This document shows positions 1 through 64,000 of a stretch of DNA of 64,000 bases, piece by piece. The stretch spans positions 62,001 through 126,000 of the forward strand of contig NZ_JACSQF010000004.1 of NCBI RefSeq assembly GCF_014836755.1. Direction: 5' to 3'. Position 1 is the stretch's first letter. Every line of letters begins with the position of its first letter. The notes below the pieces were generated by a model. That model saw only the letters and a list, made by a program, of their open reading frames with translations. It searched no databases and had not been told where the DNA came from. The translations under genes were made by a program, and so were the position numbers. This DNA is from Oerskovia merdavium. GTDB lineage: Bacteria > Actinomycetota > Actinomycetes > Actinomycetales > Cellulomonadaceae.

Positions 1-277
1 TGACCTTGAGCCCCGGGTCCGCAGCGCGCGCGATCTCCAGGGCCGCGAGGCCGTCGCGGCGCGGCATCCGGATGTCCATGAGGACGACGTCGGGCCGGGC
101 GCGCGCGATCTCCGCGACCGCCGCGACGCCGTCGGCGGCCTCACCCACGATCTCGATCGACCGGTCGCCGCCCAGGATGAGGCGCAGCCCGGCACGCACC
201 AGGGTCTCGTCGTCGACCAGGACGACCCGCAGGGGTACCAGATCGGGGGTCTCGGGGGTCACGTCCACGGGAGCCAC
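1..277 (-). CDS. Response regulator, NarL/LuxR family (3' end missing)
   Basis: Receiver domain of a two-component response regulator, cut by the window edge, so the output (probably LuxR-type HTH) domain is not visible. Reading leftwards, the protein shows LRVVLVDDE near its start, giving the acidic pair, and VVLMDIRMPRRDG with the phosphoacceptor aspartate. It overlaps the end of the histidine kinase at 259-1485, which is the usual translational coupling of a cognate pair. The start is one of three in-frame GTG codons ending at 277, 268 or 262. None has a strong Shine-Dalgarno, so the exact N-terminus is open. Target genes cannot be inferred. Confidence 0.85.
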   Translation of the reverse strand, partial: MAPVDVTPETPDLVPLRVVLVDDETLVRAGLRLILGGDRSIEIVGEAADGVAAVAEIARARPDVVLMDIRMPRRDGLAALEIARAADPGLKV

Positions 278-1485
278 GCTCTCACGACGAAGGACCCGGC
301 CCCGTCGGGCGCGGCACGGAGCTCGCCGCCCGTGAGGCGGGCGCGCTCGGCGAGCCCGGTCAGCCCCAGGCCCGACGGCGGCGCACCCGACGCGCGCGAG
401 GCGGCACCGTCGTCGGGCACGCGGACAGTGCAGACGGTGACGAGCGGGTTGGTGACCCGCAGCACGAGCCCCTCCCCCGGCTCCCCCGAGATCTCGACGC
501 GCACGGGCGCTGCGGGCGCGTGCTTGCGCGCGTTCGTGAGCGACTCCTGGAGGATCCGGTACGCGCTCCGGCTCGTCTGCTCCGGCAGGTCCGGGAGCCG
601 CTCGGCCGTCGCGGGGGCGATCTCGCAGCCGACGTCGGCGTCGCCACCACCGAGACCGCGGACCTCGTCCAGCAGGTCGGGCAGGGCGTCGAGCGTCGGC
701 TGAGGGCGCTCGGGCACGCCCGCCGGGACGTCGGTCTCGCGCAGGACACCCAGGACCTCGCGCAGCTCGGTCATCGCGAGGTGCGCGTTGTCCTGGATCA
801 CGGCCGCGGCCGCCGACGTCTCCTCCCGCGTGAGGTCCGTGCGGTACGCGAGCGCCCCGGAGTGCATCGCGACGAGCGAGATGCGGTGCGCCAGGACGTC
901 GTGCATCTCGCGGGCGATGCGCGTGCGCTCGGTCGTCCGCGCCTGGTCGAGCCGCGCGGCCTGCTCGCGCTCGGCCGTCTCGGCACGCTCGCGCAGCGAG
1001 ACCAGGAGGTCGCGACGGTTGCCGATCGAGACGCCGATCGCCACGAGGAGACCGTAGACGAGCACCGAGAGCACCACGAGGACCGCACCCCACCACGGGA
1101 GGTCGAGCGTCGGGTGCAGGGCCTCGAACGCGAGCGTCGACGCCAACCACACGATCCCGACCGCAGCGATCTCCTGCCAGCGGCGGCGCGTCGCGAGCGA
1201 GACCAGCACGATGCAGACCGCACCGAGCGCGAAGCCCGAGAACCCCGAGAGTGCCGCGAGGATCAGGGCGATCGTCAGGGGCGCGTGCCGGCTGAACGGC
1301 ATCAGGACGATCGCGACGACACCCAGGAAGAGGTCGAGCAGCACGAAGAACCCCTGGCGGGCGGTCGGCTCGACCGGGATGTCCGAGAGCACGAGCCCGA
1401 AGGTCAGGAACCCTGCCCCCAGCGCAACGGCCAGGCGCCAGAGGATGCCCCAGGCGGAGCGGGGGACGTACGTGTCGGTCGGCAT
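259..1485 (-). CDS. Two-component sensor histidine kinase (NarL/DesK type)
   Basis: A 408-residue membrane histidine kinase. Four to five hydrophobic segments fill residues 12-150, with no large extracellular sensor domain. A coiled stretch at 160-188 leads to a HisKA_3 dimerisation domain with TRIAREMHDVLAH, His195 being the likely phosphoacceptor. The HATPase has an N box around Asn318 (LTNARKHAP) and a G box near 372-380 (GLGLTGLAERA). It starts at ATG 1485 and overlaps the response regulator downstream. Small sensor regions like this often detect membrane-associated signals, but the stimulus cannot be read from sequence. Confidence 0.93.
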   Translation of the reverse strand: MPTDTYVPRSAWGILWRLAVALGAGFLTFGLVLSDIPVEPTARQGFFVLLDLFLGVVAIVLMPFSRHAPLTIALILAALSGFSGFALGAVCIVLVSLATRRRWQEIAAVGIVWLASTLAFEALHPTLDLPWWGAVLVVLSVLVYGLLVAIGVSIGNRRDLLVSLRERAETAEREQAARLDQARTTERTRIAREMHDVLAHRISLVAMHSGALAYRTDLTREETSAAAAVIQDNAHLAMTELREVLGVLRETDVPAGVPERPQPTLDALPDLLDEVRGLGGGDADVGCEIAPATAERLPDLPEQTSRSAYRILQESLTNARKHAPAAPVRVEISGEPGEGLVLRVTNPLVTVCTVRVPDDGAASRASGAPPSGLGLTGLAERARLTGGELRAAPDGAGSFVVRAWLPWT

Positions 1486-1627
1486 GCCGCGAGACTATGC
1501 GCGCGGCCCGCCGGGGCACATCGGCAGTCGGGACGACCCTGCGTCAGACCAAAGGATCAGTGGGGGGCGGCCCTGGCGGAGCAACCCCTGGCGGGCGGCG
1601 GGGCTGGCGGCTGGCGGCCTGGCCCGT

Positions 1628-1682
1628 GAGTGCGGAGTTCTTGCGCGACACGCCGGGCGTTTCGCGCAAGAACTCCGCACTC
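1628..1682 (-). terminator. Perfect 21-bp stem-loop downstream of the Lsr2-domain gene
   Basis: The arms 1628-1648 and 1662-1682 are perfectly complementary over 21 bp around a 13-nt loop. The left arm begins GAGTGCGGAGTTCTTGCGCG. It lies 12 bp past the stop codon of the minus-strand gene at 1695-2513, so intrinsic termination is the simplest role, although there is no clear U-tract. The AT-containing arms differ from the usual GC-only actinobacterial hairpins and may represent a dispersed repeat. Confidence 0.7.
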
Positions 1683-1694
1683 AGCGCGCGATCG

Positions 1695-2513
1695 TCAGCT
1701 CTCGCCGTTCGCCGCACGGTACGCGGTGAGGACCGCCTTGGGCAGGCGGCCCTTGGGGCTCACGGTGTGGCCGTTCGCGAGGGCCCACGCGCGGATCGCT
1801 GCGGTCGTCTCGCCCGGCAGCAGGTAGGCGGTGCTCTTGGGTGCCGCGGGGGCGACGGGCGCGAGCTCGACGGCGGCCTCAGCCTCGACGACGGGCTCGA
1901 CGACCTGCTCGGCAGGCTCGACGGCGGGCGCCGTCTCGAGGACGGGCTCTCCTGCCTGCTCGGCCGCTTCCGCGGCAACCGGCTCGGCCGGCTCGGGCGT
2001 GGTCTCGGGCTCTGCGGCAGCAACCGCCTCGACCTCGACCTTGACCTCGGTAGCCGCGACGTCCGTGTCGGACTCGGTGGCCTCGGTGGCCTCAGCGGTC
2101 TGGGGCTCGACGGGTGCGTCGGCCACGGCGGGCTTCGCCGCGGCGACCGGCTCGGCGACCGGCACGACGGGCGCGGACTCGAGGACCGTCTCAGCAGGCT
2201 CGGACGCAGCTTCCGCGACCTCGGCAGCCGGCTCGACCGGCTTGACCGTCGCGACCTCGACGACCTCGACAGCGACCTCCGACTCCAGCACCTCCTCGCG
2301 CTCGAGGACCGCGATGGCGACGGGCGTCGCCGCGGGCTCGACGGCAGCAGAGGGGGCGGGAGCCGGTGCTGCGGCGGGCGTCTCGACGGGCGCCGCCTCG
2401 ACGGCCGGTGCGACGGGGGTCTTCTGAGCGTCGTCGAACAGCGACGCGACGCTCACCACCGGTGCGTCCTCCGCCTTCTTCCGACGACCCTTGAACCAGC
2501 TCAGCAGACCCAT
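1695..2513 (-). CDS. Lsr2-type DNA-binding domain on a long acidic Ala/Glu/Pro/Val tail
   Basis: The 272-residue product has three parts. A short basic, partly hydrophobic N-terminus reads MGLLSWFKGRRKK. About 200 residues of low-complexity Ala/Val/Glu/Pro sequence follow, strongly acidic and probably disordered. The last roughly 45 residues (TAAIRAWALANGH ... GRLPKAVLTAYRAANGE) match the C-terminal DNA-binding domain of Lsr2, the actinobacterial AT-rich-DNA silencer. Lsr2's N-terminal dimerisation domain is absent. The ATG at 2513 has a good GGAGAGG site, and longer in-frame extension upstream would run into the divergent gene's leader. A nucleoid or membrane-tethering role is inference only. 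Confidence 0.75.
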   Translation of the reverse strand: MGLLSWFKGRRKKAEDAPVVSVASLFDDAQKTPVAPAVEAAPVETPAAAPAPAPSAAVEPAATPVAIAVLEREEVLESEVAVEVVEVATVKPVEPAAEVAEAASEPAETVLESAPVVPVAEPVAAAKPAVADAPVEPQTAEATEATESDTDVAATEVKVEVEAVAAAEPETTPEPAEPVAAEAAEQAGEPVLETAPAVEPAEQVVEPVVEAEAAVELAPVAPAAPKSTAYLLPGETTAAIRAWALANGHTVSPKGRLPKAVLTAYRAANGES

Positions 2514-2736
2514 GACGACCTCTCCGCGAACGATGCCCACACCGACCGATGTGCGCGCGTCAACTCTTTCACATCTCGGACGAAGGCCCCGCGGGCGCCC
2601 ATGTCCTTCCCGCTGCACTCCGGGCCCGGCGTCTCGACAGCTCGCTCGACCCGGGCACCCGGGGCGCGATGTACTGGGAACGAGCACGCCCCGCACCGCC
2701 GATCGACCACGACCCCCGCAACCCGCCAGGAGCCCC

Positions 2737-3627
2737 ATGCCCCCGACCACCGCGCAACCCGCCGCCGACCGCGAGCGCCTCGGCCTGCACGCGGACTGCG
2801 AGAGCTGCTTCGGGCTGTGCTGCGTGGCGCTGGCGTTCACGCGCTCGGCCGACTTCCCGATCGACAAGGACGCGGGCGAGCCGTGCCGGAACCTGCGTCC
2901 CGACCACAGCTGCGGGATCCACCCCGAGCTGCGTGAGCGCGGGTTCGTGGGCTGCACGGTCTACGACTGCTTCGGCGCGGGCCAGAAGATCTCGCGCTCG
3001 ACCTTCGCGGGCCAGGACTGGCGCGAGCACCCGGAGGTGCGGTCGTCGATGTTCGCGCTGCTGCCCGTGCTGCGCCACGTCCACGAGCTGCTCTGGTACC
3101 TCACCGAGGCCCAGGCGCTGACGCTGGGCCACGACGAGTCGCTCGCGGCGGAGCTCACCCAAGCCGTCGAGCGGATCGACCTCCTCTCCACCGGCTCACC
3201 GGACGAGCTGCTCGCCCTAGATCTCGGGGCGCTGCGCGACGGCGTGAACCCCCTCCTGGTGCGCGCGAGCGAGGCGGCCCGTGCCCGCTCGGTGCACCAG
3301 CCGCGGGGCAGGCGCGCGGACCGCCGGGGTGCGGACCTGGTCGGGCGGCGGTTGGAGGGCGCGGACCTGCGGGGCGCGAGCCTCCGCGGCGCGCTGCTCG
3401 TGGGGGCGGACCTGCGGGGCGCGGACCTGCGCAGCGCCGACCTCGTCGGTGCGGACCTGCGCGGGGCGGACCTCTCGGGCGCCGACCTCACCGACGCGCT
3501 CTTCCTCACCCAGGTCCAGGTCGACGCCGCGCGGGGCGACGCGACCACGCGGCTCCCCGCGGGCCTGACCCGCCCGGCGCACTGGGGCGCACCGCCCGTG
3601 GTGAGGTCACGCGCGCGGCGCGCGTGA
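2737..3627 (+). CDS. Pentapeptide-repeat protein with cysteine-rich N-terminal domain
   Basis: A 296-residue protein started at ATG 2737 behind AGGAG. Residues 20-80 hold eight or so cysteines in the pattern CESCFGLCC ... CRNL ... SCGIH ... GCTVYDCFGAG, suggesting a metal or Fe-S site. The middle is helical. From about residue 195 it becomes an A(D/N)LRG-type pentapeptide repeat of roughly 15 units (GADLRGADLRSADLVGADL), expected to fold as a right-handed quadrilateral beta-helix. Pentapeptide proteins include gyrase-protecting DNA mimics, but function here is unknown. It is divergent from the Lsr2-domain gene, and the 223 bp between them hold both promoters. Confidence 0.85.
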   Translation: MPPTTAQPAADRERLGLHADCESCFGLCCVALAFTRSADFPIDKDAGEPCRNLRPDHSCGIHPELRERGFVGCTVYDCFGAGQKISRSTFAGQDWREHPEVRSSMFALLPVLRHVHELLWYLTEAQALTLGHDESLAAELTQAVERIDLLSTGSPDELLALDLGALRDGVNPLLVRASEAARARSVHQPRGRRADRRGADLVGRRLEGADLRGASLRGALLVGADLRGADLRSADLVGADLRGADLSGADLTDALFLTQVQVDAARGDATTRLPAGLTRPAHWGAPPVVRSRARRA

Positions 3628-3655
3628 CGCCGTCGGGCAGGAGGACGGCCCGACG
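3606..3655 (+). terminator. Two consecutive hairpins at the 3' end of the pentapeptide gene
   Basis: A 10-bp stem (3606-3615 with 3619-3628) overlaps the stop codon. It is followed at once by an 8-bp stem (3631-3638 with 3648-3655). Placement immediately at the end of the plus-strand gene suggests termination. No U-tract is present. Confidence 0.5.
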
Positions 3656-3748
3656 ACGCAGCGGCGTCCGCGGCGAGTCCCCCCCGGGGCGCCGCTCCCG
3701 TCGGACCTGGCGTACGTCGCCGACTCGTCGAGGGACGAGCGACGGGCG

Positions 3749-4699
3749 TCACGGGACCAGGACGACCCGCGTGCCCGACGCGGTCCTCGCCTCCCAGGCG
3801 GCCGCGACCTCGTGCAGAGGGACTGCGACGACGTCGACCGCGGGCCGTACCTGCGGCAGCAGCGTCGCGAGCTCGGTGATCGCACCGACCATGCCGTCGG
3901 GCGACACCGAGCCCTGCCCGCTCCCGCTGACCTGCACGTTGGTCTTGCGCAGGGTCGCCGCCGGCAGCGTGATCGTGGGCCCTGCGGTCGCGCCGACGTG
4001 CACCCAGCGCAGGAGGTGGGCGGGATCGCTCCGAGCACCCGTCACGGCCGCGAGCGCCTGCTCGGTCGGGGCTCCCCAGACGTAGTCGACGACGACGTCG
4101 ACGTCCGCGGCCTCGCGCGCGAACCGTTCGGCCGCGTCGTCGGCCGTGAGCGGCACGATCGCGTCGGCCCCCAGGCGACGCACGACCTCGAGCGAGGTCG
4201 CGTCACGCCCCGCGCCCACGATGCGCCGGGCCCCCAGGTGCCGCGCGAGCTGCACGGCCAGGCGGCCCGCGTTGCCCGTCGCGCCCAGGACCAGGACGCT
4301 CTCGCCGGGCTGCAGGTCGGCGCGGTGCCGCAGTGCGAGCCACGCCGACATCGCGGGGTTCATGGCCGCCGCGAGCGTGACGTCGTCGAGACCGGGCGGC
4401 AGCTCGACGAGGCGCCCTTCGGGGACGGCGACGAGCTCGGCCATGCTGCCGCGCGGCGCGTGGAGGCCCGCGAAGAACACCCGACGGCCGTCGTCGGTGC
4501 GGCCGACGCCGTCGAACCCGGGGACGAGCGGCAGCGCGCCGTCGCTCGTGTAGTGGGTGCCGGCGGCCCCCGACCGGACACGCGGGTGCAGGCCCGCGGC
4601 GAGGACGTGCACCAGGACCTCGCCCGGTCCGGGCACGGGGTCCGGGACTTCCGTGTACTGCGGGGGCTGGTCGAACGACGTGACGAGGGCGGCGTGCAC
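3749..4699 (-). CDS. Zinc-type alcohol dehydrogenase/quinone oxidoreductase family protein
   Basis: A 316-residue MDR-superfamily reductase. The N-terminal GroES-like half (VPDPVPGPGEVLVHVLAAG, residues 19-37) precedes a Rossmann domain with VLVLGATGNAGRLAVQLA around residue 135, the NAD(P)H-binding AxxGxxG-type loop. Structural-zinc cysteines are missing, which places it with zinc-free quinone oxidoreductases. The substrate is unknown. The GTG start at 4699 has an AGGA 8 bp upstream. It is convergent with the preceding pentapeptide gene and 72 bp from the mechanosensitive channel gene on the same strand, so a shared operon is possible. Confidence 0.87.
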   Translation of the reverse strand: MHAALVTSFDQPPQYTEVPDPVPGPGEVLVHVLAAGLHPRVRSGAAGTHYTSDGALPLVPGFDGVGRTDDGRRVFFAGLHAPRGSMAELVAVPEGRLVELPPGLDDVTLAAAMNPAMSAWLALRHRADLQPGESVLVLGATGNAGRLAVQLARHLGARRIVGAGRDATSLEVVRRLGADAIVPLTADDAAERFAREAADVDVVVDYVWGAPTEQALAAVTGARSDPAHLLRWVHVGATAGPTITLPAATLRKTNVQVSGSGQGSVSPDGMVGAITELATLLPQVRPAVDVVAVPLHEVAAAWEARTASGTRVVLVP

Positions 4700-4771
4700 G
4701 GTGGGTCCTCACTCTCGGTTGCTGGACGGGTCCGACGCCCGCCCGGTCGGCGGGTGCGAGCACGACGCCCG

Positions 4772-5593
4772 TCAGACGGGCGCGGGCGGGACGAGCGGCG
4801 GTGCGGGCACCTGACCCGTGACGGCCCACTCGCCGGGGCGGTCGCGCAGCGCCTCGCCGATGGCCGCGACGACCGCCGACGTCACGTGCGGCTCGGTCGT
4901 GGGCGCGTGCCAGTAGCGGACGTGGACGGTCGTCCGGGCGGGCTCGACCGAGACCGTCAGGAACTCCGGGGCGGGCCGCTTGTGGACGCCGCGCGCCGCA
5001 CCGACCGCGTGCAGGACGCTGGTCGCGACCTCGTCGGGCAGCGCGTCGCCGAGCCGCACCTCGACCGTGGCGCGGCGTGCGCCCAGCACCGAGTGGTTGA
5101 CGAGCGGGGCCGCGAGCACCGCGGCGTTGGGCAGGTGGACCTCGCGCCCGTCGACCGTGCGGATGACGACCGACCGGCCGTTGAGCTCCTTGACGACGCC
5201 CGTCCAGTCCATCGACTCGATCTCGTCGCCCAGGCGCACGGGCATGCGGGTCTGGAGGATGATCGCGGCGCCGAAGTTGTCCGCGATCCCCCGCAGCGCG
5301 AGGACGGCGACGATCACGACGACGATCACCGCGCCGAGGATCGGCTCGGTACGGAAGCCCAGGAACGCCAGCGCCAGCCCGATCCCCACGAGGAGCAGGA
5401 AGTAGTGCACCACGCGGGTCGCGACCGCGAGGAGCTGCGGCGAGAGCCCCTTGGTGCGGGCGCCGATCGCAAGGATCGCCTTGCGGGACAGGCGCGACAG
5501 GATCCAGGCGCCGAGCACCGCGAGCACCGCGAACAGGACGTCCCACCCGGTGATGTCGCTGCCGGAGAACCAGCTCGTCACGGTGTCGATCAC
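4772..5593 (-). CDS. Small-conductance mechanosensitive channel, MscS family
   Basis: The 273-residue product has three hydrophobic helices (about 12-33, 60-80 and 85-110). They are followed by the MscS beta domain with the signature RGIADNFGAAIILQ, then RLGDEIESMDWTGVV and RTVDGREVHLPNAAV. MscS channels open on membrane tension and release solutes during hypo-osmotic shock. The GTG at 5593 is chosen because GGGAGGAG lies 6 bp upstream. A longer open frame extends to 5827 but has no ribosome binding site. It is the likely first gene of an operon with the dehydrogenase at 3749-4699. Confidence 0.9.
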   Translation of the reverse strand: MIDTVTSWFSGSDITGWDVLFAVLAVLGAWILSRLSRKAILAIGARTKGLSPQLLAVATRVVHYFLLLVGIGLALAFLGFRTEPILGAVIVVVIVAVLALRGIADNFGAAIILQTRMPVRLGDEIESMDWTGVVKELNGRSVVIRTVDGREVHLPNAAVLAAPLVNHSVLGARRATVEVRLGDALPDEVATSVLHAVGAARGVHKRPAPEFLTVSVEPARTTVHVRYWHAPTTEPHVTSAVVAAIGEALRDRPGEWAVTGQVPAPPLVPPAPV

Positions 5594-5859
5594 GCGGCTC
5601 CTCCCGGGGCGTCGGGGCGCGGTGTCCGCCCTGCCCCACGGGCCTGACGGCGGCACGCGCCACGTCGATGCTCGCACCGTGGGAGGGGCTCGGCATCCGG
5701 ACCGGGACCCGGGGACCCGCTCCGCGGGGCGGACCGCGTCGGGGGCAAAGATCATCCCTCCGGGGGACAACTCCCCATTGCGCAACGTCCGCCCACCACG
5801 GAGAGTGGAGAGGTGGCCCCACGCCACACCACCCCACCACCCTTGAGGGAGCCTTCTTC

Positions 5860-6669
5860 GTGCGTCTCGTCCGCGGTATCGCCGTCCTGTCCGTCGCCTC
5901 CGTCGGGGTCCTCGGCCTCGCCGCCTGCTCGTCCGGCACGGACGCGCCCGCCTCGTCGTCCTCCGCCTCCGCCTCGTCCGAGTCGGACAAGGCTCCTGCC
6001 GAGAAGGCCTCGTCGGACCTCACGGCCGAGAACTTCGTCCAGCGCATCACCGACGCGCAGATCGCGGCCGGCAGCGTCTCGATGGCGACCACGACCGAGG
6101 TCCAGGGCACGAGCATGGACATGACGGGTGACATCGTCTTCACGGACGGGTCGCAGAACCTCGCCATGACCATGACGGTGCCCGGCTCGGGCGAGATGCA
6201 GGTCCGGTTCGTCGACGGCATCTTCTACATGAACATGGGCGAGCTCAGCCAGAACAAGTTCGTCGCGATCGACCCTGCGGACGAGTCCAACCCCATGGCC
6301 TCGTCGTTCGAGGGCCTGACCGAGCAGATGGACCCCGCGGCGAGCGTCGAGGCGCTCGAGGGCGCGATCACGAGTGTCGAGAAGGAGGGCGAGCCGGTCG
6401 ACATCGACGGCGTCAAGGCCCAGCAGTACACGGTCGTGGTCGACACGACCAAGCTCACGGGTTCGATCAAGGAGCAGGCCGACGCCGCGGGCACGGCCCT
6501 CCCCGAGACCCTGACCTACCAGTACTGGGTCGACGCCGACGACCTCATGCGCAAGGTCGTCATGGACGTCATGGGCACGAGCATGGAGATGACGTTCTCC
6601 AACTGGGGCGAGGACCTCCAGGTCGTCGCCCCGTCGGCCGACGAGATCTCGACCGAGCCGCTCTTCTGA
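5860..6669 (+). CDS. LppX/LprG-like lipoprotein
   Basis: A 269-residue lipoprotein. The signal peptide ends in the lipobox LAAC (Cys at about 22), followed by a Ser/Ala-rich spacer. The mature part is a beta-rich LppX_LprAFG-type fold, with repeated short strands such as TSMDMTGDIVFTDGSQNLAMT. In mycobacteria these lipoproteins bind and carry glycolipids or triacylated lipids across the periplasmic space. The GTG start at 5860 follows GAGGGAG. The 266 bp upstream, shared with the divergent mscS, would hold its promoter. It is followed by a hairpin at 6782-6819. Confidence 0.85.
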   Translation: MRLVRGIAVLSVASVGVLGLAACSSGTDAPASSSSASASSESDKAPAEKASSDLTAENFVQRITDAQIAAGSVSMATTTEVQGTSMDMTGDIVFTDGSQNLAMTMTVPGSGEMQVRFVDGIFYMNMGELSQNKFVAIDPADESNPMASSFEGLTEQMDPAASVEALEGAITSVEKEGEPVDIDGVKAQQYTVVVDTTKLTGSIKEQADAAGTALPETLTYQYWVDADDLMRKVVMDVMGTSMEMTFSNWGEDLQVVAPSADEISTEPLF

Positions 6670-6781
6670 TCCGAACGATCTCCTGAGGCCCTGGGACTCG
6701 GCTGTTGCGCGCACCCGATCGCGCTCGTCTCCGTTGTGCGCACGTAGCGTGGATGTGGCCGCTGTAGTCGCTTGTGCAAGC

Positions 6782-6819
6782 CCGTGGGGCTCCGGTCTTT
6801 GACTGCCAGAGCCCCACGG
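6782..6819. terminator. 11-bp hairpin between the lipoprotein and the recombinase remnant
   Basis: Arms 6782-6792 (CCGTGGGGCTC) and 6809-6819 pair perfectly around 16 nt. It is positioned to terminate the plus-strand lipoprotein gene or the minus-strand recombinase remnant. The surrounding 6670-6836 holds no gene. Confidence 0.6.
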
Positions 6820-6836
6820 CCCCTACTTGTCAAGAG

Positions 6837-6974
6837 TCAACGAACCCGTTGGATGGTGGCGCGTGAGACGCCGACGAGTTCAGCGACGTCGCCGCTGGTG
6901 TGTTCACCGGCGGTGTGGAGGGCCAGGACGTGGCGTTGTTGGGCGGGGGTGAGTTTCGACATCCTCCCGCGCAT
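6837..6974 (-). pseudogene. C-terminal remnant of a serine recombinase (resolvase/invertase)
   Basis: About 45 residues (MRGRMSKLTPAQQRHVLALH ... VAELVGVSRATIQRVR) resemble the C-terminal helix-turn-helix of Hin/resolvase-type serine recombinases, where GGRPxKLTPAQ leads into the DNA-binding domain. Upstream in this frame the sequence loses all recombinase similarity and the catalytic domain is absent, so this is a decayed fragment. It sits beside hicAB in a patch with more AT-containing codons than the flanks, consistent with a degraded mobile element. A small intact HTH protein is possible but less likely. Confidence 0.6.
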
Positions 6975-7042
6975 GCGGCAGTGGCTTCGAAGACCCGGTA
7001 GTCCATGACCACCGGGCACGTGGTCACAGTCGGTGGGCCTGT

Positions 7043-7423
7043 CTAGCTGTGAATGAGTTGGCTGACGCGCTGTTGGCTGATGCCGAGGGCGCGGGCGCTG
7101 TCGGCCTGGCTGATGCCGTCGTGGGTCATCTTTCGGATGGCTTCGCGGCGCATGGCTGCGGCGGCGGCGACGGCTGCGCGGGCTTCTGCTTCGCGTTCGG
7201 CGGCGACGGTCCATAGCTCACGTGCTGCTTCGGGGAGTTCGATCTCCAGTTCCACGGACACGGTCTCGGGCTCGATATCGAGGTAGAGGCCAATCACCTC
7301 TTGGGCAACGTCGCGGGCTTCTGACAGGGTGCGTGCCTGACCGGCGGTGTCGAGTTCGGGAACGTAGACGAACCACCACCGGCCGTCTCGGCGCACCTGT
7401 GCTTGATAGGTCGTGCTGCTCAT
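7043..7423 (-). CDS. hicB: HicB-family antitoxin with C-terminal HTH
   Basis: A 126-residue protein. The N-terminal 50 residues (YQAQVRRDGRWWFVYVPELDT ... ARDVAQEVIGLYLDI) form the HicB partial RNase-H-like fold, which occludes the HicA active site. The C-terminal part (ISQADSARALGISQQRVSQLIHS) is a helix-turn-helix for autoregulation. The ATG at 7423 follows AAGGAG and lies 14 bp after the hicA stop, an operon in toxin-antitoxin order. Codon use is less GC-rich than the neighbours, consistent with recent transfer. Confidence 0.85.
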   Translation of the reverse strand: MSSTTYQAQVRRDGRWWFVYVPELDTAGQARTLSEARDVAQEVIGLYLDIEPETVSVELEIELPEAARELWTVAAEREAEARAAVAAAAAMRREAIRKMTHDGISQADSARALGISQQRVSQLIHS

Positions 7424-7437
7424 GATGCTTGCTCCTT

Positions 7438-7647
7438 TCATCGCCAGTTCTGCGGGGCCTGGTCGAGCTTCTTGATCAGTTGTCCAACGATCCCGGCCGA
7501 GACCTCGCCGTGGCGAGGGATGGACGCCTTCTGGCTCTCGTCCGGCAGCCCCCACAACTCGTGGCTCCCCTTGCCGTCGCGCAGAAGTACCCAGCCGTTG
7601 GCCTTGAGGGCCTCGATCACGTCACGGTACTTCTGTGGCTTCGGCAC
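7438..7647 (-). CDS. hicA: HicA-type mRNA interferase toxin
   Basis: A 69-residue dsRBD-like toxin. The sequence KYRDVIEALKANGWVLLRDGKGSHELW carries the catalytic histidine (His29) in the G-S/K-G-SH motif, and IPRHGEVSAGIVGQLIKKL follows, as in HicA/YcfA proteins. HicA cleaves mRNA and is neutralised by HicB, encoded immediately downstream. The start is GTG at 7647, and the 5' leader has a G-rich tract but no classic ribosome binding site. Its place next to a recombinase remnant marks a small accessory insertion. Confidence 0.88.
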   Translation of the reverse strand: MPKPQKYRDVIEALKANGWVLLRDGKGSHELWGLPDESQKASIPRHGEVSAGIVGQLIKKLDQAPQNWR

Positions 7648-7735
7648 GATTCTACTCTACCCCCCTCTTGTTCTCCACGTGAAGGGGGGACTAGTAACCG
7701 CCGTACGTGTCTGGGGCGGGGGCCAATCGGGACCC

Positions 7736-7775
7736 GACGGCGGTGCGCCGGCCCTCCCGGCCGCGCACCGCCGTC
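7736..7775 (-). terminator. 13-bp hairpin downstream of arfB
   Basis: Arms 7736-7748 (GACGGCGGTGCGC) and 7763-7775 pair perfectly around a 14-nt GC-rich loop. It lies 65 bp past the stop of the minus-strand gene at 7840, a likely transcription terminator that also shields hicAB. Confidence 0.6.
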
Positions 7776-7839
7776 GTGCTGTCCGCGCGCCGTGCGTACC
7801 GTGAGGTCGACGCTCGGGCGCGTGGCGCCGTCGGGCCGG

Positions 7840-8277
7840 TCAGTCCATGGGGCGGCGGCGCATCTGCTTGGTCGTGGTGCGCTGCTTCTTCGCCGCGAGG
7901 CGACGCTCCTGCGAGCCGCGCGTAGGGCGCGTCGCTCGCCGCTGGCGCGCGGGCGGGGCGAGGCCCTCGGCGACGAGCGCCGCGAGCCGGGTGCGGGCGG
8001 CCGCTCGGTTGCGGAGCTGTTCGCGGTGCTCGGAGGCCACGACCGTGAGCACGTCGCCGACGAGCCGCTTGTCGAGGCGCTCGCGCAGGCGGGTCCGCTG
8101 AGAGTCGCTCAGGACGACCGACGCGGCGACGTCCCACGAGAGCTCGACGCGCGAGTCCGTGGTGTTGACGCCCTGGCCGCCCGGGCCCGAGGCGCGCGAG
8201 AACCGCCACGCGAGCTCACCCTCGGGGATCGTCAGGGCAGGGCTCACCGCGAGACCTCGGTGCGGGGCGACGGACAC
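7840..8277 (-). CDS. arfB: Alternative ribosome-rescue factor / peptidyl-tRNA hydrolase
   Basis: A 145-residue class I release-factor-like protein. It contains the GGQ catalytic motif in SRASGPGGQGVNTTDSRVEL (GGQ at about 33-35) and ends in a basic tail (RRLAAKKQRTTTKQMRRR) that in ArfB/YaeJ enters the empty mRNA channel. It lacks codon-recognition domains. ArfB hydrolyses peptidyl-tRNA on stalled, non-stop ribosomes. The GTG at 8277 gives the usual family length of about 140. A longer open frame up to 8397 has no supporting ribosome binding site. Confidence 0.9.
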   Translation of the reverse strand: MSVAPHRGLAVSPALTIPEGELAWRFSRASGPGGQGVNTTDSRVELSWDVAASVVLSDSQRTRLRERLDKRLVGDVLTVVASEHREQLRNRAAARTRLAALVAEGLAPPARQRRATRPTRGSQERRLAAKKQRTTTKQMRRRPMD

Positions 8278-8356
8278 GAGACCATCATCCCGGTTCGGGC
8301 GGGGCTCGGCGTCCTCGTCACCAGGACGCGCGTCCTGCCCGACGGCGCCGCTCGCC

Positions 8357-8995
8357 TCAGGCGCTCGCCGCGCCCACGCGCACCTCGGCACGGTCACGGA
8401 TCCCGCGCAGCATGCGGGCGCTCATGACGAAGCTCACGGGCTGGACGGGTTCGACGATCGCGCCCGCCCACCAGCGCGTGTAGCCGTAGCGCTCGCGCAC
8501 GACCAGGCGCGTGCCGCCGCCCGGTCCCGGGCGCAGCACGAACGACCAGCTGAAGTCGTACGGCGGGGCGGACGCGCCGACCGGGACGGCACCGCGCAGC
8601 ACCAGGTGATGCTCGGGGACCATCGCGGCGACGCGCAGCCCGAGGTCGGGGTGCAGCCGGACGTCGTCCCCCACCGCGAGGCGCTGCCACTGCGGGTCGA
8701 TCCGGTCGGCGTTCTGGATGTCGCAGCCGACGAGGTTCTCGAGCCACTCGTAGCTGTAGAAGCCACCCCGGCCCTGACCGAGCTGGACGAGCCAGCGCCA
8801 CACCTCGCGCGGCGGGGCGTCGATGCTGACCGCCCGGGTCGCGACGACCTCGGCCTGCGGGACGATCTCGTCGCCCGGGAGCACGTCGGACGGTTCGCCG
8901 TCCCTCGTCCCCCAGGTCATGGTCAGACGCCGGGTCAGGAGCAGGGCCCCGAGCACGGCTGCTGTCGCGACCGTCCTTCTGACGAGCGGTCTCAT
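8357..8995 (-). CDS. SRPBCC-fold protein with N-terminal membrane anchor
   Basis: The 212-residue product starts at ATG 8995 behind a strong CCGGAGGAGG. A short hydrophobic segment (about 7-23) is followed by a START/SRPBCC polyketide-cyclase-like domain (EVVATRAVSIDAPPREVWRWLVQLGQGRGGFYSYEWLEN). This family is widely annotated as hypothetical or SRPBCC and is thought to bind a hydrophobic ligand, but no ligand or pathway is known. It is monocistronic on the minus strand, 79 bp upstream of arfB. Confidence 0.82.
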   Translation of the reverse strand: MRPLVRRTVATAAVLGALLLTRRLTMTWGTRDGEPSDVLPGDEIVPQAEVVATRAVSIDAPPREVWRWLVQLGQGRGGFYSYEWLENLVGCDIQNADRIDPQWQRLAVGDDVRLHPDLGLRVAAMVPEHHLVLRGAVPVGASAPPYDFSWSFVLRPGPGGGTRLVVRERYGYTRWWAGAIVEPVQPVSFVMSARMLRGIRDRAEVRVGAASA

Positions 8996-9127
8996 GGCGT
9001 CCTCCTCCGGTGCGGGACCTCGATCTGTCTCGATCGTCCCATCTCCGGGCGCTACCGTGGGAGCTTGTGACGAATTGCACAAGCACGCTCGGAGGTCGCC
9101 GGAGGCCGGCGCACGTCGTCGCTCCCG

Positions 9128-9889
9128 TCAGGCGATCCCACCGTTGGCGTACAGGACCTGACCGTTGACCCAGCGCGCCGGGCCGGCGAGGAACGAGACG
9201 ACCTCGGCGATGTCGACCGGCGTCCCCAGACGTTCGAGGGGCGCGGCCTTCGCCAGGCCCGCGACCTGCTCGTCCGACTTTCCGTCGAGGAACAGCGGGG
9301 TCGCCGTGGGGCCGGGCGCCACGGCGTTGACCGTCACGTCGCGCCCGCGCATCTCCTTGGCCACGACGGCCGTGGCCGCGTCGACCGCCCCCTTGGTCGC
9401 GGCATAGGCGCTGTAGGTCGGGAAGGCGAGGCGGGTGACCGACGACGAGAAGCTGACGATCGCCCCACCCTCCCTGACCCGACGCGCAGCCTCGCGCAGG
9501 ACGACGAACGTCCCGCGCACGTTCGTCCGCACCATGCGGTCGAAGTCGTCGAGGTCGAGCTCGACGAGCGGCGCGAGGAGCATGACGCCGGCCGTGTGCA
9601 CCACGACGTCGGCTCCCCCGTGCTCGGTCTCGGCGTGCGCGAAGAGCGCGGCGACCTGCTGCTCGTCGGCCACGTCCGCCTGGAAGGCTGTCGCGGTGCC
9701 GCCTGCGGCGCGGATCGTCGCGACGACCTCGTCCGCCCGGCCCTTGTTGCCCGCATAGGCGACGACGACCGTCTGGCCGTCCTGGGCCAGGCGCTCGGCG
9801 ACCGCGCGGCCGATGCCGCCCGAGGCTCCGGTGACGATCGCTACGCGGTTCGTCGGGTGAACTTCCTGATTAATGGACACGCAATCCAT
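9128..9889 (-). CDS. Short-chain dehydrogenase/reductase
   Basis: A classical SDR of 253 residues. The TGASGGIG nucleotide-binding loop lies at about residues 20-27, the Asn of VVVHTAGV is replaced by His-Thr, and the catalytic Ser of SFSSSV and YSAYAATK supply the Ser-Tyr-Lys triad. It resembles 3-oxoacyl-ACP/glucose dehydrogenase-like SDRs of TetR-linked pairs. The ATG at 9889 sits inside the nested dyad at 9876-9915 and has no ribosome binding site, so a leaderless transcript or a start at GTG 9880 is possible. Control by the divergent TetR gene is very likely. Confidence 0.9.
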   Translation of the reverse strand: MDCVSINQEVHPTNRVAIVTGASGGIGRAVAERLAQDGQTVVVAYAGNKGRADEVVATIRAAGGTATAFQADVADEQQVAALFAHAETEHGGADVVVHTAGVMLLAPLVELDLDDFDRMVRTNVRGTFVVLREAARRVREGGAIVSFSSSVTRLAFPTYSAYAATKGAVDAATAVVAKEMRGRDVTVNAVAPGPTATPLFLDGKSDEQVAGLAKAAPLERLGTPVDIAEVVSFLAGPARWVNGQVLYANGGIA

Positions 9890-9915
9890 ATAACGCTGGA
9901 TATGGACAGTGTGTC
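9876..9915. promoter_or_regulatory. Nested 40-bp operator between SDR and TetR genes
   Basis: Two inverted repeats share one centre: GACAC/GTGTC (9876-9880, 9911-9915) outside and TCCATAT/ATATGGA (9885-9891, 9900-9906) inside, with 4-nt and 8-nt spacers. It covers the whole divergent promoter region and the SDR start codon. This is the expected site for the adjacent TetR repressor, possibly bound by two dimers. Confidence 0.75.
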
Positions 9916-9944
9916 AATATGTAGGTCGACGGAAGGTGGACACG

Positions 9945-10544
9945 GTGGCGAACGAGGAACCCGCCAAGCGGCGAGGACGGGGGCGACGCCCCAGCGACGA
10001 GGTCCGTCAGGAGATCCTCGCGGCGGCCGGCGACCTGCTGCTGCGCGAGGGCATGGCAGCCTTCACGATCGAGAAGGTCGCGACGCTCGCGGGGGCGAGC
10101 CGCATGACGATCTACAAGTGGTGGCCCTCCAAGGGAGCGCTCGCGTTCGACGGTTACCGCGCGACCGTCGAGCCCACGCTCGCGTTCCCCGACACGGGCG
10201 ACCTCGCGACCGACCTGCGCACGCAGCTCCACGCGTTCGTCCGCCTGCTCACCGAGACCCCTGCGGGCAGGGTCATGGCCGAGCTGATCGGGCAGGCGCA
10301 GACGGACCCCGAGCTGCGCGCCTCGCTGCTCGAGCACTACACCGTGCCGCGGCGCGAACGTGCCGCAGAGGTCATGCGGCGCGCGCAGGAGCGTGGCCAG
10401 ATGCGCGCGGACGCCGACCCGCAGGTCGTCGTCGACCAGCTCTGGGGTGCCTGCTACCACCGGCTGCTCACGCCCGACCACCCGCTCACGGTCGACTTCG
10501 CGGACGCGCTCGTCGACAACGTGCTGCGGGGCGTCGCGGCGTAG
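9945..10544 (+). CDS. TetR-family transcriptional regulator
   Basis: The 199-residue repressor has an N-terminal HTH (REGMAAFTIEKVATLAGASRMTIYKWWPSKGALAFDGY), preceded by a basic RRGRGRRPS tail, and a C-terminal ligand domain of the TetR_C_11-like type. The GTG at 9945 has GGAAGG 8 bp upstream. An earlier in-frame GTG at 9909 would lie within the operator and has no ribosome binding site. Divergent orientation to the SDR and the shared operator indicate autoregulation plus control of the reductase. The inducer is unknown. Confidence 0.9.
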   Translation: MANEEPAKRRGRGRRPSDEVRQEILAAAGDLLLREGMAAFTIEKVATLAGASRMTIYKWWPSKGALAFDGYRATVEPTLAFPDTGDLATDLRTQLHAFVRLLTETPAGRVMAELIGQAQTDPELRASLLEHYTVPRRERAAEVMRRAQERGQMRADADPQVVVDQLWGACYHRLLTPDHPLTVDFADALVDNVLRGVAA

Positions 10545-10581
10545 GACGAGCTCGCCGAGCCGTGCTCGCCGGCCCGGCGCG

Positions 10582-11382
10582 TCAGACCACCCGGCCGACC
10601 GCGAGGAAGTGCGGGCTCGCGCAGATCATGGCCGGGTCGGTCTCGAGCAGGCGGGCCGCACGGATCGCGGACCCGAGCAGGGGATCGGCCTGGTCGAGCG
10701 GCAGGTTGTCGAGCGCCGGAGCACTGGGCCCCTCGACCCCGTAGACCGTGACCGCGTCGAGGCCGGCCTCGGCGAGCTCGCCCGAGAGCTCCTCGGGGAG
10801 GTGGAAGTACGCGGTCGTGAAGCCCGAGCGCGGGTCGTGCAGGCCGGTCTCGAGGGCCCTGCGCAGCGAGGGCTCGTTCTCGGCGGAGACCTCTCCCAGG
10901 GCCGCGAGCTCGAGCAGGCCCGCGTAGCGGCTGATCGCCGCCGCGACCACGAGGCCGCCGGGGCGCGCGACGCGAGCGGCCTCGCGCAGCGCGAGCACCC
11001 GGTCGCGGCGCTCGGTCAGGTGGTAGAGCGGCCCGAGGAGGAGCACGACGTCGGCCGACGCGTCGTCGAAGGGCAGCGCCCGCGCGTCGCCGGTCTGCGC
11101 CCGGACACCGGGGATCTCGCCCGCCTGGGCGACGTGCGAGGGCACCGGGTCGATCAGGTCGACCGAGTGGCCGGCCTCGGCGAGCCAGCGCGCGTGCACG
11201 CCCGTGGCGCCGCCGACGTCGACGACGTGCGCCGGTGCAGCGGGGAGGAACCGATCGAGGAGCTCGCGCGTGCGCAGCAGCTCGAGGCGGCCGTGGGCGG
11301 TGCGCTGGAGCCGCGTGTCCTCCTCGTAGCGGTCGGAGTAGAACTCGAGGATCTCGGGGTCAAGTGCGGGGCCGGTGTTCAC
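10582..11382 (-). CDS. Class I SAM-dependent methyltransferase
   Basis: A 266-residue methyltransferase. HVVDVGGATGVHARWLAEAGHSVDLIDP is the SAM-binding motif I region, followed by the acidic loop of motif II, and DVVLLLGPLYHLTERRDRVLALREAARVARPGG spans motifs post-I to III. Methyltransf_11-type fold. The substrate is unknown. The GTG at 11382 with GCAGGA upstream is preferred to the ATG at 11418, which adds a poorly conserved polar extension. It is convergent with the TetR gene and follows the MBL gene by 76 bp on the same strand. Confidence 0.88.
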   Translation of the reverse strand: MNTGPALDPEILEFYSDRYEEDTRLQRTAHGRLELLRTRELLDRFLPAAPAHVVDVGGATGVHARWLAEAGHSVDLIDPVPSHVAQAGEIPGVRAQTGDARALPFDDASADVVLLLGPLYHLTERRDRVLALREAARVARPGGLVVAAAISRYAGLLELAALGEVSAENEPSLRRALETGLHDPRSGFTTAYFHLPEELSGELAEAGLDAVTVYGVEGPSAPALDNLPLDQADPLLGSAIRAARLLETDPAMICASPHFLAVGRVV

Positions 11383-11458
11383 GCGGTCATCCTGCCGGGG
11401 TCGCGCGGCGCTGTCCACGGTCTCCGGTCCTCGGTCCCGTCGGCACGCACCGGCCCCA

Positions 11459-12274
11459 TCACGTGAGGTGGTCGAAGTCCCCGCGGACCCAGGCCGCGTG
11501 CCGGTCGGCCGAGCGGCGCACGACAGCCCGCGCGTCGACCGGGATCACGCCCTCGAAGTTGTTGTAGAGGCGGTCGAACGCGAAGCGCTCGACGTGGGTC
11601 GCGACCCTGTCCACGACGGCCCCCGACAACGGGATCCGGTTGGGGTAGCTGCGCATGAAGCTCACCGACGTCCGGTCGGGGTTGGCGAAGATCGTGTCCC
11701 CGCTGAGCAGGACCCCGCGCCCCTCGGCTCCCGCGGCCCAGTGGACGACCGCGCTGCCGGGGAAGTGACCACCCGGCTGGCTCAGGGTCACGCCGGGCAG
11801 GACCTCGCGGTCCCCCGACCAGGTCTCGATCACCGGGTCGGGGCGGGCGACCCACCCTGCGTCGGCCTCCGCGACGAGGACCGGCACGCCCCCGAGGGCC
11901 CGGCTCCACTCGACCTGGACGCCGAACATGTGCGGGTGGCTCGCGACGACCGCCACGACGTCGCCCAGCTCGCGGACCCGTCGCACGGCCTCGTCATCGA
12001 GGTACCCGACCGGGTCCCACAGCAGCATCCCGGCCGGGGTCCGCACGATCTTGGACTCCTGCCCGATCCCCACGCCCGGGTGCCCCGCGAGCGCGAACAG
12101 GTCGGGCTCGAGCTCGGTCACCGCGACCTCGTGGCCCTCGGCCGCGAGCTCGTCGAGCGTCGTCCACACCTGGCCGGCCGCGGGCACCCACTGGCGCTCG
12201 TCAGCACAGATCGCGCACACCTCGGGCCGTTCGGCGTGCTCCACGGCGCACGTCCGGCAGATCCACCACGTCAT
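11459..12274 (-). CDS. Rubredoxin-like zinc ribbon fused to a metallo-beta-lactamase fold
   Basis: A 271-residue protein. The first 30 residues (WWICRTCAVEHAERPEVCAICADERQWV) contain two CxxC pairs, a rubredoxin-like metal knuckle. The rest follows the MBL order, but the metal motif reads ASHPHMFGVQ instead of HxHxDH. Later GGHFPGS and LSGDTIF keep a His and an Asp of the fold. The metal site may be mononuclear or altered. The ATG at 12274 sits after GGAGAGGACG. Catalytic activity is not predictable. Confidence 0.82.
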   Translation of the reverse strand: MTWWICRTCAVEHAERPEVCAICADERQWVPAAGQVWTTLDELAAEGHEVAVTELEPDLFALAGHPGVGIGQESKIVRTPAGMLLWDPVGYLDDEAVRRVRELGDVVAVVASHPHMFGVQVEWSRALGGVPVLVAEADAGWVARPDPVIETWSGDREVLPGVTLSQPGGHFPGSAVVHWAAGAEGRGVLLSGDTIFANPDRTSVSFMRSYPNRIPLSGAVVDRVATHVERFAFDRLYNNFEGVIPVDARAVVRRSADRHAAWVRGDFDHLT

Positions 12275-12355
12275 CGGGGTCGTCCTCTCCGTCGTCGGTC
12301 CAGCAGGTTGCCGGAGCGAGCGAGACCCATGAGACACCCGGCCACCGACACGGGC

Positions 12356-12410
12356 GAGCCGCGTCGTCGGAGCCGGCCCGGGCGATGGCCCGGGCCGACC
12401 CTGACAGCTC
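12356..12410. repeat. Member of the GTTGTCAG/CTGACAGC stem-loop family, 3' of the GPH gene
   Basis: A perfect 10-bp core stem (12374-12383 with 12388-12397, CGGCCCGGGC) with a GATG loop is extended by imperfect arms ending CCCTGACAGCTC. It lies about 60 bp past the stop of the symporter gene, so it can act as a terminator. The GAT(G) loop, the GCCCGGGCC core and the CTGACAGCTC end match copies at 18.7 and 55.5 kb. Confidence 0.65.
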
Positions 12411-12470
12411 GTCGGGGGCGAAGAGCGGGGGCTTCACCGGGCGCGGCACGCCGCCCCGGCGCCCCGAGGG

Positions 12471-13871
12471 TCAGCGGCTCAGCACCTCAGCATCCCGAGG
12501 GTCGTCGCCGTCCGCCACCGCGTCGCCGGCCGGCGGCACGTCCTGCCCGCGCAGCGGGTACGCCCAGAAGCAGAGCCACGCGAGCCCGGCCACGACGAAC
12601 GGCACGCCGCCCATGAGCACGCGGATGCCGGTCGACACGGTCTCCGGCTGGTCGGCCACCGCGAGCCCCGCGTCGTAGCCCGACGTCGTGAGCACCACCG
12701 CGATCACGACGGCCTGGACGATGACCGAGCCGCGCACCACGAACCCGTTGACCCCGAAGTACATGCCCTCGCGGCGCAGCCCGGTGCGCCGCTCGTCGTC
12801 GTCGATCACCTGGCCCAGCGCGACCTCGAGGAGCTGCATCATCCCCGCGACCCCGATGCCCACGAGACCCGCGACGACCATCGCCCCCGGCAGCGACCCC
12901 GGGACCATGAAGAGCCCCACGGCCACGCCGTAGGCGGCGACCGACCACAGCAGCGCGCTGCGTGGCCCGACCTTGCGCACGACCCACGACCAGCCGACGA
13001 TCGCCGGGATCGCGACCACGAAGATGGGCGCGAGCACGAGGGTCGCGTCGGCCTCCGCCCCGCCGAGCACGTAGCGCACGTAGAACGGCACCGAGGCCAG
13101 CAGGATCGCGGTCGTCGACTGCAGCAGCAGCGACCCCAGGACGTAGGTCACGAACGCCCGGTTCGCGAACGTGTACCGGAGCTGGTCCTTGAGGGGAAGC
13201 GCGGCCTCGCGGGCCTTGACCGCGGCCTCGTCGACGGGACGCTCGATCATCCCGACGAGCGACCACAGGTAGAACCCGAGGCACAGGGCGCCGAGCACGA
13301 GCGCCATGCCGACCCACCCGAGCGCCGACCCGTAGAGCAGCGGCGCGGCCGCGGTCCCCAGGATCATCCCGACCAGACCGAAGATCTGGCGGGGCGTGTT
13401 GCCCCGGGCGCGCTCCGCCGTCGTGCGGAAGATCTCCGGGAACAGCGCCGAGGTGTTGAGGACGACCACGACGTACGCGACGTCGTACACCGCGACCACG
13501 ACGAGGAACCAGACCAGCAGGCCCTGGGCGCTCAGGTCAGGTGGCATCCACACGAGCGAGAACGCGGCGACCAGCGGGATGATCCCCAGGCCGATCCACG
13601 GGACGCGGCGGCCCCAGCGCGTGCGGTGACGGTCGGAGGCCGCCCCGACGAGCGGGTTGAGGACCGCGTTGAGGATGCCGTGCGCGACCATCGCGCCCGC
13701 GACCCAGCCCGCGGGGAGCTTGAGGTGGTCCACGTAGAAGAACACGACGAACGCGGAGAACGTCTGCGCCATGAGGTTCGCAGGGAACGCCGAGGCGCCG
13801 TAGGCGAGGGTCTGGGCGCGCGTGGGCAACCCGGTCAGACGGCGGTCGCGCAGCGTGGTCAGGGCGCTCAT
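12471..13871 (-). CDS. GPH-family (MelB-like) sugar:cation symporter
   Basis: A 466-residue membrane protein with twelve predicted helices. The first loop NPLVGAASDRHRTRWGRRVPWI is the hallmark of glycoside-pentoside-hexuronide transporters (GxxSDRxxTRxGRRRP). These import sugars with Na+ or H+. It starts at ATG 13871, overlapping the stop of the ChbG-like deacetylase (ATGA). It is the third gene of a ROK-ChbG-GPH operon, so an oligosaccharide or N-acetylated disaccharide is a plausible cargo. Confidence 0.9.
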   Translation of the reverse strand: MSALTTLRDRRLTGLPTRAQTLAYGASAFPANLMAQTFSAFVVFFYVDHLKLPAGWVAGAMVAHGILNAVLNPLVGAASDRHRTRWGRRVPWIGLGIIPLVAAFSLVWMPPDLSAQGLLVWFLVVVAVYDVAYVVVVLNTSALFPEIFRTTAERARGNTPRQIFGLVGMILGTAAAPLLYGSALGWVGMALVLGALCLGFYLWSLVGMIERPVDEAAVKAREAALPLKDQLRYTFANRAFVTYVLGSLLLQSTTAILLASVPFYVRYVLGGAEADATLVLAPIFVVAIPAIVGWSWVVRKVGPRSALLWSVAAYGVAVGLFMVPGSLPGAMVVAGLVGIGVAGMMQLLEVALGQVIDDDERRTGLRREGMYFGVNGFVVRGSVIVQAVVIAVVLTTSGYDAGLAVADQPETVSTGIRVLMGGVPFVVAGLAWLCFWAYPLRGQDVPPAGDAVADGDDPRDAEVLSR

Positions 13872-14860
13872 CGCGCACCCCCGACGACGTCGCCCACCTG
13901 TGCGACCGGCGCGCCCGCGGCGTCGCGCACCCGGGGCGGGAGCCCACGTTGCACGTCACGCAGGTCGCGCCAGCCGACGCGCACGATCCCCTCCTCGGCG
14001 AGCACCTCCGCGACGTCGGGGTCGACCAGGAGCCGGCGCTCGAACCCGCGCTTGGCGACCGCGAAGTCCGCGACGTCGCCCAGCTCGTCGTCGTCGAGCA
14101 TGGGGTGCAGGAAGAACTCGGTGACCCCGGGCTCGGTCGCGCGCACCAGGTCGAGGAACGCGGCCTTCATCGAGGCGTAGTCCTCCTCCTCCGCGGTGCC
14201 CTCACCCAGCAGCTCGAACGGGTGCGTCAGCAGGTGGTCGAGGATCACGACCCCCGCGGCGTCGGCCGCGGCCGTGGCCTGGTCGAGCACCTCCTGGTAG
14301 GCGTCGGGCATGCCCATGCCGCCGATCGTGCGCGGGAGACGGAACGGCAACCCGTGGCGCGCAGCGAGCTCGAAGACCTGCGGCAGGAACGTGCGCCCTG
14401 TCTCCACGCCGTAGACCGACCCCATGTGGTTGTCGAGGTGCGTGACGTCCATGCCCGCGGCGAGCGCCGCGTCGAGCTGCGCGGCGAGCTCGGCCGCGAC
14501 GTCCGCGTCGCTCGCCTGCTCCTCGACCGTCCGGCAGTCGACCGGGAAGTACCCGGCCGCGTCCACGAGCGTGGTCCTGACACCCGTCAGGGGGCGCCAG
14601 CGGTAGCTCGTCCACTCGCTCGTGAGCACCAGGTGGACGCCGAGGTCCAGGTCGGTGCGGCTCGCCGCGAACGCGAGCGCCTCGGGGGCCCACGGGCACG
14701 GCACCATGAGGGTCGTCGAGTCCAGGTGGCCGTCGACGAGGAGCTCGGTGATCGCGCGGTTCGCGGCCCGGCACATCCCGAAGTCGTCGGCGTTGAGGAT
14801 GAGCGCCCGCGAGCCCGGCGGGAGGCCGAGCCGGGCGACGAGGTCAGAAGGTGCGGGCAT
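13868..14860 (-). CDS. ChbG/HpnK (YdjC) family carbohydrate deacetylase
   Basis: A 330-residue YdjC-fold protein. LILNADDFGMCRAANRAI near residue 20 supplies the catalytic Asp-Asp pair, GVHLVLTSEW the first metal His, and DVTHLDNHMGSVYG the second His pair. ChbG removes an N-acetyl group from chitobiose or chitotriose, and homologues act on other N-acetyl sugars. Translationally coupled at both ends, it overlaps the ROK gene by 17 bp and the symporter by 4 bp. The N-acetyl substrate is inferred from family and context. Confidence 0.88.
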   Translation of the reverse strand: MPAPSDLVARLGLPPGSRALILNADDFGMCRAANRAITELLVDGHLDSTTLMVPCPWAPEALAFAASRTDLDLGVHLVLTSEWTSYRWRPLTGVRTTLVDAAGYFPVDCRTVEEQASDADVAAELAAQLDAALAAGMDVTHLDNHMGSVYGVETGRTFLPQVFELAARHGLPFRLPRTIGGMGMPDAYQEVLDQATAAADAAGVVILDHLLTHPFELLGEGTAEEEDYASMKAAFLDLVRATEPGVTEFFLHPMLDDDELGDVADFAVAKRGFERRLLVDPDVAEVLAEEGIVRVGWRDLRDVQRGLPPRVRDAAGAPVAQVGDVVGGAR

Positions 14861-16121
14861 CGTCGGGTTCCTGGGAGGTGGGGTCGGTGTCGGGGTGCGC
14901 GGCGTCGTCGGGCACGTCGCCCGACTCGGCCGCGTGGCGGACCGCGGCCGAGAAGGCCTGGTCGCGGAGCGTGTCCCGGGCGAGGGCGGCCGCGCCGAGC
15001 AGGACCGCGTCGGCCGCGACCGTGCTGGGCTCGACGACGATCGGCAGGATGCCGACCCTGTCCGCGAGGTACGCCTGGACGCGCCGCAGGACCGCTTCCT
15101 CGGCGGCCACGCCCGCGAGGAAGATCTTCTGCGGCTCGAGCAGGAGCGAGATCGAGGCGATCAGCACGGCGAGGCGTCCCGAGAGCTCCTCGACGACCGC
15201 GACCGCGCGCTCGTCGCCGCCCGCCGCGAGGTCGAGGACCTCGTGCGGTGCCAGGTCGGCGGGCAGGCCCGCGTCCCGCGCGGACGTCGCGAGCGACGCG
15301 GCGCCGATGCTCTCCGCGCCGAGCGCGCGGCCTGGTTGAGGCATGAACGCGACCTCGCCGGCACCGCCGGACGCGCCGCGGTAGAGCTTGCCGTCGATGA
15401 CGATCCCGGCGCCGACCCCGATCCCGAGGCGCAGCAGGACGAACGAGCTCAGGTCCTTGCCCGCCCCCGAGCGCTGCTCGGCGATCGCGGCGAGGTTGAC
15501 GTCGTTCTCGAGCAGGACGGGGCAGCCGAGGCCGTCCTCGAGGGCGGCGTGCAGCGAGGGTCCACCCTTCTCGAGGCCGGGGACGCGGCGCACCATGGCG
15601 TGGTCGAGGTCCACGATCGCGGGGAGCCCGACGACGGCGCACCGGATCGCGACGGACGCGGTCCCCGCGTCGTGGCTCACCGCGGCGACGCAGTGGGCGG
15701 CGAGCTTCTCGACGACGTTCGCGCGGGCCGCGGGGTCCTTGGCCGCGAGCGGCTGCTCGGCGCGGGCACGCACCCGTCCGACGAGGTCGATCAGCGCGAC
15801 CCGGACGCGGACGTGGCCGATGTCTACCGCGAGCGCGTACCCGTGCTCCGGGTCGACCCGGTAGAGCGTGGCCGCCGGGCCGCGGCGCTCGTGGTCGAGG
15901 CCCGCCTCCTCGACGACGCCCTGCTCGACGAACGTGCGCAGCGTGTGGGCCACGGTGGTCTTGGACAGGCCCGTGGCCGCGACGATCTCGGGTCTGCCGA
16001 GCGTGTCGTGGGCGTCGAGCACATCGAGGACGGCCCGGGCGTTGATCTCCCGGAGCAGTCGTTGGTCTCCTGCAAGAAGCATGTCTACCGCTCTCCGTTG
16101 ACGGTCGTTCCCCTGGGACAT
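14844..16121 (-). CDS. ROK-family transcriptional regulator
   Basis: A 425-residue ROK repressor. A winged-HTH region (LLREINARAVLDVLDAHDTLGRPEIVAATGLSKTTVAHTLRT) is followed by an ASKHA kinase-like fold with ALAVDIGHVRVRVALID and LRLGIGVGAGIVIDGKLYRGASGGAGEVAF. The canonical CxCGxxGC zinc cysteines after the GAGEVAH motif are absent, which is unusual for sugar kinases but common in divergent regulators. ATG 16121 lies next to the GTAGGT dyad. ATG 16082, with GGAGAG upstream, would give 412 residues. It probably controls the downstream deacetylase and symporter. Confidence 0.87.
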   Translation of the reverse strand: MSQGNDRQRRAVDMLLAGDQRLLREINARAVLDVLDAHDTLGRPEIVAATGLSKTTVAHTLRTFVEQGVVEEAGLDHERRGPAATLYRVDPEHGYALAVDIGHVRVRVALIDLVGRVRARAEQPLAAKDPAARANVVEKLAAHCVAAVSHDAGTASVAIRCAVVGLPAIVDLDHAMVRRVPGLEKGGPSLHAALEDGLGCPVLLENDVNLAAIAEQRSGAGKDLSSFVLLRLGIGVGAGIVIDGKLYRGASGGAGEVAFMPQPGRALGAESIGAASLATSARDAGLPADLAPHEVLDLAAGGDERAVAVVEELSGRLAVLIASISLLLEPQKIFLAGVAAEEAVLRRVQAYLADRVGILPIVVEPSTVAADAVLLGAAALARDTLRDQAFSAAVRHAAESGDVPDDAAHPDTDPTSQEPDDARTF

Positions 16122-16123
16122 GA

Positions 16124-16144
16124 GTAGGTCGGAAGGTTACCTAC
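16124..16144 (-). promoter_or_regulatory. GTAGGT/ACCTAC inverted repeat upstream of the ROK gene
   Basis: GTAGGT (16124-16129) and ACCTAC (16139-16144) flank a 9-nt spacer directly before the ROK start. It is a candidate ROK operator or promoter element controlling the carbohydrate operon. Confidence 0.5.
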
Positions 16145-16332
16145 CGAGCGAGAGTACATCGGGGGTGTTTCGGGCGCGCGTCGAGCCGGGACGGTCGTCC
16201 CAGTCCAGCCGCCGACCCGGGCGCTCCGACCGTCTCGCCCGGTTTTCCGCGGCTCTCGGGGTGAACCCCGAGCCGGAGATGGGGGGAATGCCCGATGTCC
16301 TGGATGCGCCCGGCGGCCTAGCCTCGATCGTG

Positions 16333-16382
16333 GTGGGCCCCGCTGGGGGGTGGGGCCCACGAGCAGATCTCCCGCCGGCGGG
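16333..16382 (+). other. 5'-leader hairpins before the DUF4097 lipoprotein; nothing else in 16145-16427
   Basis: A 9-bp stem (16333-16341 with 16352-16360) and a 12-nt palindrome CCCGCCGGCGGG (16371-16382) lie just downstream of a possible -10 element TAGCCT near 16319. No gene is seen in 16145-16427. An 8-bp hairpin also sits at about 16255-16272. Confidence 0.4.
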
Positions 16383-16427
16383 CAGCCGGCCTCCGACCGA
16401 CACGACGCTCGACGACAGGGGCACGAC

Positions 16428-17162
16428 ATGCAGGCCACTCACCGACGACTCGCCACGGCAGGGTTCGTCGCCGTTGCGGCCCTCGCCCTCGGGGCGTGCG
16501 GGTTCGGACCCCGCTCGTCGGCCACCGACACCTACACCGAGGACGCAGGGATCACGGCGGTCCGCATCGACCTCGAGGCGGGGTCGGTCACGCTCCGTGG
16601 CTCCGACCCCGCGACCGGCCTGTCGATCGAACGCACCGTCGACTTCGTGGGCGAGTACCCCGCGCACGACACGCACCGCGTCGAGGACGGCGTCCTGGTG
16701 CTCGCGGGCTGCGGGCGGCACTGCTCGGCGAGCTACACCGTGGACCTGCCCGCGGGGCTGCCCGTCATGGGCGAGACGTCGCACGGGAGCATCGACCTGG
16801 ACCGGACCGGTGCGGTCGACGTCCGGACGAGCAACGGGTCCGTCACGCTCGCCGGGATCGACGCCAAGGTCCTCGCGCGGACCTCGAACGGGAAGATCAG
16901 CGGGACCGGGCTGGGCGGCACCGAGGGCGTCGACGTCGAGACCTCCAACGGGTCGATCGAGCTCACGCTCTCGACCCCGCAGGACGTGAGCGCGACGACC
17001 GACAACGGCACGGTGCACCTCACGGTCCCCGAGGGGAGCTACCGGGTCAGCGCGACGACGGACCTGGGCGGCACCGACGTCTCCGTGCCGGACGACCCCG
17101 ACGGCGAGCACCACCTCGTCGCGGGGTCGTCGAACGGGCGCGTCACGGTCGCCCAGGGCTGA
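16428..17162 (+). CDS. DUF4097-family beta-helical lipoprotein
   Basis: A 244-residue protein with signal peptide and lipobox LGAC (Cys at about 24). The mature part shows regular repeats of the type TSNGSVTLAGIDAKV, TSNGKISGTGLGG, TSNGSIELTLS and TDNGTVHLTVP. These are typical of the DUF4097/adhesin-like right-handed beta-helix, where each turn carries a T-S-N-G corner. It is probably anchored outside the membrane. No enzymatic motif is seen. The ATG at 16428 is preceded by GACAGGGG. It is convergent with the hemerythrin gene. Confidence 0.85.
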   Translation: MQATHRRLATAGFVAVAALALGACGFGPRSSATDTYTEDAGITAVRIDLEAGSVTLRGSDPATGLSIERTVDFVGEYPAHDTHRVEDGVLVLAGCGRHCSASYTVDLPAGLPVMGETSHGSIDLDRTGAVDVRTSNGSVTLAGIDAKVLARTSNGKISGTGLGGTEGVDVETSNGSIELTLSTPQDVSATTDNGTVHLTVPEGSYRVSATTDLGGTDVSVPDDPDGEHHLVAGSSNGRVTVAQG

Positions 17163-17163
17163 G

Positions 17164-17190
17164 GCCCCGGGCCGGGTGAGGCCCCGGGGC
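17164..17190. terminator. GC-rich hairpin between convergent genes
   Basis: A 7-bp stem GCCCCGG/CCGGGGC (17164-17170, 17184-17190) lies in the 68-bp gap between the plus-strand lipoprotein and the minus-strand hemerythrin gene, so a shared terminator is plausible. Confidence 0.4.
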
Positions 17191-17230
17191 AGACCGGGCC
17201 GGCCCGGGTCGGCCCGGGGACTGCCACCGT

Positions 17231-17752
17231 TCAGAGCGGACCCAGGACCTCGCGCACGTCCGCGTCGAGGACCAGGGTGTCGAGCACCGCCAGGAGCATG
17301 CGTTCCTCGTACCGGAAGTGGGACTCCATGATCGCGGCGACCCCCTCGAGGTGACGCTCGAGCTCGACCGGCGTCGCCGCCTGGTCGACCGCCGCCGTCA
17401 GGCCGCCCAGCAGGTGCGCGATCATCGAGTGGTCCTGCCTCAGGTTCCGCAGCGTCCCGACCAGCTCGGGGTGCGCGGCCGCGATCGCGGGGAACAGCTC
17501 GCGGTCCTCGCCCTCGTGGTGCCCCGTCAGCGCGGTGCAGAAGCCGTGGCAGAACAGCAGCAGGTCACGCGTCGCGGGTTCGGCGGGCTCGCCGTCGTCG
17601 AGCGCGGCACGGGTCACGCGCAGCGCCTCGCGCAGCCGGTCGTGCACGCCCCGCAGCTCGCGGCTCCAGGCGACGAGCCGGGGTGTCTCGAGGAGACCGG
17701 TCTCGACGGTCTCCGGCGGCTCGGCGAGGTGGTTCTTCTCGCCCTCAGTCAC
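17231..17752 (-). CDS. Hemerythrin-like (HHE) domain protein
   Basis: A 173-residue four-helix HHE protein. Iron-ligand candidates are in LRGVHDRLREAL, FCTALTGHHEGEDRELFPAI, LRQDHSMIAHLL and AIMESHFRYEERMLLAVLD, the usual His and Glu/Asp spacing for a diiron site. Such proteins bind O2 or NO, or act in oxidative and iron stress. The assigned start is GTG 17752, which lacks a ribosome binding site and overlaps the end of a 12-codon ORF (17745-17780) that does have one. Translational coupling or a one-base sequencing shift could explain this. Confidence 0.85.
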   Translation of the reverse strand: MTEGEKNHLAEPPETVETGLLETPRLVAWSRELRGVHDRLREALRVTRAALDDGEPAEPATRDLLLFCHGFCTALTGHHEGEDRELFPAIAAAHPELVGTLRNLRQDHSMIAHLLGGLTAAVDQAATPVELERHLEGVAAIMESHFRYEERMLLAVLDTLVLDADVREVLGPL

Positions 17753-17780
17753 GTGAGGGCGAAGGGGTCGACGTGGTCAT
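17745..17780 (-). other. Short upstream ORF (11 residues) overlapping the hemerythrin start
   Basis: ATG at 17780 follows GAAGGAG at good spacing and encodes MTTSTPSPSRD before TGA. Its stop overlaps the hemerythrin GTG. It could be a coupling leader peptide, or the true N-terminus separated by an indel. Confidence 0.4.
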
Positions 17781-17883
17781 CGTCGGGCTCCTTCGTGTCC
17801 GGCGCCTCCATGCCTGACACGGTCTGCCACCGGCACGCGACGCTGCGCAGACCTTACCGGACGCTCGCGCGCGGGGTGCGTGA

Positions 17884-17919
17884 CGCCGTCGGGCCGTGCG
17901 AGGTTGCTGCCCGACGGCG
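17884..17919 (-). terminator. 11-bp hairpin downstream of the kinase-like gene
   Basis: CGCCGTCGGGC (17884-17894) pairs with 17909-17919 across a 14-nt loop, 24 bp past the stop of the minus-strand gene at 17943. It is a likely terminator. Confidence 0.6.
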
Positions 17920-17942
17920 CGGCTCTCCCTCCGCTGGACGGC

Positions 17943-18575
17943 TCACGCCCGCGTGACCCACGCGGGGCGGCGCGCGTCGTCGACGCGCACTACCACGTCC
18001 GCGACCCGTTCGGGCGCGGTCTCCGCCCGGTACCGCGCGTACGCGGGCAGCGTCCAGGCGTCGGCGGGCGGCGTGCGCCGCGCGACCGTCGCGTCCTGGA
18101 GCGCGAGGTGGACGGTCAGGTCGACGTCGAGCCCACGCCCGAGCGACAGCGAACCGTCGAGCAGCACGACCAGCCCCGGGAGCGCCTCGACGTAGTCGGC
18201 GCGCGTCGAGCGCGAGGTCACGGGGTCGCGCAGGCTCGGGAGGTAGCGCCCCTCCCCCGCGGGCCCGACGGCGGACAGCACCTCCCGGTTCAGCGCACCG
18301 ACGTCGATCCACTCGTCGAGCAGGGCGTCCGGGTCCTCGTGACCGTGCTCGAGCCGTACCGACGCAGGCCGGAGGAAGTCGCGGACGGCGACGCGCGCCG
18401 TCGGGCGACCCGCGACACGCAGAGGTTCGACGAGCTGGTCGGCGAGCGCCTCCGGGTGCGTCGAGGGGTGCCCGTCGACCAGGACACGCACCGCGCCCGC
18501 TTCGCGCGGCCGCTCCGCGACGAGCGCGGCGACCCGGGCGACGAGGACCTCGGGACTGACCGGCTCGACGCGCAT
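17943..18575 (-). CDS. Uridine-kinase-like protein with degenerate P-loop
   Basis: The 210-residue product aligns in outline with actinobacterial 'uridine kinase' NTPases: RVLVDGHPSTHPEALADQL at about 30, VRDFLRPASVRLEHG, then DEWIDVGALNREVL and LVVLLDGSLSLGRGLD. The expected Walker A GxxxxGK(S/T) is replaced by DGHPSTHPEAL, with no Gly-Lys-Ser. It is therefore unlikely to bind ATP in the usual way. ATG start at 18575. No operon partner. Annotating it as an active kinase would be unsafe. Confidence 0.7.
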   Translation of the reverse strand: MRVEPVSPEVLVARVAALVAERPREAGAVRVLVDGHPSTHPEALADQLVEPLRVAGRPTARVAVRDFLRPASVRLEHGHEDPDALLDEWIDVGALNREVLSAVGPAGEGRYLPSLRDPVTSRSTRADYVEALPGLVVLLDGSLSLGRGLDVDLTVHLALQDATVARRTPPADAWTLPAYARYRAETAPERVADVVVRVDDARRPAWVTRA

Positions 18576-18675
18576 CGGGTCAGGATGTCACGGCCCGCAC
18601 CCAGGGGTGCATCCCCCGAGCCCGAGCCGCAGGGCGGTACGGTGCAGCCGCCGGATGGCCGGACCAGCGGCCCGG

Positions 18676-18859
18676 CTGTCAGAGCATGGCCGATGGTGAG
18701 CCCGGGCCACTGATCAGTTGTCAGAACGTGGCCGATGGTGAGCCCGGGCCACTTCTGACAACTCAGCGACGACAGTGCGGCCGACCCACGGACGGTAAGG
18801 CCGCGGATCAGTTGTCAGAACGTGGCCGGGGTATGGCCCGGCCACGTTCTGACAGCTGA
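18676..18859. repeat. Three tandem copies of the GTTGTCAGAAC stem-loop element
   Basis: Copy A (18676-18716) is a partial. Copy B pairs 18717-18733 with 18747-18762, with one bulged base. Copy C pairs 18808-18830 with 18837-18859, with one mismatch in 23 bp and a 6-nt loop. A and B share the core GGCCGATGGTGAGCCCGGGC. The 18576-18946 interval has no gene and is essentially this array, a candidate REP-like palindromic element cluster. Confidence 0.75.
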
Positions 18860-18946
18860 ACGGGGTCCGCCACGAGCACGCCCGTCAGCCGTCCAGGACG
18901 CCTCACGCAGAGGTCAGGAGGCGCTCGGAAAGGTGTCCGGGAACGC

Positions 18947-18984
18947 ACGAGGCCCCGTCCACAGTGCTGTGGACGGGGCCTCGT
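18947..18984 (-). terminator. Perfect 18-bp hairpin after the NlpC/P60 gene
   Basis: ACGAGGCCCCGTCCACAG (18947-18964) pairs with 18967-18984 with only TG at the centre. It starts 11 bp past the stop of the minus-strand gene at 18996 and is a strong terminator candidate. Confidence 0.75.
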
Positions 18985-18995
18985 GGGCGGGAAGA

Positions 18996-19787
18996 TCAGC
19001 CGACGCGGACGAACGTCGGGTTGTTCTGCCAGATCTTGCTGTACTTGACGGTGCTGCCCGGGGTCGTGGCCTCGATCTGCATGCCGTTGCCGGCGTAGAT
19101 CGCGACGTGACCGGGCGTCCAGATGATGTCGCCGGGTCGGGCTTCGGAAGCCGAGACCGCGGTGCCCGCGTTCCGCTGCGCGCCGGACTGGTGCGGGAGC
19201 GAGACGCCGAGCTGTCCGTACACGTACTGGACCAGGCCCGAGCAGTCGAAGCCGCTGGGCGAGGAGCCGCCGTACACGTAGGGCACGCCCACGTACTTCA
19301 TGGCGATGTCGACGACCGACGAGCCGGAGGCCGCGGGCGCCGGGGCTGCGGCCTGGACCGTCTGCGTCGCGGCGGGCGTCGCACGCTCGACCGAGCGCGA
19401 GGCTGCGGCGGCGCGCTGCGGTGCAGGGGCGGGGGCCGGCTCGGGCTCGGGCTCCGGCGCGGGGGTGACCGCGACGGGGGCCTGCTCGATCGCGAGCGCC
19501 GCGTCGGCGGCGACCGTGACGACGGGGCTGGTCTGCAGTGCTTCGCGGGCCTGAGCGGTGACGGCAGCGAGGTCGACCGTGCCGACCGACGTCTTCGCCT
19601 GGTCGGTCGAGGGGGCTGCGTTCGCCGGGGCCGTGAAGACCGAGATCAGCAGACCCGACGACGCCGCGACGACGGCGCTGCGACGGGCGACGGAGCTGAC
19701 GCTCGACGCGGCGGAGCGCCCGAGCGACGTCAAGGGGGTGATGGGGCGGTGCGCAGCACGGTGGCGCGCGGAAGGACGTGAGGTCAC
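18996..19787 (-). CDS. Secreted NlpC/P60 cell-wall hydrolase
   Basis: A 263-residue peptidoglycan endopeptidase. The long basic N-terminus with a hydrophobic run ending VFTAPANAA (about 36-58) is a signal peptide. A Pro/Glu/Ala linker follows. The catalytic domain starts near 155: Cys182 in GFDCSGLVQYVY, His227 in TPGHVAIYAG, and a polar third residue in GNGMQIEA. NlpC/P60 enzymes cut gamma-D-Glu-diaminoacyl bonds in stem peptides. The GTG at 19787 has AGGAG adjoining the P1 helix of the upstream c-di-AMP aptamer, so expression should fall when c-di-AMP rises. Confidence 0.92.
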   Translation of the reverse strand: MTSRPSARHRAAHRPITPLTSLGRSAASSVSSVARRSAVVAASSGLLISVFTAPANAAPSTDQAKTSVGTVDLAAVTAQAREALQTSPVVTVAADAALAIEQAPVAVTPAPEPEPEPAPAPAPQRAAAASRSVERATPAATQTVQAAAPAPAASGSSVVDIAMKYVGVPYVYGGSSPSGFDCSGLVQYVYGQLGVSLPHQSGAQRNAGTAVSASEARPGDIIWTPGHVAIYAGNGMQIEATTPGSTVKYSKIWQNNPTFVRVG

Positions 19788-19799
19788 GAGTGTTCTCCT

Positions 19800-19976
19800 G
19801 GACGCCTGAGAGGTCAGCTGTCGGGTTCGGGTCGGAGAAGCTCTACCCGGCCGTGCGGACCGAGGTCCGTGCGGCTTCACCCCAAGGACACCGTCACCGG
19901 TGCCCACAAGAATGGGTCCCCCACCCCTGTCATGGGTGTAGTTCGTGGCCTCGGGAGGTGACAGGGTTCGGCGTCC
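19800..19976 (-). promoter_or_regulatory. Cyclic di-AMP (ydaO/yuaA) riboswitch
   Basis: Read on the minus strand, the leader shows the conserved blocks of the c-di-AMP aptamer in order: GCCGAACCCTGTCACC, GGTGGGGGACCC, CTTGGGGTGAAGCCG, GGGTAGAGCTTCTCC, ACCCGAACCCGACAGCTGAC. The terminal P1 helix is GGACGCC (19970-19976) paired with GGCGTCC (19800-19806). The ribosome binding site AGGAG follows P1 directly. In actinobacteria this class sits before rpf and NlpC/P60 genes and acts as an off-switch. The remaining leader 19977-20154 has no gene. Confidence 0.92.
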
Positions 19977-20154
19977 ACCCGAGGGCTCCGGCGAGAAGGT
20001 TCTCTGCGAAGCAGAATCGACGGTACATGGCAAGCGACGGATTGTCACAGTGAGGTAACGAACTCCGCGAGTCGGACATCGATCCCTTTCGACGACGAAC
20101 CGCACCTTCCACGGGAGGGCGCGGCCCGCCGTCAGGCACCTCGGGACACCCGCT

Positions 20155-20445
20155 TCAGGCGGGCTTGGTCGCCTTGCCGTCCAACCACAAGGTGTCCGAC
20201 TCGTCCCGGTGCGTACCGGTGGACCCGACGTGCTTGCTGTCGATCGTGGGGCCCTTCTTGATGACGTGGACGAGCGCCATCGCGTGTCCGCGACCCAGGT
20301 CGTAGTCCTCCTTGAGCCATTCCACGATCACGCCCGCCTTGACCGACGGGTCGTCGTAGCCCTTCTCCTGCGCGATCGTCAGGAGCTCCCGCGGAGTCAG
20401 CCCTGTCTTGTCCTCGATGGTGTCCAGGTACGCCTGAAAAGACAT
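20155..20445 (-). CDS. DUF4287-domain small protein
   Basis: A 96-residue soluble protein. SFQAYLDTIEDKTGLTPRELLTIAQEKG and GVIVEWLKEDYDLGRGHAMALVHVIKKG match the DUF4287 family, usually found alone or with DUF5655. It is all-helical and of unknown function. ATG 20445 has GAGGACC upstream. The flanking genes are an unrelated HTH protein and the NlpC leader, so context gives no role. Confidence 0.8.
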   Translation of the reverse strand: MSFQAYLDTIEDKTGLTPRELLTIAQEKGYDDPSVKAGVIVEWLKEDYDLGRGHAMALVHVIKKGPTIDSKHVGSTGTHRDESDTLWLDGKATKPA

Positions 20446-20518
20446 GGGGTCCTCGGTTCTCTCGGCCCAGCGGGTGCGGTCGAGGGGTCAGACCGCCCCG
20501 ACCAGCAGAACTCATCGG

Positions 20519-20803
20519 TCAGGACGGTGCACCCTCTGGTCGGTGTCGCACGCGCCGCGCGACCCAGCCGCGCTGCGCGGCCAGGACCCCCGCCTGGAAG
20601 CGGCTCGTCGCACCGAGCACCTGGAAGAGCGTCGCCACGTGCCGACGGCACGTGCGGACGCCGATGCCGAGGCGACCGGCGATGGCCTCGTCCGTGAGCC
20701 CCGCGCTCAACCCCGACAGGATCGAGACCTGCACCGTCGTCAGCACCGACCGGCCCCCGTCCTGGGGCGTCCCGACGATCTCCGACAGCTCCCTGTCGAC
20801 CAT
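20519..20803 (-). CDS. Small LuxR-type helix-turn-helix protein
   Basis: A 94-residue protein consisting almost only of a LuxR/GerE HTH: VQVSILSGLSAGLTDEAIAGRLGIGVRTCRRHVATLFQVLGATSRFQAGVLAAQRGW. No receiver or sensor domain is present, as in orphan LuxR-like regulators of actinobacteria. ATG 20803 follows a G-rich stretch (AAGGGGGG). A perfect 16-bp palindrome, GCTACCGGCCGGTAGC, lies 48 bp upstream and is a candidate autoregulatory operator. Confidence 0.8.
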   Translation of the reverse strand: MVDRELSEIVGTPQDGGRSVLTTVQVSILSGLSAGLTDEAIAGRLGIGVRTCRRHVATLFQVLGATSRFQAGVLAAQRGWVARRVRHRPEGAPS

Positions 20804-20850
20804 GCTGCCCCCCTTCTCCCCGACGTCCGGGAGTGTAGCCAGGGCGGGCC

Positions 20851-20866
20851 GCTACCGGCCGGTAGC
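20851..20866 (-). promoter_or_regulatory. 16-bp palindrome GCTACCGGCCGGTAGC
   Basis: A perfect palindrome in the gap between the DUF305 gene's end and the HTH gene's start. Position upstream of the small LuxR-type gene suggests an operator for that or another dimeric regulator. Confidence 0.5.
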
Positions 20867-20897
20867 GTTCGCGCGGGGCGCGGCAGGGGGCGCGGCG

Positions 20898-21512
20898 CTA
20901 CCGCCCGAGCAGCCCGTCGATCTCGGCCATCTCCGCCGTCTGCACGTCGACCATCTGCTGCGCGAGGTCCTGGAGGTCGGTGTACCCACCGTCCGCGATC
21001 TCGCCCTGCGTCATCGCGATCGCGCCCTCGTGGTGCGAGTGCATGAGCTCGAGGAACGTCTTCTCGGCCTCGGCCACGGCGGTCGCGTCCCCCTCGCTCG
21101 CGTCCGCGAGGCGTTCGAGCGACCCCATCTGGTCGCCCGTCAGCATGCCGTTCGCGACGTGCACCGAGTGCATCTGCATGAGGTCGTCCTGCCCCCAGGC
21201 GTCGGCCCAGCCGCGCATGGTCGCGATCTCCTCGGCCTGCCCGTCGAGGATCCGCTGCGCGAGGTCGCGCGTCGGGTCGCTCACGCCGTCGACGGCCAGG
21301 ATGATCTCGCTCATCTCGACGGCCTGCTCGTGGTGCGGGGTCATCATCGCGAGGAAGTGCAGGTCCGTGTCGTTCACCTCGGCCGGGGCGGCGCCGTCCG
21401 AGGCGGCCGACGAGACCGGCGCCTGCGCCTGGGGCGCTTCGCCGCCGGTCGAGCACCCCGCGAGGGCAGCGGTCACGACGAGCGCGGTGAGGACGGCGGG
21501 CAGCTTCTTCAT
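20898..21512 (-). CDS. DUF305 lipoprotein
   Basis: A 204-residue lipoprotein with lipobox LAGC (Cys at about 20). The DUF305 ferritin-like fold is recognisable by paired motifs MMTPHHEQAVEMSEIIL and LMHSHHEGAIAMTQGEI, each giving a His-His-Glu metal set. DUF305 proteins are often linked to copper handling, though some bind other metals. ATG 21512 follows GGAG. No copper genes adjoin it, so the metal is an inference. Confidence 0.88.
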   Translation of the reverse strand: MKKLPAVLTALVVTAALAGCSTGGEAPQAQAPVSSAASDGAAPAEVNDTDLHFLAMMTPHHEQAVEMSEIILAVDGVSDPTRDLAQRILDGQAEEIATMRGWADAWGQDDLMQMHSVHVANGMLTGDQMGSLERLADASEGDATAVAEAEKTFLELMHSHHEGAIAMTQGEIADGGYTDLQDLAQQMVDVQTAEMAEIDGLLGR

Positions 21513-21659
21513 GAGGACTCCGGTGTGTCTCGGGATCGCCGGGGCACGCGGGCGCCGGACCGGCGAGCGTCCGAGCAGCGTAGGTGCCGAGTCTGGGAGT
21601 CGGCTGTGCATCGCGGGGAGGCGAGCCCCGCGCATCCGCGGACGGGGCCGGTCGCGGCC

Positions 21660-22229
21660 TCAGCCCGCGAGGCGCGCGTGCAGGTGCATGTCGTGCCAGC
21701 CGTCGACGTGCTTACCGCTCTCCCTGAGCGTTCCCTCGGGCGTGAACCCGGCTGCCAGCGCGACCTTGCACGACGCCTCGTTCCGCGTCGAGTGCACGAG
21801 CCGCAGCCGGTGCAGGCCGAGGTCCCCGAACGCCCAGTCGACGAGCACCCCGACCGCGCGCGGGGCGACCCGACGTCCGCGCGCCGCCGGCAGGACCCAG
21901 TAGCCGACCTCTCCCCCGCCCTCGTGCAGGTCGAGGTGGTGCAGAGCGACCCGGCCGACCACGGCCCCCTCGGACTCGACAGCCCAGTCTCCGGCGGCCT
22001 CCTGCTCCCAGCGCTCGGCCCGCGAGTCGATCCAGTCCTCCGCCTCGGCGAGGTCCTCCATCACGCGAGCGTGCCAGAGCTGGATCGCCTCGTCCTGGTA
22101 CGCGGCGAGGATCGCGGGGGCGTCCGCGCGATCCCACGGGCGCAGCGTCATGCCGTCCCCCGCGAGGACCGGCATGGGCTGGGCGCTCAGGCGGCCGGGC
22201 GGGACGGTGGGCGTGGTGAGGATCGGCAC
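21660..22229 (-). CDS. GNAT-family N-acetyltransferase (RimJ/RimL type)
   Basis: A 189-residue GNAT. MTLRPWDRADAPAILAAYQDE begins the fold. GEVGYWVLPAARGRRVAPRAVGVLVDWAFGDLGLHRLRLVHSTRNEASCKVALAAGF contains the acetyl-CoA-binding R-G-R/G segment and the typical C-terminal N-x-A-S motif. These acylate protein N-termini or small amines. The start is uncertain: GTG 22229, ATG 22175 and ATG 22151 are in frame and none has a clear ribosome binding site. It is divergent from the membrane protein at 22318. Confidence 0.87.
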   Translation of the reverse strand: MPILTTPTVPPGRLSAQPMPVLAGDGMTLRPWDRADAPAILAAYQDEAIQLWHARVMEDLAEAEDWIDSRAERWEQEAAGDWAVESEGAVVGRVALHHLDLHEGGGEVGYWVLPAARGRRVAPRAVGVLVDWAFGDLGLHRLRLVHSTRNEASCKVALAAGFTPEGTLRESGKHVDGWHDMHLHARLAG

Positions 22230-22317
22230 GCCCGCGATGATGCCACGCGGTTGCGAACCGGTCACGGTTCCGTGGGTGTCCTCGCCGCGCTCAGGACGGC
22301 GCTGCCAGGATCGCTCC

Positions 22318-22917
22318 ATGTCGTCGAACCCGGGGCCGATGCCGCCGCTGTCACCCGCCGAGCTCGCGCCCCGGCGCCGCGGGTGGGGCCCCTTCCTCGC
22401 GTGGTTGCTCGGCGCCGTGGGCCTCGGTCTGGCTGCGGCGTGCGTCTGGGGAGCGGTCGCGGTCCTGGGGCCATACCTGTCGTACGACCGGCCCGAGCTC
22501 ATCGACGATCCCCCGATGATCGCAGCGCTGGCCGAGCCCTGTGCGGCCGTCCAGGCTGCTGCCGCAGAGGTCGACCTGTCGGCGCCGGGGACCGAGCAGG
22601 CGACGCGGCTCGCCGACGTGGTCGTCGCGATCGGCGGCCTTGCCGCCTCGGTCGGGGCGCTGCCCGCCGACCTGGTCGACGGCGACCTCCCGACCCGGTA
22701 CTGGGTGATCGACTGGGAGACCCTCGGGTCGCGCATCACGGACTACTCGGTGGCGCTCACGAACGGGGCACAGGTCGAGCTCGACACCCCGGTCACGGCG
22801 GACGGCTTCACCATCGTGACGCGCATGGACGTCGCCGCTCCGCTCGGGTGCGGTGTCCCCGCCGTCCTCGTGGCCCTGGACCCGACACCGCCCCCGGCGC
22901 CGTCGCTCGAGGACTGA
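22318..22917 (+). CDS. Small membrane-anchored protein of unknown function
   Basis: The 199-residue protein is not recognised. A proline-rich, basic N-terminal 25 residues are followed by one transmembrane helix (about 24-49, FLAWLLGAVGLGLAAACVWGAV). An outside domain of about 145 residues follows, with two cysteines and acidic Ala/Asp/Thr-rich sequence, then a Pro-rich end. ATG 22318 has AGGA upstream. It may be a cell-surface protein. Confidence 0.6.
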   Translation: MSSNPGPMPPLSPAELAPRRRGWGPFLAWLLGAVGLGLAAACVWGAVAVLGPYLSYDRPELIDDPPMIAALAEPCAAVQAAAAEVDLSAPGTEQATRLADVVVAIGGLAASVGALPADLVDGDLPTRYWVIDWETLGSRITDYSVALTNGAQVELDTPVTADGFTIVTRMDVAAPLGCGVPAVLVALDPTPPPAPSLED

Positions 22918-22960
22918 GCGTCGAGGCCCGCCACCTGCACCAGGGCCGAGGCAGCGTCTG

Positions 22961-22981
22961 GATTGAGGAGTTGCTAAACTC
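22961..22981 (+). promoter_or_regulatory. ArsR operator and extended -10 promoter
   Basis: GAGTT (22968-22972) and AACTC (22977-22981) form an inverted repeat around GCTA. TGCTAAACT within it reads as an extended -10 hexamer, so repressor binding would block RNA polymerase. It lies 21 bp before the arsR start. Confidence 0.6.
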
Positions 22982-23002
22982 ACCAAGTCCCCAGGAGGTC
23001 CT

Positions 23003-23389
23003 GTGCCCACCACCGCCACCACGGCGCCGCTCTACGCGATCAAGGCCGAGCTGTTCCGCTCGCTCGCGCACCCCACCCGCATCCAGGCCCTCGAGGTGCT
23101 CAGCGCCGCGCCCCACCACGAGGCCCCCGTGTCCGACCTGCTCGCCGCGACCGGAGTCGAGGCCTCGGTCCTGTCCCAGCACCTGGCGGTCCTCAAGCGC
23201 GCCGGTGTCGTGGAGTCGTCGCGCACGGGCAACACCGTCGTCTACCGGCTGAGCCGGCCCCTGGTCGCCGAGCTGCTCGTCGTGGCGCGCGCCTTCCTGC
23301 GCGAGACCCTCGACGCGTCCGGCCGCCAGCTCGCGGCCGCGGACGAGCTGCCCCCGCTCCACGGGGAGAGCGAACGGACCGGACAGTGA
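23003..23389 (+). CDS. ArsR/SmtB-family regulator
   Basis: The 128-residue winged-HTH protein has AELFRSLAHPTRIQALEVLSAA, VSDLLAATGVEASVLSQHLAVLKRAGVVESSRTGNTVVYRLS and a C-terminal dimerisation helix. No Cys pair of the ArsR ELCVC metal site is present, so it may sense something other than arsenite. GTG 23003 follows a strong CAGGAGGTCC. Its stop overlaps the SulP start by 4 bp, so it co-expresses with and probably represses the anion transporter. Confidence 0.9.
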   Translation: MPTTATTAPLYAIKAELFRSLAHPTRIQALEVLSAAPHHEAPVSDLLAATGVEASVLSQHLAVLKRAGVVESSRTGNTVVYRLSRPLVAELLVVARAFLRETLDASGRQLAAADELPPLHGESERTGQ

Positions 23390-25155
23390 GCCGGGCGGGT
23401 CGCTCGGTACGCGACCTGCTGCCTTCGCGCGCCGACGTCGACCTCAGGCCGAGGACGCTGCGCTCCGACCTGCTCGCCGGGATCACGGTCGGCGTGGTCG
23501 CCCTGCCCCTCGCGCTGGCATTCGGCGTGAGCGCCGGCGTAGGCCCCGGCCCCGGCCTCGTGACGGCCGTGGTCGCGGGCATCGTGGCCGCGGTGTTCGG
23601 CGGCTCGCGCGTCCAGGTCAGCGGGCCGACCGGCGCGATGGCCGTCGTCCTGGCCCCCATCGTCGCCCAGCACGGCCCCGCGGCCGTGCCGCTCGTCGCG
23701 ATCCTCGCGGGCGTCGTCGTGCTCCTGGCCGGGGTGACGCGGCTCGGCCGCGTCGTGACCTTCATCCCGTGGCCCGTGGTCGAGGGGTTCACGGCCGGGA
23801 TCGCCGCGATCATCTTCCTCCAGCAGGTGCCCGCAGCCCTGGGCGTCACGGGCGCGGTGGGAGGCAACCCGCTGCGCGTGGCCGTCGACTCCGCCGTCGC
23901 CGCGTTCGGGGACGGTCCGACCGTCCTGTGGACCCTCGGGACCGTCGCGCTCGTGGCCGTCGTGATGCTGGCCCTCCCCCGCCTCGCGCCCGCACTGCCC
24001 GCCTCGCTCGTCGCCGTCGTGCTCGCGACCGTGGTCGCCCAGCTCGTCGGCGCCCCCGTCGCACGCATCGGCGCGCTCCCCGACTCCCTGCCGCTGCCGT
24101 CCGTGCCGCACCTCGACGCCGGGATGCTGCGGTCGCTGATCGGCCCCGCGGTCGCGGTCGCGGCGCTCGCCGCGATCGAGTCCCTCCTCTCGGCCCGCGT
24201 CGCCGCGGCCATGCCGTCCCCCGCGCCGGCCGGGCGGCGCGGGGCGACCGGGAGCGCGACCGTGCCCGACGACGCGACCCACCGCTACGACCCCGACCGG
24301 GAGCTCGTGGGACAGGGGCTCGCGTCGATCGCGAGCGGCGCGTTCGGCGGCATGCCCGCGACCGGGGCCATCGCCCGCACCGCGGTCAACGTGCGCGCCG
24401 GGGCCCGCACGCGGCTCGCGGCCGTCGTGCACGCGGTCGTGATCCTGGGCGTCATCTACCTCGCGACCGGCCCCGTCTCCGCCATCCCGCTCGCCGCGCT
24501 GTCCGGGGTCCTCATGGTCACCGCGGTGCGCATGGTCTCCGTCTCGACCCTCCGGGCCGTGCTGACCTCGACGCGCGCGGACGCCGTGGTGCTCGTCGTG
24601 ACAGCGGTCGTGACCGTCGCGGTCGACCTCATCGAGGCCGTGCAGATCGGGCTGCTCGTCGCGGCCTTCTTCGCGCTGCGTTCGGTCGCGAAGGCCGCCG
24701 CGGTGCACCGCGAGCCCCTCCCGGGGCCGGCCCGTCCGGGCGACGAGCACATCGCGCTCTACCGGCTCGACGGCGCGATGTTCTTCGGTGCCGCCGACCG
24801 CATCCACGCGCAGATCCGGGACGACCAGGACGCCCTGGTCGTCGTCCTGCGGCTCTCGCACCTGCGTCTGGTCGACGCGACGGGCGCGCACGCGCTCGGG
24901 GAGCTCGTCGCGGACCTCGAACGCTCGGGCGTCACGGTCCTGGTCAAGGGCATCCAGCCCGCCCACCTGCCCGTGCTCACGCGCGTCGGCGTGCTCGACG
25001 AGCTGCGCCACGAGAAGCACCTGTTCGAGAACCTCCCGCCCGCGATCGAGCACGCACGCTCGCACGTCGCGCGGGCTCAGGCGGGGGCCGGGGCCATGAC
25101 CCGGCCCCCGGCCCCTGCCGCGGTCGCTGCTCCCGGGAACGCCCTCAACGGTTGA
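23386..25155 (+). CDS. SulP-family inorganic anion transporter with STAS domain
   Basis: A 589-residue membrane transporter. The SLC26/SulP core runs from LRSDLLAGITVGVVALPLALAFGV to about residue 430, with ten or more helices and GGSRVQVSGPTGAMAVVLAPIV in the early conserved region. A cytosolic STAS domain occupies about 445-560 (DQDALVVVLRLSHLRLVDATGAHALGEL). SulP members move sulfate, bicarbonate or other anions. An ArsR gene in front, coupled by ATGA-type overlap (GTGA), is common for a bicarbonate/sulfate type, but the substrate is not defined by sequence. Confidence 0.9.
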   Translation: MSRAGRSVRDLLPSRADVDLRPRTLRSDLLAGITVGVVALPLALAFGVSAGVGPGPGLVTAVVAGIVAAVFGGSRVQVSGPTGAMAVVLAPIVAQHGPAAVPLVAILAGVVVLLAGVTRLGRVVTFIPWPVVEGFTAGIAAIIFLQQVPAALGVTGAVGGNPLRVAVDSAVAAFGDGPTVLWTLGTVALVAVVMLALPRLAPALPASLVAVVLATVVAQLVGAPVARIGALPDSLPLPSVPHLDAGMLRSLIGPAVAVAALAAIESLLSARVAAAMPSPAPAGRRGATGSATVPDDATHRYDPDRELVGQGLASIASGAFGGMPATGAIARTAVNVRAGARTRLAAVVHAVVILGVIYLATGPVSAIPLAALSGVLMVTAVRMVSVSTLRAVLTSTRADAVVLVVTAVVTVAVDLIEAVQIGLLVAAFFALRSVAKAAAVHREPLPGPARPGDEHIALYRLDGAMFFGAADRIHAQIRDDQDALVVVLRLSHLRLVDATGAHALGELVADLERSGVTVLVKGIQPAHLPVLTRVGVLDELRHEKHLFENLPPAIEHARSHVARAQAGAGAMTRPPAPAAVAAPGNALNG

Positions 25156-25438
25156 CGTCGAGCGTCAGCACGACCGTGACCGTGTCGCCCAGCTTGACGT
25201 CCTCGGCCGCGCGGATCCGGTCCTTGAGGGGGACGACGTACAGCCCGTCCTTGGCGAACAGGGACGTGGTCCACGTCGTCGCCCCGATCCGGGCCGAGAC
25301 GGGGATCATGCCCCAGCCGTAGGTCACGAGCGACGCGACCTCGCGGATGCGGGCGCTCTCCGCGTCGGGCACGGACACGAAGTGGAAGGGCGCGGGTCCA
25401 CGCCAGTGCCACACCTCGCCGACGGCCTCGATCTCCAT
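25145..25438 (-). CDS. DUF1905 family protein
   Basis: A 97-residue beta-barrel protein: EIEAVGEVWHWRGPAPFHFVSVPDAESARI, SLVTYGWGMIPVSARIGATTWTTSLF and KLGDTVTVVLTLDVNR fit DUF1905. These stand alone or next to YdeI-like domains, and their function is unknown. It converges on the SulP gene with an 11-bp overlap of the two stop regions. ATG 25438 is the family start. Confidence 0.82.
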   Translation of the reverse strand: MEIEAVGEVWHWRGPAPFHFVSVPDAESARIREVASLVTYGWGMIPVSARIGATTWTTSLFAKDGLYVVPLKDRIRAAEDVKLGDTVTVVLTLDVNR

Positions 25439-25541
25439 CCGCCCAGCATCGCCCCTGCGCGCGGAGCCCGCCGCACCGACGCCCGGGCGGGCACGTGTCG
25501 ACGCGCGCCCGCAGGTACGAAGGCTGGCAGACTCTGCCTCC

Positions 25542-26323
25542 ATGACGCCCGACCTCGCCATGCTGCGCGACCTCGTCGAGTCGACACCGGAGATCCGGCG
25601 GTGGCCGGGGGACGGGGCCTCTGAGAGGTGGGTCCGGGCGGCCGAGGCCCAGGTCGGACAGCTCCCGGCGTCGTACCGCTGGTGGCTCACGGAGGCCCGC
25701 ACGAGTCGCGTCGGTCACGTGGACGTCGCCTCGCTCGTGGACCCGGAGCACGTCACGGAGGCCGACGACGCGCTCACCGCCGAGTGGCGCCTCACTGGGG
25801 ACAGGTTGTGCTTCGCGAGCGACCCGACGGCGCGGAGACCTTCTCCTTCGCGCTCGACCGGACCAGCGCCAGCGGTGAGCACCTGGTCGTGCGCGTCGAC
25901 GGCATCGACGGGTCCGAGGAGGTCGTCGCCGAGACGTTCGCGGGGTTCGTGTCCGTGCAGGTGGCCCTGCTGCGCGGCCTGGGTGACGGACCGAACCCCG
26001 TGGTCGCCGAGCTCTGGCGCTCGACGCCGGGCATGCTGCGCCCCGACGGGATCACGGTCCACGGCCCGCACCGCTTCTCCGAGGTCAACGCAGCGCACGA
26101 CGTGCCGCACCTCGCACCCCACTGGATGCTGGTCGGTGAGGACGGCGAGGAGGCGGGTCTGTTCGTGCGGCGTCACGGCCGCGACCGGACGAGCGTCCAC
26201 CGCCTCGACCTCGCGGCGTTCGCGAGGTCACGCCCCGGCGAGGGCGGGTCGCGCATCGAGGCCGAGGGCGAGCTCCTCACGACCGACCTGCTCGGCCTCC
26301 TCGGGGGCGACTCCACCGCCTGA
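25542..26323 (+). pseudogene. SMI1/KNR4 (SUKH)-like protein interrupted by a 1-nt deletion
   Basis: From ATG 25542, one frame encodes the N-terminal SUKH-like region (LVESTPEIRRW ... AQVGQLPASYRWWLTEART ... GDRLCFASDP). Similarity then continues in the +2 frame (DGAETFSFALDRT ... GFVSVQVALL ... TTDLLGLLGG) to 26323. The jump lies at about 25821-25828, where ACCCGACGG needs one extra G. The total 782 nt plus one base is exactly 261 codons, supporting one deletion. SUKH proteins are often immunity factors. It may be a real inactivation or a sequencing error. Confidence 0.75.
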
Positions 26324-26372
26324 GGGCGCCGCGCGGGGCAGGTCGGTCGCCGTCGGGCCGACTGACCGCCGC

Positions 26373-26777
26373 CTAGCGTCTCGTCGCGGCCGCCACACCT
26401 CGCTCGAACGCGCCCGCGAGCGCCGCGCGCACCGCATCCGGCTCGGCGGGCACGCACCGTGACGCCACGGTCGCGGCCAGCTCGGCGAGGTAGGGCAGCA
26501 GCGCGTCGAGCTCGGGGGTGGCCGCGTCGAGCTCGCCGGCGGGCATCACGACGGTCGCCGTGATCCGTCGCCGGGACCGGGAGAAGCGCACGTTCCGCAC
26601 CCCCGCCTGGCCTGCCGAGGGGGTGATCGAGCCTCCGAGCGCGAGCATCACGTCGAGCTCGTCGAGCCCGGGGACCTCGATCGGGGCGCACTCGGTCTGG
26701 AGCGCCCGCCGCAGGACGATCGCCGCGGCGAGGTCGCGCTCGGGGCCGCCCAGGATGTTGCGCTGCGTGAGGATCAT
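26373..26777 (-). CDS. Unrecognised 134-residue protein coupled to a SUKH gene
   Basis: No family is recognised. The sequence starts MILTQRNILGGPERDLAAAIVLRR, has a central VMPAGELDAATPELDALLPYLAELAA stretch, and is soluble without Cys motifs. Its ATG overlaps the stop of the SUKH-like gene at 26774-27217, so the two are translated together. It may belong to an immunity or effector-associated set. Confidence 0.6.
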   Translation of the reverse strand: MILTQRNILGGPERDLAAAIVLRRALQTECAPIEVPGLDELDVMLALGGSITPSAGQAGVRNVRFSRSRRRITATVVMPAGELDAATPELDALLPYLAELAATVASRCVPAEPDAVRAALAGAFERGVAAATRR

Positions 26778-27217
26778 CTCTCGCCCTCGGGCGTTGCGAG
26801 GTCGGGAACGTTCTGGTCGAGCAGGTCCGCGAAGGTCTCCGCGAGGACGTACCGCTCCCCCGTGTCGTGGTCGGACGTCACGACCGGCCCGTCGTCCGTG
26901 ACGACGAGCGGGTTTCCCGACCCGTCGAACCCGATCACGAGGCCTTCCTCCGCGACATCCCAGCCGTCCGCGCGAAAGGTGCGCGTCAGGGTCGCGACGT
27001 CGGTGTCCTCGAGCAGCGGGGCGTTGCGCAGCCCGTGGACGGGGACACCCACGAAGCAGCCGCCGTGCCGCCCGACGAGCTCGACGTAGCCCGGGTCGAG
27101 TTCTACCCCGAGGCCGCGCACGGCCTCCTCGAGCTGGGCGCGCGTCGCGGGCTCACCCGCACCGTAGAGGGCGACGGCCGCGTCGAGCCGGGCCAGGAGA
27201 TCGGGTGGGAGCGCCAT
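26774..27217 (-). CDS. SMI1/KNR4 (SUKH)-family protein
   Basis: A 147-residue SUKH protein. YVELVGRHGGCFVGVPVHGLRNA and LEDTDVATLTRTFRADGWDV lead to GLVIGFDGSGNPLVVTDDGPVVTSDHDTGERYVLAETFADLLD, the DxxGxxL and W/H-D pattern of the fold. SUKH proteins are known immunity partners of nuclease toxins in contact-dependent and polymorphic toxin systems, as well as housekeeping proteins. No toxin gene with an LXG, RHS or WXG100 leader is visible in this window. ATG 27217. Confidence 0.75.
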   Translation of the reverse strand: MALPPDLLARLDAAVALYGAGEPATRAQLEEAVRGLGVELDPGYVELVGRHGGCFVGVPVHGLRNAPLLEDTDVATLTRTFRADGWDVAEEGLVIGFDGSGNPLVVTDDGPVVTSDHDTGERYVLAETFADLLDQNVPDLATPEGER

Positions 27218-27340
27218 GCCGGCCACCGTAGCCGCGGGGTGGGACCCCCGCCCGACGGCGCCGCTCACGCGGGTGCGCGCGTCACCGGTGAGCGTGACGA
27301 TGGGTGCGACACGTCCCGCCCCTGACCCGCGAGGTGCACC

Positions 27341-27748
27341 ATGACCAGGTTCGTCGTCGACGCCGGCACCGCCCTGCGACTCGTCGCGGAGGACGCCCAG
27401 GTCCCGGACGCCCACGGGCTGCTCGCCCCGACGCTCCTGCGGTCGCAGACCCTGTCAGCGCTGCACGAGGCCGTGCACCACGGCGATCTCTCGGCCGAGG
27501 TCGGGCGCGAGCACCTGGCGCGCGTCGACCGCCTCCCGGTCAGGTTGTTCGGGGACGCCGTGCTGCGTCGTACGTCGTGGAAGATCGCCGACGAGCTGGG
27601 CCTGGCCTCGACGTACGACGCCGAGTACGTGGCCCTCGCCCGGCTCCGGGGCATCGCGCTCGTGACCGCGGACGCCGACCTGGCCCGTGCCGTCGTCGGG
27701 GTGACCGAGACGGCGCCGTACGAGGCGCTGCTCGACGCGGAGGCATGA
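27341..27748 (+). CDS. PIN-domain ribonuclease (VapC-like)
   Basis: A 135-residue PIN protein. RFVVDAGTALRLVAED has the first Asp. Later acidic residues follow in STYDAEYVALARLRGIALVTADADLARAV, giving the usual four-acid cluster of VapC. It normally cleaves tRNA or rRNA. ATG 27341 has GAGGTG upstream. No VapB-like antitoxin ORF is seen in the 123 bp upstream, so it is an orphan toxin or a PIN nuclease of different role. Confidence 0.8.
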   Translation: MTRFVVDAGTALRLVAEDAQVPDAHGLLAPTLLRSQTLSALHEAVHHGDLSAEVGREHLARVDRLPVRLFGDAVLRRTSWKIADELGLASTYDAEYVALARLRGIALVTADADLARAVVGVTETAPYEALLDAEA

Positions 27749-27842
27749 ACGACTCCACGGCTGCGGCGCACCGGCCGAGCCGGACAGCCGGTAGTGTCGC
27801 TCTCTTCGGCGGGCCTGCTCGCTGGAGTCTTGAAGGAGTGCC

Positions 27843-28496
27843 ATGCTCCCTGACCCCGACGTCACCGCAACAGTCGCCAGGATCTCGACCCTGTTCTCGA
27901 GGGCGACGGCCCGCCCCGACGACCGCGGGTGCGGTCGCTGCTTCAGCGACGAGGAGAGCGCGCTGCTCCGTACCCCGAACCGGCCGCTCCCGGACGACCT
28001 GGTGCTGCGGGTCGCCGCGAAGGACCCGCTCCACTGGGCCGACCAACCGAGGGTCTTGCGCCGCGTCCTCCCGAGGCTCGTCGTCCTGCTCGTCGACGGC
28101 GTCGACATCGACGCCCGGTGGTGCGCCAGAGGCCTGGCCGCAGCCCGCTGGTCCACCTGGCCCGCTGACGAGAGCGAGGCCGTCGAGGCCTTCCTCAATG
28201 CCTGGTGGACGCACACCCTGAGATCGGGCGCGTCGTTCGAGCGGGTCGCAGAGGTCTTCATGAGCTGCGCGATCGCGGGCCTGCTCGTCGATCCCTGGCT
28301 CGCGACCTGGGACGACGAGGCCGCGAGGAGCAGCGTCGTCCGCGAGCGCCGCGAACGCTGTATCGAGGACTGGTGGGAGGACCTCGACCGGGTCGCGTCC
28401 CCCTTTCCCTGCTGGTGGGGCACGGACGAGAGCGAGGAGAGAGCCGTCAAGACCTTGCGGTCCTGGATGGGCTGCGCCGAGCGATCCGTTCACTGA
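27843..28496 (+). CDS. Unrecognised 217-residue protein with CGRC-type motif
   Basis: Soluble, helical protein. RGCGRCFSDEESALLRT near residue 30 gives a Cys pair, followed by repeated Trp/Asp-rich segments (WSTWPADESEAVEAFLNAWWTHTL and DWWEDLDRVASPFPCWWGTDESE). No known family is assigned. A good GAAGGAG precedes ATG 27843. Similar Trp-rich proteins are sometimes found with SUKH/immunity genes, and this lies in such a cluster. Confidence 0.55.
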   Translation: MLPDPDVTATVARISTLFSRATARPDDRGCGRCFSDEESALLRTPNRPLPDDLVLRVAAKDPLHWADQPRVLRRVLPRLVVLLVDGVDIDARWCARGLAAARWSTWPADESEAVEAFLNAWWTHTLRSGASFERVAEVFMSCAIAGLLVDPWLATWDDEAARSSVVRERRERCIEDWWEDLDRVASPFPCWWGTDESEERAVKTLRSWMGCAERSVH

Positions 28497-28502
28497 CGAG
28501 GC

Positions 28503-29534
28503 TCAGGGGCTCGGTGCCTCCAGGCGGTCGAGCGCGCCGATGCTCGCCTCGATGATCTGCGCCTGCGCGTCGGCCCGGCTGGTTGCCGGCTGACCGTCTC
28601 CCGGTTGCTCGCCGTAGTCCGCGAAGAAGGCGTGGACGCCCCCTGGTACCTCGACGAAGTCGGCGGTGGCGGGCAGGTCGGCGCGGGACGCCTCGATCTT
28701 GTCGGGCGTCGTCAGGCCGTCGCGCGATCCCCACACCGAGGTCACCTCGACGTCGGCCGTGCTCATGTCACCCGACGGGTACGAGGCGTGCAGGAGCAGG
28801 CCGGTGACCTCGTCGTCGTGCGCGGCGGCGAACGACGCCGCGACGACGCCGCCCAGGGAGTGACCGCCCACCGCCCAGGTGTCGACCTCGTCGAACGCTG
28901 CCATCGCCGACGCCGACTGGTTCGGCGACGTGAAGGCGATGCCCAGCGGTTCCTTGAGCGCCACGACCAGGTACCCGGCCTCGGCGAGCGGGCGCAGCAC
29001 GGCGGCGGTCGCACGCACGTCCACCCGGGCGCCGGGCGAGTAGACCAGGCCGGTCGTCGCCGCCCCGTCCTGCGGGACGAACGCGATCCAGCCCGCCTCG
29101 TCGCGGACCTCGACCGAGCCGTCGCTCTCGAGAGCTGCGAGCGCGGGCGCCGTCGCGGGGAAGGGCCGGAGCCACACGACGGCCGCCGCCAGGACGACCA
29201 GGAGGGCGATCCCGACACCCACTGCGACCCCACGCAGGACCCGGCGAGCCCGCGGTCGCCGTGGCGAAGGACCACGATCACGTCGGCGGCCACCCAGGAG
29301 GGCCGCCGCGAGGACGAGCAGGCCCGCGACCACGCTCGCTCCGAGGACCGCAGCGAGCGCCCAGTGCTGGTGGCGGACGGTGTCGCCGGTCGTCGCGACG
29401 ACCCAGACGGGCGCTGCGACCAGCGCGACCCCCAGGACGACGAGCAGCAACCGCCCGAGGGTCGTGGCAGGAGATGTCCTAGGCGGGACGGGCGGATCTG
29501 CCTCGGTACCCGATGCCGCGCTCGACGTGTTCAC
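28503..29534 (-). CDS. Membrane-anchored alpha/beta hydrolase
   Basis: The 343-residue product has three hydrophobic segments (about 26-48, 60-82 and 104-122). They are followed by an alpha/beta hydrolase domain with VGGHSLGGVVAASFA (nucleophile Ser in GHSLG) and TSVWGSRDGLTTPDKI, ending in GGVHAFFADYG, which supplies the late Asp and His. Substrate unknown; the domain fits esterase or YdeN-like hydrolases. GTG 29534 start. A 235-bp gap to the plus-strand hydrolase at 29770 should contain divergent promoters. Confidence 0.83.
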   Translation of the reverse strand: MNTSSAASGTEADPPVPPRTSPATTLGRLLLVVLGVALVAAPVWVVATTGDTVRHQHWALAAVLGASVVAGLLVLAAALLGGRRRDRGPSPRRPRARRVLRGVAVGVGIALLVVLAAAVVWLRPFPATAPALAALESDGSVEVRDEAGWIAFVPQDGAATTGLVYSPGARVDVRATAAVLRPLAEAGYLVVALKEPLGIAFTSPNQSASAMAAFDEVDTWAVGGHSLGGVVAASFAAAHDDEVTGLLLHASYPSGDMSTADVEVTSVWGSRDGLTTPDKIEASRADLPATADFVEVPGGVHAFFADYGEQPGDGQPATSRADAQAQIIEASIGALDRLEAPSP

Positions 29535-29769
29535 CGGTGCTCCGTACTTCTCGACGACGCCACAGGGGCTGGGCGTCCGTCACGCTAGCAGCAGCGGGTT
29601 CGGCGACGAGGTCGGCTCCGTGCGGTGCGCGCGCGGGACGACGCCTCCTCTGGACACACTGGTCCGGGCGCGCGCGATGAGTTCCGGGAACGCCCAGGGT
29701 CTACCCCGACGACAGCACGAGACGGGCCGCGAGCAGACCGGGCCGCTCGACCGACCGAGAGGCTCCGCC

Positions 29770-30657
29770 ATGACCGACATCGAGACCCGCACGCTCGAGG
29801 CGCCGGGTGCGACCGTGACCTACGACGTCCGCGGCGACCTGAGCGCCGCCACCGCCGAGGTGCCCGCGCTGCTGCTCATCGGCTCGCCCATGGGGGCCGA
29901 CGGGTTCGGCACGCTCGCCTCGCACTTCACCGACCGACCGGTCGTCACGTACGACCCCCGCGGGGTCTCGCGCAGCGTCCGGCCCGACCCAGGGGCGCCC
30001 GTCCGCCCCGAGGACCACGCCGACGACCTGCACCGCGTGATCGACGCCCTGGGCACCGGGCCCGTCGACATCATGGCGAGCAGCGGTGGGGCGATCAACG
30101 CGCTCGCCCTCGTGGCCGAGCACCCCGAGCAGGTACGGACCCTCGTGGCCCACGAGCCGCCGTCGGGCCCTGCGCTGCCCGACCGCGACGCCGCGCTCGC
30201 CGCGGTCCAGGCCGTGGCGGAGACCTACCGGACCCAGGGGTTCGGCGCCGGCATGGCGCGGTTCATCGCCCTGACGAGCTGGGAGGGGCCCTTCCCCGAC
30301 GACGTCACCGAGCTCCCTGCGCCGGACCCGGCCGCGTTCGGCTTCCCCGCCGAGGACGACGGGAAGCGCGACGACCCGCTGCTGGGGCAGAACCTCATCT
30401 CGTGCACCCACTACGAGCCTGCGTACGACGCACTCACCTCGGCCTCGACCCGCGTGGTCCTCGCCGCGGGCGACGAGTCGGGTCAGCAGATGGCCGCGCG
30501 CGCAGCGCGAGCCATCGCGAAGAACCTCGGCTCCGAGGCGGTCGCGTTCCCGAGCGGGCACGGCGGCTTCCTGGGCGACGAGTACGGGATGCCGGGCGAC
30601 CCCGCGGGCTTCGCCGCGGCGCTGCGGACCGTGCTCGACGGCGACGGTCCGCGCTGA
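29770..30657 (+). CDS. Alpha/beta hydrolase
   Basis: A 295-residue alpha/beta hydrolase. Here the nucleophile elbow reads MASSGGAINALAL in place of the usual GxSxG, but it keeps Ser-Gly-Gly. VVTYDPRGVSRSVRP is the conserved strand-3 region. The catalytic His lies in PSGHGGFLGD. No signal peptide. The ATG at 29770 has a weak upstream site. It is followed by a 9-bp hairpin at 30670-30704. Confidence 0.85.
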   Translation: MTDIETRTLEAPGATVTYDVRGDLSAATAEVPALLLIGSPMGADGFGTLASHFTDRPVVTYDPRGVSRSVRPDPGAPVRPEDHADDLHRVIDALGTGPVDIMASSGGAINALALVAEHPEQVRTLVAHEPPSGPALPDRDAALAAVQAVAETYRTQGFGAGMARFIALTSWEGPFPDDVTELPAPDPAAFGFPAEDDGKRDDPLLGQNLISCTHYEPAYDALTSASTRVVLAAGDESGQQMAARAARAIAKNLGSEAVAFPSGHGGFLGDEYGMPGDPAGFAAALRTVLDGDGPR

Positions 30658-30669
30658 GGATCTCTCGGA

Positions 30670-30704
30670 GGGCGGCGGCCTCCCGCGAGGTGAGCCCGCC
30701 GCCC
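30670..30704 (+). terminator. Hairpin after the alpha/beta hydrolase
   Basis: GGGCGGCGG (30670-30678) pairs with CCGCCGCCC (30696-30704) across 17 nt, 12 bp past the stop at 30657. Confidence 0.55.
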
Positions 30705-30782
30705 GGGTGAGCACCGTCGTCGGGCACCGCTCGGCGCGCGTCCCCAGATGCCAGCAGCGGCGACCGCGAGGACCATGGCCGC

Positions 30783-31220
30783 ATGACGAACCTGCTGACC
30801 GCCGACCCGCCGCCCGACACCGTGGCCCGACGCATCGGGCGCATCGCGCTCGGGCTGAGCCTGGTCTTCGCCGGGATCGGGCACCTGACGTTCTCGCGGG
30901 ACGAGTTCCAGGCCCAGGTCCCCGACTGGTTCCCCGTGAACGAGGACGTGACGGTCCTCGCGTCGGGGGCCGTCGAGATCGCGCTCGGCTCGTCGCTCGT
31001 CGTGCTCTCGCGCCGACGCGTCGCGGTGGGGCTCGTCGCGGCCGCGTTCTTCGTCGTGATCTTCCCCGGGAACATCGGTCAGTGGCTCGAGCACAAGGAC
31101 GGGTTCGGGCTCGACACCGACGCCAAGCGGCTCGGACGACTGTTCTTCCAGCCCGTGCTCGTCGCGTGGGCGCTGTGGTCGACGGGCGCGTTCACGGCGC
31201 TGCGCACGCCGCGGGACTGA
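30783..31220 (+). CDS. DoxX-like membrane protein
   Basis: A 145-residue four-helix membrane protein of the DoxX/DoxD-like family: RIALGLSLVFAGIGHLTFSRDEFQAQVPDWFP is the first helix and signature, followed by VTVLASGAVEIALGSSLVVL and two further helices. These proteins are linked to respiration or redox membrane complexes, without a defined activity. It is convergent with the TetR gene, with 6 bp between the stops. Confidence 0.85.
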   Translation: MTNLLTADPPPDTVARRIGRIALGLSLVFAGIGHLTFSRDEFQAQVPDWFPVNEDVTVLASGAVEIALGSSLVVLSRRRVAVGLVAAAFFVVIFPGNIGQWLEHKDGFGLDTDAKRLGRLFFQPVLVAWALWSTGAFTALRTPRD

Positions 31221-31226
31221 GGAGAC

Positions 31227-32761
<1,535 letters not shown>

Positions 32762-32774
32762 CCGTCGCCCCGCA

Positions 32775-32806
32775 CGGCGCACCGGGCCCCGTGGTCCGGT
32801 GCGCCG
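32775..32806. terminator. Bidirectional hairpin between hydrolase and MFS genes
   Basis: CGGCGCACCGG (32775-32785) pairs with CCGGTGCGCCG (32796-32806) around 10 nt in the gap between convergent genes. Confidence 0.65.
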
Positions 32807-32836
32807 CGTCGGCGTGCGGGGTGGGCGACCGCCGGG

Positions 32837-34036
32837 CTACACGGTCGCGGGGAACGCCTTGCGCGCGACCACCACGACGACGAGCCCCACGAGCACCAGC
32901 GCCGCCCCCACGAACGGCAGCCACCCGGCGCCGTACCCCGCGAGCACCGCGCCACCGAGGGCCGCTCCCCCACCGATCCCGATGTTCGCGGTCGAGTTCA
33001 CGAGCGCTCCCACGACGTCGGGCGACGCACCGTGCGTGCGGATCGCGGCCGTCTGGAAGATCGACGCCACGCCGCCGAATCCCGCTCCCCACACCGCGGC
33101 GGCCACGAGCACCGGGGCGAGGGCGGGGAACGCGAGGCCCAGTGCGCACAGGCCCAGCGTCAACGTCACCAGGACCACGAGGACCGTCCTGCGCGGCCGA
33201 CGGTCGAGCGAGACCCCCGCGTACCAGGTCCCGACCAGCCCCAACGCGCCCAGCCCGAGCAGCACGGGTCCCACGCCCGCGACCGAGAGCCCTGCGGCCA
33301 GGAGCAGCACCGACACGTAGGTGTAGACCGTGAACTGCCCCAGGTAGACGAGCGCGTTCGCGGTCGAGACCACCGCGAGGCGCGATCGTCGGGCTGCCTG
33401 CCCGTGATCGTCTCGCCGCGCGCCGCCTCCGCCCGTGACGGCCGGCAGGAGCACCGCCACGAGGACCGTCGTCAGCGCGCAGACCCCGGCGAGCACCGCG
33501 AACGCGGTCCTCCAGCCCACGGCCGCGCCCAGCGAGGTCGACAGCGGGACGCCGAACACGAATCCCGCCGACGCCCCGGCGGTCACGAGCGCGAGCGCAC
33601 GTCCCGTGAACAAGGGCTGCACGAGCCGCGCGCCGTACCCGATGCTCACCGAGAAGAACAGGGCGTGCGCGATCCCTCCGACGGCTCGCCCCGCCGCGAC
33701 GACCGCGAACGACGGCGCCACCGCGACGAGGGCGTTGCTCACGGTGTACGCGACGAGCGTCCCGAGCAGCAGCCCCTTGCGCGGCAGGCGCACGGTCGCG
33801 AGCGTCAGGGGCACCGCGAGCGCGGCGACCATGAACGCGTAGACCGTCACGAGCAGGCCGGCGGTCGACTCCGTGACGTCCAGCTCGTCGCTCATCAGCG
33901 GCAGCAGGCCCACCGGGAGGAGCTCGGTCGTCACGGCGAGGAAGGTCGCGAGCATGAGCGCGAGGATCCCCCCGGCGGCGTCGCGCACGGTCCCCGGGCG
34001 CCAGCCGGGCCCGGTGGTCGGCGCAGCATCGGTCAC
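32837..34036 (-). CDS. MFS exporter, DHA1 family
   Basis: A 399-residue transporter with twelve helices, N-terminal TELLPVGLLPLMSDELDVTESTAGLLVTVYAFMVA and ALAVPLTLATVRLPRKGLLLGTL, as in AraJ/CmlA-like drug:H+ antiporters. Signature conserved loops 2-3 (RLPRK) and 8-9 (SLDRRPRR) are present. No substrate is identified. GTG start at 34036. It is divergent from the LytM-like gene, and 34037-34164 contains the tandem AGGT-N3-ACCT boxes. Confidence 0.88.
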   Translation of the reverse strand: MTDAAPTTGPGWRPGTVRDAAGGILALMLATFLAVTTELLPVGLLPLMSDELDVTESTAGLLVTVYAFMVAALAVPLTLATVRLPRKGLLLGTLVAYTVSNALVAVAPSFAVVAAGRAVGGIAHALFFSVSIGYGARLVQPLFTGRALALVTAGASAGFVFGVPLSTSLGAAVGWRTAFAVLAGVCALTTVLVAVLLPAVTGGGGARRDDHGQAARRSRLAVVSTANALVYLGQFTVYTYVSVLLLAAGLSVAGVGPVLLGLGALGLVGTWYAGVSLDRRPRRTVLVVLVTLTLGLCALGLAFPALAPVLVAAAVWGAGFGGVASIFQTAAIRTHGASPDVVGALVNSTANIGIGGGAALGGAVLAGYGAGWLPFVGAALVLVGLVVVVVARKAFPATV

Positions 34037-34093
34037 CCAGGCATCTTGGCACGGTACGTCCCCCTCCTCGCGCCGCGAGGCAGGGACGGTGCC

Positions 34094-34131
34094 GCGAGGT
34101 CACACCTGGGGTGCGAGGTCGCACCTAGGGT
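34094..34131 (+). promoter_or_regulatory. Tandem AGGT-N3-ACCT boxes upstream of the LytM-like gene
   Basis: Two 19-bp direct repeats (34094-34112 and 34113-34131, two mismatches) each contain the inverted repeat AGGT-N3-ACCT. They end 33 bp before the start codon and are a candidate operator for a dimeric regulator. Confidence 0.5.
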
Positions 34132-34164
34132 GAGGAGCAGGACCCGAGGAGACGGGAGGCGCTC

Positions 34165-34854
34165 ATGACCGAGGCCGTCCTGCTCGCCCTGCCCTTCCGC
34201 GACCGCTGGCTCGTGCAGAACAGCCCCGCCCGGCGCGTCCCGAGCCACGGGGTCGACCTCCTGGGCGAGCGGTACGCGATCGACTTCGTCGGCGTCGACG
34301 CACGGCACCGCACGGCCGCGGTGCGTGACTGGCGCACGCTCCTCGCGACCGAGCCGCCCGAGCGCTTCGTCGCGTTCGGGCGCCCGATCCTCGCGCCTGC
34401 GGGCGGTGTCGTGGTCCAGGTGCACGACGGCGAGCACGACCACGAGGCCCGTCGCTCCCAGCCGGCCCTCGTGCCCTACGCGCTCGGGGCCGCCGGGCGC
34501 CTGCGCGAGGGCGTGCACGCCGTGGCGGGGAACCACGTGACGATCGCGCTCCCCGGTGCCCGGGCGTTCGTGTCGCTCGTGCACCTGCGGCGCGGGACCG
34601 TGCAGGTCACCGTCGGCGACGACGTGCACGTGGGGCAACAGCTCGCCGAGTGCGGCAACTCCGGGAACTCGACCCAGCCGCACGTCCACGTGCAGGTCGC
34701 CGACAACCTGGACCTCACGGTCGCCCAGGGGGTCCCGGTCGCGTTCCGCGACTTCCGCGAGTGGCTCCGCGGCCGGGGCGAGCCCCTCGACCGGGCGACA
34801 GGACTGCCCGGCGAACGCTCCGTCGTCGAACCCCTGCCCGTCGCCGAGGCCTGA
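34165..34854 (+). CDS. M23 (LytM-like) peptidase without signal peptide
   Basis: The 229-residue protein has a LytM fold: HGVDLLGERYAIDF has the first His-x3-Asp-like pair, and GNSTQPHVHVQVAD the HxH motif. It lacks a signal peptide or membrane segment, so it may be intracellular or a metallopeptidase of non-wall substrate. ATG 34165 follows GGGAGGCGC. The tandem AGGT-N3-ACCT boxes suggest dedicated regulation. Confidence 0.8.
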   Translation: MTEAVLLALPFRDRWLVQNSPARRVPSHGVDLLGERYAIDFVGVDARHRTAAVRDWRTLLATEPPERFVAFGRPILAPAGGVVVQVHDGEHDHEARRSQPALVPYALGAAGRLREGVHAVAGNHVTIALPGARAFVSLVHLRRGTVQVTVGDDVHVGQQLAECGNSGNSTQPHVHVQVADNLDLTVAQGVPVAFRDFREWLRGRGEPLDRATGLPGERSVVEPLPVAEA

Positions 34855-34944
34855 CGGGCACGGGCCACCCGGGGCATGCGCGCAGCGGGGCTAAACGCTT
34901 CACCCCCTGGCCACCGACGCCCCGTGCTCCTCACCATGGGCCGG

Positions 34945-34964
34945 GTCCGCACGACCGTGCGGAC
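34945..34964. promoter_or_regulatory. Palindrome in the mannanase promoter region
   Basis: GTCCGCACG (34945-34953) and CGTGCGGAC (34956-34964) form 9-bp arms with AC at the centre, 27 bp before the mannanase start. A LacI/IclR/ROK-type operator is possible. A leader hairpin is the alternative. Confidence 0.45.
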
Positions 34965-34990
34965 GATGCCGCCAGAGACGAGGACGTCCG

Positions 34991-36406
34991 ATGAGCCGCA
35001 CCCCCCTCCCACCCGACGTCGCCCCCGGGCGCCTCGCCCCCGTCGTCGCGGGCCTCACGACGGCCGCGCTGCTCGCGACCCTCGCGGCGGTGGGCGTCGG
35101 AGCCGTCGCGCGCACGGCCCACGCCGCCGAGACCCCGGGCATCCATGTCGCCGACGGCCGGATCGTCGAGGGCGACGGCACCGACCTGGTGCTGCGCGGC
35201 GTCAACCACGCGCACACCTGGTTCACGGGCCAGACCTCGTCGATCGAGGCCATCAAGGACGCGGGCGCGAACTCGGTGCGCGTCGTGCTCTCGAGCGGCG
35301 ACCAGTGGACGCGGAACACCCCCGAGGACGTCGCGCACATCGTCGACCTCTGCGAGGAGAACCGGCTCGTGTGCGTCCTCGAGGTCCACGACACCACGGG
35401 CTACGGCGACCAGTACGCGCCCGCGGCGGGCACGCTCGACCAGGCCGTCGACTACTGGGAGGACCTGTATCCCACGCTCGCGGGGACCGAGGACTTCGTC
35501 ATGGTCAACATCGGCAACGAGCCGTTCGGCAACGACGCCGCGACCAACACGCGCTGGGGTGCGGAGACGTCCGCGGCGATCGGGCGCCTGCGAGACATCG
35601 GGTACGAGCACGCGATCGTCGTCGACGCCCCGAACTGGGGGCAGGACTGGACGAACATCATGCGGGCCGAGGCCGACGAGGTCTTCGCGTCCGACCCCGA
35701 CGCCAACACGATCTTCTCGATCCACATGTACGGCGTGTACGCGCAGGCCTCGACCGTCACGCAGTACCTCGAGCACTTCGTCGACGCCGGGGTGCCGTTG
35801 ATCGTCGGGGAGTTCGGCTGGCGGCAGACGTCGTCGGACGTCGACGAGGACGTCGTGCTGGCCGAGGCCGAGCGCCTCGACCTCGGGTGGCTCGCCTGGT
35901 CGTGGAGCGGCAACACCGACCCGTACCTCGACATGGTCCTGGGCTTCGACCCGGCGAACCCGAGCGCGTGGGGCACGCGCATCGTCGACGGGCCCGACGG
36001 CCTGCGGGACACCGCGGTCGAGGCGTCGTGGTTCGGCGGCACGGTCGAGCCCACCGAGGAACCGACCGAGGAGCCCACCGAGCAGCCGACCGAAGGGCCC
36101 GAGGACTGCACCGCGGCGCTGCGCATCGTGGGTTCGTGGCCCGGCGGATGGCAGGGCGAGGTCACGGTCACGGCGGGGTCCGCGCCGGTCGACGGCTGGT
36201 CGGTCGGCGTCCCGCTCCCGGCGGGAGCCTCGGTCACCCAGCTCTGGGGCGGGGTCCGCACGTCCACGCACGACGGCGTCGTCGTGACCCCCGCGGCCTG
36301 GAACGGGACGCTCGCGGCGGGCGGGGCGGCGACGTTCGGGTTCATCGGGACGGGTGCCGCGCCGTCGGGCACGGGCGTGACCTGCGCGGGGTCCTGCGAG
36401 CCGTGA
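34991..36406 (+). CDS. Secreted GH5 beta-mannanase with C-terminal CBM2
   Basis: A 471-residue enzyme. The Arg-containing signal peptide ends near Ala-His-Ala45. The GH5 barrel (GIHVADGRIVEGDGTDLVLRGVNHAHTWF) has acid/base Glu177 in VNIGNEPFGN and nucleophile Glu274 in IVGEFGWRQT. The NHAHTW and SVRVVLSSG segments match GH5_8-type mannan endo-1,4-beta-mannosidases. A PTEEPTEEPTEQPTE linker (about 350-365) leads to a CBM2 cellulose-binding module. Plant-polymer hydrolysis outside the cell. A GH5 endoglucanase is the alternative. Confidence 0.88.
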   Translation: MSRTPLPPDVAPGRLAPVVAGLTTAALLATLAAVGVGAVARTAHAAETPGIHVADGRIVEGDGTDLVLRGVNHAHTWFTGQTSSIEAIKDAGANSVRVVLSSGDQWTRNTPEDVAHIVDLCEENRLVCVLEVHDTTGYGDQYAPAAGTLDQAVDYWEDLYPTLAGTEDFVMVNIGNEPFGNDAATNTRWGAETSAAIGRLRDIGYEHAIVVDAPNWGQDWTNIMRAEADEVFASDPDANTIFSIHMYGVYAQASTVTQYLEHFVDAGVPLIVGEFGWRQTSSDVDEDVVLAEAERLDLGWLAWSWSGNTDPYLDMVLGFDPANPSAWGTRIVDGPDGLRDTAVEASWFGGTVEPTEEPTEEPTEQPTEGPEDCTAALRIVGSWPGGWQGEVTVTAGSAPVDGWSVGVPLPAGASVTQLWGGVRTSTHDGVVVTPAAWNGTLAAGGAATFGFIGTGAAPSGTGVTCAGSCEP

Positions 36407-36427
36407 TCGGCTGCAAGGCTCCGAGAC

Positions 36428-38317
36428 ATGTCACGATCCAAGCCAGCCTCCCCCGCCATCGTCCGGCAGCAGCAGGTCTTGCGAGACGGCCTGCCCTTCC
36501 ACGACACCCAGGACTTCGACGACGCAGATCGCGGGCTCGTCGCCCGGCGCACACCGAACGCGGTGACCGCCGCAGACGGCCGCGTCGTCTGGGACGACGA
36601 CACCTACGACTTCCTCCAGGGCGATGCCCCCGACACGGTCAACCCGAGCCTGTGGCGCCAGTCCCGCCTCGTCGCGACGCAAGGCCTGTTCGAGGTCGTC
36701 GACGGCATCTACCAGGTGCGTGGCTTCGACCTCTCCAACGTCACCTTCATCGAGGGCGAGAGCGGCGTGATCGTGCTGGACCCCCTCATCTCGACGGAGA
36801 CCGCCGCGGCGGCGCTCGCGCTGTACCGCGAGCACCGCGGTGACCGCCCGGTGACCGGCATCATCTACACCCACTCGCACGTCGACCACTTCGGCGGGGT
36901 GAAGGGGGTCACGACCCAGGAGGACGTCGACTCCGGGCGCGTCACGGTGGTCGCCCCCGAGGGGTTCACCGAGCACGCCGTCGCCGAGAACGTGTACGCC
37001 GGCAGCGCGATGGCGCGGCGCGCGGGTTACATGTACGGGGCCGCGCTCGCGCGGGGGCCGCAGGGCGCGATCGGCGCCGGACTGGGACAGACGACCTCGA
37101 TCGGGACGGTCACGCTCATCCCGCCGACCCTGTTCGTCACGACGACGGGGCAGGAGGAGACGGTCGACGGCGTCCGGATGGTCTTCCAGATGGCGCCGGA
37201 CACCGAGGCGCCGTCGGAGATGCTCATCTGGTTCCCGGACCACAAGACCCTCTGCGCGGCCGAGGACGCCACGCACACGCTGCACAACCTCCTGACGCTG
37301 CGTGGCGCTGTGGTCCGCGACCCCCACGTGTGGTCCCGCTACCTCACCGAGTCGATCGACCTGTTCGGCCAGGAGATCGAGGTCGTCTTCGCGTCCCACC
37401 ACTGGCCGACGTGGGGCAACGAGCGCATCGTCGAGTACCTCTCGCTCCAGCGTGACCTGTACGCCTACCTGCACGACCAGACCCTGCGGATGCTGAACCA
37501 GGGGCTGACAGGGGCCGAGATCGCCGAGCAGATCGTCCTGCCGCCGGTGCTCGAGCAGTCCTGGCACGCACGCGGTTACTACGGCTCCGTGAGCCACAAC
37601 GTCAAGGCCATCTACCAGCGGTACATGGGCTGGTTCGACGGCAACCCGGCCCACCTGTGGGAGCACCCGCCGACCGAGAAGGCGCAGCGGTACGTGGACT
37701 TCATGGGCGGAGCGGACGCGGTCGTGTCCAAGGCGCGCGCGGCGTTCGACGACGGCGACTTCCGCTGGGTCGCAGAGGTCGTCAACCACGTCGTGTTCGC
37801 CGACCCGGACCACGCGGCCGCACGCGAGCTGCTCGCGGACACCTACGAGCAGCTCGGGTACGGCGCGGAGAACGGCACGTGGCGCAACTTCTTCCTCAGC
37901 GGCGCGACCGAGCTGCGGGACGGCAGCTTCGGCACCCCGACCGAGACCGCAGCACCGGACATCCTCGCCGCGCTCAGCCCGACCCTGCTCTTCGACGCCC
38001 TCGCGGTCCAGGTCGACGGGCCTCGGGCCTGGGACGAGAACCTGTCCGTCGACGTCGTCCTGACGGACACGGGCGACCGCTACCGCCTGTGGCTGCGCAA
38101 CGGCGTCCTCACGTACAGCGCCGCACCGCAGCGAGGCGAGGCGGACGTCACGCTCACGACCACGAGGCGCGCGCTACCGGTCCTCGCGAGCGGGGACGTC
38201 ACACCGGACACCCTCGCCCGGGCGGGCATCGAGCTGACGGGCGACGCGACCGTGCTGGGTCGGCTCGCCGCCCTGCTGGAGCCGGGGGACCCGGACTTCG
38301 CGATCGTGACCCCATGA
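36428..38317 (+). CDS. Alkyl/aryl-sulfatase of the SdsA1/BDS1 MBL family
   Basis: A 629-residue enzyme with N-terminal MBL domain. THSHVDHFGGVKG (about 148-160) is the zinc motif, with further His/Glu ligands in IWFPDHKTLCAAEDATHTLHNL and VVFASHHWPTWG. The alkyl-sulfatase dimerisation domain (from about 390) and C-terminal SCP2-like domain (from about 540) follow. It hydrolyses sulfate esters of alkyl chains. ATG 36428. Its stop overlaps the CPBP protease gene by ATGA. No sulfonate genes adjoin. Confidence 0.93.
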   Translation: MSRSKPASPAIVRQQQVLRDGLPFHDTQDFDDADRGLVARRTPNAVTAADGRVVWDDDTYDFLQGDAPDTVNPSLWRQSRLVATQGLFEVVDGIYQVRGFDLSNVTFIEGESGVIVLDPLISTETAAAALALYREHRGDRPVTGIIYTHSHVDHFGGVKGVTTQEDVDSGRVTVVAPEGFTEHAVAENVYAGSAMARRAGYMYGAALARGPQGAIGAGLGQTTSIGTVTLIPPTLFVTTTGQEETVDGVRMVFQMAPDTEAPSEMLIWFPDHKTLCAAEDATHTLHNLLTLRGAVVRDPHVWSRYLTESIDLFGQEIEVVFASHHWPTWGNERIVEYLSLQRDLYAYLHDQTLRMLNQGLTGAEIAEQIVLPPVLEQSWHARGYYGSVSHNVKAIYQRYMGWFDGNPAHLWEHPPTEKAQRYVDFMGGADAVVSKARAAFDDGDFRWVAEVVNHVVFADPDHAAARELLADTYEQLGYGAENGTWRNFFLSGATELRDGSFGTPTETAAPDILAALSPTLLFDALAVQVDGPRAWDENLSVDVVLTDTGDRYRLWLRNGVLTYSAAPQRGEADVTLTTTRRALPVLASGDVTPDTLARAGIELTGDATVLGRLAALLEPGDPDFAIVTP

Positions 38318-39159
38318 CCGGAGGCATGTCCTCACCTGTCGCGCCCCCTTCCCCCCGGTGGCGCGTGGCCCCCTCGGTGCCCGTCGCCGCGGTGGTGTTC
38401 GTCGTCTACTGCGTGATCGTCATCGGCCTGATGAAGATCTCGGGCGTGGGGTACGAGCACTTCTTCGACTCCGCGGACTCGACGCTGCGCGCCGCCGTCC
38501 TGCCGCTCGCGGCGGGCGGGGTCTGGCTCGTCGCCTTCCTCGCCTGGGCGCGCTGGGACCACGTGTTCCGGGACGCACGGCGCCTGCCGACGGGCTGGTT
38601 CCTGTGGGTGCTGCCGGCCGCCATGGTCCTCCTCTCGGTGCTGCACCTCCTGGGGCTCGAGTGGAGCCTGTTCGCGCCTGCGCACGTGCTCACGGTCCTG
38701 CTGGCGAGCCTGCTCGTCGGGTTCACCGAGGAGACCCTGTTCCGTGGGGTCGTCCTGCGCTCGATGCGGCAAGGAGGACGCTCCGAGGGCATGGCGGTCC
38801 TGTGGACGACGCTGTGGTTCGGCGGGTTCCACCTGACCAACCTCCTGCTGGACGAGCCCGGAGCGGTCATCCAGATCTTCTTCGCAGCCCTGACCGGGAC
38901 GGGCCTCTACCTGGCGCGGCGCGGGACCGGCACGATCCTGGCGGCCATGGCCCTGCACGCGTTCTGGGACTTCTCGTCCTTCCTGGTCGGCGTCCACCCG
39001 GCCGACAACGGTGCGACCCTGGGCGCGAACTTCCTCGTCCCGCTCGTCTACCTCCTGGCCGCGGTGACGCTCGTCGTGCTCGTCGTCCGCGAGCGCACGC
39101 GGCCCGCCCGCGAGGCGATCACGCCGCTGCTCGTGCCCGACGGCGGGGCGCGCCCGTGA
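38314..39159 (+). CDS. CPBP-family intramembrane metalloprotease
   Basis: A 281-residue membrane protein. The conserved motifs are VGFTEETLFRGVVLRSM (EE...R), WFGGFHLTNLLL (His) and LHAFWDFSSF, as in Abi/CaaX-processing proteases. About seven helices. Target unknown. ATG 38314 overlaps the alkyl-sulfatase stop, so translation is coupled. The next gene, VanZ-like, starts after 155 bp. Confidence 0.88.
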   Translation: MTGGMSSPVAPPSPRWRVAPSVPVAAVVFVVYCVIVIGLMKISGVGYEHFFDSADSTLRAAVLPLAAGGVWLVAFLAWARWDHVFRDARRLPTGWFLWVLPAAMVLLSVLHLLGLEWSLFAPAHVLTVLLASLLVGFTEETLFRGVVLRSMRQGGRSEGMAVLWTTLWFGGFHLTNLLLDEPGAVIQIFFAALTGTGLYLARRGTGTILAAMALHAFWDFSSFLVGVHPADNGATLGANFLVPLVYLLAAVTLVVLVVRERTRPAREAITPLLVPDGGARP

Positions 39160-39314
39160 GGTGCGTCCCGCCCGTCGCGTCGGTAGGGCTCGCGGGGGCG
39201 GGTGGTGCTCCTGGTCGGCCCGGGACGTGGCGGGTGGAGGTTCGTCGGGACTGAGCGTCCGGCGCGGCTACGGTGGGTCCCCCCGCCCGACCCGAGCTGG
39301 AGCGTCCGTCCCCC

Positions 39315-39818
39315 GTGATCTCTACCCTCCTCGTCGCCCACCCGTGGTTCTCCCCCGCGGTCCTCGCCGTCCTCGTGCTCGGCGGGCCGGTGGTGGGGCG
39401 CTGGCTGTCCTGGCATCCGCGCACCGCGTGGGCGCTGTTCGCGGCGTCGCTGCTGCCGCTCGTGCTGCTCACGCTCGTCCCGACGAGCCGCGAGATCTTC
39501 GAACGCTGCGCCGTCTCCTGGTCCCTGCCGACGTTCGGGCGCGTGGAGCTCCTGGCCAACGTGATCCTGTTCGTCCCGCCGGTCCTGCTCGCCGCGGTCG
39601 CGAGCCGCCGCCCCGTCGTGGCGCTGGTCGGCGGTGTCGTCGGCTCCGCCGCGATCGAGCTGGTGCAGGCGCTGCTCCCTGGCCTCGGGCGCTCGTGCGA
39701 CACCAACGACTGGCTCTCGAACTCGATCGGAGCGCTCATCGGTGCAGCCCTGGCCTGGACCGCGATCTGGGCCGCACGACGGTGGCCGCGACGGGTCGGG
39801 TCCACGAGTCGTCGGTGA
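39315..39818 (+). CDS. VanZ-like membrane protein
   Basis: A 167-residue four-helix protein with the VanZ fold: VELLANVILFVPPVLLAAV and SAAIELVQALLPGLGRSCDTNDWLSNSIGALIGAAL are the family's conserved helices and loop. VanZ proteins have mild teicoplanin-related roles, and most homologues are uncharacterised. GTG 39315 is preferred, while GTG 39273 would extend by 14 residues. Both lack a strong ribosome binding site. Confidence 0.8.
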   Translation: MISTLLVAHPWFSPAVLAVLVLGGPVVGRWLSWHPRTAWALFAASLLPLVLLTLVPTSREIFERCAVSWSLPTFGRVELLANVILFVPPVLLAAVASRRPVVALVGGVVGSAAIELVQALLPGLGRSCDTNDWLSNSIGALIGAALAWTAIWAARRWPRRVGSTSRR

Positions 39819-40211
39819 CTCAGAGCGTCCGAGGAGGCCCGACGGCTGAGTCCACGGACGCGAGCCACGTCCCCGCTGGGCCCCGACGAGGTCCGCCAGA
39901 AGTCTCGGGTACAGCGGGTCGCAGCTCGTCGTGTTCTTCGGGCGCAGTGGTCCCCGCCGGTGGCGGCAAGCCGATGTCGGGCCGGTCTGCTGCACACCGC
40001 TGTCCACATCTTCGGCTCCTGACCGCACACCCGCGGAGCGATGGCGATGGGTCAGGTATGGAACACGACTCTCACATCTGTCTCCTCCTTCCGGAGGAGG
40101 GCTGCTCGCCGCAGATCTCGGCCGTCGGGAGGTGCTGCACCCTGAGCCGCGTCCGTAGCGTCGACGACGGGGCACGCGCTGACCGGGCGGCCCGACGACG
40201 ACAGGAGACGC
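39819..40211. other. Intergenic 393 bp before the ABC operon
   Basis: No gene or RNA was recognised. It contains a 7-bp hairpin CTCCTCC/GGAGGAG (40082-40088, 40093-40099) and presumably the promoter of the ABC/two-component operon. Apparent ORFs in this stretch show no homology-like features. Confidence 0.6.
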
Positions 40212-41162
40212 ATGATCCAGGTAGAGGCGCTGACAAAGCGCTACGGGCCCACGACGGCCGTGGACGAGCTGACGTTCGCAGCTCGTCCCGGGACCGTCAC
40301 GGGGTTCCTCGGTCCGAACGGCGCCGGGAAGTCGACAACCATGCGGATGATCGTCGGGCTCGAGCGCCCCACGTCGGGAACGGCGACGGTCGGCGGACGT
40401 CGGTACGCCGACCTGCCCGCGCCGTTGCACGCAGTCGGCGTCATGCTCGACGTGCGTTCCGTCCACCCAGGCCGCACGGCGTTCCGCCACCTCCTCGCAC
40501 AGGCCCGGACCCACGGCATCTCGCGTTCACGCGTGGACGAGGTCATCGCGATCACCGGTCTCGAGTCCGTCGCCGGGCGTCGGGCCGGGACGTACTCGCT
40601 GGGCATGGGCCAGCGTCTCGGGATCGCCGGCGCCCTGCTCGGCGACCCCGAGACGCTGATCCTCGACGAGCCGGTCAATGGTCTCGACCCGGACGGGGTC
40701 CTGTGGGTGCGCGGGCTCGTCCGGAGCCTCGCGGCCGAGGGGCGCACGGTCTTCCTCTCGTCGCACCTGATGCACGAGCTCTCGCTGTGCGCCGACCGGG
40801 TCGTGATCATCGGCAAGGGCCGGCTGCTCGCTGACGCCTCGGTGTCCGAGCTCGTCCAGCGCTCCGAGCACGCGAGCACGGTCCGGATCCGCACGACCGA
40901 TCCTGACCTGCTCACGAAGGTCCTCGTAGGCCTCGGCGCAGAAGTGGTGCCCCACGACAACGGGGTGCTGAACGTCCAGGGTGCGTCCGTCGACGACGTC
41001 GGCGCGGCCGCCGCCCGGTGCGGAGCGACCGTCCTGGAGCTCGCCGCCGACGGAGGATCCCTCGAGGACGCCTACCTCCACCTCACGGCCGACGCAGTCC
41101 AGTACCGAGGCGGCAGCACCGACGGCACCACGACCGACGCGCCTGCTGGGGGAGCCCGATGA
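40212..41162 (+). CDS. ABC transporter ATP-binding protein
   Basis: A 316-residue ATPase: Walker A GPNGAGKS (34-41), signature SLGMGQ (129-134), Walker B LILDEP (149-154) and H-loop SSHLMHEL. DrrA/CcmA-type exporter ATPase with an additional 90-residue C-terminal region. AGGAG lies 6 bp before ATG 40212. Its stop overlaps the first permease start (ATGA). It is the first gene of a five-gene operon ending in a response regulator, likely efflux of an antibiotic or peptide. Confidence 0.93.
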   Translation: MIQVEALTKRYGPTTAVDELTFAARPGTVTGFLGPNGAGKSTTMRMIVGLERPTSGTATVGGRRYADLPAPLHAVGVMLDVRSVHPGRTAFRHLLAQARTHGISRSRVDEVIAITGLESVAGRRAGTYSLGMGQRLGIAGALLGDPETLILDEPVNGLDPDGVLWVRGLVRSLAAEGRTVFLSSHLMHELSLCADRVVIIGKGRLLADASVSELVQRSEHASTVRIRTTDPDLLTKVLVGLGAEVVPHDNGVLNVQGASVDDVGAAAARCGATVLELAADGGSLEDAYLHLTADAVQYRGGSTDGTTTDAPAGGAR

Positions 41163-42067
41163 GCGCCCTCGCACGCCCCTCCATGGAAGATGCGCCCGGT
41201 GGTCCTGCGGCCGGGCGCGCAACCAGCCGCCCCCCTCGGGGTCACGGTCCGAACTTCGCCCGCGTCGTCACCTCGGAGTGGACCAAGCTCACGAGCCTGC
41301 GGTCGACGGCGATGATCTCGGTCGCGACGGTCGTGGTGACGTGGGCGCTGACGTACCTCGCCGCGAACGCCTCTTCGGTCGACCCGGGGTTCGTCCCGCT
41401 CGACTCGCTCACGACGGGGCTCCTGCTCGCCCAGGTCGGCCCGCTGGTACTGGGCATCCTCGCCGGGACCGGCGAGTTCACCACGGGCACGTTCCGCTCG
41501 ACGTTCACGGCCGTCCCCCAGCGGCTGCCCGTGCTCGCCGCGCAGGTGGTCGCAGCAGGAGCGTTCGCACTCCTGGTCGCGGCTGCCACGGTGGGTGCCG
41601 CCGTGGCAGCCCTGGTACCGGCAGCGTCCTCACGGGGCATCTCGTTGGACCTGACCGCTGACGGGACTCCGCAGGTCATGGTCGGCATGACGACGTACCT
41701 CGTCGCCATGGCACTGCTCGGTCTGGCGGTCGGTGCGCTGCTACGCAGCCCGGTCCCCGCCATCGCGCTCACGGTCGTGCTCGTGCTCGTCCTTCCCGTC
41801 CTCCTCTCCCTGGGTTCTGAGCTGGCCACCGGCCCGACTTCCGCGCCCGTTGCGGCCGACGTGCCGTCGCAACAGTCCGTCGTGAACACAGTGGTGACGT
41901 TCCTCCCCAGCGGCGCGGCCGACCTGCTCGTGCGAGCACCGGGAAGCAGCGGCATCGAGGGGGCTCCGGACCTCGGTCCCCGGGTCGGGGCGCTCGTGCT
42001 CGCAGGCTGGATCCTGCTCCCCCTCACGGCCGCCGCGGTCCGGCTGCGCGCCCGCGACGTGGCCTGA
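41159..42067 (+). CDS. ABC-2 type permease (first copy)
   Basis: A 302-residue membrane protein with six helices. VVTSEWTKLTSLRSTAMISVATVVV and LGILAGTGEFTTGTFRSTFTAVPQRLPVLAAQ are conserved with the next gene. It lacks a peptidase or MacB-like domain. Together with the ATPase it should form an exporter. ATG 41159 overlaps the ATPase stop. The following paralogue starts 13 bp after its stop, so the two permeases probably heterodimerise. Confidence 0.88.
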   Translation: MSALARPSMEDAPGGPAAGRATSRPPRGHGPNFARVVTSEWTKLTSLRSTAMISVATVVVTWALTYLAANASSVDPGFVPLDSLTTGLLLAQVGPLVLGILAGTGEFTTGTFRSTFTAVPQRLPVLAAQVVAAGAFALLVAAATVGAAVAALVPAASSRGISLDLTADGTPQVMVGMTTYLVAMALLGLAVGALLRSPVPAIALTVVLVLVLPVLLSLGSELATGPTSAPVAADVPSQQSVVNTVVTFLPSGAADLLVRAPGSSGIEGAPDLGPRVGALVLAGWILLPLTAAAVRLRARDVA

Positions 42068-42079
42068 GGAGGGCGACCG

Positions 42080-42919
42080 ATGAGCCATCTTCTCGACCGC
42101 GCCGCGGGCAGCACCACGGCCCCCGAGCGCGGGAGCGACCGAGGCCCCACGCTCCCCCACGTGCTCGCGGCCGAGTGGACCAAGATCACGAGCCTGCGCT
42201 CGACCTCCTGGCTCGCGGTGGCCACCGTCGTCGCGGCGGCCGGCCTCGCCTTCGGCCTCGGGCTGTTCGTCCGACCGGGGGACGCCGGGAGCGGGGCGTC
42301 GCTCGCGGTCACGGGCCACGTGCTCGCGCAGTTCGGTCCCCTCGTCCTGGGCGTGCTGGTCGGTACGGGCGAGTACGCGACAGGCACCTTCCGAGCCACG
42401 TTCACGGCCGTCCCCCGACGTCTCCCGGTCCTTGCTGGTCAGGCCGTGGTCACGGCCGGGTGGGGGGCCGTCACCGCAGCCGCCGCGGTCGGCGCCTCGC
42501 TCCTCGTCACGTCGGGGCAGCGGGCCGGTGCCGGGTTCGTCGTCGACGCCGCGGACGCCGAGACCGTGCGCCTGCTCGCGGGCTACGTGCTCCACCAGAC
42601 GGGCGTCGCGCTGCTCGGGCTCGCGATCGGCGCGCTCCTGCGTCGGGCCACCGGAGCGTTCGTCACGGCGGTCATGCTGCTGCTCGTCCTCGACCAGTTC
42701 CTCGCCGCGAACCCGGGCCGGTTCACCGATCTCCTGCGGGCCCTGCTGCCGGCGGCCGGTGCACGCATGGTCCAGGGCGACGCTCAGGTCGCGGCACTGG
42801 ACGCCACGAGCTTCGGTCCAGACCTCGGGGCGTGGGGCGGCGGGCTCGTCCTCCTCCTGTGGGTCATCGCTCTGCTCGGCGCGGCCGCATACCGTCTGCG
42901 TCGCCATGACCTCTCCTGA
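42080..42919 (+). CDS. ABC-2 type permease (second copy, paralogue)
   Basis: A 279-residue membrane protein. LAAEWTKITSLRSTSWLAVATVVAAAG and LGVLVGTGEYATGTFRATFTAVPRRLPVLAGQ align with the preceding gene segment by segment, so the pair arose by duplication. Six helices. ATG 42080 follows GAGGAGGGC. The next gene is the histidine kinase. Confidence 0.88.
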   Translation: MSHLLDRAAGSTTAPERGSDRGPTLPHVLAAEWTKITSLRSTSWLAVATVVAAAGLAFGLGLFVRPGDAGSGASLAVTGHVLAQFGPLVLGVLVGTGEYATGTFRATFTAVPRRLPVLAGQAVVTAGWGAVTAAAAVGASLLVTSGQRAGAGFVVDAADAETVRLLAGYVLHQTGVALLGLAIGALLRRATGAFVTAVMLLLVLDQFLAANPGRFTDLLRALLPAAGARMVQGDAQVAALDATSFGPDLGAWGGGLVLLLWVIALLGAAAYRLRRHDLS

Positions 42920-42974
42920 CCCGTGCCAAGCAGCAGAGCTCTCGGGCCGGTCGATCGATGGGACAGTGGAGACC

Positions 42975-44429
42975 ATGCCCACCCCGCGCGCGGCGCCACA
43001 GCAGACCCCCGCGTCGCGGTCCGCGTCCTTCCTGACCGAGACGCAGGTCGTGCACGCGGGCCCCGTCGGGCGCTTCGTCGCGGCCCGACCGTGGATGACG
43101 GACCTCGCCCTCGCGCTCGGCGTGATCGTGCTCGGTCTGGTGACGACCGAGGTGGCCCGGATGACGGTCCAGGGGTCGACCGGCCTGGGCTTGTTCCTAC
43201 CAGGAACGTCCGCAGCACGCCTGGTCCCGGCGGTCTGGTCAGCCGGGGCCGTCCTGGGAGCCGTGCTCCTGACCGTGCGGCGAGCGTCGCCGTTGGTGGT
43301 CACGGGCGCGCTCACCCTCCTTGCCCTCGGCTCGCTCGCCACCTCGGGAGTGCTTGGCGTCCTCGGGGTGTGCCTCGCGTTCGCGCTCTTCACCGTGGCG
43401 GACACACGGACGCCGCACACGACCTGGATAGCGTTCACCGCAGTGTTCCTCGTCGTCACGGTCGCCCTCTGGCACTGGCAGGACATCGGCCTCGCCGAGA
43501 TTCTCCTGTGGAGCGATCCCGGACTGCCCTCGCTCGACGATCCCGGGCGGCAGCTCCCGGCACCACCGTTCTCCGCGGGCCGCCGGTTCTTCTCGGTCCT
43601 CCTGCTCCTCGGGCTCCTGCTGCTGGGCGTCGCGACCGGTACGGTGGCGCGCGCCAGGCGCCAGCACGCCCACGACCTCGTCGAGCGCTACGCAGCGATA
43701 GCGCGCGAGCGCGACCAGAGCGCCGCGCTCGCGCGAGCCGCCGAACGGGCACGGATCGCCCGCGAGATGCACGACGTCGTCGCGCACAGCGTGTCGGTCA
43801 TGGTCGCTCTGTCGGACGGAGCCGGGGCCGCGCTCGACCGAGCCCCCGACCGCTCGCGGGAGGCGCTGCGCGAGCTCTCCCGGACGGGGCGGAGCGCACT
43901 GTCCGACATGCAAGGCGTCCTCGGCGCGCTCGACCCCGGTGATCGCTCCGACGCGGGGACCGGCGGACCCGCGGAGCCCGTCGCAGCCGACCTTGCGACG
44001 ATCGTGGAACGCTTCCGGGCCGCCGGCATCCCGGTGCGTGCACGTGACCTCGACATCGACCTCCCCCACGACACCACGCTCCGGCTGGCTGTCGCCCGCA
44101 TCCTGACCGAGGCGCTGACCAACGTGCTTCGGCATGCCCCGGGCACCCCGCGCGCCGAGGTCGCCGTGCGACGCGGGCCGGCGGGACTCGAGGTCGAGGT
44201 CCTCGACGACGGCGGCACCCGCCCAGGGACCGGCGGCGGCTCCGGGCGGGGCATCCTCGGCATGCGCGAACGCGCCGCCCTCCTCGGCGGTCACGTCGAG
44301 GTCGGTCCCCGACCCGGTGGAGGATGGCGTGTGCACGTCGTGCTGCCGCTCGACGACGACCGGCGTCACGCACAGGACCACGGCGCGAGGCCCAGCAGGA
44401 CCGAAGGACAGGAGGGAAGACGGAGATGA
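42975..44429 (+). CDS. Histidine kinase linked to the ABC exporter
   Basis: A 484-residue NarL-type histidine kinase. Five to six helices to about residue 222 include TTEVARMTVQGSTGLGLFLPG. The HisKA_3 motif has RIAREMHDVVAHSVSVMV (His266), the N box ILTEALTNVLRHAPG (Asn383), and the C-terminal GRGILGMRERAALLGGHV G box. ATG 42975 follows GTGGAG. Its stop overlaps the response regulator start (ATGA). Probably senses the exporter's substrate or membrane stress. Confidence 0.92.
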   Translation: MPTPRAAPQQTPASRSASFLTETQVVHAGPVGRFVAARPWMTDLALALGVIVLGLVTTEVARMTVQGSTGLGLFLPGTSAARLVPAVWSAGAVLGAVLLTVRRASPLVVTGALTLLALGSLATSGVLGVLGVCLAFALFTVADTRTPHTTWIAFTAVFLVVTVALWHWQDIGLAEILLWSDPGLPSLDDPGRQLPAPPFSAGRRFFSVLLLLGLLLLGVATGTVARARRQHAHDLVERYAAIARERDQSAALARAAERARIAREMHDVVAHSVSVMVALSDGAGAALDRAPDRSREALRELSRTGRSALSDMQGVLGALDPGDRSDAGTGGPAEPVAADLATIVERFRAAGIPVRARDLDIDLPHDTTLRLAVARILTEALTNVLRHAPGTPRAEVAVRRGPAGLEVEVLDDGGTRPGTGGGSGRGILGMRERAALLGGHVEVGPRPGGGWRVHVVLPLDDDRRHAQDHGARPSRTEGQEGRRR

Positions 44430-45094
44430 CGAGGGTGCTGCTCGTGGACGACCAGGCGCTCCTGCGCCTGGGATTTCGCCTCGTGATCGAGTCCGAACCT
44501 GATCTCGAGGTCGTCGGCGAGGCCTCCGACGGCCAGGTCGCGATCGCCCAGACCGCAGCCCTGGCCCCGGACGTCGTGGTCATGGACATCCGCATGCCGG
44601 GCATGGACGGCATCGAGGCCACCCGCCGCATCGTCGCGGAGCACCCCGCGACCCGGGTGCTCGTCCTGACCACGTTCGACGTCGACGAGTACGCGTTCGC
44701 GGCGCTGCGCTCGGGGGCCAGCGGATTCCTGCTCAAGAACGCACTGCCGGAAGAGCTCGTAGCGGCGATCCGCACCGTGGCGGCAGGCAGCTCGATCGTC
44801 GCCCCGCGGATCGTGCGCCGCTTGCTCGACCTCTTCGCCCCGCACCTGCCGACGACCGCCACCGCGACTGCCGACCTGAACCCGGCGCTGCGGACCCTCA
44901 CGCCCCGCGAGCTCGACGTCCTGCGGTGCGTCACGGAGGGCCTGTCCAACTCCGAGATCGCCGAACGCCTGGTCCTCTCGGCGACCACGGTCAAGACCCA
45001 CGTCGGGAACATGCTCGCCAAGCTCGGCGTCCGCGACCGCGTGCAGGCCGTGATCGTTGCCTACGAGAGCGGTCTCGTCCGCCAATGGCGCTAG
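44426..45094 (+). CDS. LuxR-type response regulator
   Basis: A 222-residue NarL-family regulator. Receiver: LLVDDQ, phosphoacceptor Asp54 in VVMDIRMPGMDG, Lys104 in GFLLKNALPEEL. Output LuxR HTH from about 158: LTPRELDVLRCVTEGLSNSEIAERLVLSATTVKTHVGNMLAKLGVRDRVQAV. Coupled to the kinase by ATGA overlap. Likely controls the ABC operon from the upstream leader, but no operator was identified. Confidence 0.94.
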   Translation: MTRVLLVDDQALLRLGFRLVIESEPDLEVVGEASDGQVAIAQTAALAPDVVVMDIRMPGMDGIEATRRIVAEHPATRVLVLTTFDVDEYAFAALRSGASGFLLKNALPEELVAAIRTVAAGSSIVAPRIVRRLLDLFAPHLPTTATATADLNPALRTLTPRELDVLRCVTEGLSNSEIAERLVLSATTVKTHVGNMLAKLGVRDRVQAVIVAYESGLVRQWR

Positions 45095-45138
45095 GTCGCC
45101 GTCATCCTGCACAGCTGACAAGCACTACGGTCACCACC

Positions 45139-45474
45139 ATGAGCCTCGACATCTCGGCGGTCACCTTCAACAGCGCACAGCCACACCGACTCGCCCACTT
45201 CTGGGCCCAAGCGCTCGGGGCGCAGGTCGTCGACGGAGGCAATGGTTACCTCCACGTGAGGGCCGCAGGCATGCTGATCATCGTGCAGTCGGCACCAGAA
45301 CACACCTCAGGGACTCCGACCGATGTTCACCTCGATCTACGCGCGGACGACCGCGTGCTCGAAGCCCAACGCCTCGTGGGCCTCGGAGCCACTCTCCTCA
45401 CGGAGCGATCCGACTCCCATGGGACATGGTCGGTCCTGACTGACCCTGACGAACGTGAATTCTGCATCGGATAG
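45139..45474 (+). CDS. VOC/glyoxalase-like protein
   Basis: A 111-residue vicinal oxygen chelate fold. DISAVTFNSAQPHRLAHFWAQALGAQV and HLDLRADDRVLEAQRLVGLGATLL form the two beta-alpha-beta modules of the Glyoxalase_6-like family, and VLTDPDEREFCIG is the usual C-terminal Glu. Enzyme or resistance protein of unknown substrate. ATG 45139, 44 bp after the regulator stop, without a ribosome binding site. Confidence 0.87.
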   Translation: MSLDISAVTFNSAQPHRLAHFWAQALGAQVVDGGNGYLHVRAAGMLIIVQSAPEHTSGTPTDVHLDLRADDRVLEAQRLVGLGATLLTERSDSHGTWSVLTDPDEREFCIG

Positions 45475-45556
45475 AGGGTGAGCCTCGCGGCAGTGCTGGG
45501 ACGAGTGCAGATCGTCGCATTACGCTCGCCCGCGACGCATCTCGACAAGAAAGAAC

Positions 45557-46933
45557 TCAGACCTGCATGTCCACGAACCGCGCGTAGTGCCCCTGGAACG
45601 CCACGGTGATCGTGTCGGTCGGGCCGTTACGGTGCTTGGCCACGATCAGGTCCGCCTCGCCCGCTCGCGGGGACTCCTTCTCGTACGCGTCCTCACGGTG
45701 CAGCAGGATGACCATGTCGGCGTCCTGCTCGATCGAGCCAGACTCACGCAGATCCGACATGGCAGGCTTCTTGTCCGTGCGCTGCTCAGCGCCACGGTTC
45801 AGCTGCGAGATGGCGATGACCGGCACCTCGAGCTCCTTTGCGAGGAGCTTGAGCGCACGGGAGAATTCGGAGACCTCCTGCTGGCGGGACTCGACGCGCT
45901 TGCCCGACGTCATGAGCTGGAGGTAGTCGATCACGACGAGCTTGAGGTCGTGCTTCTGCTTGAGCCGTCGGCACTTGGCGCGGATCTCCATGAGCGACAT
46001 GTTGGGCGAGTCGTCGATGAACAGCGGCGCCTCGGAGATCTTGCCCATGGTGCCGGCGAGCTTCTGCCAGTCGTCCTCCCCCATGGAGCCGTTGCGCATC
46101 TTCTGCAGGTGGATGCGCGCCTCGGCAGCCAACAGACGCATCGTGATCTCATTGCGGCTCATCTCGAGCGAGAACACGACGGACGTCATGTTGTGCTTTA
46201 TGGAAGCACTCCTTACTATGTCGATTCCGAGCGTGCTCTTCCCGATGGCCGGACGTGCCGCGATCACGATCATCTGCCCGGGGTGCAGCCCGTTGGTCAG
46301 CCGGTCGAGGTCCGCGAAGCCCGTGGGCACGCCGACCATGCCTTCGCCTCGGTGCCCGGCGGCCTCGATCTCGTCGACCGTCCCGCCGATGACCTCGCCC
46401 AGCACGATGTAGTCCTCGGCCGTGCGGCGCTCGGTGACCGCGTAGACCTCGGCCTGCGCGTTGTTGACCACGTCGTCGACGTCGCCGCCGTCCGTCGCGT
46501 AGCCCAGCTGGACGATCCTGGTCCCGGCCTCGACGAGGCGGCGCAGCACCGCGCGCTCGCGCACGATGCGTGCGTAGTAGCCCGCGTTCGCAGCCGTGGG
46601 CACCATGGCCATGAGGTCGTGGATGTAGGGCGCGCCCCCGATCCGGCCCAGCTCGCCGCGCCGCGTGAGCTCGGCGACGACCGTGATGGCGTCCGCGGGC
46701 TCGCCGCGCCCGTAGAGGTCGATGATGACGTCGTAGATCGACTCGTGCGCCGGCTTGTAGAAGTCGGTGCCGCGGATCTGCTCGATCACGTCCGCGATGG
46801 CGTCCTTGGACAGCAGCATGCCGCCGAGCACGCTCTGCTCGGCGGCGATGTCCTGTGGCGGGGTGCGGTCGAACCCGGGACCGCCGCTGCCTGCGGGCGG
46901 TCCAAAGCTCGACTCGAGCTCGTCGATCGACAT
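45557..46933 (-). CDS. dnaB: Replicative DNA helicase
   Basis: DnaB of 458 residues. The N-terminal domain (PPQDIAAEQSVLGGMLLSKDAIADV) recruits primase. The RecA-like domain has Walker A IAARPAIGKST (225-234), LVVIDYLQLM with Walker B, and LRESGSIEQDADMVILLHRED. No intein is present. Codons 239-246 just after Walker A use ATA, GTA, AGG and AGT, uncommon in this genome. Last gene of the rpsF-ssb-rpsR-rplI order but separated from rplI by the MATE gene on the opposite strand. ATG 46933, with upstream leader containing DnaA-box-like sites. Confidence 0.97.
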   Translation of the reverse strand: MSIDELESSFGPPAGSGGPGFDRTPPQDIAAEQSVLGGMLLSKDAIADVIEQIRGTDFYKPAHESIYDVIIDLYGRGEPADAITVVAELTRRGELGRIGGAPYIHDLMAMVPTAANAGYYARIVRERAVLRRLVEAGTRIVQLGYATDGGDVDDVVNNAQAEVYAVTERRTAEDYIVLGEVIGGTVDEIEAAGHRGEGMVGVPTGFADLDRLTNGLHPGQMIVIAARPAIGKSTLGIDIVRSASIKHNMTSVVFSLEMSRNEITMRLLAAEARIHLQKMRNGSMGEDDWQKLAGTMGKISEAPLFIDDSPNMSLMEIRAKCRRLKQKHDLKLVVIDYLQLMTSGKRVESRQQEVSEFSRALKLLAKELEVPVIAISQLNRGAEQRTDKKPAMSDLRESGSIEQDADMVILLHREDAYEKESPRAGEADLIVAKHRNGPTDTITVAFQGHYARFVDMQV

Positions 46934-47125
46934 GCGGGCCCCTCACTCCCCCGGCACGGCCGGGTATCGTCCTGCGTCGCACGTCTGTTCTACTCCGGCC
47001 CACCGACACGCCTGCGCCCGCATCGTCGAGGGGTATCGCTGGTGGTGCACCGTCGACCGTTCGGAAGGCCCGAGCATGTGCGACTCAGCGACACTAGATC
47101 GCGCTCCCACAGCCCGCAAACGGCC

Positions 47126-47203
47126 CTGTTCACAGAGGTGTGGACAGCCTGTGGACAGAGGCCTCCATGCTGTTCACAGTCCTGTGGACAACCATGTGGA
47201 CAA
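47126..47203. promoter_or_regulatory. Cluster of four DnaA-box-like sites between dnaB and MATE
   Basis: TGTGGACAA at 47183-47191 and 47195-47203 matches the reverse complement of TTGTCCACA. TGTGGACAG at 47139-47147 and 47150-47158 differs by one base. Two CTGTTCACAG decamers (47126-47135, 47170-47179) flank them. Spacings of about 11, 33 and 12 bp are close to helical turns. This occupies the 327-bp gap between divergent dnaB and MATE genes. A DnaA-controlled dnaB promoter or titration site is likely; oriC is not implied. Confidence 0.72.
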
Positions 47204-47260
47204 GTGACCAGTTTTCCCCTGTACAGCGCCGGGAGCAGCCAGTTCACTAGGCTCAGCCAT

Positions 47261-48772
47261 GTGGACGAAGAAAATTCCGGCAACACGCCGCCGACACGCC
47301 AGCCCTCTCCCGGTCAGGGTGAGGACACCGGTCGTTCACCCCGTTCACCCGAGCACCGCCCCCGGGACATGCAGGACGCCCCAGGTGCCGCAGGGTCACC
47401 CGCTTCGTCCACAGGACCTGTGGAGACCTCGCCCACGTCTCCGCCCGAGCCCACGGGCCGCCGCCTCATCGACAAGCAGATCCTGGCCCTCGCGGTCCCG
47501 GCCCTGGGAGCTCTGGTCGCGGAGCCGATCTTCGTGCTCGTCGACAGCGCCGTCGTCGGGCACCTGGGGACCGCGCAGCTCGCCGGGCTCTCCCTCGCGT
47601 CGACGGTCCTGCTGACGCTCGTCGGCCTGTGCGTGTTCCTCGCGTACGCGACCACCGCGGCCGTGGCCCGGCGCATCGGCGCGGGCCACCGGCGCGAGGC
47701 GCTCCAGTCCGGGATCGACGGCATGTGGCTCGCGCTCGGGCTGGGCCTCGTGCTCGCCGCGGCCCTGTGGTTCGGGGGCGGCTGGGCGATCGGCGCGATG
47801 GGCGGCACGGGCGAGGTCGCGCACCACGCCCTGGTGTACCTGCGGTGGTCGGGCCTGGGCCTGCCCGGCATGCTCGTCGTCCTGGCGTCCACGGGCGTGC
47901 TGCGCGGCCTCCAGGACACCCGCACCCCCCTCTGGGTCGCCGCGGGCGGCGCGACGTTCAACGCCATCCTCAACGTCGTGCTCGTCTACGGCGTGGGCCT
48001 GGGCATCGCGGGCTCGGGCATCGGGACGGCGGTCGCCCAGCTGACCATGGGCGCCGTCCTCGGCGTCGTCGTGGTCCGCGGGGCCCGGCGCGAGGGCGCC
48101 TCCCTGCGCCCCGCCGCGGGCGGGATCTGGTCCAACGCGCGCGCGGGCGCACCGCTGTTCGTCCGCACGCTCTCGCTGCGCCTCGCGATCCTCCTGACGG
48201 TCTTCGTCGCGACGGGCCTGGGCGAGGTCACGCTCGCCGGCTACCAGGTGGTCGCGTCGGTGTGGGGGCTCGCGGCCTTCGCGCTCGACGCCCTCGCGAT
48301 CGCCGCGCAGGCCCTCGTGGGCCACGGCCTGGGAGCGGGCGACCGGTCGCACGTGCGCTCGGTCCTGCGGCGCACGCTGCAGTGGGGCGTCGCGGCAGGG
48401 GCGCTGCTCGGCCTGGTCATGGCCGTCGGCGGTTGGTGGTTCGCGCTGTTCTTCACGTCCGACCCCGACGTGCGTGCCGCCGTCGCGCTCGGCATGGCCG
48501 TGTGCGGGCTGCTGCTGCCGATGGCGGGGTGGGTGTTCGTCCTGGACGGGGTGCTCATCGGCGCCGGGGACGGCCGCTACCTCGCGTGGGCGGGCATGGT
48601 CACGTTCGTCGTGTACGTGCCGTTCGCGCTGGCGGTCCGTGAGCTCGCGCCCGACGGCGCCGCGGGCCTCGCGTGGTTGTGGGCGGCCTTCGCGGGGGTC
48701 TTCATGGCGGCGCGCGCCCTGACGACGGGGCTCAGGGCGCGCGGCGACCGGTGGATGGTCACCGGGGCCTGA
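47261..48772 (+). CDS. MATE/DinF-family multidrug efflux pump
   Basis: A 503-residue transporter with twelve helices. IDKQILALAVPALGALVAEPIFVLVDSAVVGHLG and VSVWGLAAFALDALAIAAQALVGHGLGAG are typical DinF signatures. The Asp of VDSAVVG is the likely cation site. The start is uncertain: GTG 47261 fits a leaderless transcript, since TAGGCT (47249-47254) lies at -10 spacing. In-frame ATG 47369 and GTG 47420 would shorten a polar N-terminus. Confidence 0.88.
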   Translation: MDEENSGNTPPTRQPSPGQGEDTGRSPRSPEHRPRDMQDAPGAAGSPASSTGPVETSPTSPPEPTGRRLIDKQILALAVPALGALVAEPIFVLVDSAVVGHLGTAQLAGLSLASTVLLTLVGLCVFLAYATTAAVARRIGAGHRREALQSGIDGMWLALGLGLVLAAALWFGGGWAIGAMGGTGEVAHHALVYLRWSGLGLPGMLVVLASTGVLRGLQDTRTPLWVAAGGATFNAILNVVLVYGVGLGIAGSGIGTAVAQLTMGAVLGVVVVRGARREGASLRPAAGGIWSNARAGAPLFVRTLSLRLAILLTVFVATGLGEVTLAGYQVVASVWGLAAFALDALAIAAQALVGHGLGAGDRSHVRSVLRRTLQWGVAAGALLGLVMAVGGWWFALFFTSDPDVRAAVALGMAVCGLLLPMAGWVFVLDGVLIGAGDGRYLAWAGMVTFVVYVPFALAVRELAPDGAAGLAWLWAAFAGVFMAARALTTGLRARGDRWMVTGA

Positions 48773-48795
48773 GGAGGACTACCTCCGAGAACGCC

Positions 48796-48833
48796 GACGG
48801 CCCGGCCCCCTCCGCAGAGGGGACCGGGCCGTC
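48796..48833. terminator. Bidirectional terminator between MATE and rplI
   Basis: GACGGCCCGG (48796-48805) pairs with 48824-48833, continuing into CCCCCTC against GAGGGGA around CGCA. It lies between convergent genes. Confidence 0.7.
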
Positions 48834-48885
48834 GGGTGAGATCTCCGATCCATCCATCCCTTGCGGGACAGGGGCGATCAGTCGA

Positions 48886-49335
48886 TCAGGCAGCCACCAC
48901 GTTGACCGCGATGTTCGCCGAGACCTCGGCGTGCAGGCGGATGGTGACCGTGTACGAACCGGTCGACTTGATCGGCTGGCCGATCTCGATCTTGCGCTTG
49001 TCGACGGACGGGCCGCCGACGGCCTTGACGGCCTCAGCGATGTCACCGGTGGTGACAGCGCCGAACAGACGGCCGCCCTGGCCCGCCTTGGCCTTCACGA
49101 CGACAGGCTTCGACTGCAGCGAGTCGCGCGTCGCCTTGGCCTCGTCGAGCGTCGCGATCTCGCGAGCCTTGCGAGCCTTGCGGATCGCAGAGATCTGCGA
49201 CTCGGCACCCTTGGACCACCCGGTCGCCAGGCCACGGGGGACGAGGAAGTTACGGGCGTACCCGTCCTTGACCTCGACCACGTCGCCGGGCTCGCCCAGG
49301 CCGGTGACCTCGTGGGTCAGAATGAGCTTTGCCAT
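48886..49335 (-). CDS. rplI: 50S ribosomal protein L9
   Basis: 149 residues starting [37 protein letters not shown], the canonical L9 N-terminal domain. A long connecting helix and the C-terminal domain with [26 protein letters not shown] follow. A rRNA-binding protein of the L1 stalk base. Part of the conserved rpsF-ssb-rpsR-rplI operon, 17 bp after rpsR. Confidence 0.98.
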
Positions 49336-49352
49336 GTTCTATCCCCTCTCGA

Positions 49353-49589
49353 TCAGCGTGCGGACGACGAGTACGGCAGGAGTGCCATCTCGCGGGCGTT
49401 CTTGACGGCACGTGCGATCTGGCGCTGCTCCTGGACGGAGACGCCGGTCACGCGACGGGCACGGATCTTCCCGCGGTCGGAGATGAACTTCCGCAGCAGG
49501 GTCGTGTCCTTGTAGTCGACCGACTCGATCTTCGCCGACTTCAGGGGGTTGGACTTCTTCTTGGGCTTGCGCACCACTGGCTTCGCCAT
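49353..49589 (-). CDS. rpsR: 30S ribosomal protein S18
   Basis: 78 residues: [51 protein letters not shown] is the S18 signature. It pairs with S6 on the ribosome platform. The upstream region is 97 bp after ssb. The zinc-binding Cys of some S18 paralogues is absent, as in C- forms. ATG 49589 follows GAAGGAGC. Confidence 0.98.
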
Positions 49590-49686
49590 GGTGTTGCTCC
49601 TTCACAAGGTGCTATCCCCGGCCGGGGTGGGTGCCCTCGTCGGGCACCTGCCCCGCCGGGAAGGGTTTGTCTGGGGTGAGCGGTGA

Positions 49687-50226
49687 CTAGAAGGGGGGCT
49701 CGTCCGAGAACGAGGCACCACCCGACGACGCGGGGCCAGCCGTGGCCCACGGGTCGTCGTTGCTCTGCTGGCCACCGCCGGAAGCGCTGAATCCGCCGCC
49801 GCCGCTCGAAGCGCCGCCGCCGCCGAAACCGCCGCCACCACCGAAGTTGCCGCCACCCGAGCGCTGGGCCCGGGTGACCTTCGCGGAGGCGTACTTCAGG
49901 GAAGGACCGATCTCCTCCACCTGCAGCTCGACGACCGTGCGCTTCTCCCCCTCGCGGGTCTCGTACGAACGCTGGACCAGACGGCCCTGAACGATGACGC
50001 GCATGCCCTTGGTCAAGGACTCGGCGACGTTCTCCGCGGCCTCGCGCCAGATCGAGCAGCGCATGAACAGCGTGTCGCCGTCCTTCCACTCGTTGCTCTG
50101 GCGGTCGAAGGTGCGCGGCGTGGACGCCACGGTGAAGTTGGCGACGGCAGCCCCCGCGGGGGTGAAGCGAAGCTCCGGGTCCCCGGTCAGGTTCCCGACC
50201 ACCGTGATGACGGTTTCACCAGCCAT
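49687..50226 (-). CDS. ssb: Single-stranded DNA-binding protein
   Basis: A 179-residue SSB. The OB-fold starts [35 protein letters not shown], followed by a Gly-rich linker ([16 protein letters not shown]) and the acidic tip ASFSDEPPF, which recruits partner proteins. Conserved operon position between rpsF and rpsR. A 15-nt dyad, TCGAAGA/TCTTCGA, lies 27 bp upstream of ATG 50226 and may be regulatory. Confidence 0.97.
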
Positions 50227-50252
50227 GCCAGCTCCTCATTGTTCGTTACGTA

Positions 50253-50267
50253 TCGAAGACTCTTCGA
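50253..50267. promoter_or_regulatory. 15-nt dyad upstream of ssb
   Basis: TCGAAGA (50253-50259), C, TCTTCGA (50261-50267). It resembles but does not match the actinobacterial SOS box (TCGAAC-N4-GTTCGA). In the 148-bp rpsF-ssb gap. Confidence 0.35.
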
Positions 50268-50374
50268 AGGGGATGACCCCCGTCCGCGGACATCCCACCA
50301 CGTGCCACTGACGCTGTCCTGGGGACGCGCAGCGCACCGGGGGTGCCACGAGGGAAGTCAGAAGTGCGAGGTGA

Positions 50375-50665
50375 TCAGCGAGCGTCGGTGCGCAGGACCT
50401 TCGTGCGCAGGACGACCTCGTTGAGGCCGAGCTGACGGTCCAGCTCCTTGGCCGTGTCGGACGTCGCGGTGAAGTCGACGACGGCGTAGATGCCCTCGGA
50501 CTTCTTGTTGATCTCGAAGGACAGGCGGCGACGGCCCCAGATGTCCACCTTGTCGACAGTGCCACCGTCGGTCTTGATGACCGTCAGGTACTTGTCGAGC
50601 GACGGAGCAACGGTGCGCTCCTCGATCTCGGGGTCGAGGATGATCATCAATTCGTACTGACGCAT
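50375..50665 (-). CDS. rpsF: 30S ribosomal protein S6
   Basis: 96 residues: [27 protein letters not shown] and [54 protein letters not shown] are typical S6. First gene of the rpsF operon. GGAGGTGGG lies upstream of ATG 50665. The 171 bp to the PBP gene should contain the operon promoter. Confidence 0.98.
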
Positions 50666-50836
50666 GCGGTTAACCCACCTCCTGCGGACTCAGCGGTCAC
50701 GGTATCTCCGTGACAGGAGGGTTGTGCGTCGCTGTGAGGTCACCGTGCTGATGGCAGCACGGATCGAGACACAGCAAGTTCCCAAGGTACCCGGTCGGGG
50801 CCGGGGTCGGGAAATCTGTGGGGGTGACGTCGGTCG

Positions 50837-53242
50837 CTACCCGCCGTTGCCGTTGTTGCCGTTGCCGTTGCCCGGCCTTCCACCCTCCTCGGGTGGCGTG
50901 GTCGGCGGTGTCGACGGATCGGGCGTGGGCTTGGGATCCGGCCCCTTGGACAGGACGACCGTGACGGTCTTGCCCATCTCGACCTGCTGACCGGACCCTC
51001 CGACCCGGAGCACGATGCCGGGTGCGACGTCTGCCGAGTACTCCTCGGTGAACGAGACCTTGAGCCCCATGCCTTCGAGCACGGCCTTGGCGTCTGCCTT
51101 GGACCTCCCGGCCAGGTCGGTCGGGACAGTCACGGTGGTCGGTGCGACCGGCTCCTCCGGCTCGACCAGCTCCTCGATCGCGGGCTCCGTGGGCTCCTCG
51201 CTCGGCGTCGGGGACGGCTTGACCTTCTTCATCGTGTACTCGGGGAAGTCCTGGACCTCGGCGTACTGGGGCAGCGCGAGGACGCCCTCCATGTAGGAGG
51301 TCCAGGCGTCGACGGGCCACGTGCCACCTGTGATCGACTTCTTGTAGTACTCGCCGAACGGGGTGATCTGCTCCTGCGTCGACTGGTCACCCTGGTAGAG
51401 CCCGACGACCGTCGCCAGCTGCGGGATGTACCCCGCGAACCAGGCCGACTTGTTGTCGTTCGAGGTGCCGGTCTTGCCCGCGACGGGGCGGTTCAACGCC
51501 TTGGCCGGTGCGCCGGACGCGCCCTTCGACTCGACGACCTGCGTCATGGCGTAGGTCGCGGCGGCCATGACGTCGGCCTCGAAGACGCGGTCGTTGCGGC
51601 CCGGCATGTCGTAGGTCTCAGCGCCCGAGTCCAACCGCTTGACCGACTGGACCACGTGCGGCGTCGACTCGAAGCCCTGCGCGGCGAACGTCGCGTAAGC
51701 GTGCGCGATGTCGATCGGGTGGACCGACGCGGTACCGAGCACGTTCGACGGAACGGCCTTGAGGTCCATGGTGTCCTCGGGGATCCCCGCCTTGACGGCC
51801 GCGGCGACCGTCGCCTCCGGCCCGACCTCCATGTTCAGGGCTGCGTAGACCGTGTTCACGGAGTTCGCGGTCGCCGTCGCCAGGTCGATCTCGCCGTAGG
51901 GCTGGTTGCCGAAGTTCTTCACGCCCTGGCCCTTGTCGTAGAAGCCGGGCACCTCCACGTCGTTGTTGCCGTCGTACGTCGCGGACAGGTCGATGCCCTG
52001 CTCGAGCGCCGCGACGAGCGTGAACGGCTTGAAGGTCGAGCCTGCCTGGGCGACACCGCGGGTCGCGTTGTTGAACTCCTGCGTCACGAAGTCCGGGCCG
52101 CCGTAGACGGACTTGACCGCACCGTCCGCAGGGTCGATCGAGACGATCGTCGGCTTCAGGTTGGGCGAGGCCGGGTGGTCGCCGTCGTAGGGGATGCTCT
52201 CCGCGGTCGCGACCGCGAGGTCCTGCATGGTCTTGTCGAACGTCGTGACGATCGTGAAGCCCTTGGTGTCGAGGTCGCCACCGTCATAGCCGTTGGCCTC
52301 GAGCTCGCGCCTCACCAGGTCCAGGAGGTAGCCCGCCTGCCCACCCTTGGAGTTGGTCACGACCTTTTCCTTGAGCGTGTCGGCGGGGAAGACCGCCTCG
52401 GCCTTCTCGGCAGGGGTGATGTGCCCGTCCGCAGCCATGCGGTTGATCACGCGCTGCCACTTCTCCTGCGTGATGTCAGGGTTGTTGGCCGGGTCGTAGA
52501 CGGTCGGGTTGGGGATGATCGCGGTGATCATCGCGGCCTGGGAGATGGTCAGCTCTGCGGCCGGGACACCGAAGTAGGTCTGCGCGGCGGCCTCGATCCC
52601 GTGGGCCCCACGGCCGAAGTAGATCGTGTTGAGGTAGTTCCCCAGGATCTCCTCCTTGGGCTGTTCCTGCGTGAGCCGCAGCGCGAGCATCGCCTCGCGG
52701 AACTTTCCGACGTAGTCCGACACCGTCGCGCCGGCGTAGTACCGCTCGGCGTACTGCTGGGTGATGGTCGACGCGCCCTGGAGGCTGCCCCCCTTGAGGT
52801 TGTTCACCATCGCGCGAGCGATGCCCTTGAGGTCGATGCCCGAGTTCGTCCAGAAGGAGCTGTCCTCGGACGCGACCACGGAGTTGCCGACGTAGTCGGG
52901 CAGCGTCGCGTAGTCCACGATGACGCGGTTCTCCTCCTGGAAGGTCCCGATCTCCGTGACACCGTCCGCGTAGTACACCGTGGTCTTCTGCTGCTGCACC
53001 GCGTAGGCGGGCTCGGCCGGGACCGAGGTCGTCGCGTAGGCGGCGATGACGATGCCGGCGACCAGCGCGGTCCCGGTGAGGAAGGTCCCGAGCAGCACGC
53101 GCCAGGACGGCAGCCAGCGACGGAAGCTCTTGACGTGGGAACGGGGGTAGTTGAAGAACCGGCGCTTGCGCGCCGAGGTGCCCGTGCGCGCCGTGCTACC
53201 GGCACGCGCCGTGCCCTTCGTCTGCCTCGCGGAGCTCGCCAC
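50837..53242 (-). CDS. ponA: Bifunctional class A penicillin-binding protein with PASTA domain
   Basis: An 801-residue PBP1-type enzyme. A basic N-terminus and a TM helix (about 47-72) lead to GT51 with catalytic Glu126 (VVASEDSSFW) and GASTITQQYAERYY. The transpeptidase has Ser402 in GSTFKPF, SVN (461-463) and KTG (590-592). One PASTA domain (about 695-768) is followed by a Pro/Gly/Asn-rich tail. It makes and crosslinks peptidoglycan. Transcribed toward rpsF. Gene symbol follows the actinobacterial PBP1 convention. Confidence 0.95.
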   Translation of the reverse strand: MASSARQTKGTARAGSTARTGTSARKRRFFNYPRSHVKSFRRWLPSWRVLLGTFLTGTALVAGIVIAAYATTSVPAEPAYAVQQQKTTVYYADGVTEIGTFQEENRVIVDYATLPDYVGNSVVASEDSSFWTNSGIDLKGIARAMVNNLKGGSLQGASTITQQYAERYYAGATVSDYVGKFREAMLALRLTQEQPKEEILGNYLNTIYFGRGAHGIEAAAQTYFGVPAAELTISQAAMITAIIPNPTVYDPANNPDITQEKWQRVINRMAADGHITPAEKAEAVFPADTLKEKVVTNSKGGQAGYLLDLVRRELEANGYDGGDLDTKGFTIVTTFDKTMQDLAVATAESIPYDGDHPASPNLKPTIVSIDPADGAVKSVYGGPDFVTQEFNNATRGVAQAGSTFKPFTLVAALEQGIDLSATYDGNNDVEVPGFYDKGQGVKNFGNQPYGEIDLATATANSVNTVYAALNMEVGPEATVAAAVKAGIPEDTMDLKAVPSNVLGTASVHPIDIAHAYATFAAQGFESTPHVVQSVKRLDSGAETYDMPGRNDRVFEADVMAAATYAMTQVVESKGASGAPAKALNRPVAGKTGTSNDNKSAWFAGYIPQLATVVGLYQGDQSTQEQITPFGEYYKKSITGGTWPVDAWTSYMEGVLALPQYAEVQDFPEYTMKKVKPSPTPSEEPTEPAIEELVEPEEPVAPTTVTVPTDLAGRSKADAKAVLEGMGLKVSFTEEYSADVAPGIVLRVGGSGQQVEMGKTVTVVLSKGPDPKPTPDPSTPPTTPPEEGGRPGNGNGNNGNGG

Positions 53243-53490
53243 GGTTCACCTTCCTCTGGGGGTCTGTACCGGTCCGGACCTGTTCCGCACCGCCGCCCGG
53301 GTGTGGGCGCGCCAGGCGCAGAGCATGCATCAGACCACCCTGAACAATAGGGCGTCCTCCCGTGGGGACAAGGCCCCTGGAGGCCTGGTCCGCCATTGTT
53401 TCGCCACAGCCACGCCGCAGGTCCCCCAGTCCTTCACATCTGCTCGGCGGCGTGACATATTGCGCGGTACCGCGAATCCACCTAACCTGT

Positions 53491-53513
53491 CGATGTATCG
53501 ACTCGATACATCG
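53491..53513 (+). promoter_or_regulatory. 23-bp PadR operator in the padR-ino1 promoter
   Basis: CGATGTATCGA (53491-53501) and TCGATACATCG (53503-53513) are perfect 11-bp arms around one base. A -10-like TAACCT lies at about 53483-53488, so the operator covers the transcription start. The rest of 53243-53574 is the divergent ponA/padR promoter gap. Confidence 0.8.
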
Positions 53514-53574
53514 AGTAGTCGAACCACGCCCGATCCGCCCTCCGCGGTGACAGCCTGACCGAGGAGGAGGTGTC

Positions 53575-54183
53575 ATGGCACGCAGCCGTTCCGACGTGCT
53601 GGAGACCGCGATCCTCGGCCTCCTGAACGAGTCCCCGCTGCACGGGTACGAGCTCCGCAAGCGGCTCAACCTGCTGCTCGGGTCGTTCCGGGCGTTCTCC
53701 TACGGTTCGCTCTACCCGGCGCTCAAGGCGATGGTCACGCACGGCTACATCGTCGGCACCGAGTCACCCACCACCCCTCCCCACGCGTTGTCCGGCAAGC
53801 GGGCACGCATCGTGTACCAGCTGACCGCCGAGGGCAAGGAACGTCTTCAGACGGTCCTCGCGACCTCGGGACCGGCAGCCTGGGAGGACGAGAGCTTCGA
53901 CGTCCGGTTCGCGTTCTTCGCGCAGACCGACGCCGAGACCCGGCTCCGCATCCTCGAGGGTCGGCGCAGCCGGCTCACCGAGAGGCTGGAGTCGGTCAAG
54001 GAGTCCGCCGCACGCACTCGTGAGCGGCTGGACGAATACACCCTCGAGCTGCAGCGTCACGGCCTGGAACAGGTCGAGCGTGAGGTTCGGTGGCTCGACG
54101 GACTGATCACGACCGAGCGCGACCGTCGTCGCACCCGGCCGTCGAGCGGCCCTGAGAACCGTCACGGGCAAGACAACCACTAA
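53575..54183 (+). CDS. PadR-family transcriptional regulator
   Basis: A 202-residue PadR protein. LETAILGLLNESPLHGYELRKRLNLLLGSFRAFSYGSLYPALKAMVTHGYI is the winged HTH, and a coiled-coil C-terminal half (RRSRLTERLESVKESAARTRERLDEYTLELQ) drives dimerisation. GAGGAGGAGG precedes ATG 53575. The order padR-ino1 matches the mycobacterial Rv0047c-Rv0046c neighbourhood. The perfect dyad upstream suggests autoregulation and control of inositol synthesis. Confidence 0.93.
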   Translation: MARSRSDVLETAILGLLNESPLHGYELRKRLNLLLGSFRAFSYGSLYPALKAMVTHGYIVGTESPTTPPHALSGKRARIVYQLTAEGKERLQTVLATSGPAAWEDESFDVRFAFFAQTDAETRLRILEGRRSRLTERLESVKESAARTRERLDEYTLELQRHGLEQVEREVRWLDGLITTERDRRRTRPSSGPENRHGQDNH

Positions 54184-54235
54184 CTACGAAGCCGTCGGCG
54201 CGCAGCGCCCCCGGCACTGACAGCAAGGAGCGAGG

Positions 54236-55327
54236 ATGTCCTCCATCCGCGTCGCCATCGTTGGCGTCGGAAACTGCGCATCTTCCCTGGTCCAGGGCGT
54301 GCACTACTACCGCGATGCTGACCCGAGCAGCACCGTGCCCGGACTGATGCACGTGCAGTTCGGTGACTACCACGTGTCCGACCTGGAGTTCGTCGCCGCT
54401 TTCGACGTCGACGCCAAGAAGGTCGGCTTCGACCTCTCGGAGGCCATCAACGCCTCGGAGAACAACACCATCAAGATCGCCGACGTCCCGCCGCTGGGCG
54501 TGCCCGTCCAGCGCGGTGTGACGAACGACGGTCTCGGCAAGTACTACCGCGAGACCATCGAGGAGTCGGACGCCGAGCCGGTCGACATCGTCGCCGCGCT
54601 CAAGGAGTCGGGCGCGGACGTGCTCGTCTGCTACCTGCCCGTCGGTTCGGAGATCGCTGCGAAGTACTACGCGCAGTGCGCGATCGACGCGGGTGTCGCG
54701 TTCGTCAACGCCCTGCCGGTCTTCATCGCGTCGGACCCCGAGTGGGCTGCGAAGTTCGAGGCCGCAGGCGTCCCGATCGTCGGCGACGACATCAAGTCGC
54801 AGGTCGGCGCGACCATCACGCACCGCGTGCTCGCGAAGCTCTTCGAGGACCGCGGCGTCGTGCTGGACCGCACGTACCAGCTGAACGTCGGTGGAAACAT
54901 GGACTTCAAGAACATGCTGGAGCGCACGCGCCTCGAGTCCAAGAAGATCTCGAAGACGCAGGCCGTGACGTCGAACCTCGAGGGTCCCCTCGGTGGCAAG
55001 ACCGAGGACCGCAACGTCCACATCGGCCCGTCGGACTACGTCGCGTGGCTCGACGACCGCAAGTGGGCGTACGTCCGCCTCGAGGGCCGCGCGTTCGGCG
55101 AGGTGCCCCTGAACCTGGAGTACAAGCTCGAGGTGTGGGACTCCCCCAACTCGGCCGGCATCATCATCGACGCCGTGCGCGCCGCGAAGATCGCCAAGGA
55201 CCGTGGCGTCGGTGGGCCCATCCTCTCGGCGTCGACGTACTTCATGAAGTCCCCGCCGGTCCAGATGGAGGACACCAAGGGCCGTGCGGCTCTGGAGGCC
55301 TTCATCACCGGTGAGAACGAGCGCTGA
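54236..55327 (+). CDS. ino1: Inositol-3-phosphate synthase
   Basis: A 363-residue enzyme that converts glucose-6-phosphate to inositol-3-phosphate with [15 protein letters not shown] (10-21) is the NAD loop; [24 protein letters not shown] and [23 protein letters not shown] hold the active-site lysines and asparagine of actinobacterial Ino1. It feeds phosphatidylinositol and mycothiol synthesis. Strong AAGGAGCG before ATG 54236. It follows padR by 52 bp and ends at an 11-bp terminator. Confidence 0.97.
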
Positions 55328-55347
55328 TCCGGAACGACGCAGAGGTT

Positions 55348-55378
55348 GAGGGCCCGGCACGCTCTTCGCCGGGCCCTC
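55348..55378 (+). terminator. ino1 terminator
   Basis: GAGGGCCCGGC (55348-55358) pairs with 55368-55378 around 9 nt, 20 bp past the stop. Confidence 0.8.
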
Positions 55379-55442
55379 GACCGTCGCGGAGCGCAGGACC
55401 AGCGCGACCAGGAGAACCTGCGCTGATCCGTAGCACCCGCCG

Positions 55443-55490
55443 AGTTGTCAGAACCAGCCCGGGCGACACCCCGTCCTGCTGCTGACGACC
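55443..55490. repeat. GTTGTCAGAAC stem-loop element, first ino1-downstream copy
   Basis: GTTGTCAG begins and CTGACGAC ends an imperfect palindrome with core CCAGCCCGGGC. It is about 90% identical to 55588-55636 and shares ends with the 18.7-kb array. Confidence 0.65.
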
Positions 55491-55497
55491 GAGCGAG

Positions 55498-55529
55498 GAG
55501 GGTCCGGAACCTGAGGGTTCCGGACCCTC
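55498..55529. terminator. Perfect 14-bp hairpin in the ino1-MFS gap
   Basis: GAGGGTCCGGAACC (55498-55511) pairs perfectly with 55516-55529 around TGAG, flanked by the two repeat copies. A terminator or part of a composite element; 55328-55712 has no gene. Confidence 0.6.
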
Positions 55530-55587
55530 TTCGCATGCCCGACGGCGGAGCGCACCACCCCGTTCGGCCCCGGCAACCCGCCGGCTG

Positions 55588-55636
55588 AGCTGTCAGAACC
55601 AGCCCGGGCTGTACCCCGCCCTGCTGCTGACAACCC
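55588..55636. repeat. GTTGTCAGAAC-family stem-loop, second ino1-downstream copy
   Basis: AGCTGTCAGAACCAGCCCGG ... CCTGCTGCTGACAACC, nearly the same as 55443-55490. It ends with the canonical CTGACAAC. Confidence 0.65.
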
Positions 55637-55712
55637 CCGAGCCTCAGGGGGAGGACCGCCGCCTGCCCGTCCCGGGGCGAGGTCCGCTCACTCCACCGCA
55701 TACCCTGATCCG

Positions 55713-57035
55713 GTGGGTGTGATCTCGGAACTCGGCGTCCTGCTTCGGCTGCGCGACTTCAGGAAGCTCTTCGCCGTCCGGCTGGTCAGCCAGGCGGGCG
55801 ACGGCATGTTCCAGGTCGGGTTGGCGTCGCTCCTCTTCTTCTCCCCGGAGTCCCAGGGCACGGCGGCGTCGATCGCCGCTGCGTTCGCGGTGATGCTGGC
55901 CCCGTTCACGATCGTGGGTCCGTTCGCGGGGGTCTTCCTGGACCGGTGGAGCCGGCGCCAGGTCCTGGTGTGGGGCAACGCGGTGCGCGTGGTCCTGACG
56001 GCGGCCACGGCGGTCCTCATGCTGACGTCGGGCGTGACGCCGTGGATCTACGTCCTGGCGCTCGCGACGCTCTCGGTCAACCGGTTCCTGCTCGCGGGCC
56101 TGTCGGCGGGCCTGCCGCGGGTGGTCGACGGCCCGCTGCTCCTCACGGCCAACTCCCTGACGCCTTCTCTCGGTGCCGCGGCGGCCTTCGTGGGCGGCGG
56201 CATCGGGTTCCTGCTGAGCCTGTTGTTCGAGCCGGGCCGGGTCAAGGACTCGGTCGCGCTGATGTGCGCGGCGCTCGTGTTCGGGGCGGCGTCGGCGCTC
56301 GCGCTGCGCATGTCGCGCGGGCTGCTGGGGCCGGACGAGCCCGCGGAGGCCGCGATCACGACCGAGATCGCCAAGGTGGCCCGGGGCCTCGCGGACGGCG
56401 CCCGCTATCTCGCGGCACGGCGAACGCCCGGTCAGGCCCTCATGGTCATGGCGACGCACCGCTTCCTCTACGGGGTCACGTTCATCGCGTCGATCCTCAT
56501 CTCGCGCAACCTGCTGTCGGATCCGGGCAACGCGAACGCGGGTCTGGCGACGTTCGCGACCGTCGTGGGGCTCACGGGGGTCGGTGGCGCTCTCGCCGTC
56601 GTGCTGACCCCGACCCTGTCGCGCTACACGGGGCCGCACCTGTGGATCGCGCTCATGCTGGGCCTGGCCTCCGCGAGCCAGCTCCTGCTCGTCACGACGC
56701 CGTCGCGCACGGTCGTGTACGCGGGGGCGCTGCTGCTGGGGCTCGCTGCGCAGGCGACCAAGATCGCGGTGGACACGATCGTCCAGCGTGACACCGCGGA
56801 CGCCTTCCGCGGCCGGGCCTTCGCGTTCTACGACGTCCTGTACAACGCGGCGTTCGTGGGGGCGGCCGCCCTGGCCGCGTTCACGCTCCCGGACACGGGC
56901 TACTCGCGTCCGGTCTTCGTGGTGCTCGCGCTCGCGTACGCGGCGGCCGCGGTGGTCTTCGGCCGGTTCGGGGCTCGTCACCCGGCGGAGCCCGACGGCG
57001 CCGCTCACCTCCCACGGGCGACCGTCGGCGAGTAG
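55713..57035 (+). CDS. MFS transporter (actinobacterial, DHA1/DHA3-like)
   Basis: A 440-residue twelve-helix MFS protein starting at GTG 55713. LRDFRKLFAVRLVSQAGDGMFQVGLASLLFF and GPFAGVFLDRWSRRQVLVWGNAVRVVL match Mtb Rv0037c-like proteins and MFS_3. The chromosomal position near padR-ino1 is also shared with mycobacteria. Probable drug or metabolite exporter, substrate unknown. Confidence 0.88.
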   Translation: MGVISELGVLLRLRDFRKLFAVRLVSQAGDGMFQVGLASLLFFSPESQGTAASIAAAFAVMLAPFTIVGPFAGVFLDRWSRRQVLVWGNAVRVVLTAATAVLMLTSGVTPWIYVLALATLSVNRFLLAGLSAGLPRVVDGPLLLTANSLTPSLGAAAAFVGGGIGFLLSLLFEPGRVKDSVALMCAALVFGAASALALRMSRGLLGPDEPAEAAITTEIAKVARGLADGARYLAARRTPGQALMVMATHRFLYGVTFIASILISRNLLSDPGNANAGLATFATVVGLTGVGGALAVVLTPTLSRYTGPHLWIALMLGLASASQLLLVTTPSRTVVYAGALLLGLAAQATKIAVDTIVQRDTADAFRGRAFAFYDVLYNAAFVGAAALAAFTLPDTGYSRPVFVVLALAYAAAAVVFGRFGARHPAEPDGAAHLPRATVGE

Positions 57036-57204
57036 CGCGTGGGGTGAGGTCGCTCACCCTGGGACCCGTCCACGTGACCGCCCAGCAGCGGATCCGGCCT
57101 GTTCCGGGCCGTGCGGCGCGGCCCGCGGCGTCGTCGCGGCGCGACCGATGAGTCCTGCCCGGAAAAGGAGTCGTCAGGGTCGCGGGGAATAACTGAGGAT
57201 GGTC

Positions 57205-57249
57205 GAGCGTCGTTTCTCGTAGGGCGTACGACTTCTCGACCCGACGCTC
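57205..57249. promoter_or_regulatory. Dyads upstream of the DHA2 exporter
   Basis: TCGTA/TACGA (57217-57221, 57227-57231) nested in GAGCGTCG/CGACGCTC (57205-57212, 57242-57249), 63-107 bp before the start. A candidate regulator site. No gene in 57036-57311. Confidence 0.35.
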
Positions 57250-57311
57250 CCCACCTCCCTCGCTGTGCTCCCCCGGGCCGCGCGGGCGCACGCCGACCCC
57301 ACAGGAGAGCC

Positions 57312-58847
57312 ATGCAGGTACCTCAGAGCACCGCCCCGTCCTTACCCACCTCCGACAAGCTCTCGCGCGAGAACTTCCTCGTGATCGCGCTGCTGCTCGT
57401 CTCGGCGTCGGTCGTCATCCTCAACGAGACGACCATGGGCGTCGCCCTGCCGCACCTCATGGCCGAGATGCACATCTCCGCGACCACGGGCCAGTGGCTC
57501 ACGACGGCCTTCATGCTCACCATGGCGATCGTCATCCCCGCGACGGGCTTCCTGCTGCAGCGCCTCGGGACCCGCGGCGCGTTCCTGCTCGCCATGTCGC
57601 TGTTCAGCGCCGGGACGGCCCTCGCGGCGTTCGCGCCCGGCTTCGGGTGGCTGCTCGGTGCGCGCGTGGTGCAGGCCTCGGGCACGGCGATCATGATGCC
57701 GCTGCTCATGACGACCATCATGACGCTCGTCCCTCCGACGGCCCGTGGCCGGATCATGGGCAACGTCGCGATCGTCATGGCCGCCGCTCCCGCCCTGGGC
57801 CCCACGCTGTCCGGTCTGATCCTCGACACCCTGAGCTGGCGCTGGATCTTCGGCCTCGTCCTGCCGGTCGCCCTCGTGGCGCTCGTCGTCGGCGCGAAGT
57901 ACGTCAAGGACTCGGCCGACCGTACGCACACGCGACTCGACCCGCTCTCGCTCGTCCTCGCGGCCCTCGCGTTCGGCGGCCTGGTCTACGGCCTGTCCAA
58001 CCTGGGCGAGGCCGCCCGCGCCACGCCGGTCGTGCCCGTGTGGATCCCGCTCGTCGTCGGGCCCGTGTTCCTGGTCCTGTTCGTCGCGCGTCAGCTCGTC
58101 CTCCAGCGCCGCGACGCGGCACTCCTCGACCTGCGCGTCTTCTCCTCGCGCGGCTTCACGGTGTCGCTGGGGATCATGGCGGTCAGCATGATCGCGCTGT
58201 TCGGCTCGATCATCCTGCTGCCGCTGTACCTGCAGAACTCGCTGGGCTTGGACCCCTTGTACACGGGGCTGCTCGTGCTGCCAGGCGGTCTGCTCATGGG
58301 TCTGCTGGGCCCGACGGTCGGGCGCCTGTACGACCGCGTCGGCCCGCGTCCCCTGGTCCTGCCCGGCCTGGTCGCGGTCACGGTGTCGCTCGCCGCGCTG
58401 GCGACCGTGGGCGCGAGCACGTCGCCCTGGTTCGTCCTGGGCGCGCACGTCGTGCTCAGCCTGGGCCTGGCGTTCGTGTTCACGCCGCTGTTCACGGGGG
58501 CGCTCTCGGCACTCCAGCCGTCGCTGTACTCGCACGGTAGCGCGATGATCGGCACGGTCCAGCAGCTCGCGGGGGCCGCCGGTACGGCGCTGTTCGTCGC
58601 GGTCATGACGTCGCGCTCGGTCACGCTGGCGGCTGAGGGCGCGAGCCCGCAGGTCGCCCTCGCGGAGGGCGTGAGCTCAGCGTTCGTCTGGGGCGCGGCG
58701 GTCACGCTGGTCGCGGTCGCGCTGACGTTCCTGCTGCGCAGGCCGGCTGCGGTCGAGACGTCCCCCGTCCTGCCCGACGCCGTCGTGCCCGCCACGCTCG
58801 ACGCTCCCGTCCTCGAGGGCGTCGGGGAGGCGCCCGAGCGGCGCTGA
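57312..58847 (+). CDS. DHA2-family multidrug MFS transporter (14 helices)
   Basis: A 511-residue exporter. NETTMGVALPHLMAEMHISATTGQWLTTAFMLTMAIVIPATGFLLQRLGTRGAFLLAMSLF is the EmrB/QacA-type N-terminus, followed by the antiporter motif C-like GPTLSGLIL and GPTVGRLYDRVGPRPL. ATG 57312 follows ACAGGAGAG. No dedicated regulator adjoins. It ends at a strong hairpin and is convergent with the CCA-adding gene. Confidence 0.92.
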   Translation: MQVPQSTAPSLPTSDKLSRENFLVIALLLVSASVVILNETTMGVALPHLMAEMHISATTGQWLTTAFMLTMAIVIPATGFLLQRLGTRGAFLLAMSLFSAGTALAAFAPGFGWLLGARVVQASGTAIMMPLLMTTIMTLVPPTARGRIMGNVAIVMAAAPALGPTLSGLILDTLSWRWIFGLVLPVALVALVVGAKYVKDSADRTHTRLDPLSLVLAALAFGGLVYGLSNLGEAARATPVVPVWIPLVVGPVFLVLFVARQLVLQRRDAALLDLRVFSSRGFTVSLGIMAVSMIALFGSIILLPLYLQNSLGLDPLYTGLLVLPGGLLMGLLGPTVGRLYDRVGPRPLVLPGLVAVTVSLAALATVGASTSPWFVLGAHVVLSLGLAFVFTPLFTGALSALQPSLYSHGSAMIGTVQQLAGAAGTALFVAVMTSRSVTLAAEGASPQVALAEGVSSAFVWGAAVTLVAVALTFLLRRPAAVETSPVLPDAVVPATLDAPVLEGVGEAPERR

Positions 58848-58874
58848 CGCGGCCGGGTCGGAGGCAGGACGACG

Positions 58875-58911
58875 CACGAAGGGCGGGCACCGATGGTGCC
58901 CGCCCTTCGTG
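58875..58911. terminator. Perfect 17-bp terminator between DHA2 and CCA genes
   Basis: The arm CACGAAGGGCGGGCACC (58875-58891) pairs fully with 58895-58911 around GAT. It lies between convergent genes. Confidence 0.85.
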
Positions 58912-59006
58912 TACCCGCCCCCGTCGTCGTGGGCCGGGTCGACCGCTCCACCGGGCGGGCGCAGACCCGCACCTCGACAAGCGTCAGCCGGCGGCCGGGC
59001 TCACGG

Positions 59007-60554
59007 TCACTGCTCGCGTGCGGCCCACCAGGCGAGCAGCTCCTGGCGGGCGGTCTCCTCGTCGAGGGGTCCGCGGTCCAGCCGCAGCTCGAGCAGGAAC
59101 TTGTAGGCCTGCCCCACCTCGGGCCCGGGCGCGATCCCCAGGGTCGCCATGATCTGCTGCCCGTCGAGGTCGGGTCGGATCGACGCCAGCTCCTCCTCGC
59201 CCCGCAGCCGTTCGATGCGCTGCTCGAGGTCGGTGTACGCGTCGGAGAGGCGCTGCGCCTTGCGCTTGTTGCGCGTGGTCGAGTCGGCCCGGGTCAGGCG
59301 GTGGAGCCGCTCGAGCAACGGTCCGGCGTCCGTGACGTAGCGGCGCACCGCGGAGTCGGTCCACTCGCCCTCGCCGTACCCGTGGAAGCGCAGGTGCAGC
59401 TCGACGAGCCGCGAGACGTCCTTGACCGTGTCCTTGTCGAAGCGCAGCGCCTTGAGCCGCTTGGCGGTCAGCTTGGCCCCGACGACCTCGTGGTGGTGGA
59501 AGCTGACCCCGCCCCCGGACTCGAAGCGCCGCGTGGCGGGCTTGCCGATGTCGTGCAGGAGCGACGCGAGACGCAGGACGAGGTCCGGGGCCGGCACCGC
59601 GCCGTCGGGCCCCGTCTCCTGGGCGATCGCCTGCTCCAGGACGGTCAACGAGTGCTGGTAGACGTCCTTGTGCCGGTGGTGCTCGTCGATCTCGAGGCGC
59701 AGCGCCGGGAGCTCGGGCAGGACGTGGTCCGCGAGCCCGGTCTCGACGAGCACCTCGAGGCCCTTGCGCGGCGCGTCCGACAGCAGCAGCTTGGTCAGCT
59801 CGTCGCGCACGCGCTCCGCGGAGACGATCTCGATGCGCGAGGCCATGTCGACGATCGCCGCGCGGGTCGCGGGCTCGACCTCGAACCCCAGCTGTGCGGC
59901 GAAGCGTGCAGCCCGCATCATGCGCAGCGGGTCGTCGTCGAACGAGCGCTCGGGGGCGATCGGGGTGCGCAGGACGCCCAGCGCCAGGTCCGCGAGCCCG
60001 TCGTGGGGGTCGACGAACAGCATCTCCGGGACGCGGACCGCCATCGCGTTGACCGTGAAGTCACGCCGCGACAGGTCGCCGACGAGCGTGTCCCCGAACG
60101 CGACGAGCGGCTTGCGCGACGCAGGGTCGTACTCGTCGGTGCGGTAGGTCGTCACCTCGACCACCAGGTCGCCGGCTCCCCGCGGGCTCCCCTTGGGACC
60201 GAACCGCTTGGCGCCGATCGTGCCGAACTCCTTGCCGATGTCCCAGTGCGCGTCGCCCCACGCCGCGAGGAGCGCCTGGGTCTGGTCGGGGTCCGCCGAG
60301 GTCGCGAAGTCGAGGTCGTTGCTGGCTCGTCCGAGGAACGCGTCGCGGACCGGGCCGCCGACGAGGGCCAGCTCGTGGCCGGCGGCGTGGAACAGCTCCC
60401 CGAGCTCGACCGCCGCGGGCGCCATCTCGGTCAGCACCGCCAGGGCGCGCCGGAGGAGCTCGAGCTGTTCGGGCGTGGTCGGCACCCCACGAGAACCCTC
60501 CGCGGGCTGCGCGGAAGGCTCGGGGACGGGGGAGTTCTGGGAAGGAGTCGGCAC
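59007..60554 (-). CDS. cca: CCA tRNA nucleotidyltransferase
   Basis: A 515-residue class II CCA-adding enzyme. ELALVGGPVRDAFLGRASNDLDF (GG at 66-67, DxD near 80) is the nucleotidyltransferase site. GDLSRRDFTVNAMA and DDPLRMMRAARFAAQLGF precede an HD domain with SLLHDIGKPATRR (about 331-343). GTG 60554 is chosen as the start; a longer frame runs into the divergent NUDIX leader. It repairs or completes the tRNA 3' end. In Mtb the homologue is pcnA. Confidence 0.95.
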   Translation of the reverse strand: MPTPSQNSPVPEPSAQPAEGSRGVPTTPEQLELLRRALAVLTEMAPAAVELGELFHAAGHELALVGGPVRDAFLGRASNDLDFATSADPDQTQALLAAWGDAHWDIGKEFGTIGAKRFGPKGSPRGAGDLVVEVTTYRTDEYDPASRKPLVAFGDTLVGDLSRRDFTVNAMAVRVPEMLFVDPHDGLADLALGVLRTPIAPERSFDDDPLRMMRAARFAAQLGFEVEPATRAAIVDMASRIEIVSAERVRDELTKLLLSDAPRKGLEVLVETGLADHVLPELPALRLEIDEHHRHKDVYQHSLTVLEQAIAQETGPDGAVPAPDLVLRLASLLHDIGKPATRRFESGGGVSFHHHEVVGAKLTAKRLKALRFDKDTVKDVSRLVELHLRFHGYGEGEWTDSAVRRYVTDAGPLLERLHRLTRADSTTRNKRKAQRLSDAYTDLEQRIERLRGEEELASIRPDLDGQQIMATLGIAPGPEVGQAYKFLLELRLDRGPLDEETARQELLAWWAAREQ

Positions 60555-60608
60555 GACATCCAAGCGTGCCAGATCAGGCGCTGACTCCACACTCGGTAAA
60601 GTTGGGTC

Positions 60609-61268
60609 ATGTCCACACCAGCGCACTCTCCGGACCACCGCGGTGTCCCAGCACCGCCCGGTGGGCATGCGTTGCGGATCGATCCGGAAGCCGCGCGCGC
60701 CACGACCCCGGCGCCCGCCCCGGCGGCCCCGCTCCCCGTCGTCGAGGAGATCTCCGCAGGTGGACTCGTCGTCGACACGTTCGACGGCCTGTTCCGCGCC
60801 GCGGTCATCGCCCGCCGCAACCGCGGCGGACGGCTCGAGTGGTGCCTGCCCAAGGGGCACCTCGAGGGCGACGAGACCCCCGAGGAGGCCGCCGTCCGGG
60901 AGATCGCCGAGGAGACGGGGATCACGGGCGCGATCCAGGTGCCGCTCGGGATCATCGACTACTGGTTCACGGGCGAGGACCGGCGCGTCCACAAGGTCGT
61001 CCACCACTTCCTGCTCAAGGCCACGGGCGGGCACCTCACGGTCGAGGGCGATCCCGACGGCGAGGCCGAGGACGTCGCCTGGATCCCGTTCGAGGACCTC
61101 CCCGAGCGGTTGTCGTACCCGAACGAGCGGCGCCTCGCGGCCGTCGCGCACGATGTCCTCCGAGGTCGGCGCACGACGGCCCGCTTCCGGGGTACCGTGA
61201 CTCGCACCGTCGTCCGTACCAGCCGGCCGGCACCCGACGACCCCCGGAACCCGACCGACCACTCATGA
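60609..61268 (+). CDS. NUDIX hydrolase
   Basis: A 219-residue NUDIX protein. The box runs from GHLEGDETPEE (83-93) to REIAEETGI (97-105), fitting GX5EX7REUXEEXGU. A Pro/Ala-rich N-terminal tail and a basic C-terminal tail flank it. Mtb Rv3908 (mutT4) lies at the same locus. Nucleotide or dinucleotide pyrophosphatase, substrate unknown. Its stop overlaps the DUF6049 start (ATGA). Divergent from cca with 54 bp between starts. Confidence 0.92.
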   Translation: MSTPAHSPDHRGVPAPPGGHALRIDPEAARATTPAPAPAAPLPVVEEISAGGLVVDTFDGLFRAAVIARRNRGGRLEWCLPKGHLEGDETPEEAAVREIAEETGITGAIQVPLGIIDYWFTGEDRRVHKVVHHFLLKATGGHLTVEGDPDGEAEDVAWIPFEDLPERLSYPNERRLAAVAHDVLRGRRTTARFRGTVTRTVVRTSRPAPDDPRNPTDHS

Positions 61269-63556
61269 CCTTCCACTTCCCCGTCGGCTCAGCCCGTGCA
61301 TCGAGCCGCCGCCCCGCAGACTCCACCGCGCCCTCGGCCGCCCCGCGGACTCGGCCGTCCTCTGCCGACCCTCGCACCGGCGCCAGGGCTCCTGGTCCCC
61401 GGGCCGTGACCCGGAACCTCGTCGGTGGCCTCCTGACCGCAGCGCTGGCGCTCGCGCTCGTCGTCGTGCCGTCCTCCCCCGGAGGCGCACGTGAGGCTGC
61501 GGCCTCCACCGTCGTCGGGACGGGCGGCGCCGCTCCCGCGGTCGTCGACGAACCGGGAACCGTCTCGACCACGCTCGTCTCGATGACGCCCACCACGGTC
61601 GGCCCCGGCGGCACCGTCACGGTCGTCGCGCGGATCCACAACGGTACCGACGAGACGCTCACCGACCCCCGGGCCACGCTCGGCGTGAACTGGCGCCTCC
61701 TCGGCACCCGGTCCGCGCTGGCCGCCTGGGCCGACGAGCCCACCTCGAAGCGGTCCGCCGAGGCCATGGCGACCGAGAACCTCGAACCGATCGCCCCTGG
61801 CCAGGACGCGACGGTCACGTTCGACCTGGACACCGACGACTTCAACCTCGAACCAGGATCGACGTGGGGTCCCCGTCCCCTCTCGGTCACCGTCACGGAC
61901 GGGTCCGCGCGGCTCGACGTGCTCCGCACCTTCCTCCTGTGGGAGGACTCCGCGGCGCCGTCGCCCGTCGGGCTGAGCATCCTCGCCCCCGTGACGGGCC
62001 CCGCGCTGGACCTCGTCACCGCTCCGGACACCGAGGGCCAGGAGCAGACGAGCGTCAGCGTCGCAGCCGTGGACGACGCTCTGGGTGCAGACCAGCGCCT
62101 GGGGCACCTCCTGTCTGCGACCGCGGGTCGCCCCGAGGTCGCCTGGGCCGTCGACCCGGCCCTGGTCGCCGCCGCGCGGACCTCGGCCGAGAGCTCGACC
62201 GCAGCATGGGTCTCCGCGTTCGACGAGGCGTCCACCGACCGGTCGATCTTCGCGCTCCGCCCCTACGACCCGGACCCTGCTGCCTATGCGCAGGTCGGGG
62301 CGGCGCTTCCCGCGCCGACCGTCCCCCTTCCGGGGGGCGCGACGACGGATCCCGCCTGGCGCACCGACCTCACGCTCCCCGGCGACGAGGTCCCCGGCCG
62401 GGCCACGGTGCGCACGAGCGTCCAGGCCGGCTCCCCTCTCGTGGTGGTCCGGGGCGACGGGCTGACCCCCGTGGACTCCGTGAGCTACACACCGACGGGT
62501 CTGGCCACGGTCGAGACGGACGCAGGTCCCGCGACCGCCCTGGTCTCGGACTCCGCGCTCACCGAGGCCTTCTCGGCCGGGGCCCAGACCTCGGGGGCAG
62601 GTTCGACGGCGGACGCCACGCAACGTCTCCTCGCGGAGACCGCGGTGATCGCCTCGGAACGCCCAGCGGACCGACGAAACCTCCTGATCGCCCTCTCCCG
62701 AGGGTTCGACCCGGACCCGGCCGCGTTCGACGCCGTGCTCGACGCGCTCGAGGCCACCTCCTGGGTCACGCTCGCCCCCGTCGACGACCTGCTGACCGCG
62801 CAGGTGCCGGACGTCGAGCGCAACGCCCTCCCCGAGACGGACGGGGGCGAGGGCGTCCTGCCGGCCTCCGAGATGTCGGCGCTCCAACGGGCCCGCTCCG
62901 AGGTCTCGACCTTCTCCACGATCGCCACCGACCCCACCGCGATCACGCAGGAGGCCGAGCCCGCGCTCGTCGTGCCCACGGCCGTGGCGTACCGAACGGA
63001 ACCCACCGAGCGGACAACCGCGGTGCAGGCCGCGATCGCCGACGCGGACCGCCTCCGTTCCTCGGTCGCCGTGGTCCGTCGGGGGTCGGGCGTCCTGCTC
63101 ATCAACACGTCCGGCAACATCCCGGTGCGGGTGCGGAACACGCTCGACCAGGAGGTCACGGTCCAGGTCGCGCTCCGGCCCGACAACGCGCGCCTCAAGG
63201 TCGTCTCGTTCCCGGTCGGCCCCATCCCGCCGGGCACCGAGGTGGACTTCAAGGTGCCGGTCCGGGCGTACGGCAGCGGCAACGTCCGCGTCGAGGTCGA
63301 GATCCTCGCTGTCCCGTCCGGGACCGTCGTCGCCCCGTCCTCCGACTTCTCGGTCAGGGTCCGCGCCGACTGGGAGACGGTCGGTACCGCGGTGTTCGCG
63401 GGACTGGTCGCGCTGCTCATGATCGGCGGGCTCTGGCGGACGATCCGGCGCGGGCGCTCCCCGCGCCGTGTCGCGGAGATGACCCCCGCTTCCGGTGTCC
63501 CGACCACGCAGGCCTCGGCGCCGCCGTCGGGCACCTCGGCAGGGGGCGACGAGTGA
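61265..63556 (+). CDS. DUF6049 membrane-anchored surface protein
   Basis: A 763-residue protein. A basic Ser/Pro N-terminus and helix about 48-68 act as signal or anchor, followed by a Thr/Val-rich extracytoplasmic region (VSMTPTTVGPGGTVTVVARIHNG). A C-terminal TM helix at about 703-722 (VGTAVFAGLVALLMIGGLWRTI) and a basic cytosolic tail complete it. Conserved between NUDIX and MurJ in actinobacteria. Proposed wall-synthesis partner of MurJ by context only. Both ends overlap neighbours. Confidence 0.87.
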   Translation: MTFHFPVGSARASSRRPADSTAPSAAPRTRPSSADPRTGARAPGPRAVTRNLVGGLLTAALALALVVVPSSPGGAREAAASTVVGTGGAAPAVVDEPGTVSTTLVSMTPTTVGPGGTVTVVARIHNGTDETLTDPRATLGVNWRLLGTRSALAAWADEPTSKRSAEAMATENLEPIAPGQDATVTFDLDTDDFNLEPGSTWGPRPLSVTVTDGSARLDVLRTFLLWEDSAAPSPVGLSILAPVTGPALDLVTAPDTEGQEQTSVSVAAVDDALGADQRLGHLLSATAGRPEVAWAVDPALVAAARTSAESSTAAWVSAFDEASTDRSIFALRPYDPDPAAYAQVGAALPAPTVPLPGGATTDPAWRTDLTLPGDEVPGRATVRTSVQAGSPLVVVRGDGLTPVDSVSYTPTGLATVETDAGPATALVSDSALTEAFSAGAQTSGAGSTADATQRLLAETAVIASERPADRRNLLIALSRGFDPDPAAFDAVLDALEATSWVTLAPVDDLLTAQVPDVERNALPETDGGEGVLPASEMSALQRARSEVSTFSTIATDPTAITQEAEPALVVPTAVAYRTEPTERTTAVQAAIADADRLRSSVAVVRRGSGVLLINTSGNIPVRVRNTLDQEVTVQVALRPDNARLKVVSFPVGPIPPGTEVDFKVPVRAYGSGNVRVEVEILAVPSGTVVAPSSDFSVRVRADWETVGTAVFAGLVALLMIGGLWRTIRRGRSPRRVAEMTPASGVPTTQASAPPSGTSAGGDE

Positions 63557-64000
63557 AGCACGCCCGCCCGAGCGGCACCCCGCGCGGGCCCCGCCCCGTG
63601 CCCGACGGCGCGGCGCGCGCCGCCGACGAGACGACGCCGCCCGCGCCGGACGGCACCCAGGACACCGAGGCAGGGACGTCGACCGTGACCGGCACCAAGG
63701 GCGGACTCGGCCGCAGCTCGATGCTCATGGCCTCCGGTACCGCGGTCTCCCGCATCCTGGGGCTCGTCCGCAACGTCCTGCTCATCACCGCGATCGGGAC
63801 CACGGGCCTCGCCGCTGACGCGTTCGACGTCGCGAACAAGATCCCCAACGTGCTCTTCGCGATCCTCGCGGGCGGTGTCCTCAACGCGGTCCTCGTCCCC
63901 CAGATCATCCGCGCGTTCCGTTCCAAGAACCCGCAGGAACGCCTCGACAAGCTGCTGACGCTGTCCGGGGTCCTGCTCCTGGGGCTCAGCCTGCTCCTGA
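63553..64000 (+). CDS. murJ: MurJ lipid II flippase (5' part)
   Basis: The first 149 codons of MurJ/MviN; the gene continues past the window. A 60-residue disordered Pro/Ala-rich cytosolic extension is followed by LGRSSMLMASGTAVSRILGLVRNVLLITAIGTTGLAADAFDVANKIPNVLFAILAGGVLNAVLVPQIIRAF, matching MurJ TM1-2. It flips lipid II. GTG 63553 overlaps the DUF6049 stop by GTGA. Confidence 0.93.
   Translation, partial: MKHARPSGTPRGPRPVPDGAARAADETTPPAPDGTQDTEAGTSTVTGTKGGLGRSSMLMASGTAVSRILGLVRNVLLITAIGTTGLAADAFDVANKIPNVLFAILAGGVLNAVLVPQIIRAFRSKNPQERLDKLLTLSGVLLLGLSLLL

Follow-up and report, generated by a model that had tools for sequence, protein, structure and literature searches.

A c-di-AMP riboswitch exerting translational OFF control on the nlpC gene was reported in 2023 for Corynebacterium glutamicum (PMC9960051). 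In that organism, the fluorescence of an nlpC reporter drops with functional disA or in a delta-pdeA background, the reporter transcript shows no response to c-di-AMP and a second, downstream reporter is unaffected (PMC9960051). The riboswitch sequence reduces the amount of transcript irrespective of c-di-AMP (PMC9960051). This element, RSnlpC, is a ydaO-class aptamer with no canonical terminator described, its control is given as OFF and likely translational, and a CTCC-GGAG pseudoknot was suggested for it, in the consulted part without a comparative or mutational test (PMC9960051). The promoter region contains an MtrA site, and repression of nlpC by MtrA is reported (PMC9960051).

Other members of the class are described as working differently. 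The rpfA riboswitches of S. coelicolor and S. venezuelae also precede a wall hydrolase gene that is repressed by c-di-AMP, again with no canonical terminator described, but transcription termination was reported for the Streptomyces switch in vitro (PMC10117811, PMC9960051). The ydaO/kimA riboswitch of B. subtilis has the same aptamer class and the same OFF sign and acts via a terminator (PMC9960051). Both transcriptional and translational models are in print for the wall-hydrolase riboswitches of actinobacteria. In the crystallised ydaO RNA (PDB 4QLM/4QLN), a structure of the aptamer alone, the loop CUCCUUCG is complementary to CGAAGGAG following helix P1, and this pseudoknot is called stable (PMC5393176). 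Furthermore, a review has already listed ydaO with those riboswitches in which the aptamer, once ligand is bound, docks onto the ribosome-binding site and conceals it; in the preQ1-III and cobalamin representatives, which have other ligands and other folds, a loop of the ligand-bound RNA takes this site by long-range pairing (PMC10907184, in a section with no actinobacterial comparison).

Here, we describe a c-di-AMP riboswitch upstream of an NlpC/P60 gene in a stretch of 64,000 nt from Oerskovia merdavium, termed the window. The arrangement resembles that of RSnlpC, which belongs to a different family and is compared here by description. The initial annotation had read the conserved blocks of a ydaO aptamer in order and named a covariance search as a check, with a missing hit counting against it. 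The Rfam covariance-model search returned RF00379 on the minus strand (19953-19788), scoring 57.8 bits against a gathering cut-off of 38 (E 8.5e-11), as the sole match at gathering level within the 64-kb window. The features of the locus are as follows.

19800-19976, minus strand: c-di-AMP (ydaO/yuaA) aptamer from P1 to P1, from the RF00379 match with its 5' end corrected by P1/P2 pairing
19970-19976, minus strand: 5' strand of P1, GGACGCC, which a possible U19977-A19799 pair would extend
19959-19966, minus strand: P2 5' strand CCCTGTCA, from sequence
19925-19932, minus strand: P2 3' strand TGACAGGG, from sequence
19829-19848, minus strand: hairpin GGGT...ACCC bearing the pseudoknot loop, from sequence
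19834-19839, minus strand: UUCUCC, the loop strand of the pseudoknot and complement of the Shine-Dalgarno (SD) sequence, from sequence
19810-19825, minus strand: conserved aptamer core CCCGACAGCTGACCTC, from sequence comparison
19800-19806, minus strand: P1 3' strand GGCGTCC, from sequence
19793-19798, minus strand: SD GGAGAA, the proposed 3' strand of the pseudoknot; the SD reads A19799 GGAG
19785-19787, minus strand: start codon GTG, at the same position in relatives
18996-19787, minus strand: NlpC/P60 protein of 263 aa (PF00877, 86.2 bits, E 1.8e-24)
20044-20059, minus strand: MtrA-like direct repeat GTTAC-N6-GTGAC (GTTACCTCACTGTGAC), near the MtrA consensus and upstream of the leader

Aptamer, P1, SD and gene thus lie on the same strand, which the initial annotation had left unnamed, and its interval, 19800-19976, excludes the SD and the start codon. 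The blocks GGGGGACCC, GGGGTGAA and CCCGAACCCGACAGCTGACCTC follow each other in order and are closed by P1. One aptamer-helix pair is non-canonical, a U-U at about 19923 and 19809 on the minus strand, which is common to the same-genus loci L080 and L084; at the corresponding position, L001 has C-G and L006 has U-A. Counted from the start of P1, the Rfam alignment sets in 23 nt further downstream; it slides past P1 and P2 and misplaces both. As the 7-bp P1 is not captured in this way, the Rfam placement of P1 and P2 was not adopted. The P1 of the initial annotation is the better one, since its 5' strand is followed by GAA and then by the 8-bp P2 with a long loop. Both P1 strands occur as single copies on the minus strand of the searched region 19600-20300. 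As annotated before, AGGAG directly adjoins the closing helix; a 7-nt spacer and the GTG beginning at 19787 come next.

The target had been named as an NlpC/P60 hydrolase, in agreement with the PF00877 score (cut-off 23). The domain is C-terminal and contains the motifs FDCSG and GHVAIY. The protein is related to NlpC/P60 peptidases of solved structure and, with the N-terminus judged by eye, is probably secreted. Upstream neighbours on the same strand encode a DUF4287 protein (20155-20445), a small LuxR-type HTH protein (20519-20803) and a DUF305 protein (20898-21635). A diadenylate cyclase domain (92 bits) is encoded in the same genome, which elsewhere carries a second RF00379 copy, L001 (67.7 bits), with its own NlpC/P60 gene.

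We consider it probable that this element is an OFF riboswitch for c-di-AMP which acts on translation, a pseudoknot between an aptamer loop and the SD withholding the ribosome-binding site of the NlpC/P60 gene. On binding to the window copy, the ligand would stabilise the folded aptamer, in which P1 closes and the last hairpin loop, UUCUCC, pairs with the bases following P1. As these bases, GGAGAA, are the SD itself, high c-di-AMP would withhold the ribosome-binding site of the hydrolase gene. Low c-di-AMP would free the SD, the 30S subunit competing for it when no ligand is bound. The OFF sign is assigned by analogy to the C. glutamicum nlpC riboswitch, which also makes translation the likely level of control and the best reading; restraint of wall cutting would be the physiological reason.

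For comparison, related loci were collected at several distances. RF00379 was found in all 61 sampled genomes of the family Cellulomonadaceae, in 112 of 148 genomes of the class (111 above the cut-off) and in 22 of 119 of a phylum-wide sample, the samples overlapping. Extraction by regular expression gave 132 family loci, 131 after the aptamer filter; L002, a duplicate of the window, was dropped. The class and phylum samples provided 117 loci, 60 of them hand-picked among the matches listed, and 110 rows passed the filters (91 from the same class, 19 from other classes of the phylum; some loci gave no row and one gave two). A contrast set from other phyla as judged by record title, at least 117 loci obtained with one exact pattern, retained 74 rows. 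Starts were called as the first ATG, GTG or TTG with an SD-like word and an open reading frame spanning 90 codons or more, the minimum being 60 codons for frames that ran off the available sequence.

In 125 of the 131 family loci, no more than 35 nt separate the called start from the conserved ACCUC block. This near-start set leaves out four loci without a called start and two with a distant one; inspection by eye showed an SD-like word in all six, with an ATG or GTG close by. A simple pattern detected the NlpC/P60 motif in 122 of the 125, and the products of the other three end NlpC-like by eye. Starts within 60 nt were found, among the matches listed, in 81/91 loci of the rest of the class, 4/19 of other phylum classes and 26/74 of the contrast set. 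Nine genomes (L043, L062, L065, L068, L073, L075, L076, L104 and L109) have pairs of c-di-AMP riboswitches about 1.2 kb apart, each of which, from the pattern tally, apparently precedes its own NlpC/P60-type gene. Outside the actinobacteria, as judged by record title, four genes that are NlpC/P60 by motif (L157, L207, L261, L238) have near-start c-di-AMP riboswitches.

Evidence comes from the pairing between loop and SD. In the window, six pairs join UUCUCC (19839-19834) to GGAGAA (19798-19793). By sequence, this corresponds to the pseudoknot between the loop and the bases after P1 in the solved ydaO RNA of T. tengcongensis. The pairing score of each locus was compared with scores after 300 exchanges of strands between loci, the loci having been thinned by shared 6-mers and still not being independent. 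Own strands scored 13.84 against 13.02 +- 0.23 for swapped strands in the family (n=82) and, among the matches listed, 14.6 against 11.91 +- 0.28 in other loci of the class (n=77), 16.42 against 13.08 +- 0.62 in other phylum classes (n=19) and 14.36 against 10.75 +- 0.28 in the contrast set (n=69). In no group did any of the 300 swaps attain the own score; two control segments taken from these RNAs scored 9.0-10.4. The margin is smallest in the family, the group with the least sequence variation. Pairing of these strands by chance therefore seems unlikely.

In addition, the two strands change together. Among the 125 near-start family loci, 106 combine a GGAG-type SD with a CUCC or CUUCC loop and ten a GAGG-type SD with CCUC or CCUU. 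Four more GAGG loci have an ACCUCC loop, which contains both words and pairs best as ACCUC/GAGGU, so that all 14 GAGG loci show loops of the ACCUC or ACCUU type. For the association of SD class with loop class, the Fisher test gives 8.6e-12 over the first 120 family loci, kinship ignored. The five remaining GGAG loci (L009, L038, L106, L108, L122) are unclassed, each with 7-8 pair matches including G-U. Flanking pairs covary as well in GAGG loci (GUACCUC/GAGGUAC, GAACCUC/GAGGUUC, AUACCUC/GAGGUAU), and in four cases both classes occur within one genome (L006 and L100, L066 and L107, L124 and L060, L118 and L071), L118 having just four loop-SD pairs. SD and pseudoknot strand overlap in 123 of the 125 loci, and in 116 the strand includes the SD core. 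Further away, among the matches listed, overlap was found in 49/80 other near-start loci of the class (30 miss, 1 weak), 2/4 of other phylum classes and 17/23 of the contrast set (4 miss, 2 weak). The conserved and covarying contact of the SD is thus the hairpin loop, i.e. the pseudoknot of the aptamer.

The initial annotation had tied access to the SD to P1. Of this, the adjacency stands, and the remainder was the weak part. Among the 131 family loci, 128 yielded a P1. Pairs 1-4 hardly vary and are therefore little informative; pairs 5-8 are present in 72, 55, 72 and 52 of the 128 loci, where independent columns would give 66.0, 55.6, 69.5 and 47.2. As covariation beyond 4 bp is not clear in these loci, P1 was rejected as a conserved lock of the SD. 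It is still conceivable that a ligand-stabilised P1, adjoining the SD and overlapping it by one base, blocks the ribosome and renders the pseudoknot unnecessary: in a loose search with some doubtful 5' strands, the distance from the end of P1 to the first SD base was between -2 and +7 nt for 132/132 family loci, and P1 in the window reaches 8 bp if the A of AGGAG is counted. Eight contiguous pairs occur in only six of the 128 loci, however, namely the window, two loci of its genus (L080, L084) and three of a different genus (L077, L087, L090), and the contiguous P1 comprises 4-5 bp in 95. With the nearly general overlap of SD and pseudoknot strand in the family, this makes a block by P1 alone unlikely, and P1 is probably not the key to SD control, which would be better placed on the pseudoknot; both helices may also act jointly. 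A hairpin of the P1 3' strand with the spacer between SD and start was searched for as well and not seen in the family (mean rank 0.577, 119 loci); elsewhere in the class there is a mild excess, with 15/76 loci below 0.1 among the matches listed. In five loci of other actinomycetes (L295, L297, L313, L360, L292), the P1 3' strand (GGCGG or GTAGGCG) can pair with bases located between SD and start, and the resulting placement of the SD in a loop is a possible alternative platform.

The second alternative concerns transcription, namely attenuation without a canonical terminator through pausing, RNAP-specific or Rho termination. It can draw on the in vitro termination reported for Streptomyces rpfA (PMC10117811; discussed in PMC9960051) and on the c-di-AMP-independent lowering of transcript in C. 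glutamicum (PMC9960051), and silenced translation could add Rho polarity. As the initial annotation had stated for the segment between P1 and start, we found no terminator-like site within 19500-20300 and no G+C hairpin with a U-run before the start codon in the window. By a rough rule of our own, such sites likewise occur in 0/125 near-start and 0/2 far loci of the family. Under the same rule and among the matches listed, they occur in 4/81 near and 0/6 far loci of the class, 0/4 near and 3/11 far loci of other phylum classes, and 2/26 near and 15/39 far loci of the contrast set, the latter with long leaders. The distance from core to start in the family has a median of 23 nt (127 called starts) and is therefore too short for a terminator/antiterminator. 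Moreover, the C. glutamicum reporter transcript was unresponsive to c-di-AMP (PMC9960051). Attenuation is accordingly judged quite improbable here, and the translational platform favoured by the initial annotation gains support: by sequence comparison, the SD lies in a helix of the folded aptamer and no terminator accompanies it.

Folding calculations are less favourable to the proposed OFF switch. With RNAfold (nested structures, neither ligand nor pseudoknots), the probability of P1 is 0.27 for the shortest leader and drops to 0 when coding sequence is included; in the latter fold, the SD pairs with spacer bases 19788-19790 or coding bases 19770-19773, and its exposure without ligand is therefore not predicted. 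The pseudoknot duplex amounts to -6.6 kcal/mol bare and -8.6 with flanks, and the duplex of SD and anti-SD to -7.4 kcal/mol (with an assumed anti-SD tail sequence); such similar strengths would suit a switch and prove nothing. Predicted pairing of this kind, together with the U-U mismatch, could also point to an aptamer copy that is degenerate or constitutive, or to an ON switch in which spacer or coding bases otherwise occupy the SD. Against this, the conserved blocks are otherwise present, SD and loop are retained in L080 and L084, and the C. glutamicum homologue is an OFF switch (PMC9960051), so that we regard this last possibility as hardly credible. Several points nevertheless count against translational OFF control by the pseudoknot: besides the ligand-free fold without a free SD and the U-U pair, the pseudoknot is short, the strand misses the SD in 30 of 80 near-start class loci among the matches listed, termination is reported for Streptomyces rpfA (PMC10117811), and in C. 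glutamicum the riboswitch sequence lowers transcript independently of c-di-AMP (PMC9960051). Because the pseudoknot strand does not reach the SD in some loci of the class, such genes may differ.

The promoter side shows a second conserved element. Within 240 nt upstream, GTNAC-N6-GTNAC occurs exactly in 81/131 family loci and with at most one mismatch in 124/131, compared with 0.4 and 9.6 in shuffled upstream regions; any other spacing from 0 to 15 nt is seen in at most three family loci each, and downstream control stretches have no exact repeat (0/131). Among the matches listed, the rest of the class has 14/89 exact and 38/89 with at most one mismatch (shuffles 0.2 and 5.6), and the contrast set 0/70 and 3/70. 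The genome of the window encodes MtrA (390.9 bits, cut-off 300) and, among the matches listed, contains 37 matches of GTNAC-N6-GTGAC at 35 places, including both riboswitch promoters, and one of the reversed pattern. The repeat in the window is near the S. coelicolor consensus, the third base of its first half being T versus G or A there (PMC5650626). It is thus a candidate, MtrA-like site at 20059-20044.

The mode of control proposed here is not new in kind. The initial annotation rightly called it less studied for this class, yet it had already been reported (PMC9960051); what is new is the comparative evidence for the pairing and the MtrA-like repeat upstream. The comparative data fit the CTCC-GGAG proposal for C. 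glutamicum, and the pseudoknot would replace P1 as the main lock. They provide a model testable at the level of single bases, with six pairs and compensatory swaps, of how c-di-AMP would restrain wall-cutting enzymes in actinobacteria. In a broader and more tentative reading, to which we give slightly less than even chances, sensor and platform are fused as a rule in the family and partly in the Actinomycetes: the SD of the wall hydrolase gene would be the 3' strand of the pseudoknot and co-evolve with the loop, leaving no separate expression platform. If true, a double lock would result, with MtrA at the promoter and c-di-AMP at the ribosome; blocked translation would come first, and the termination described for some copies from actinobacteria would be its consequence. 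The data suggest that the SD sequences of such genes are constrained by the aptamer, and the MtrA-like repeat beside nearly all family copies suggests that these genes routinely integrate two envelope or osmotic signals.
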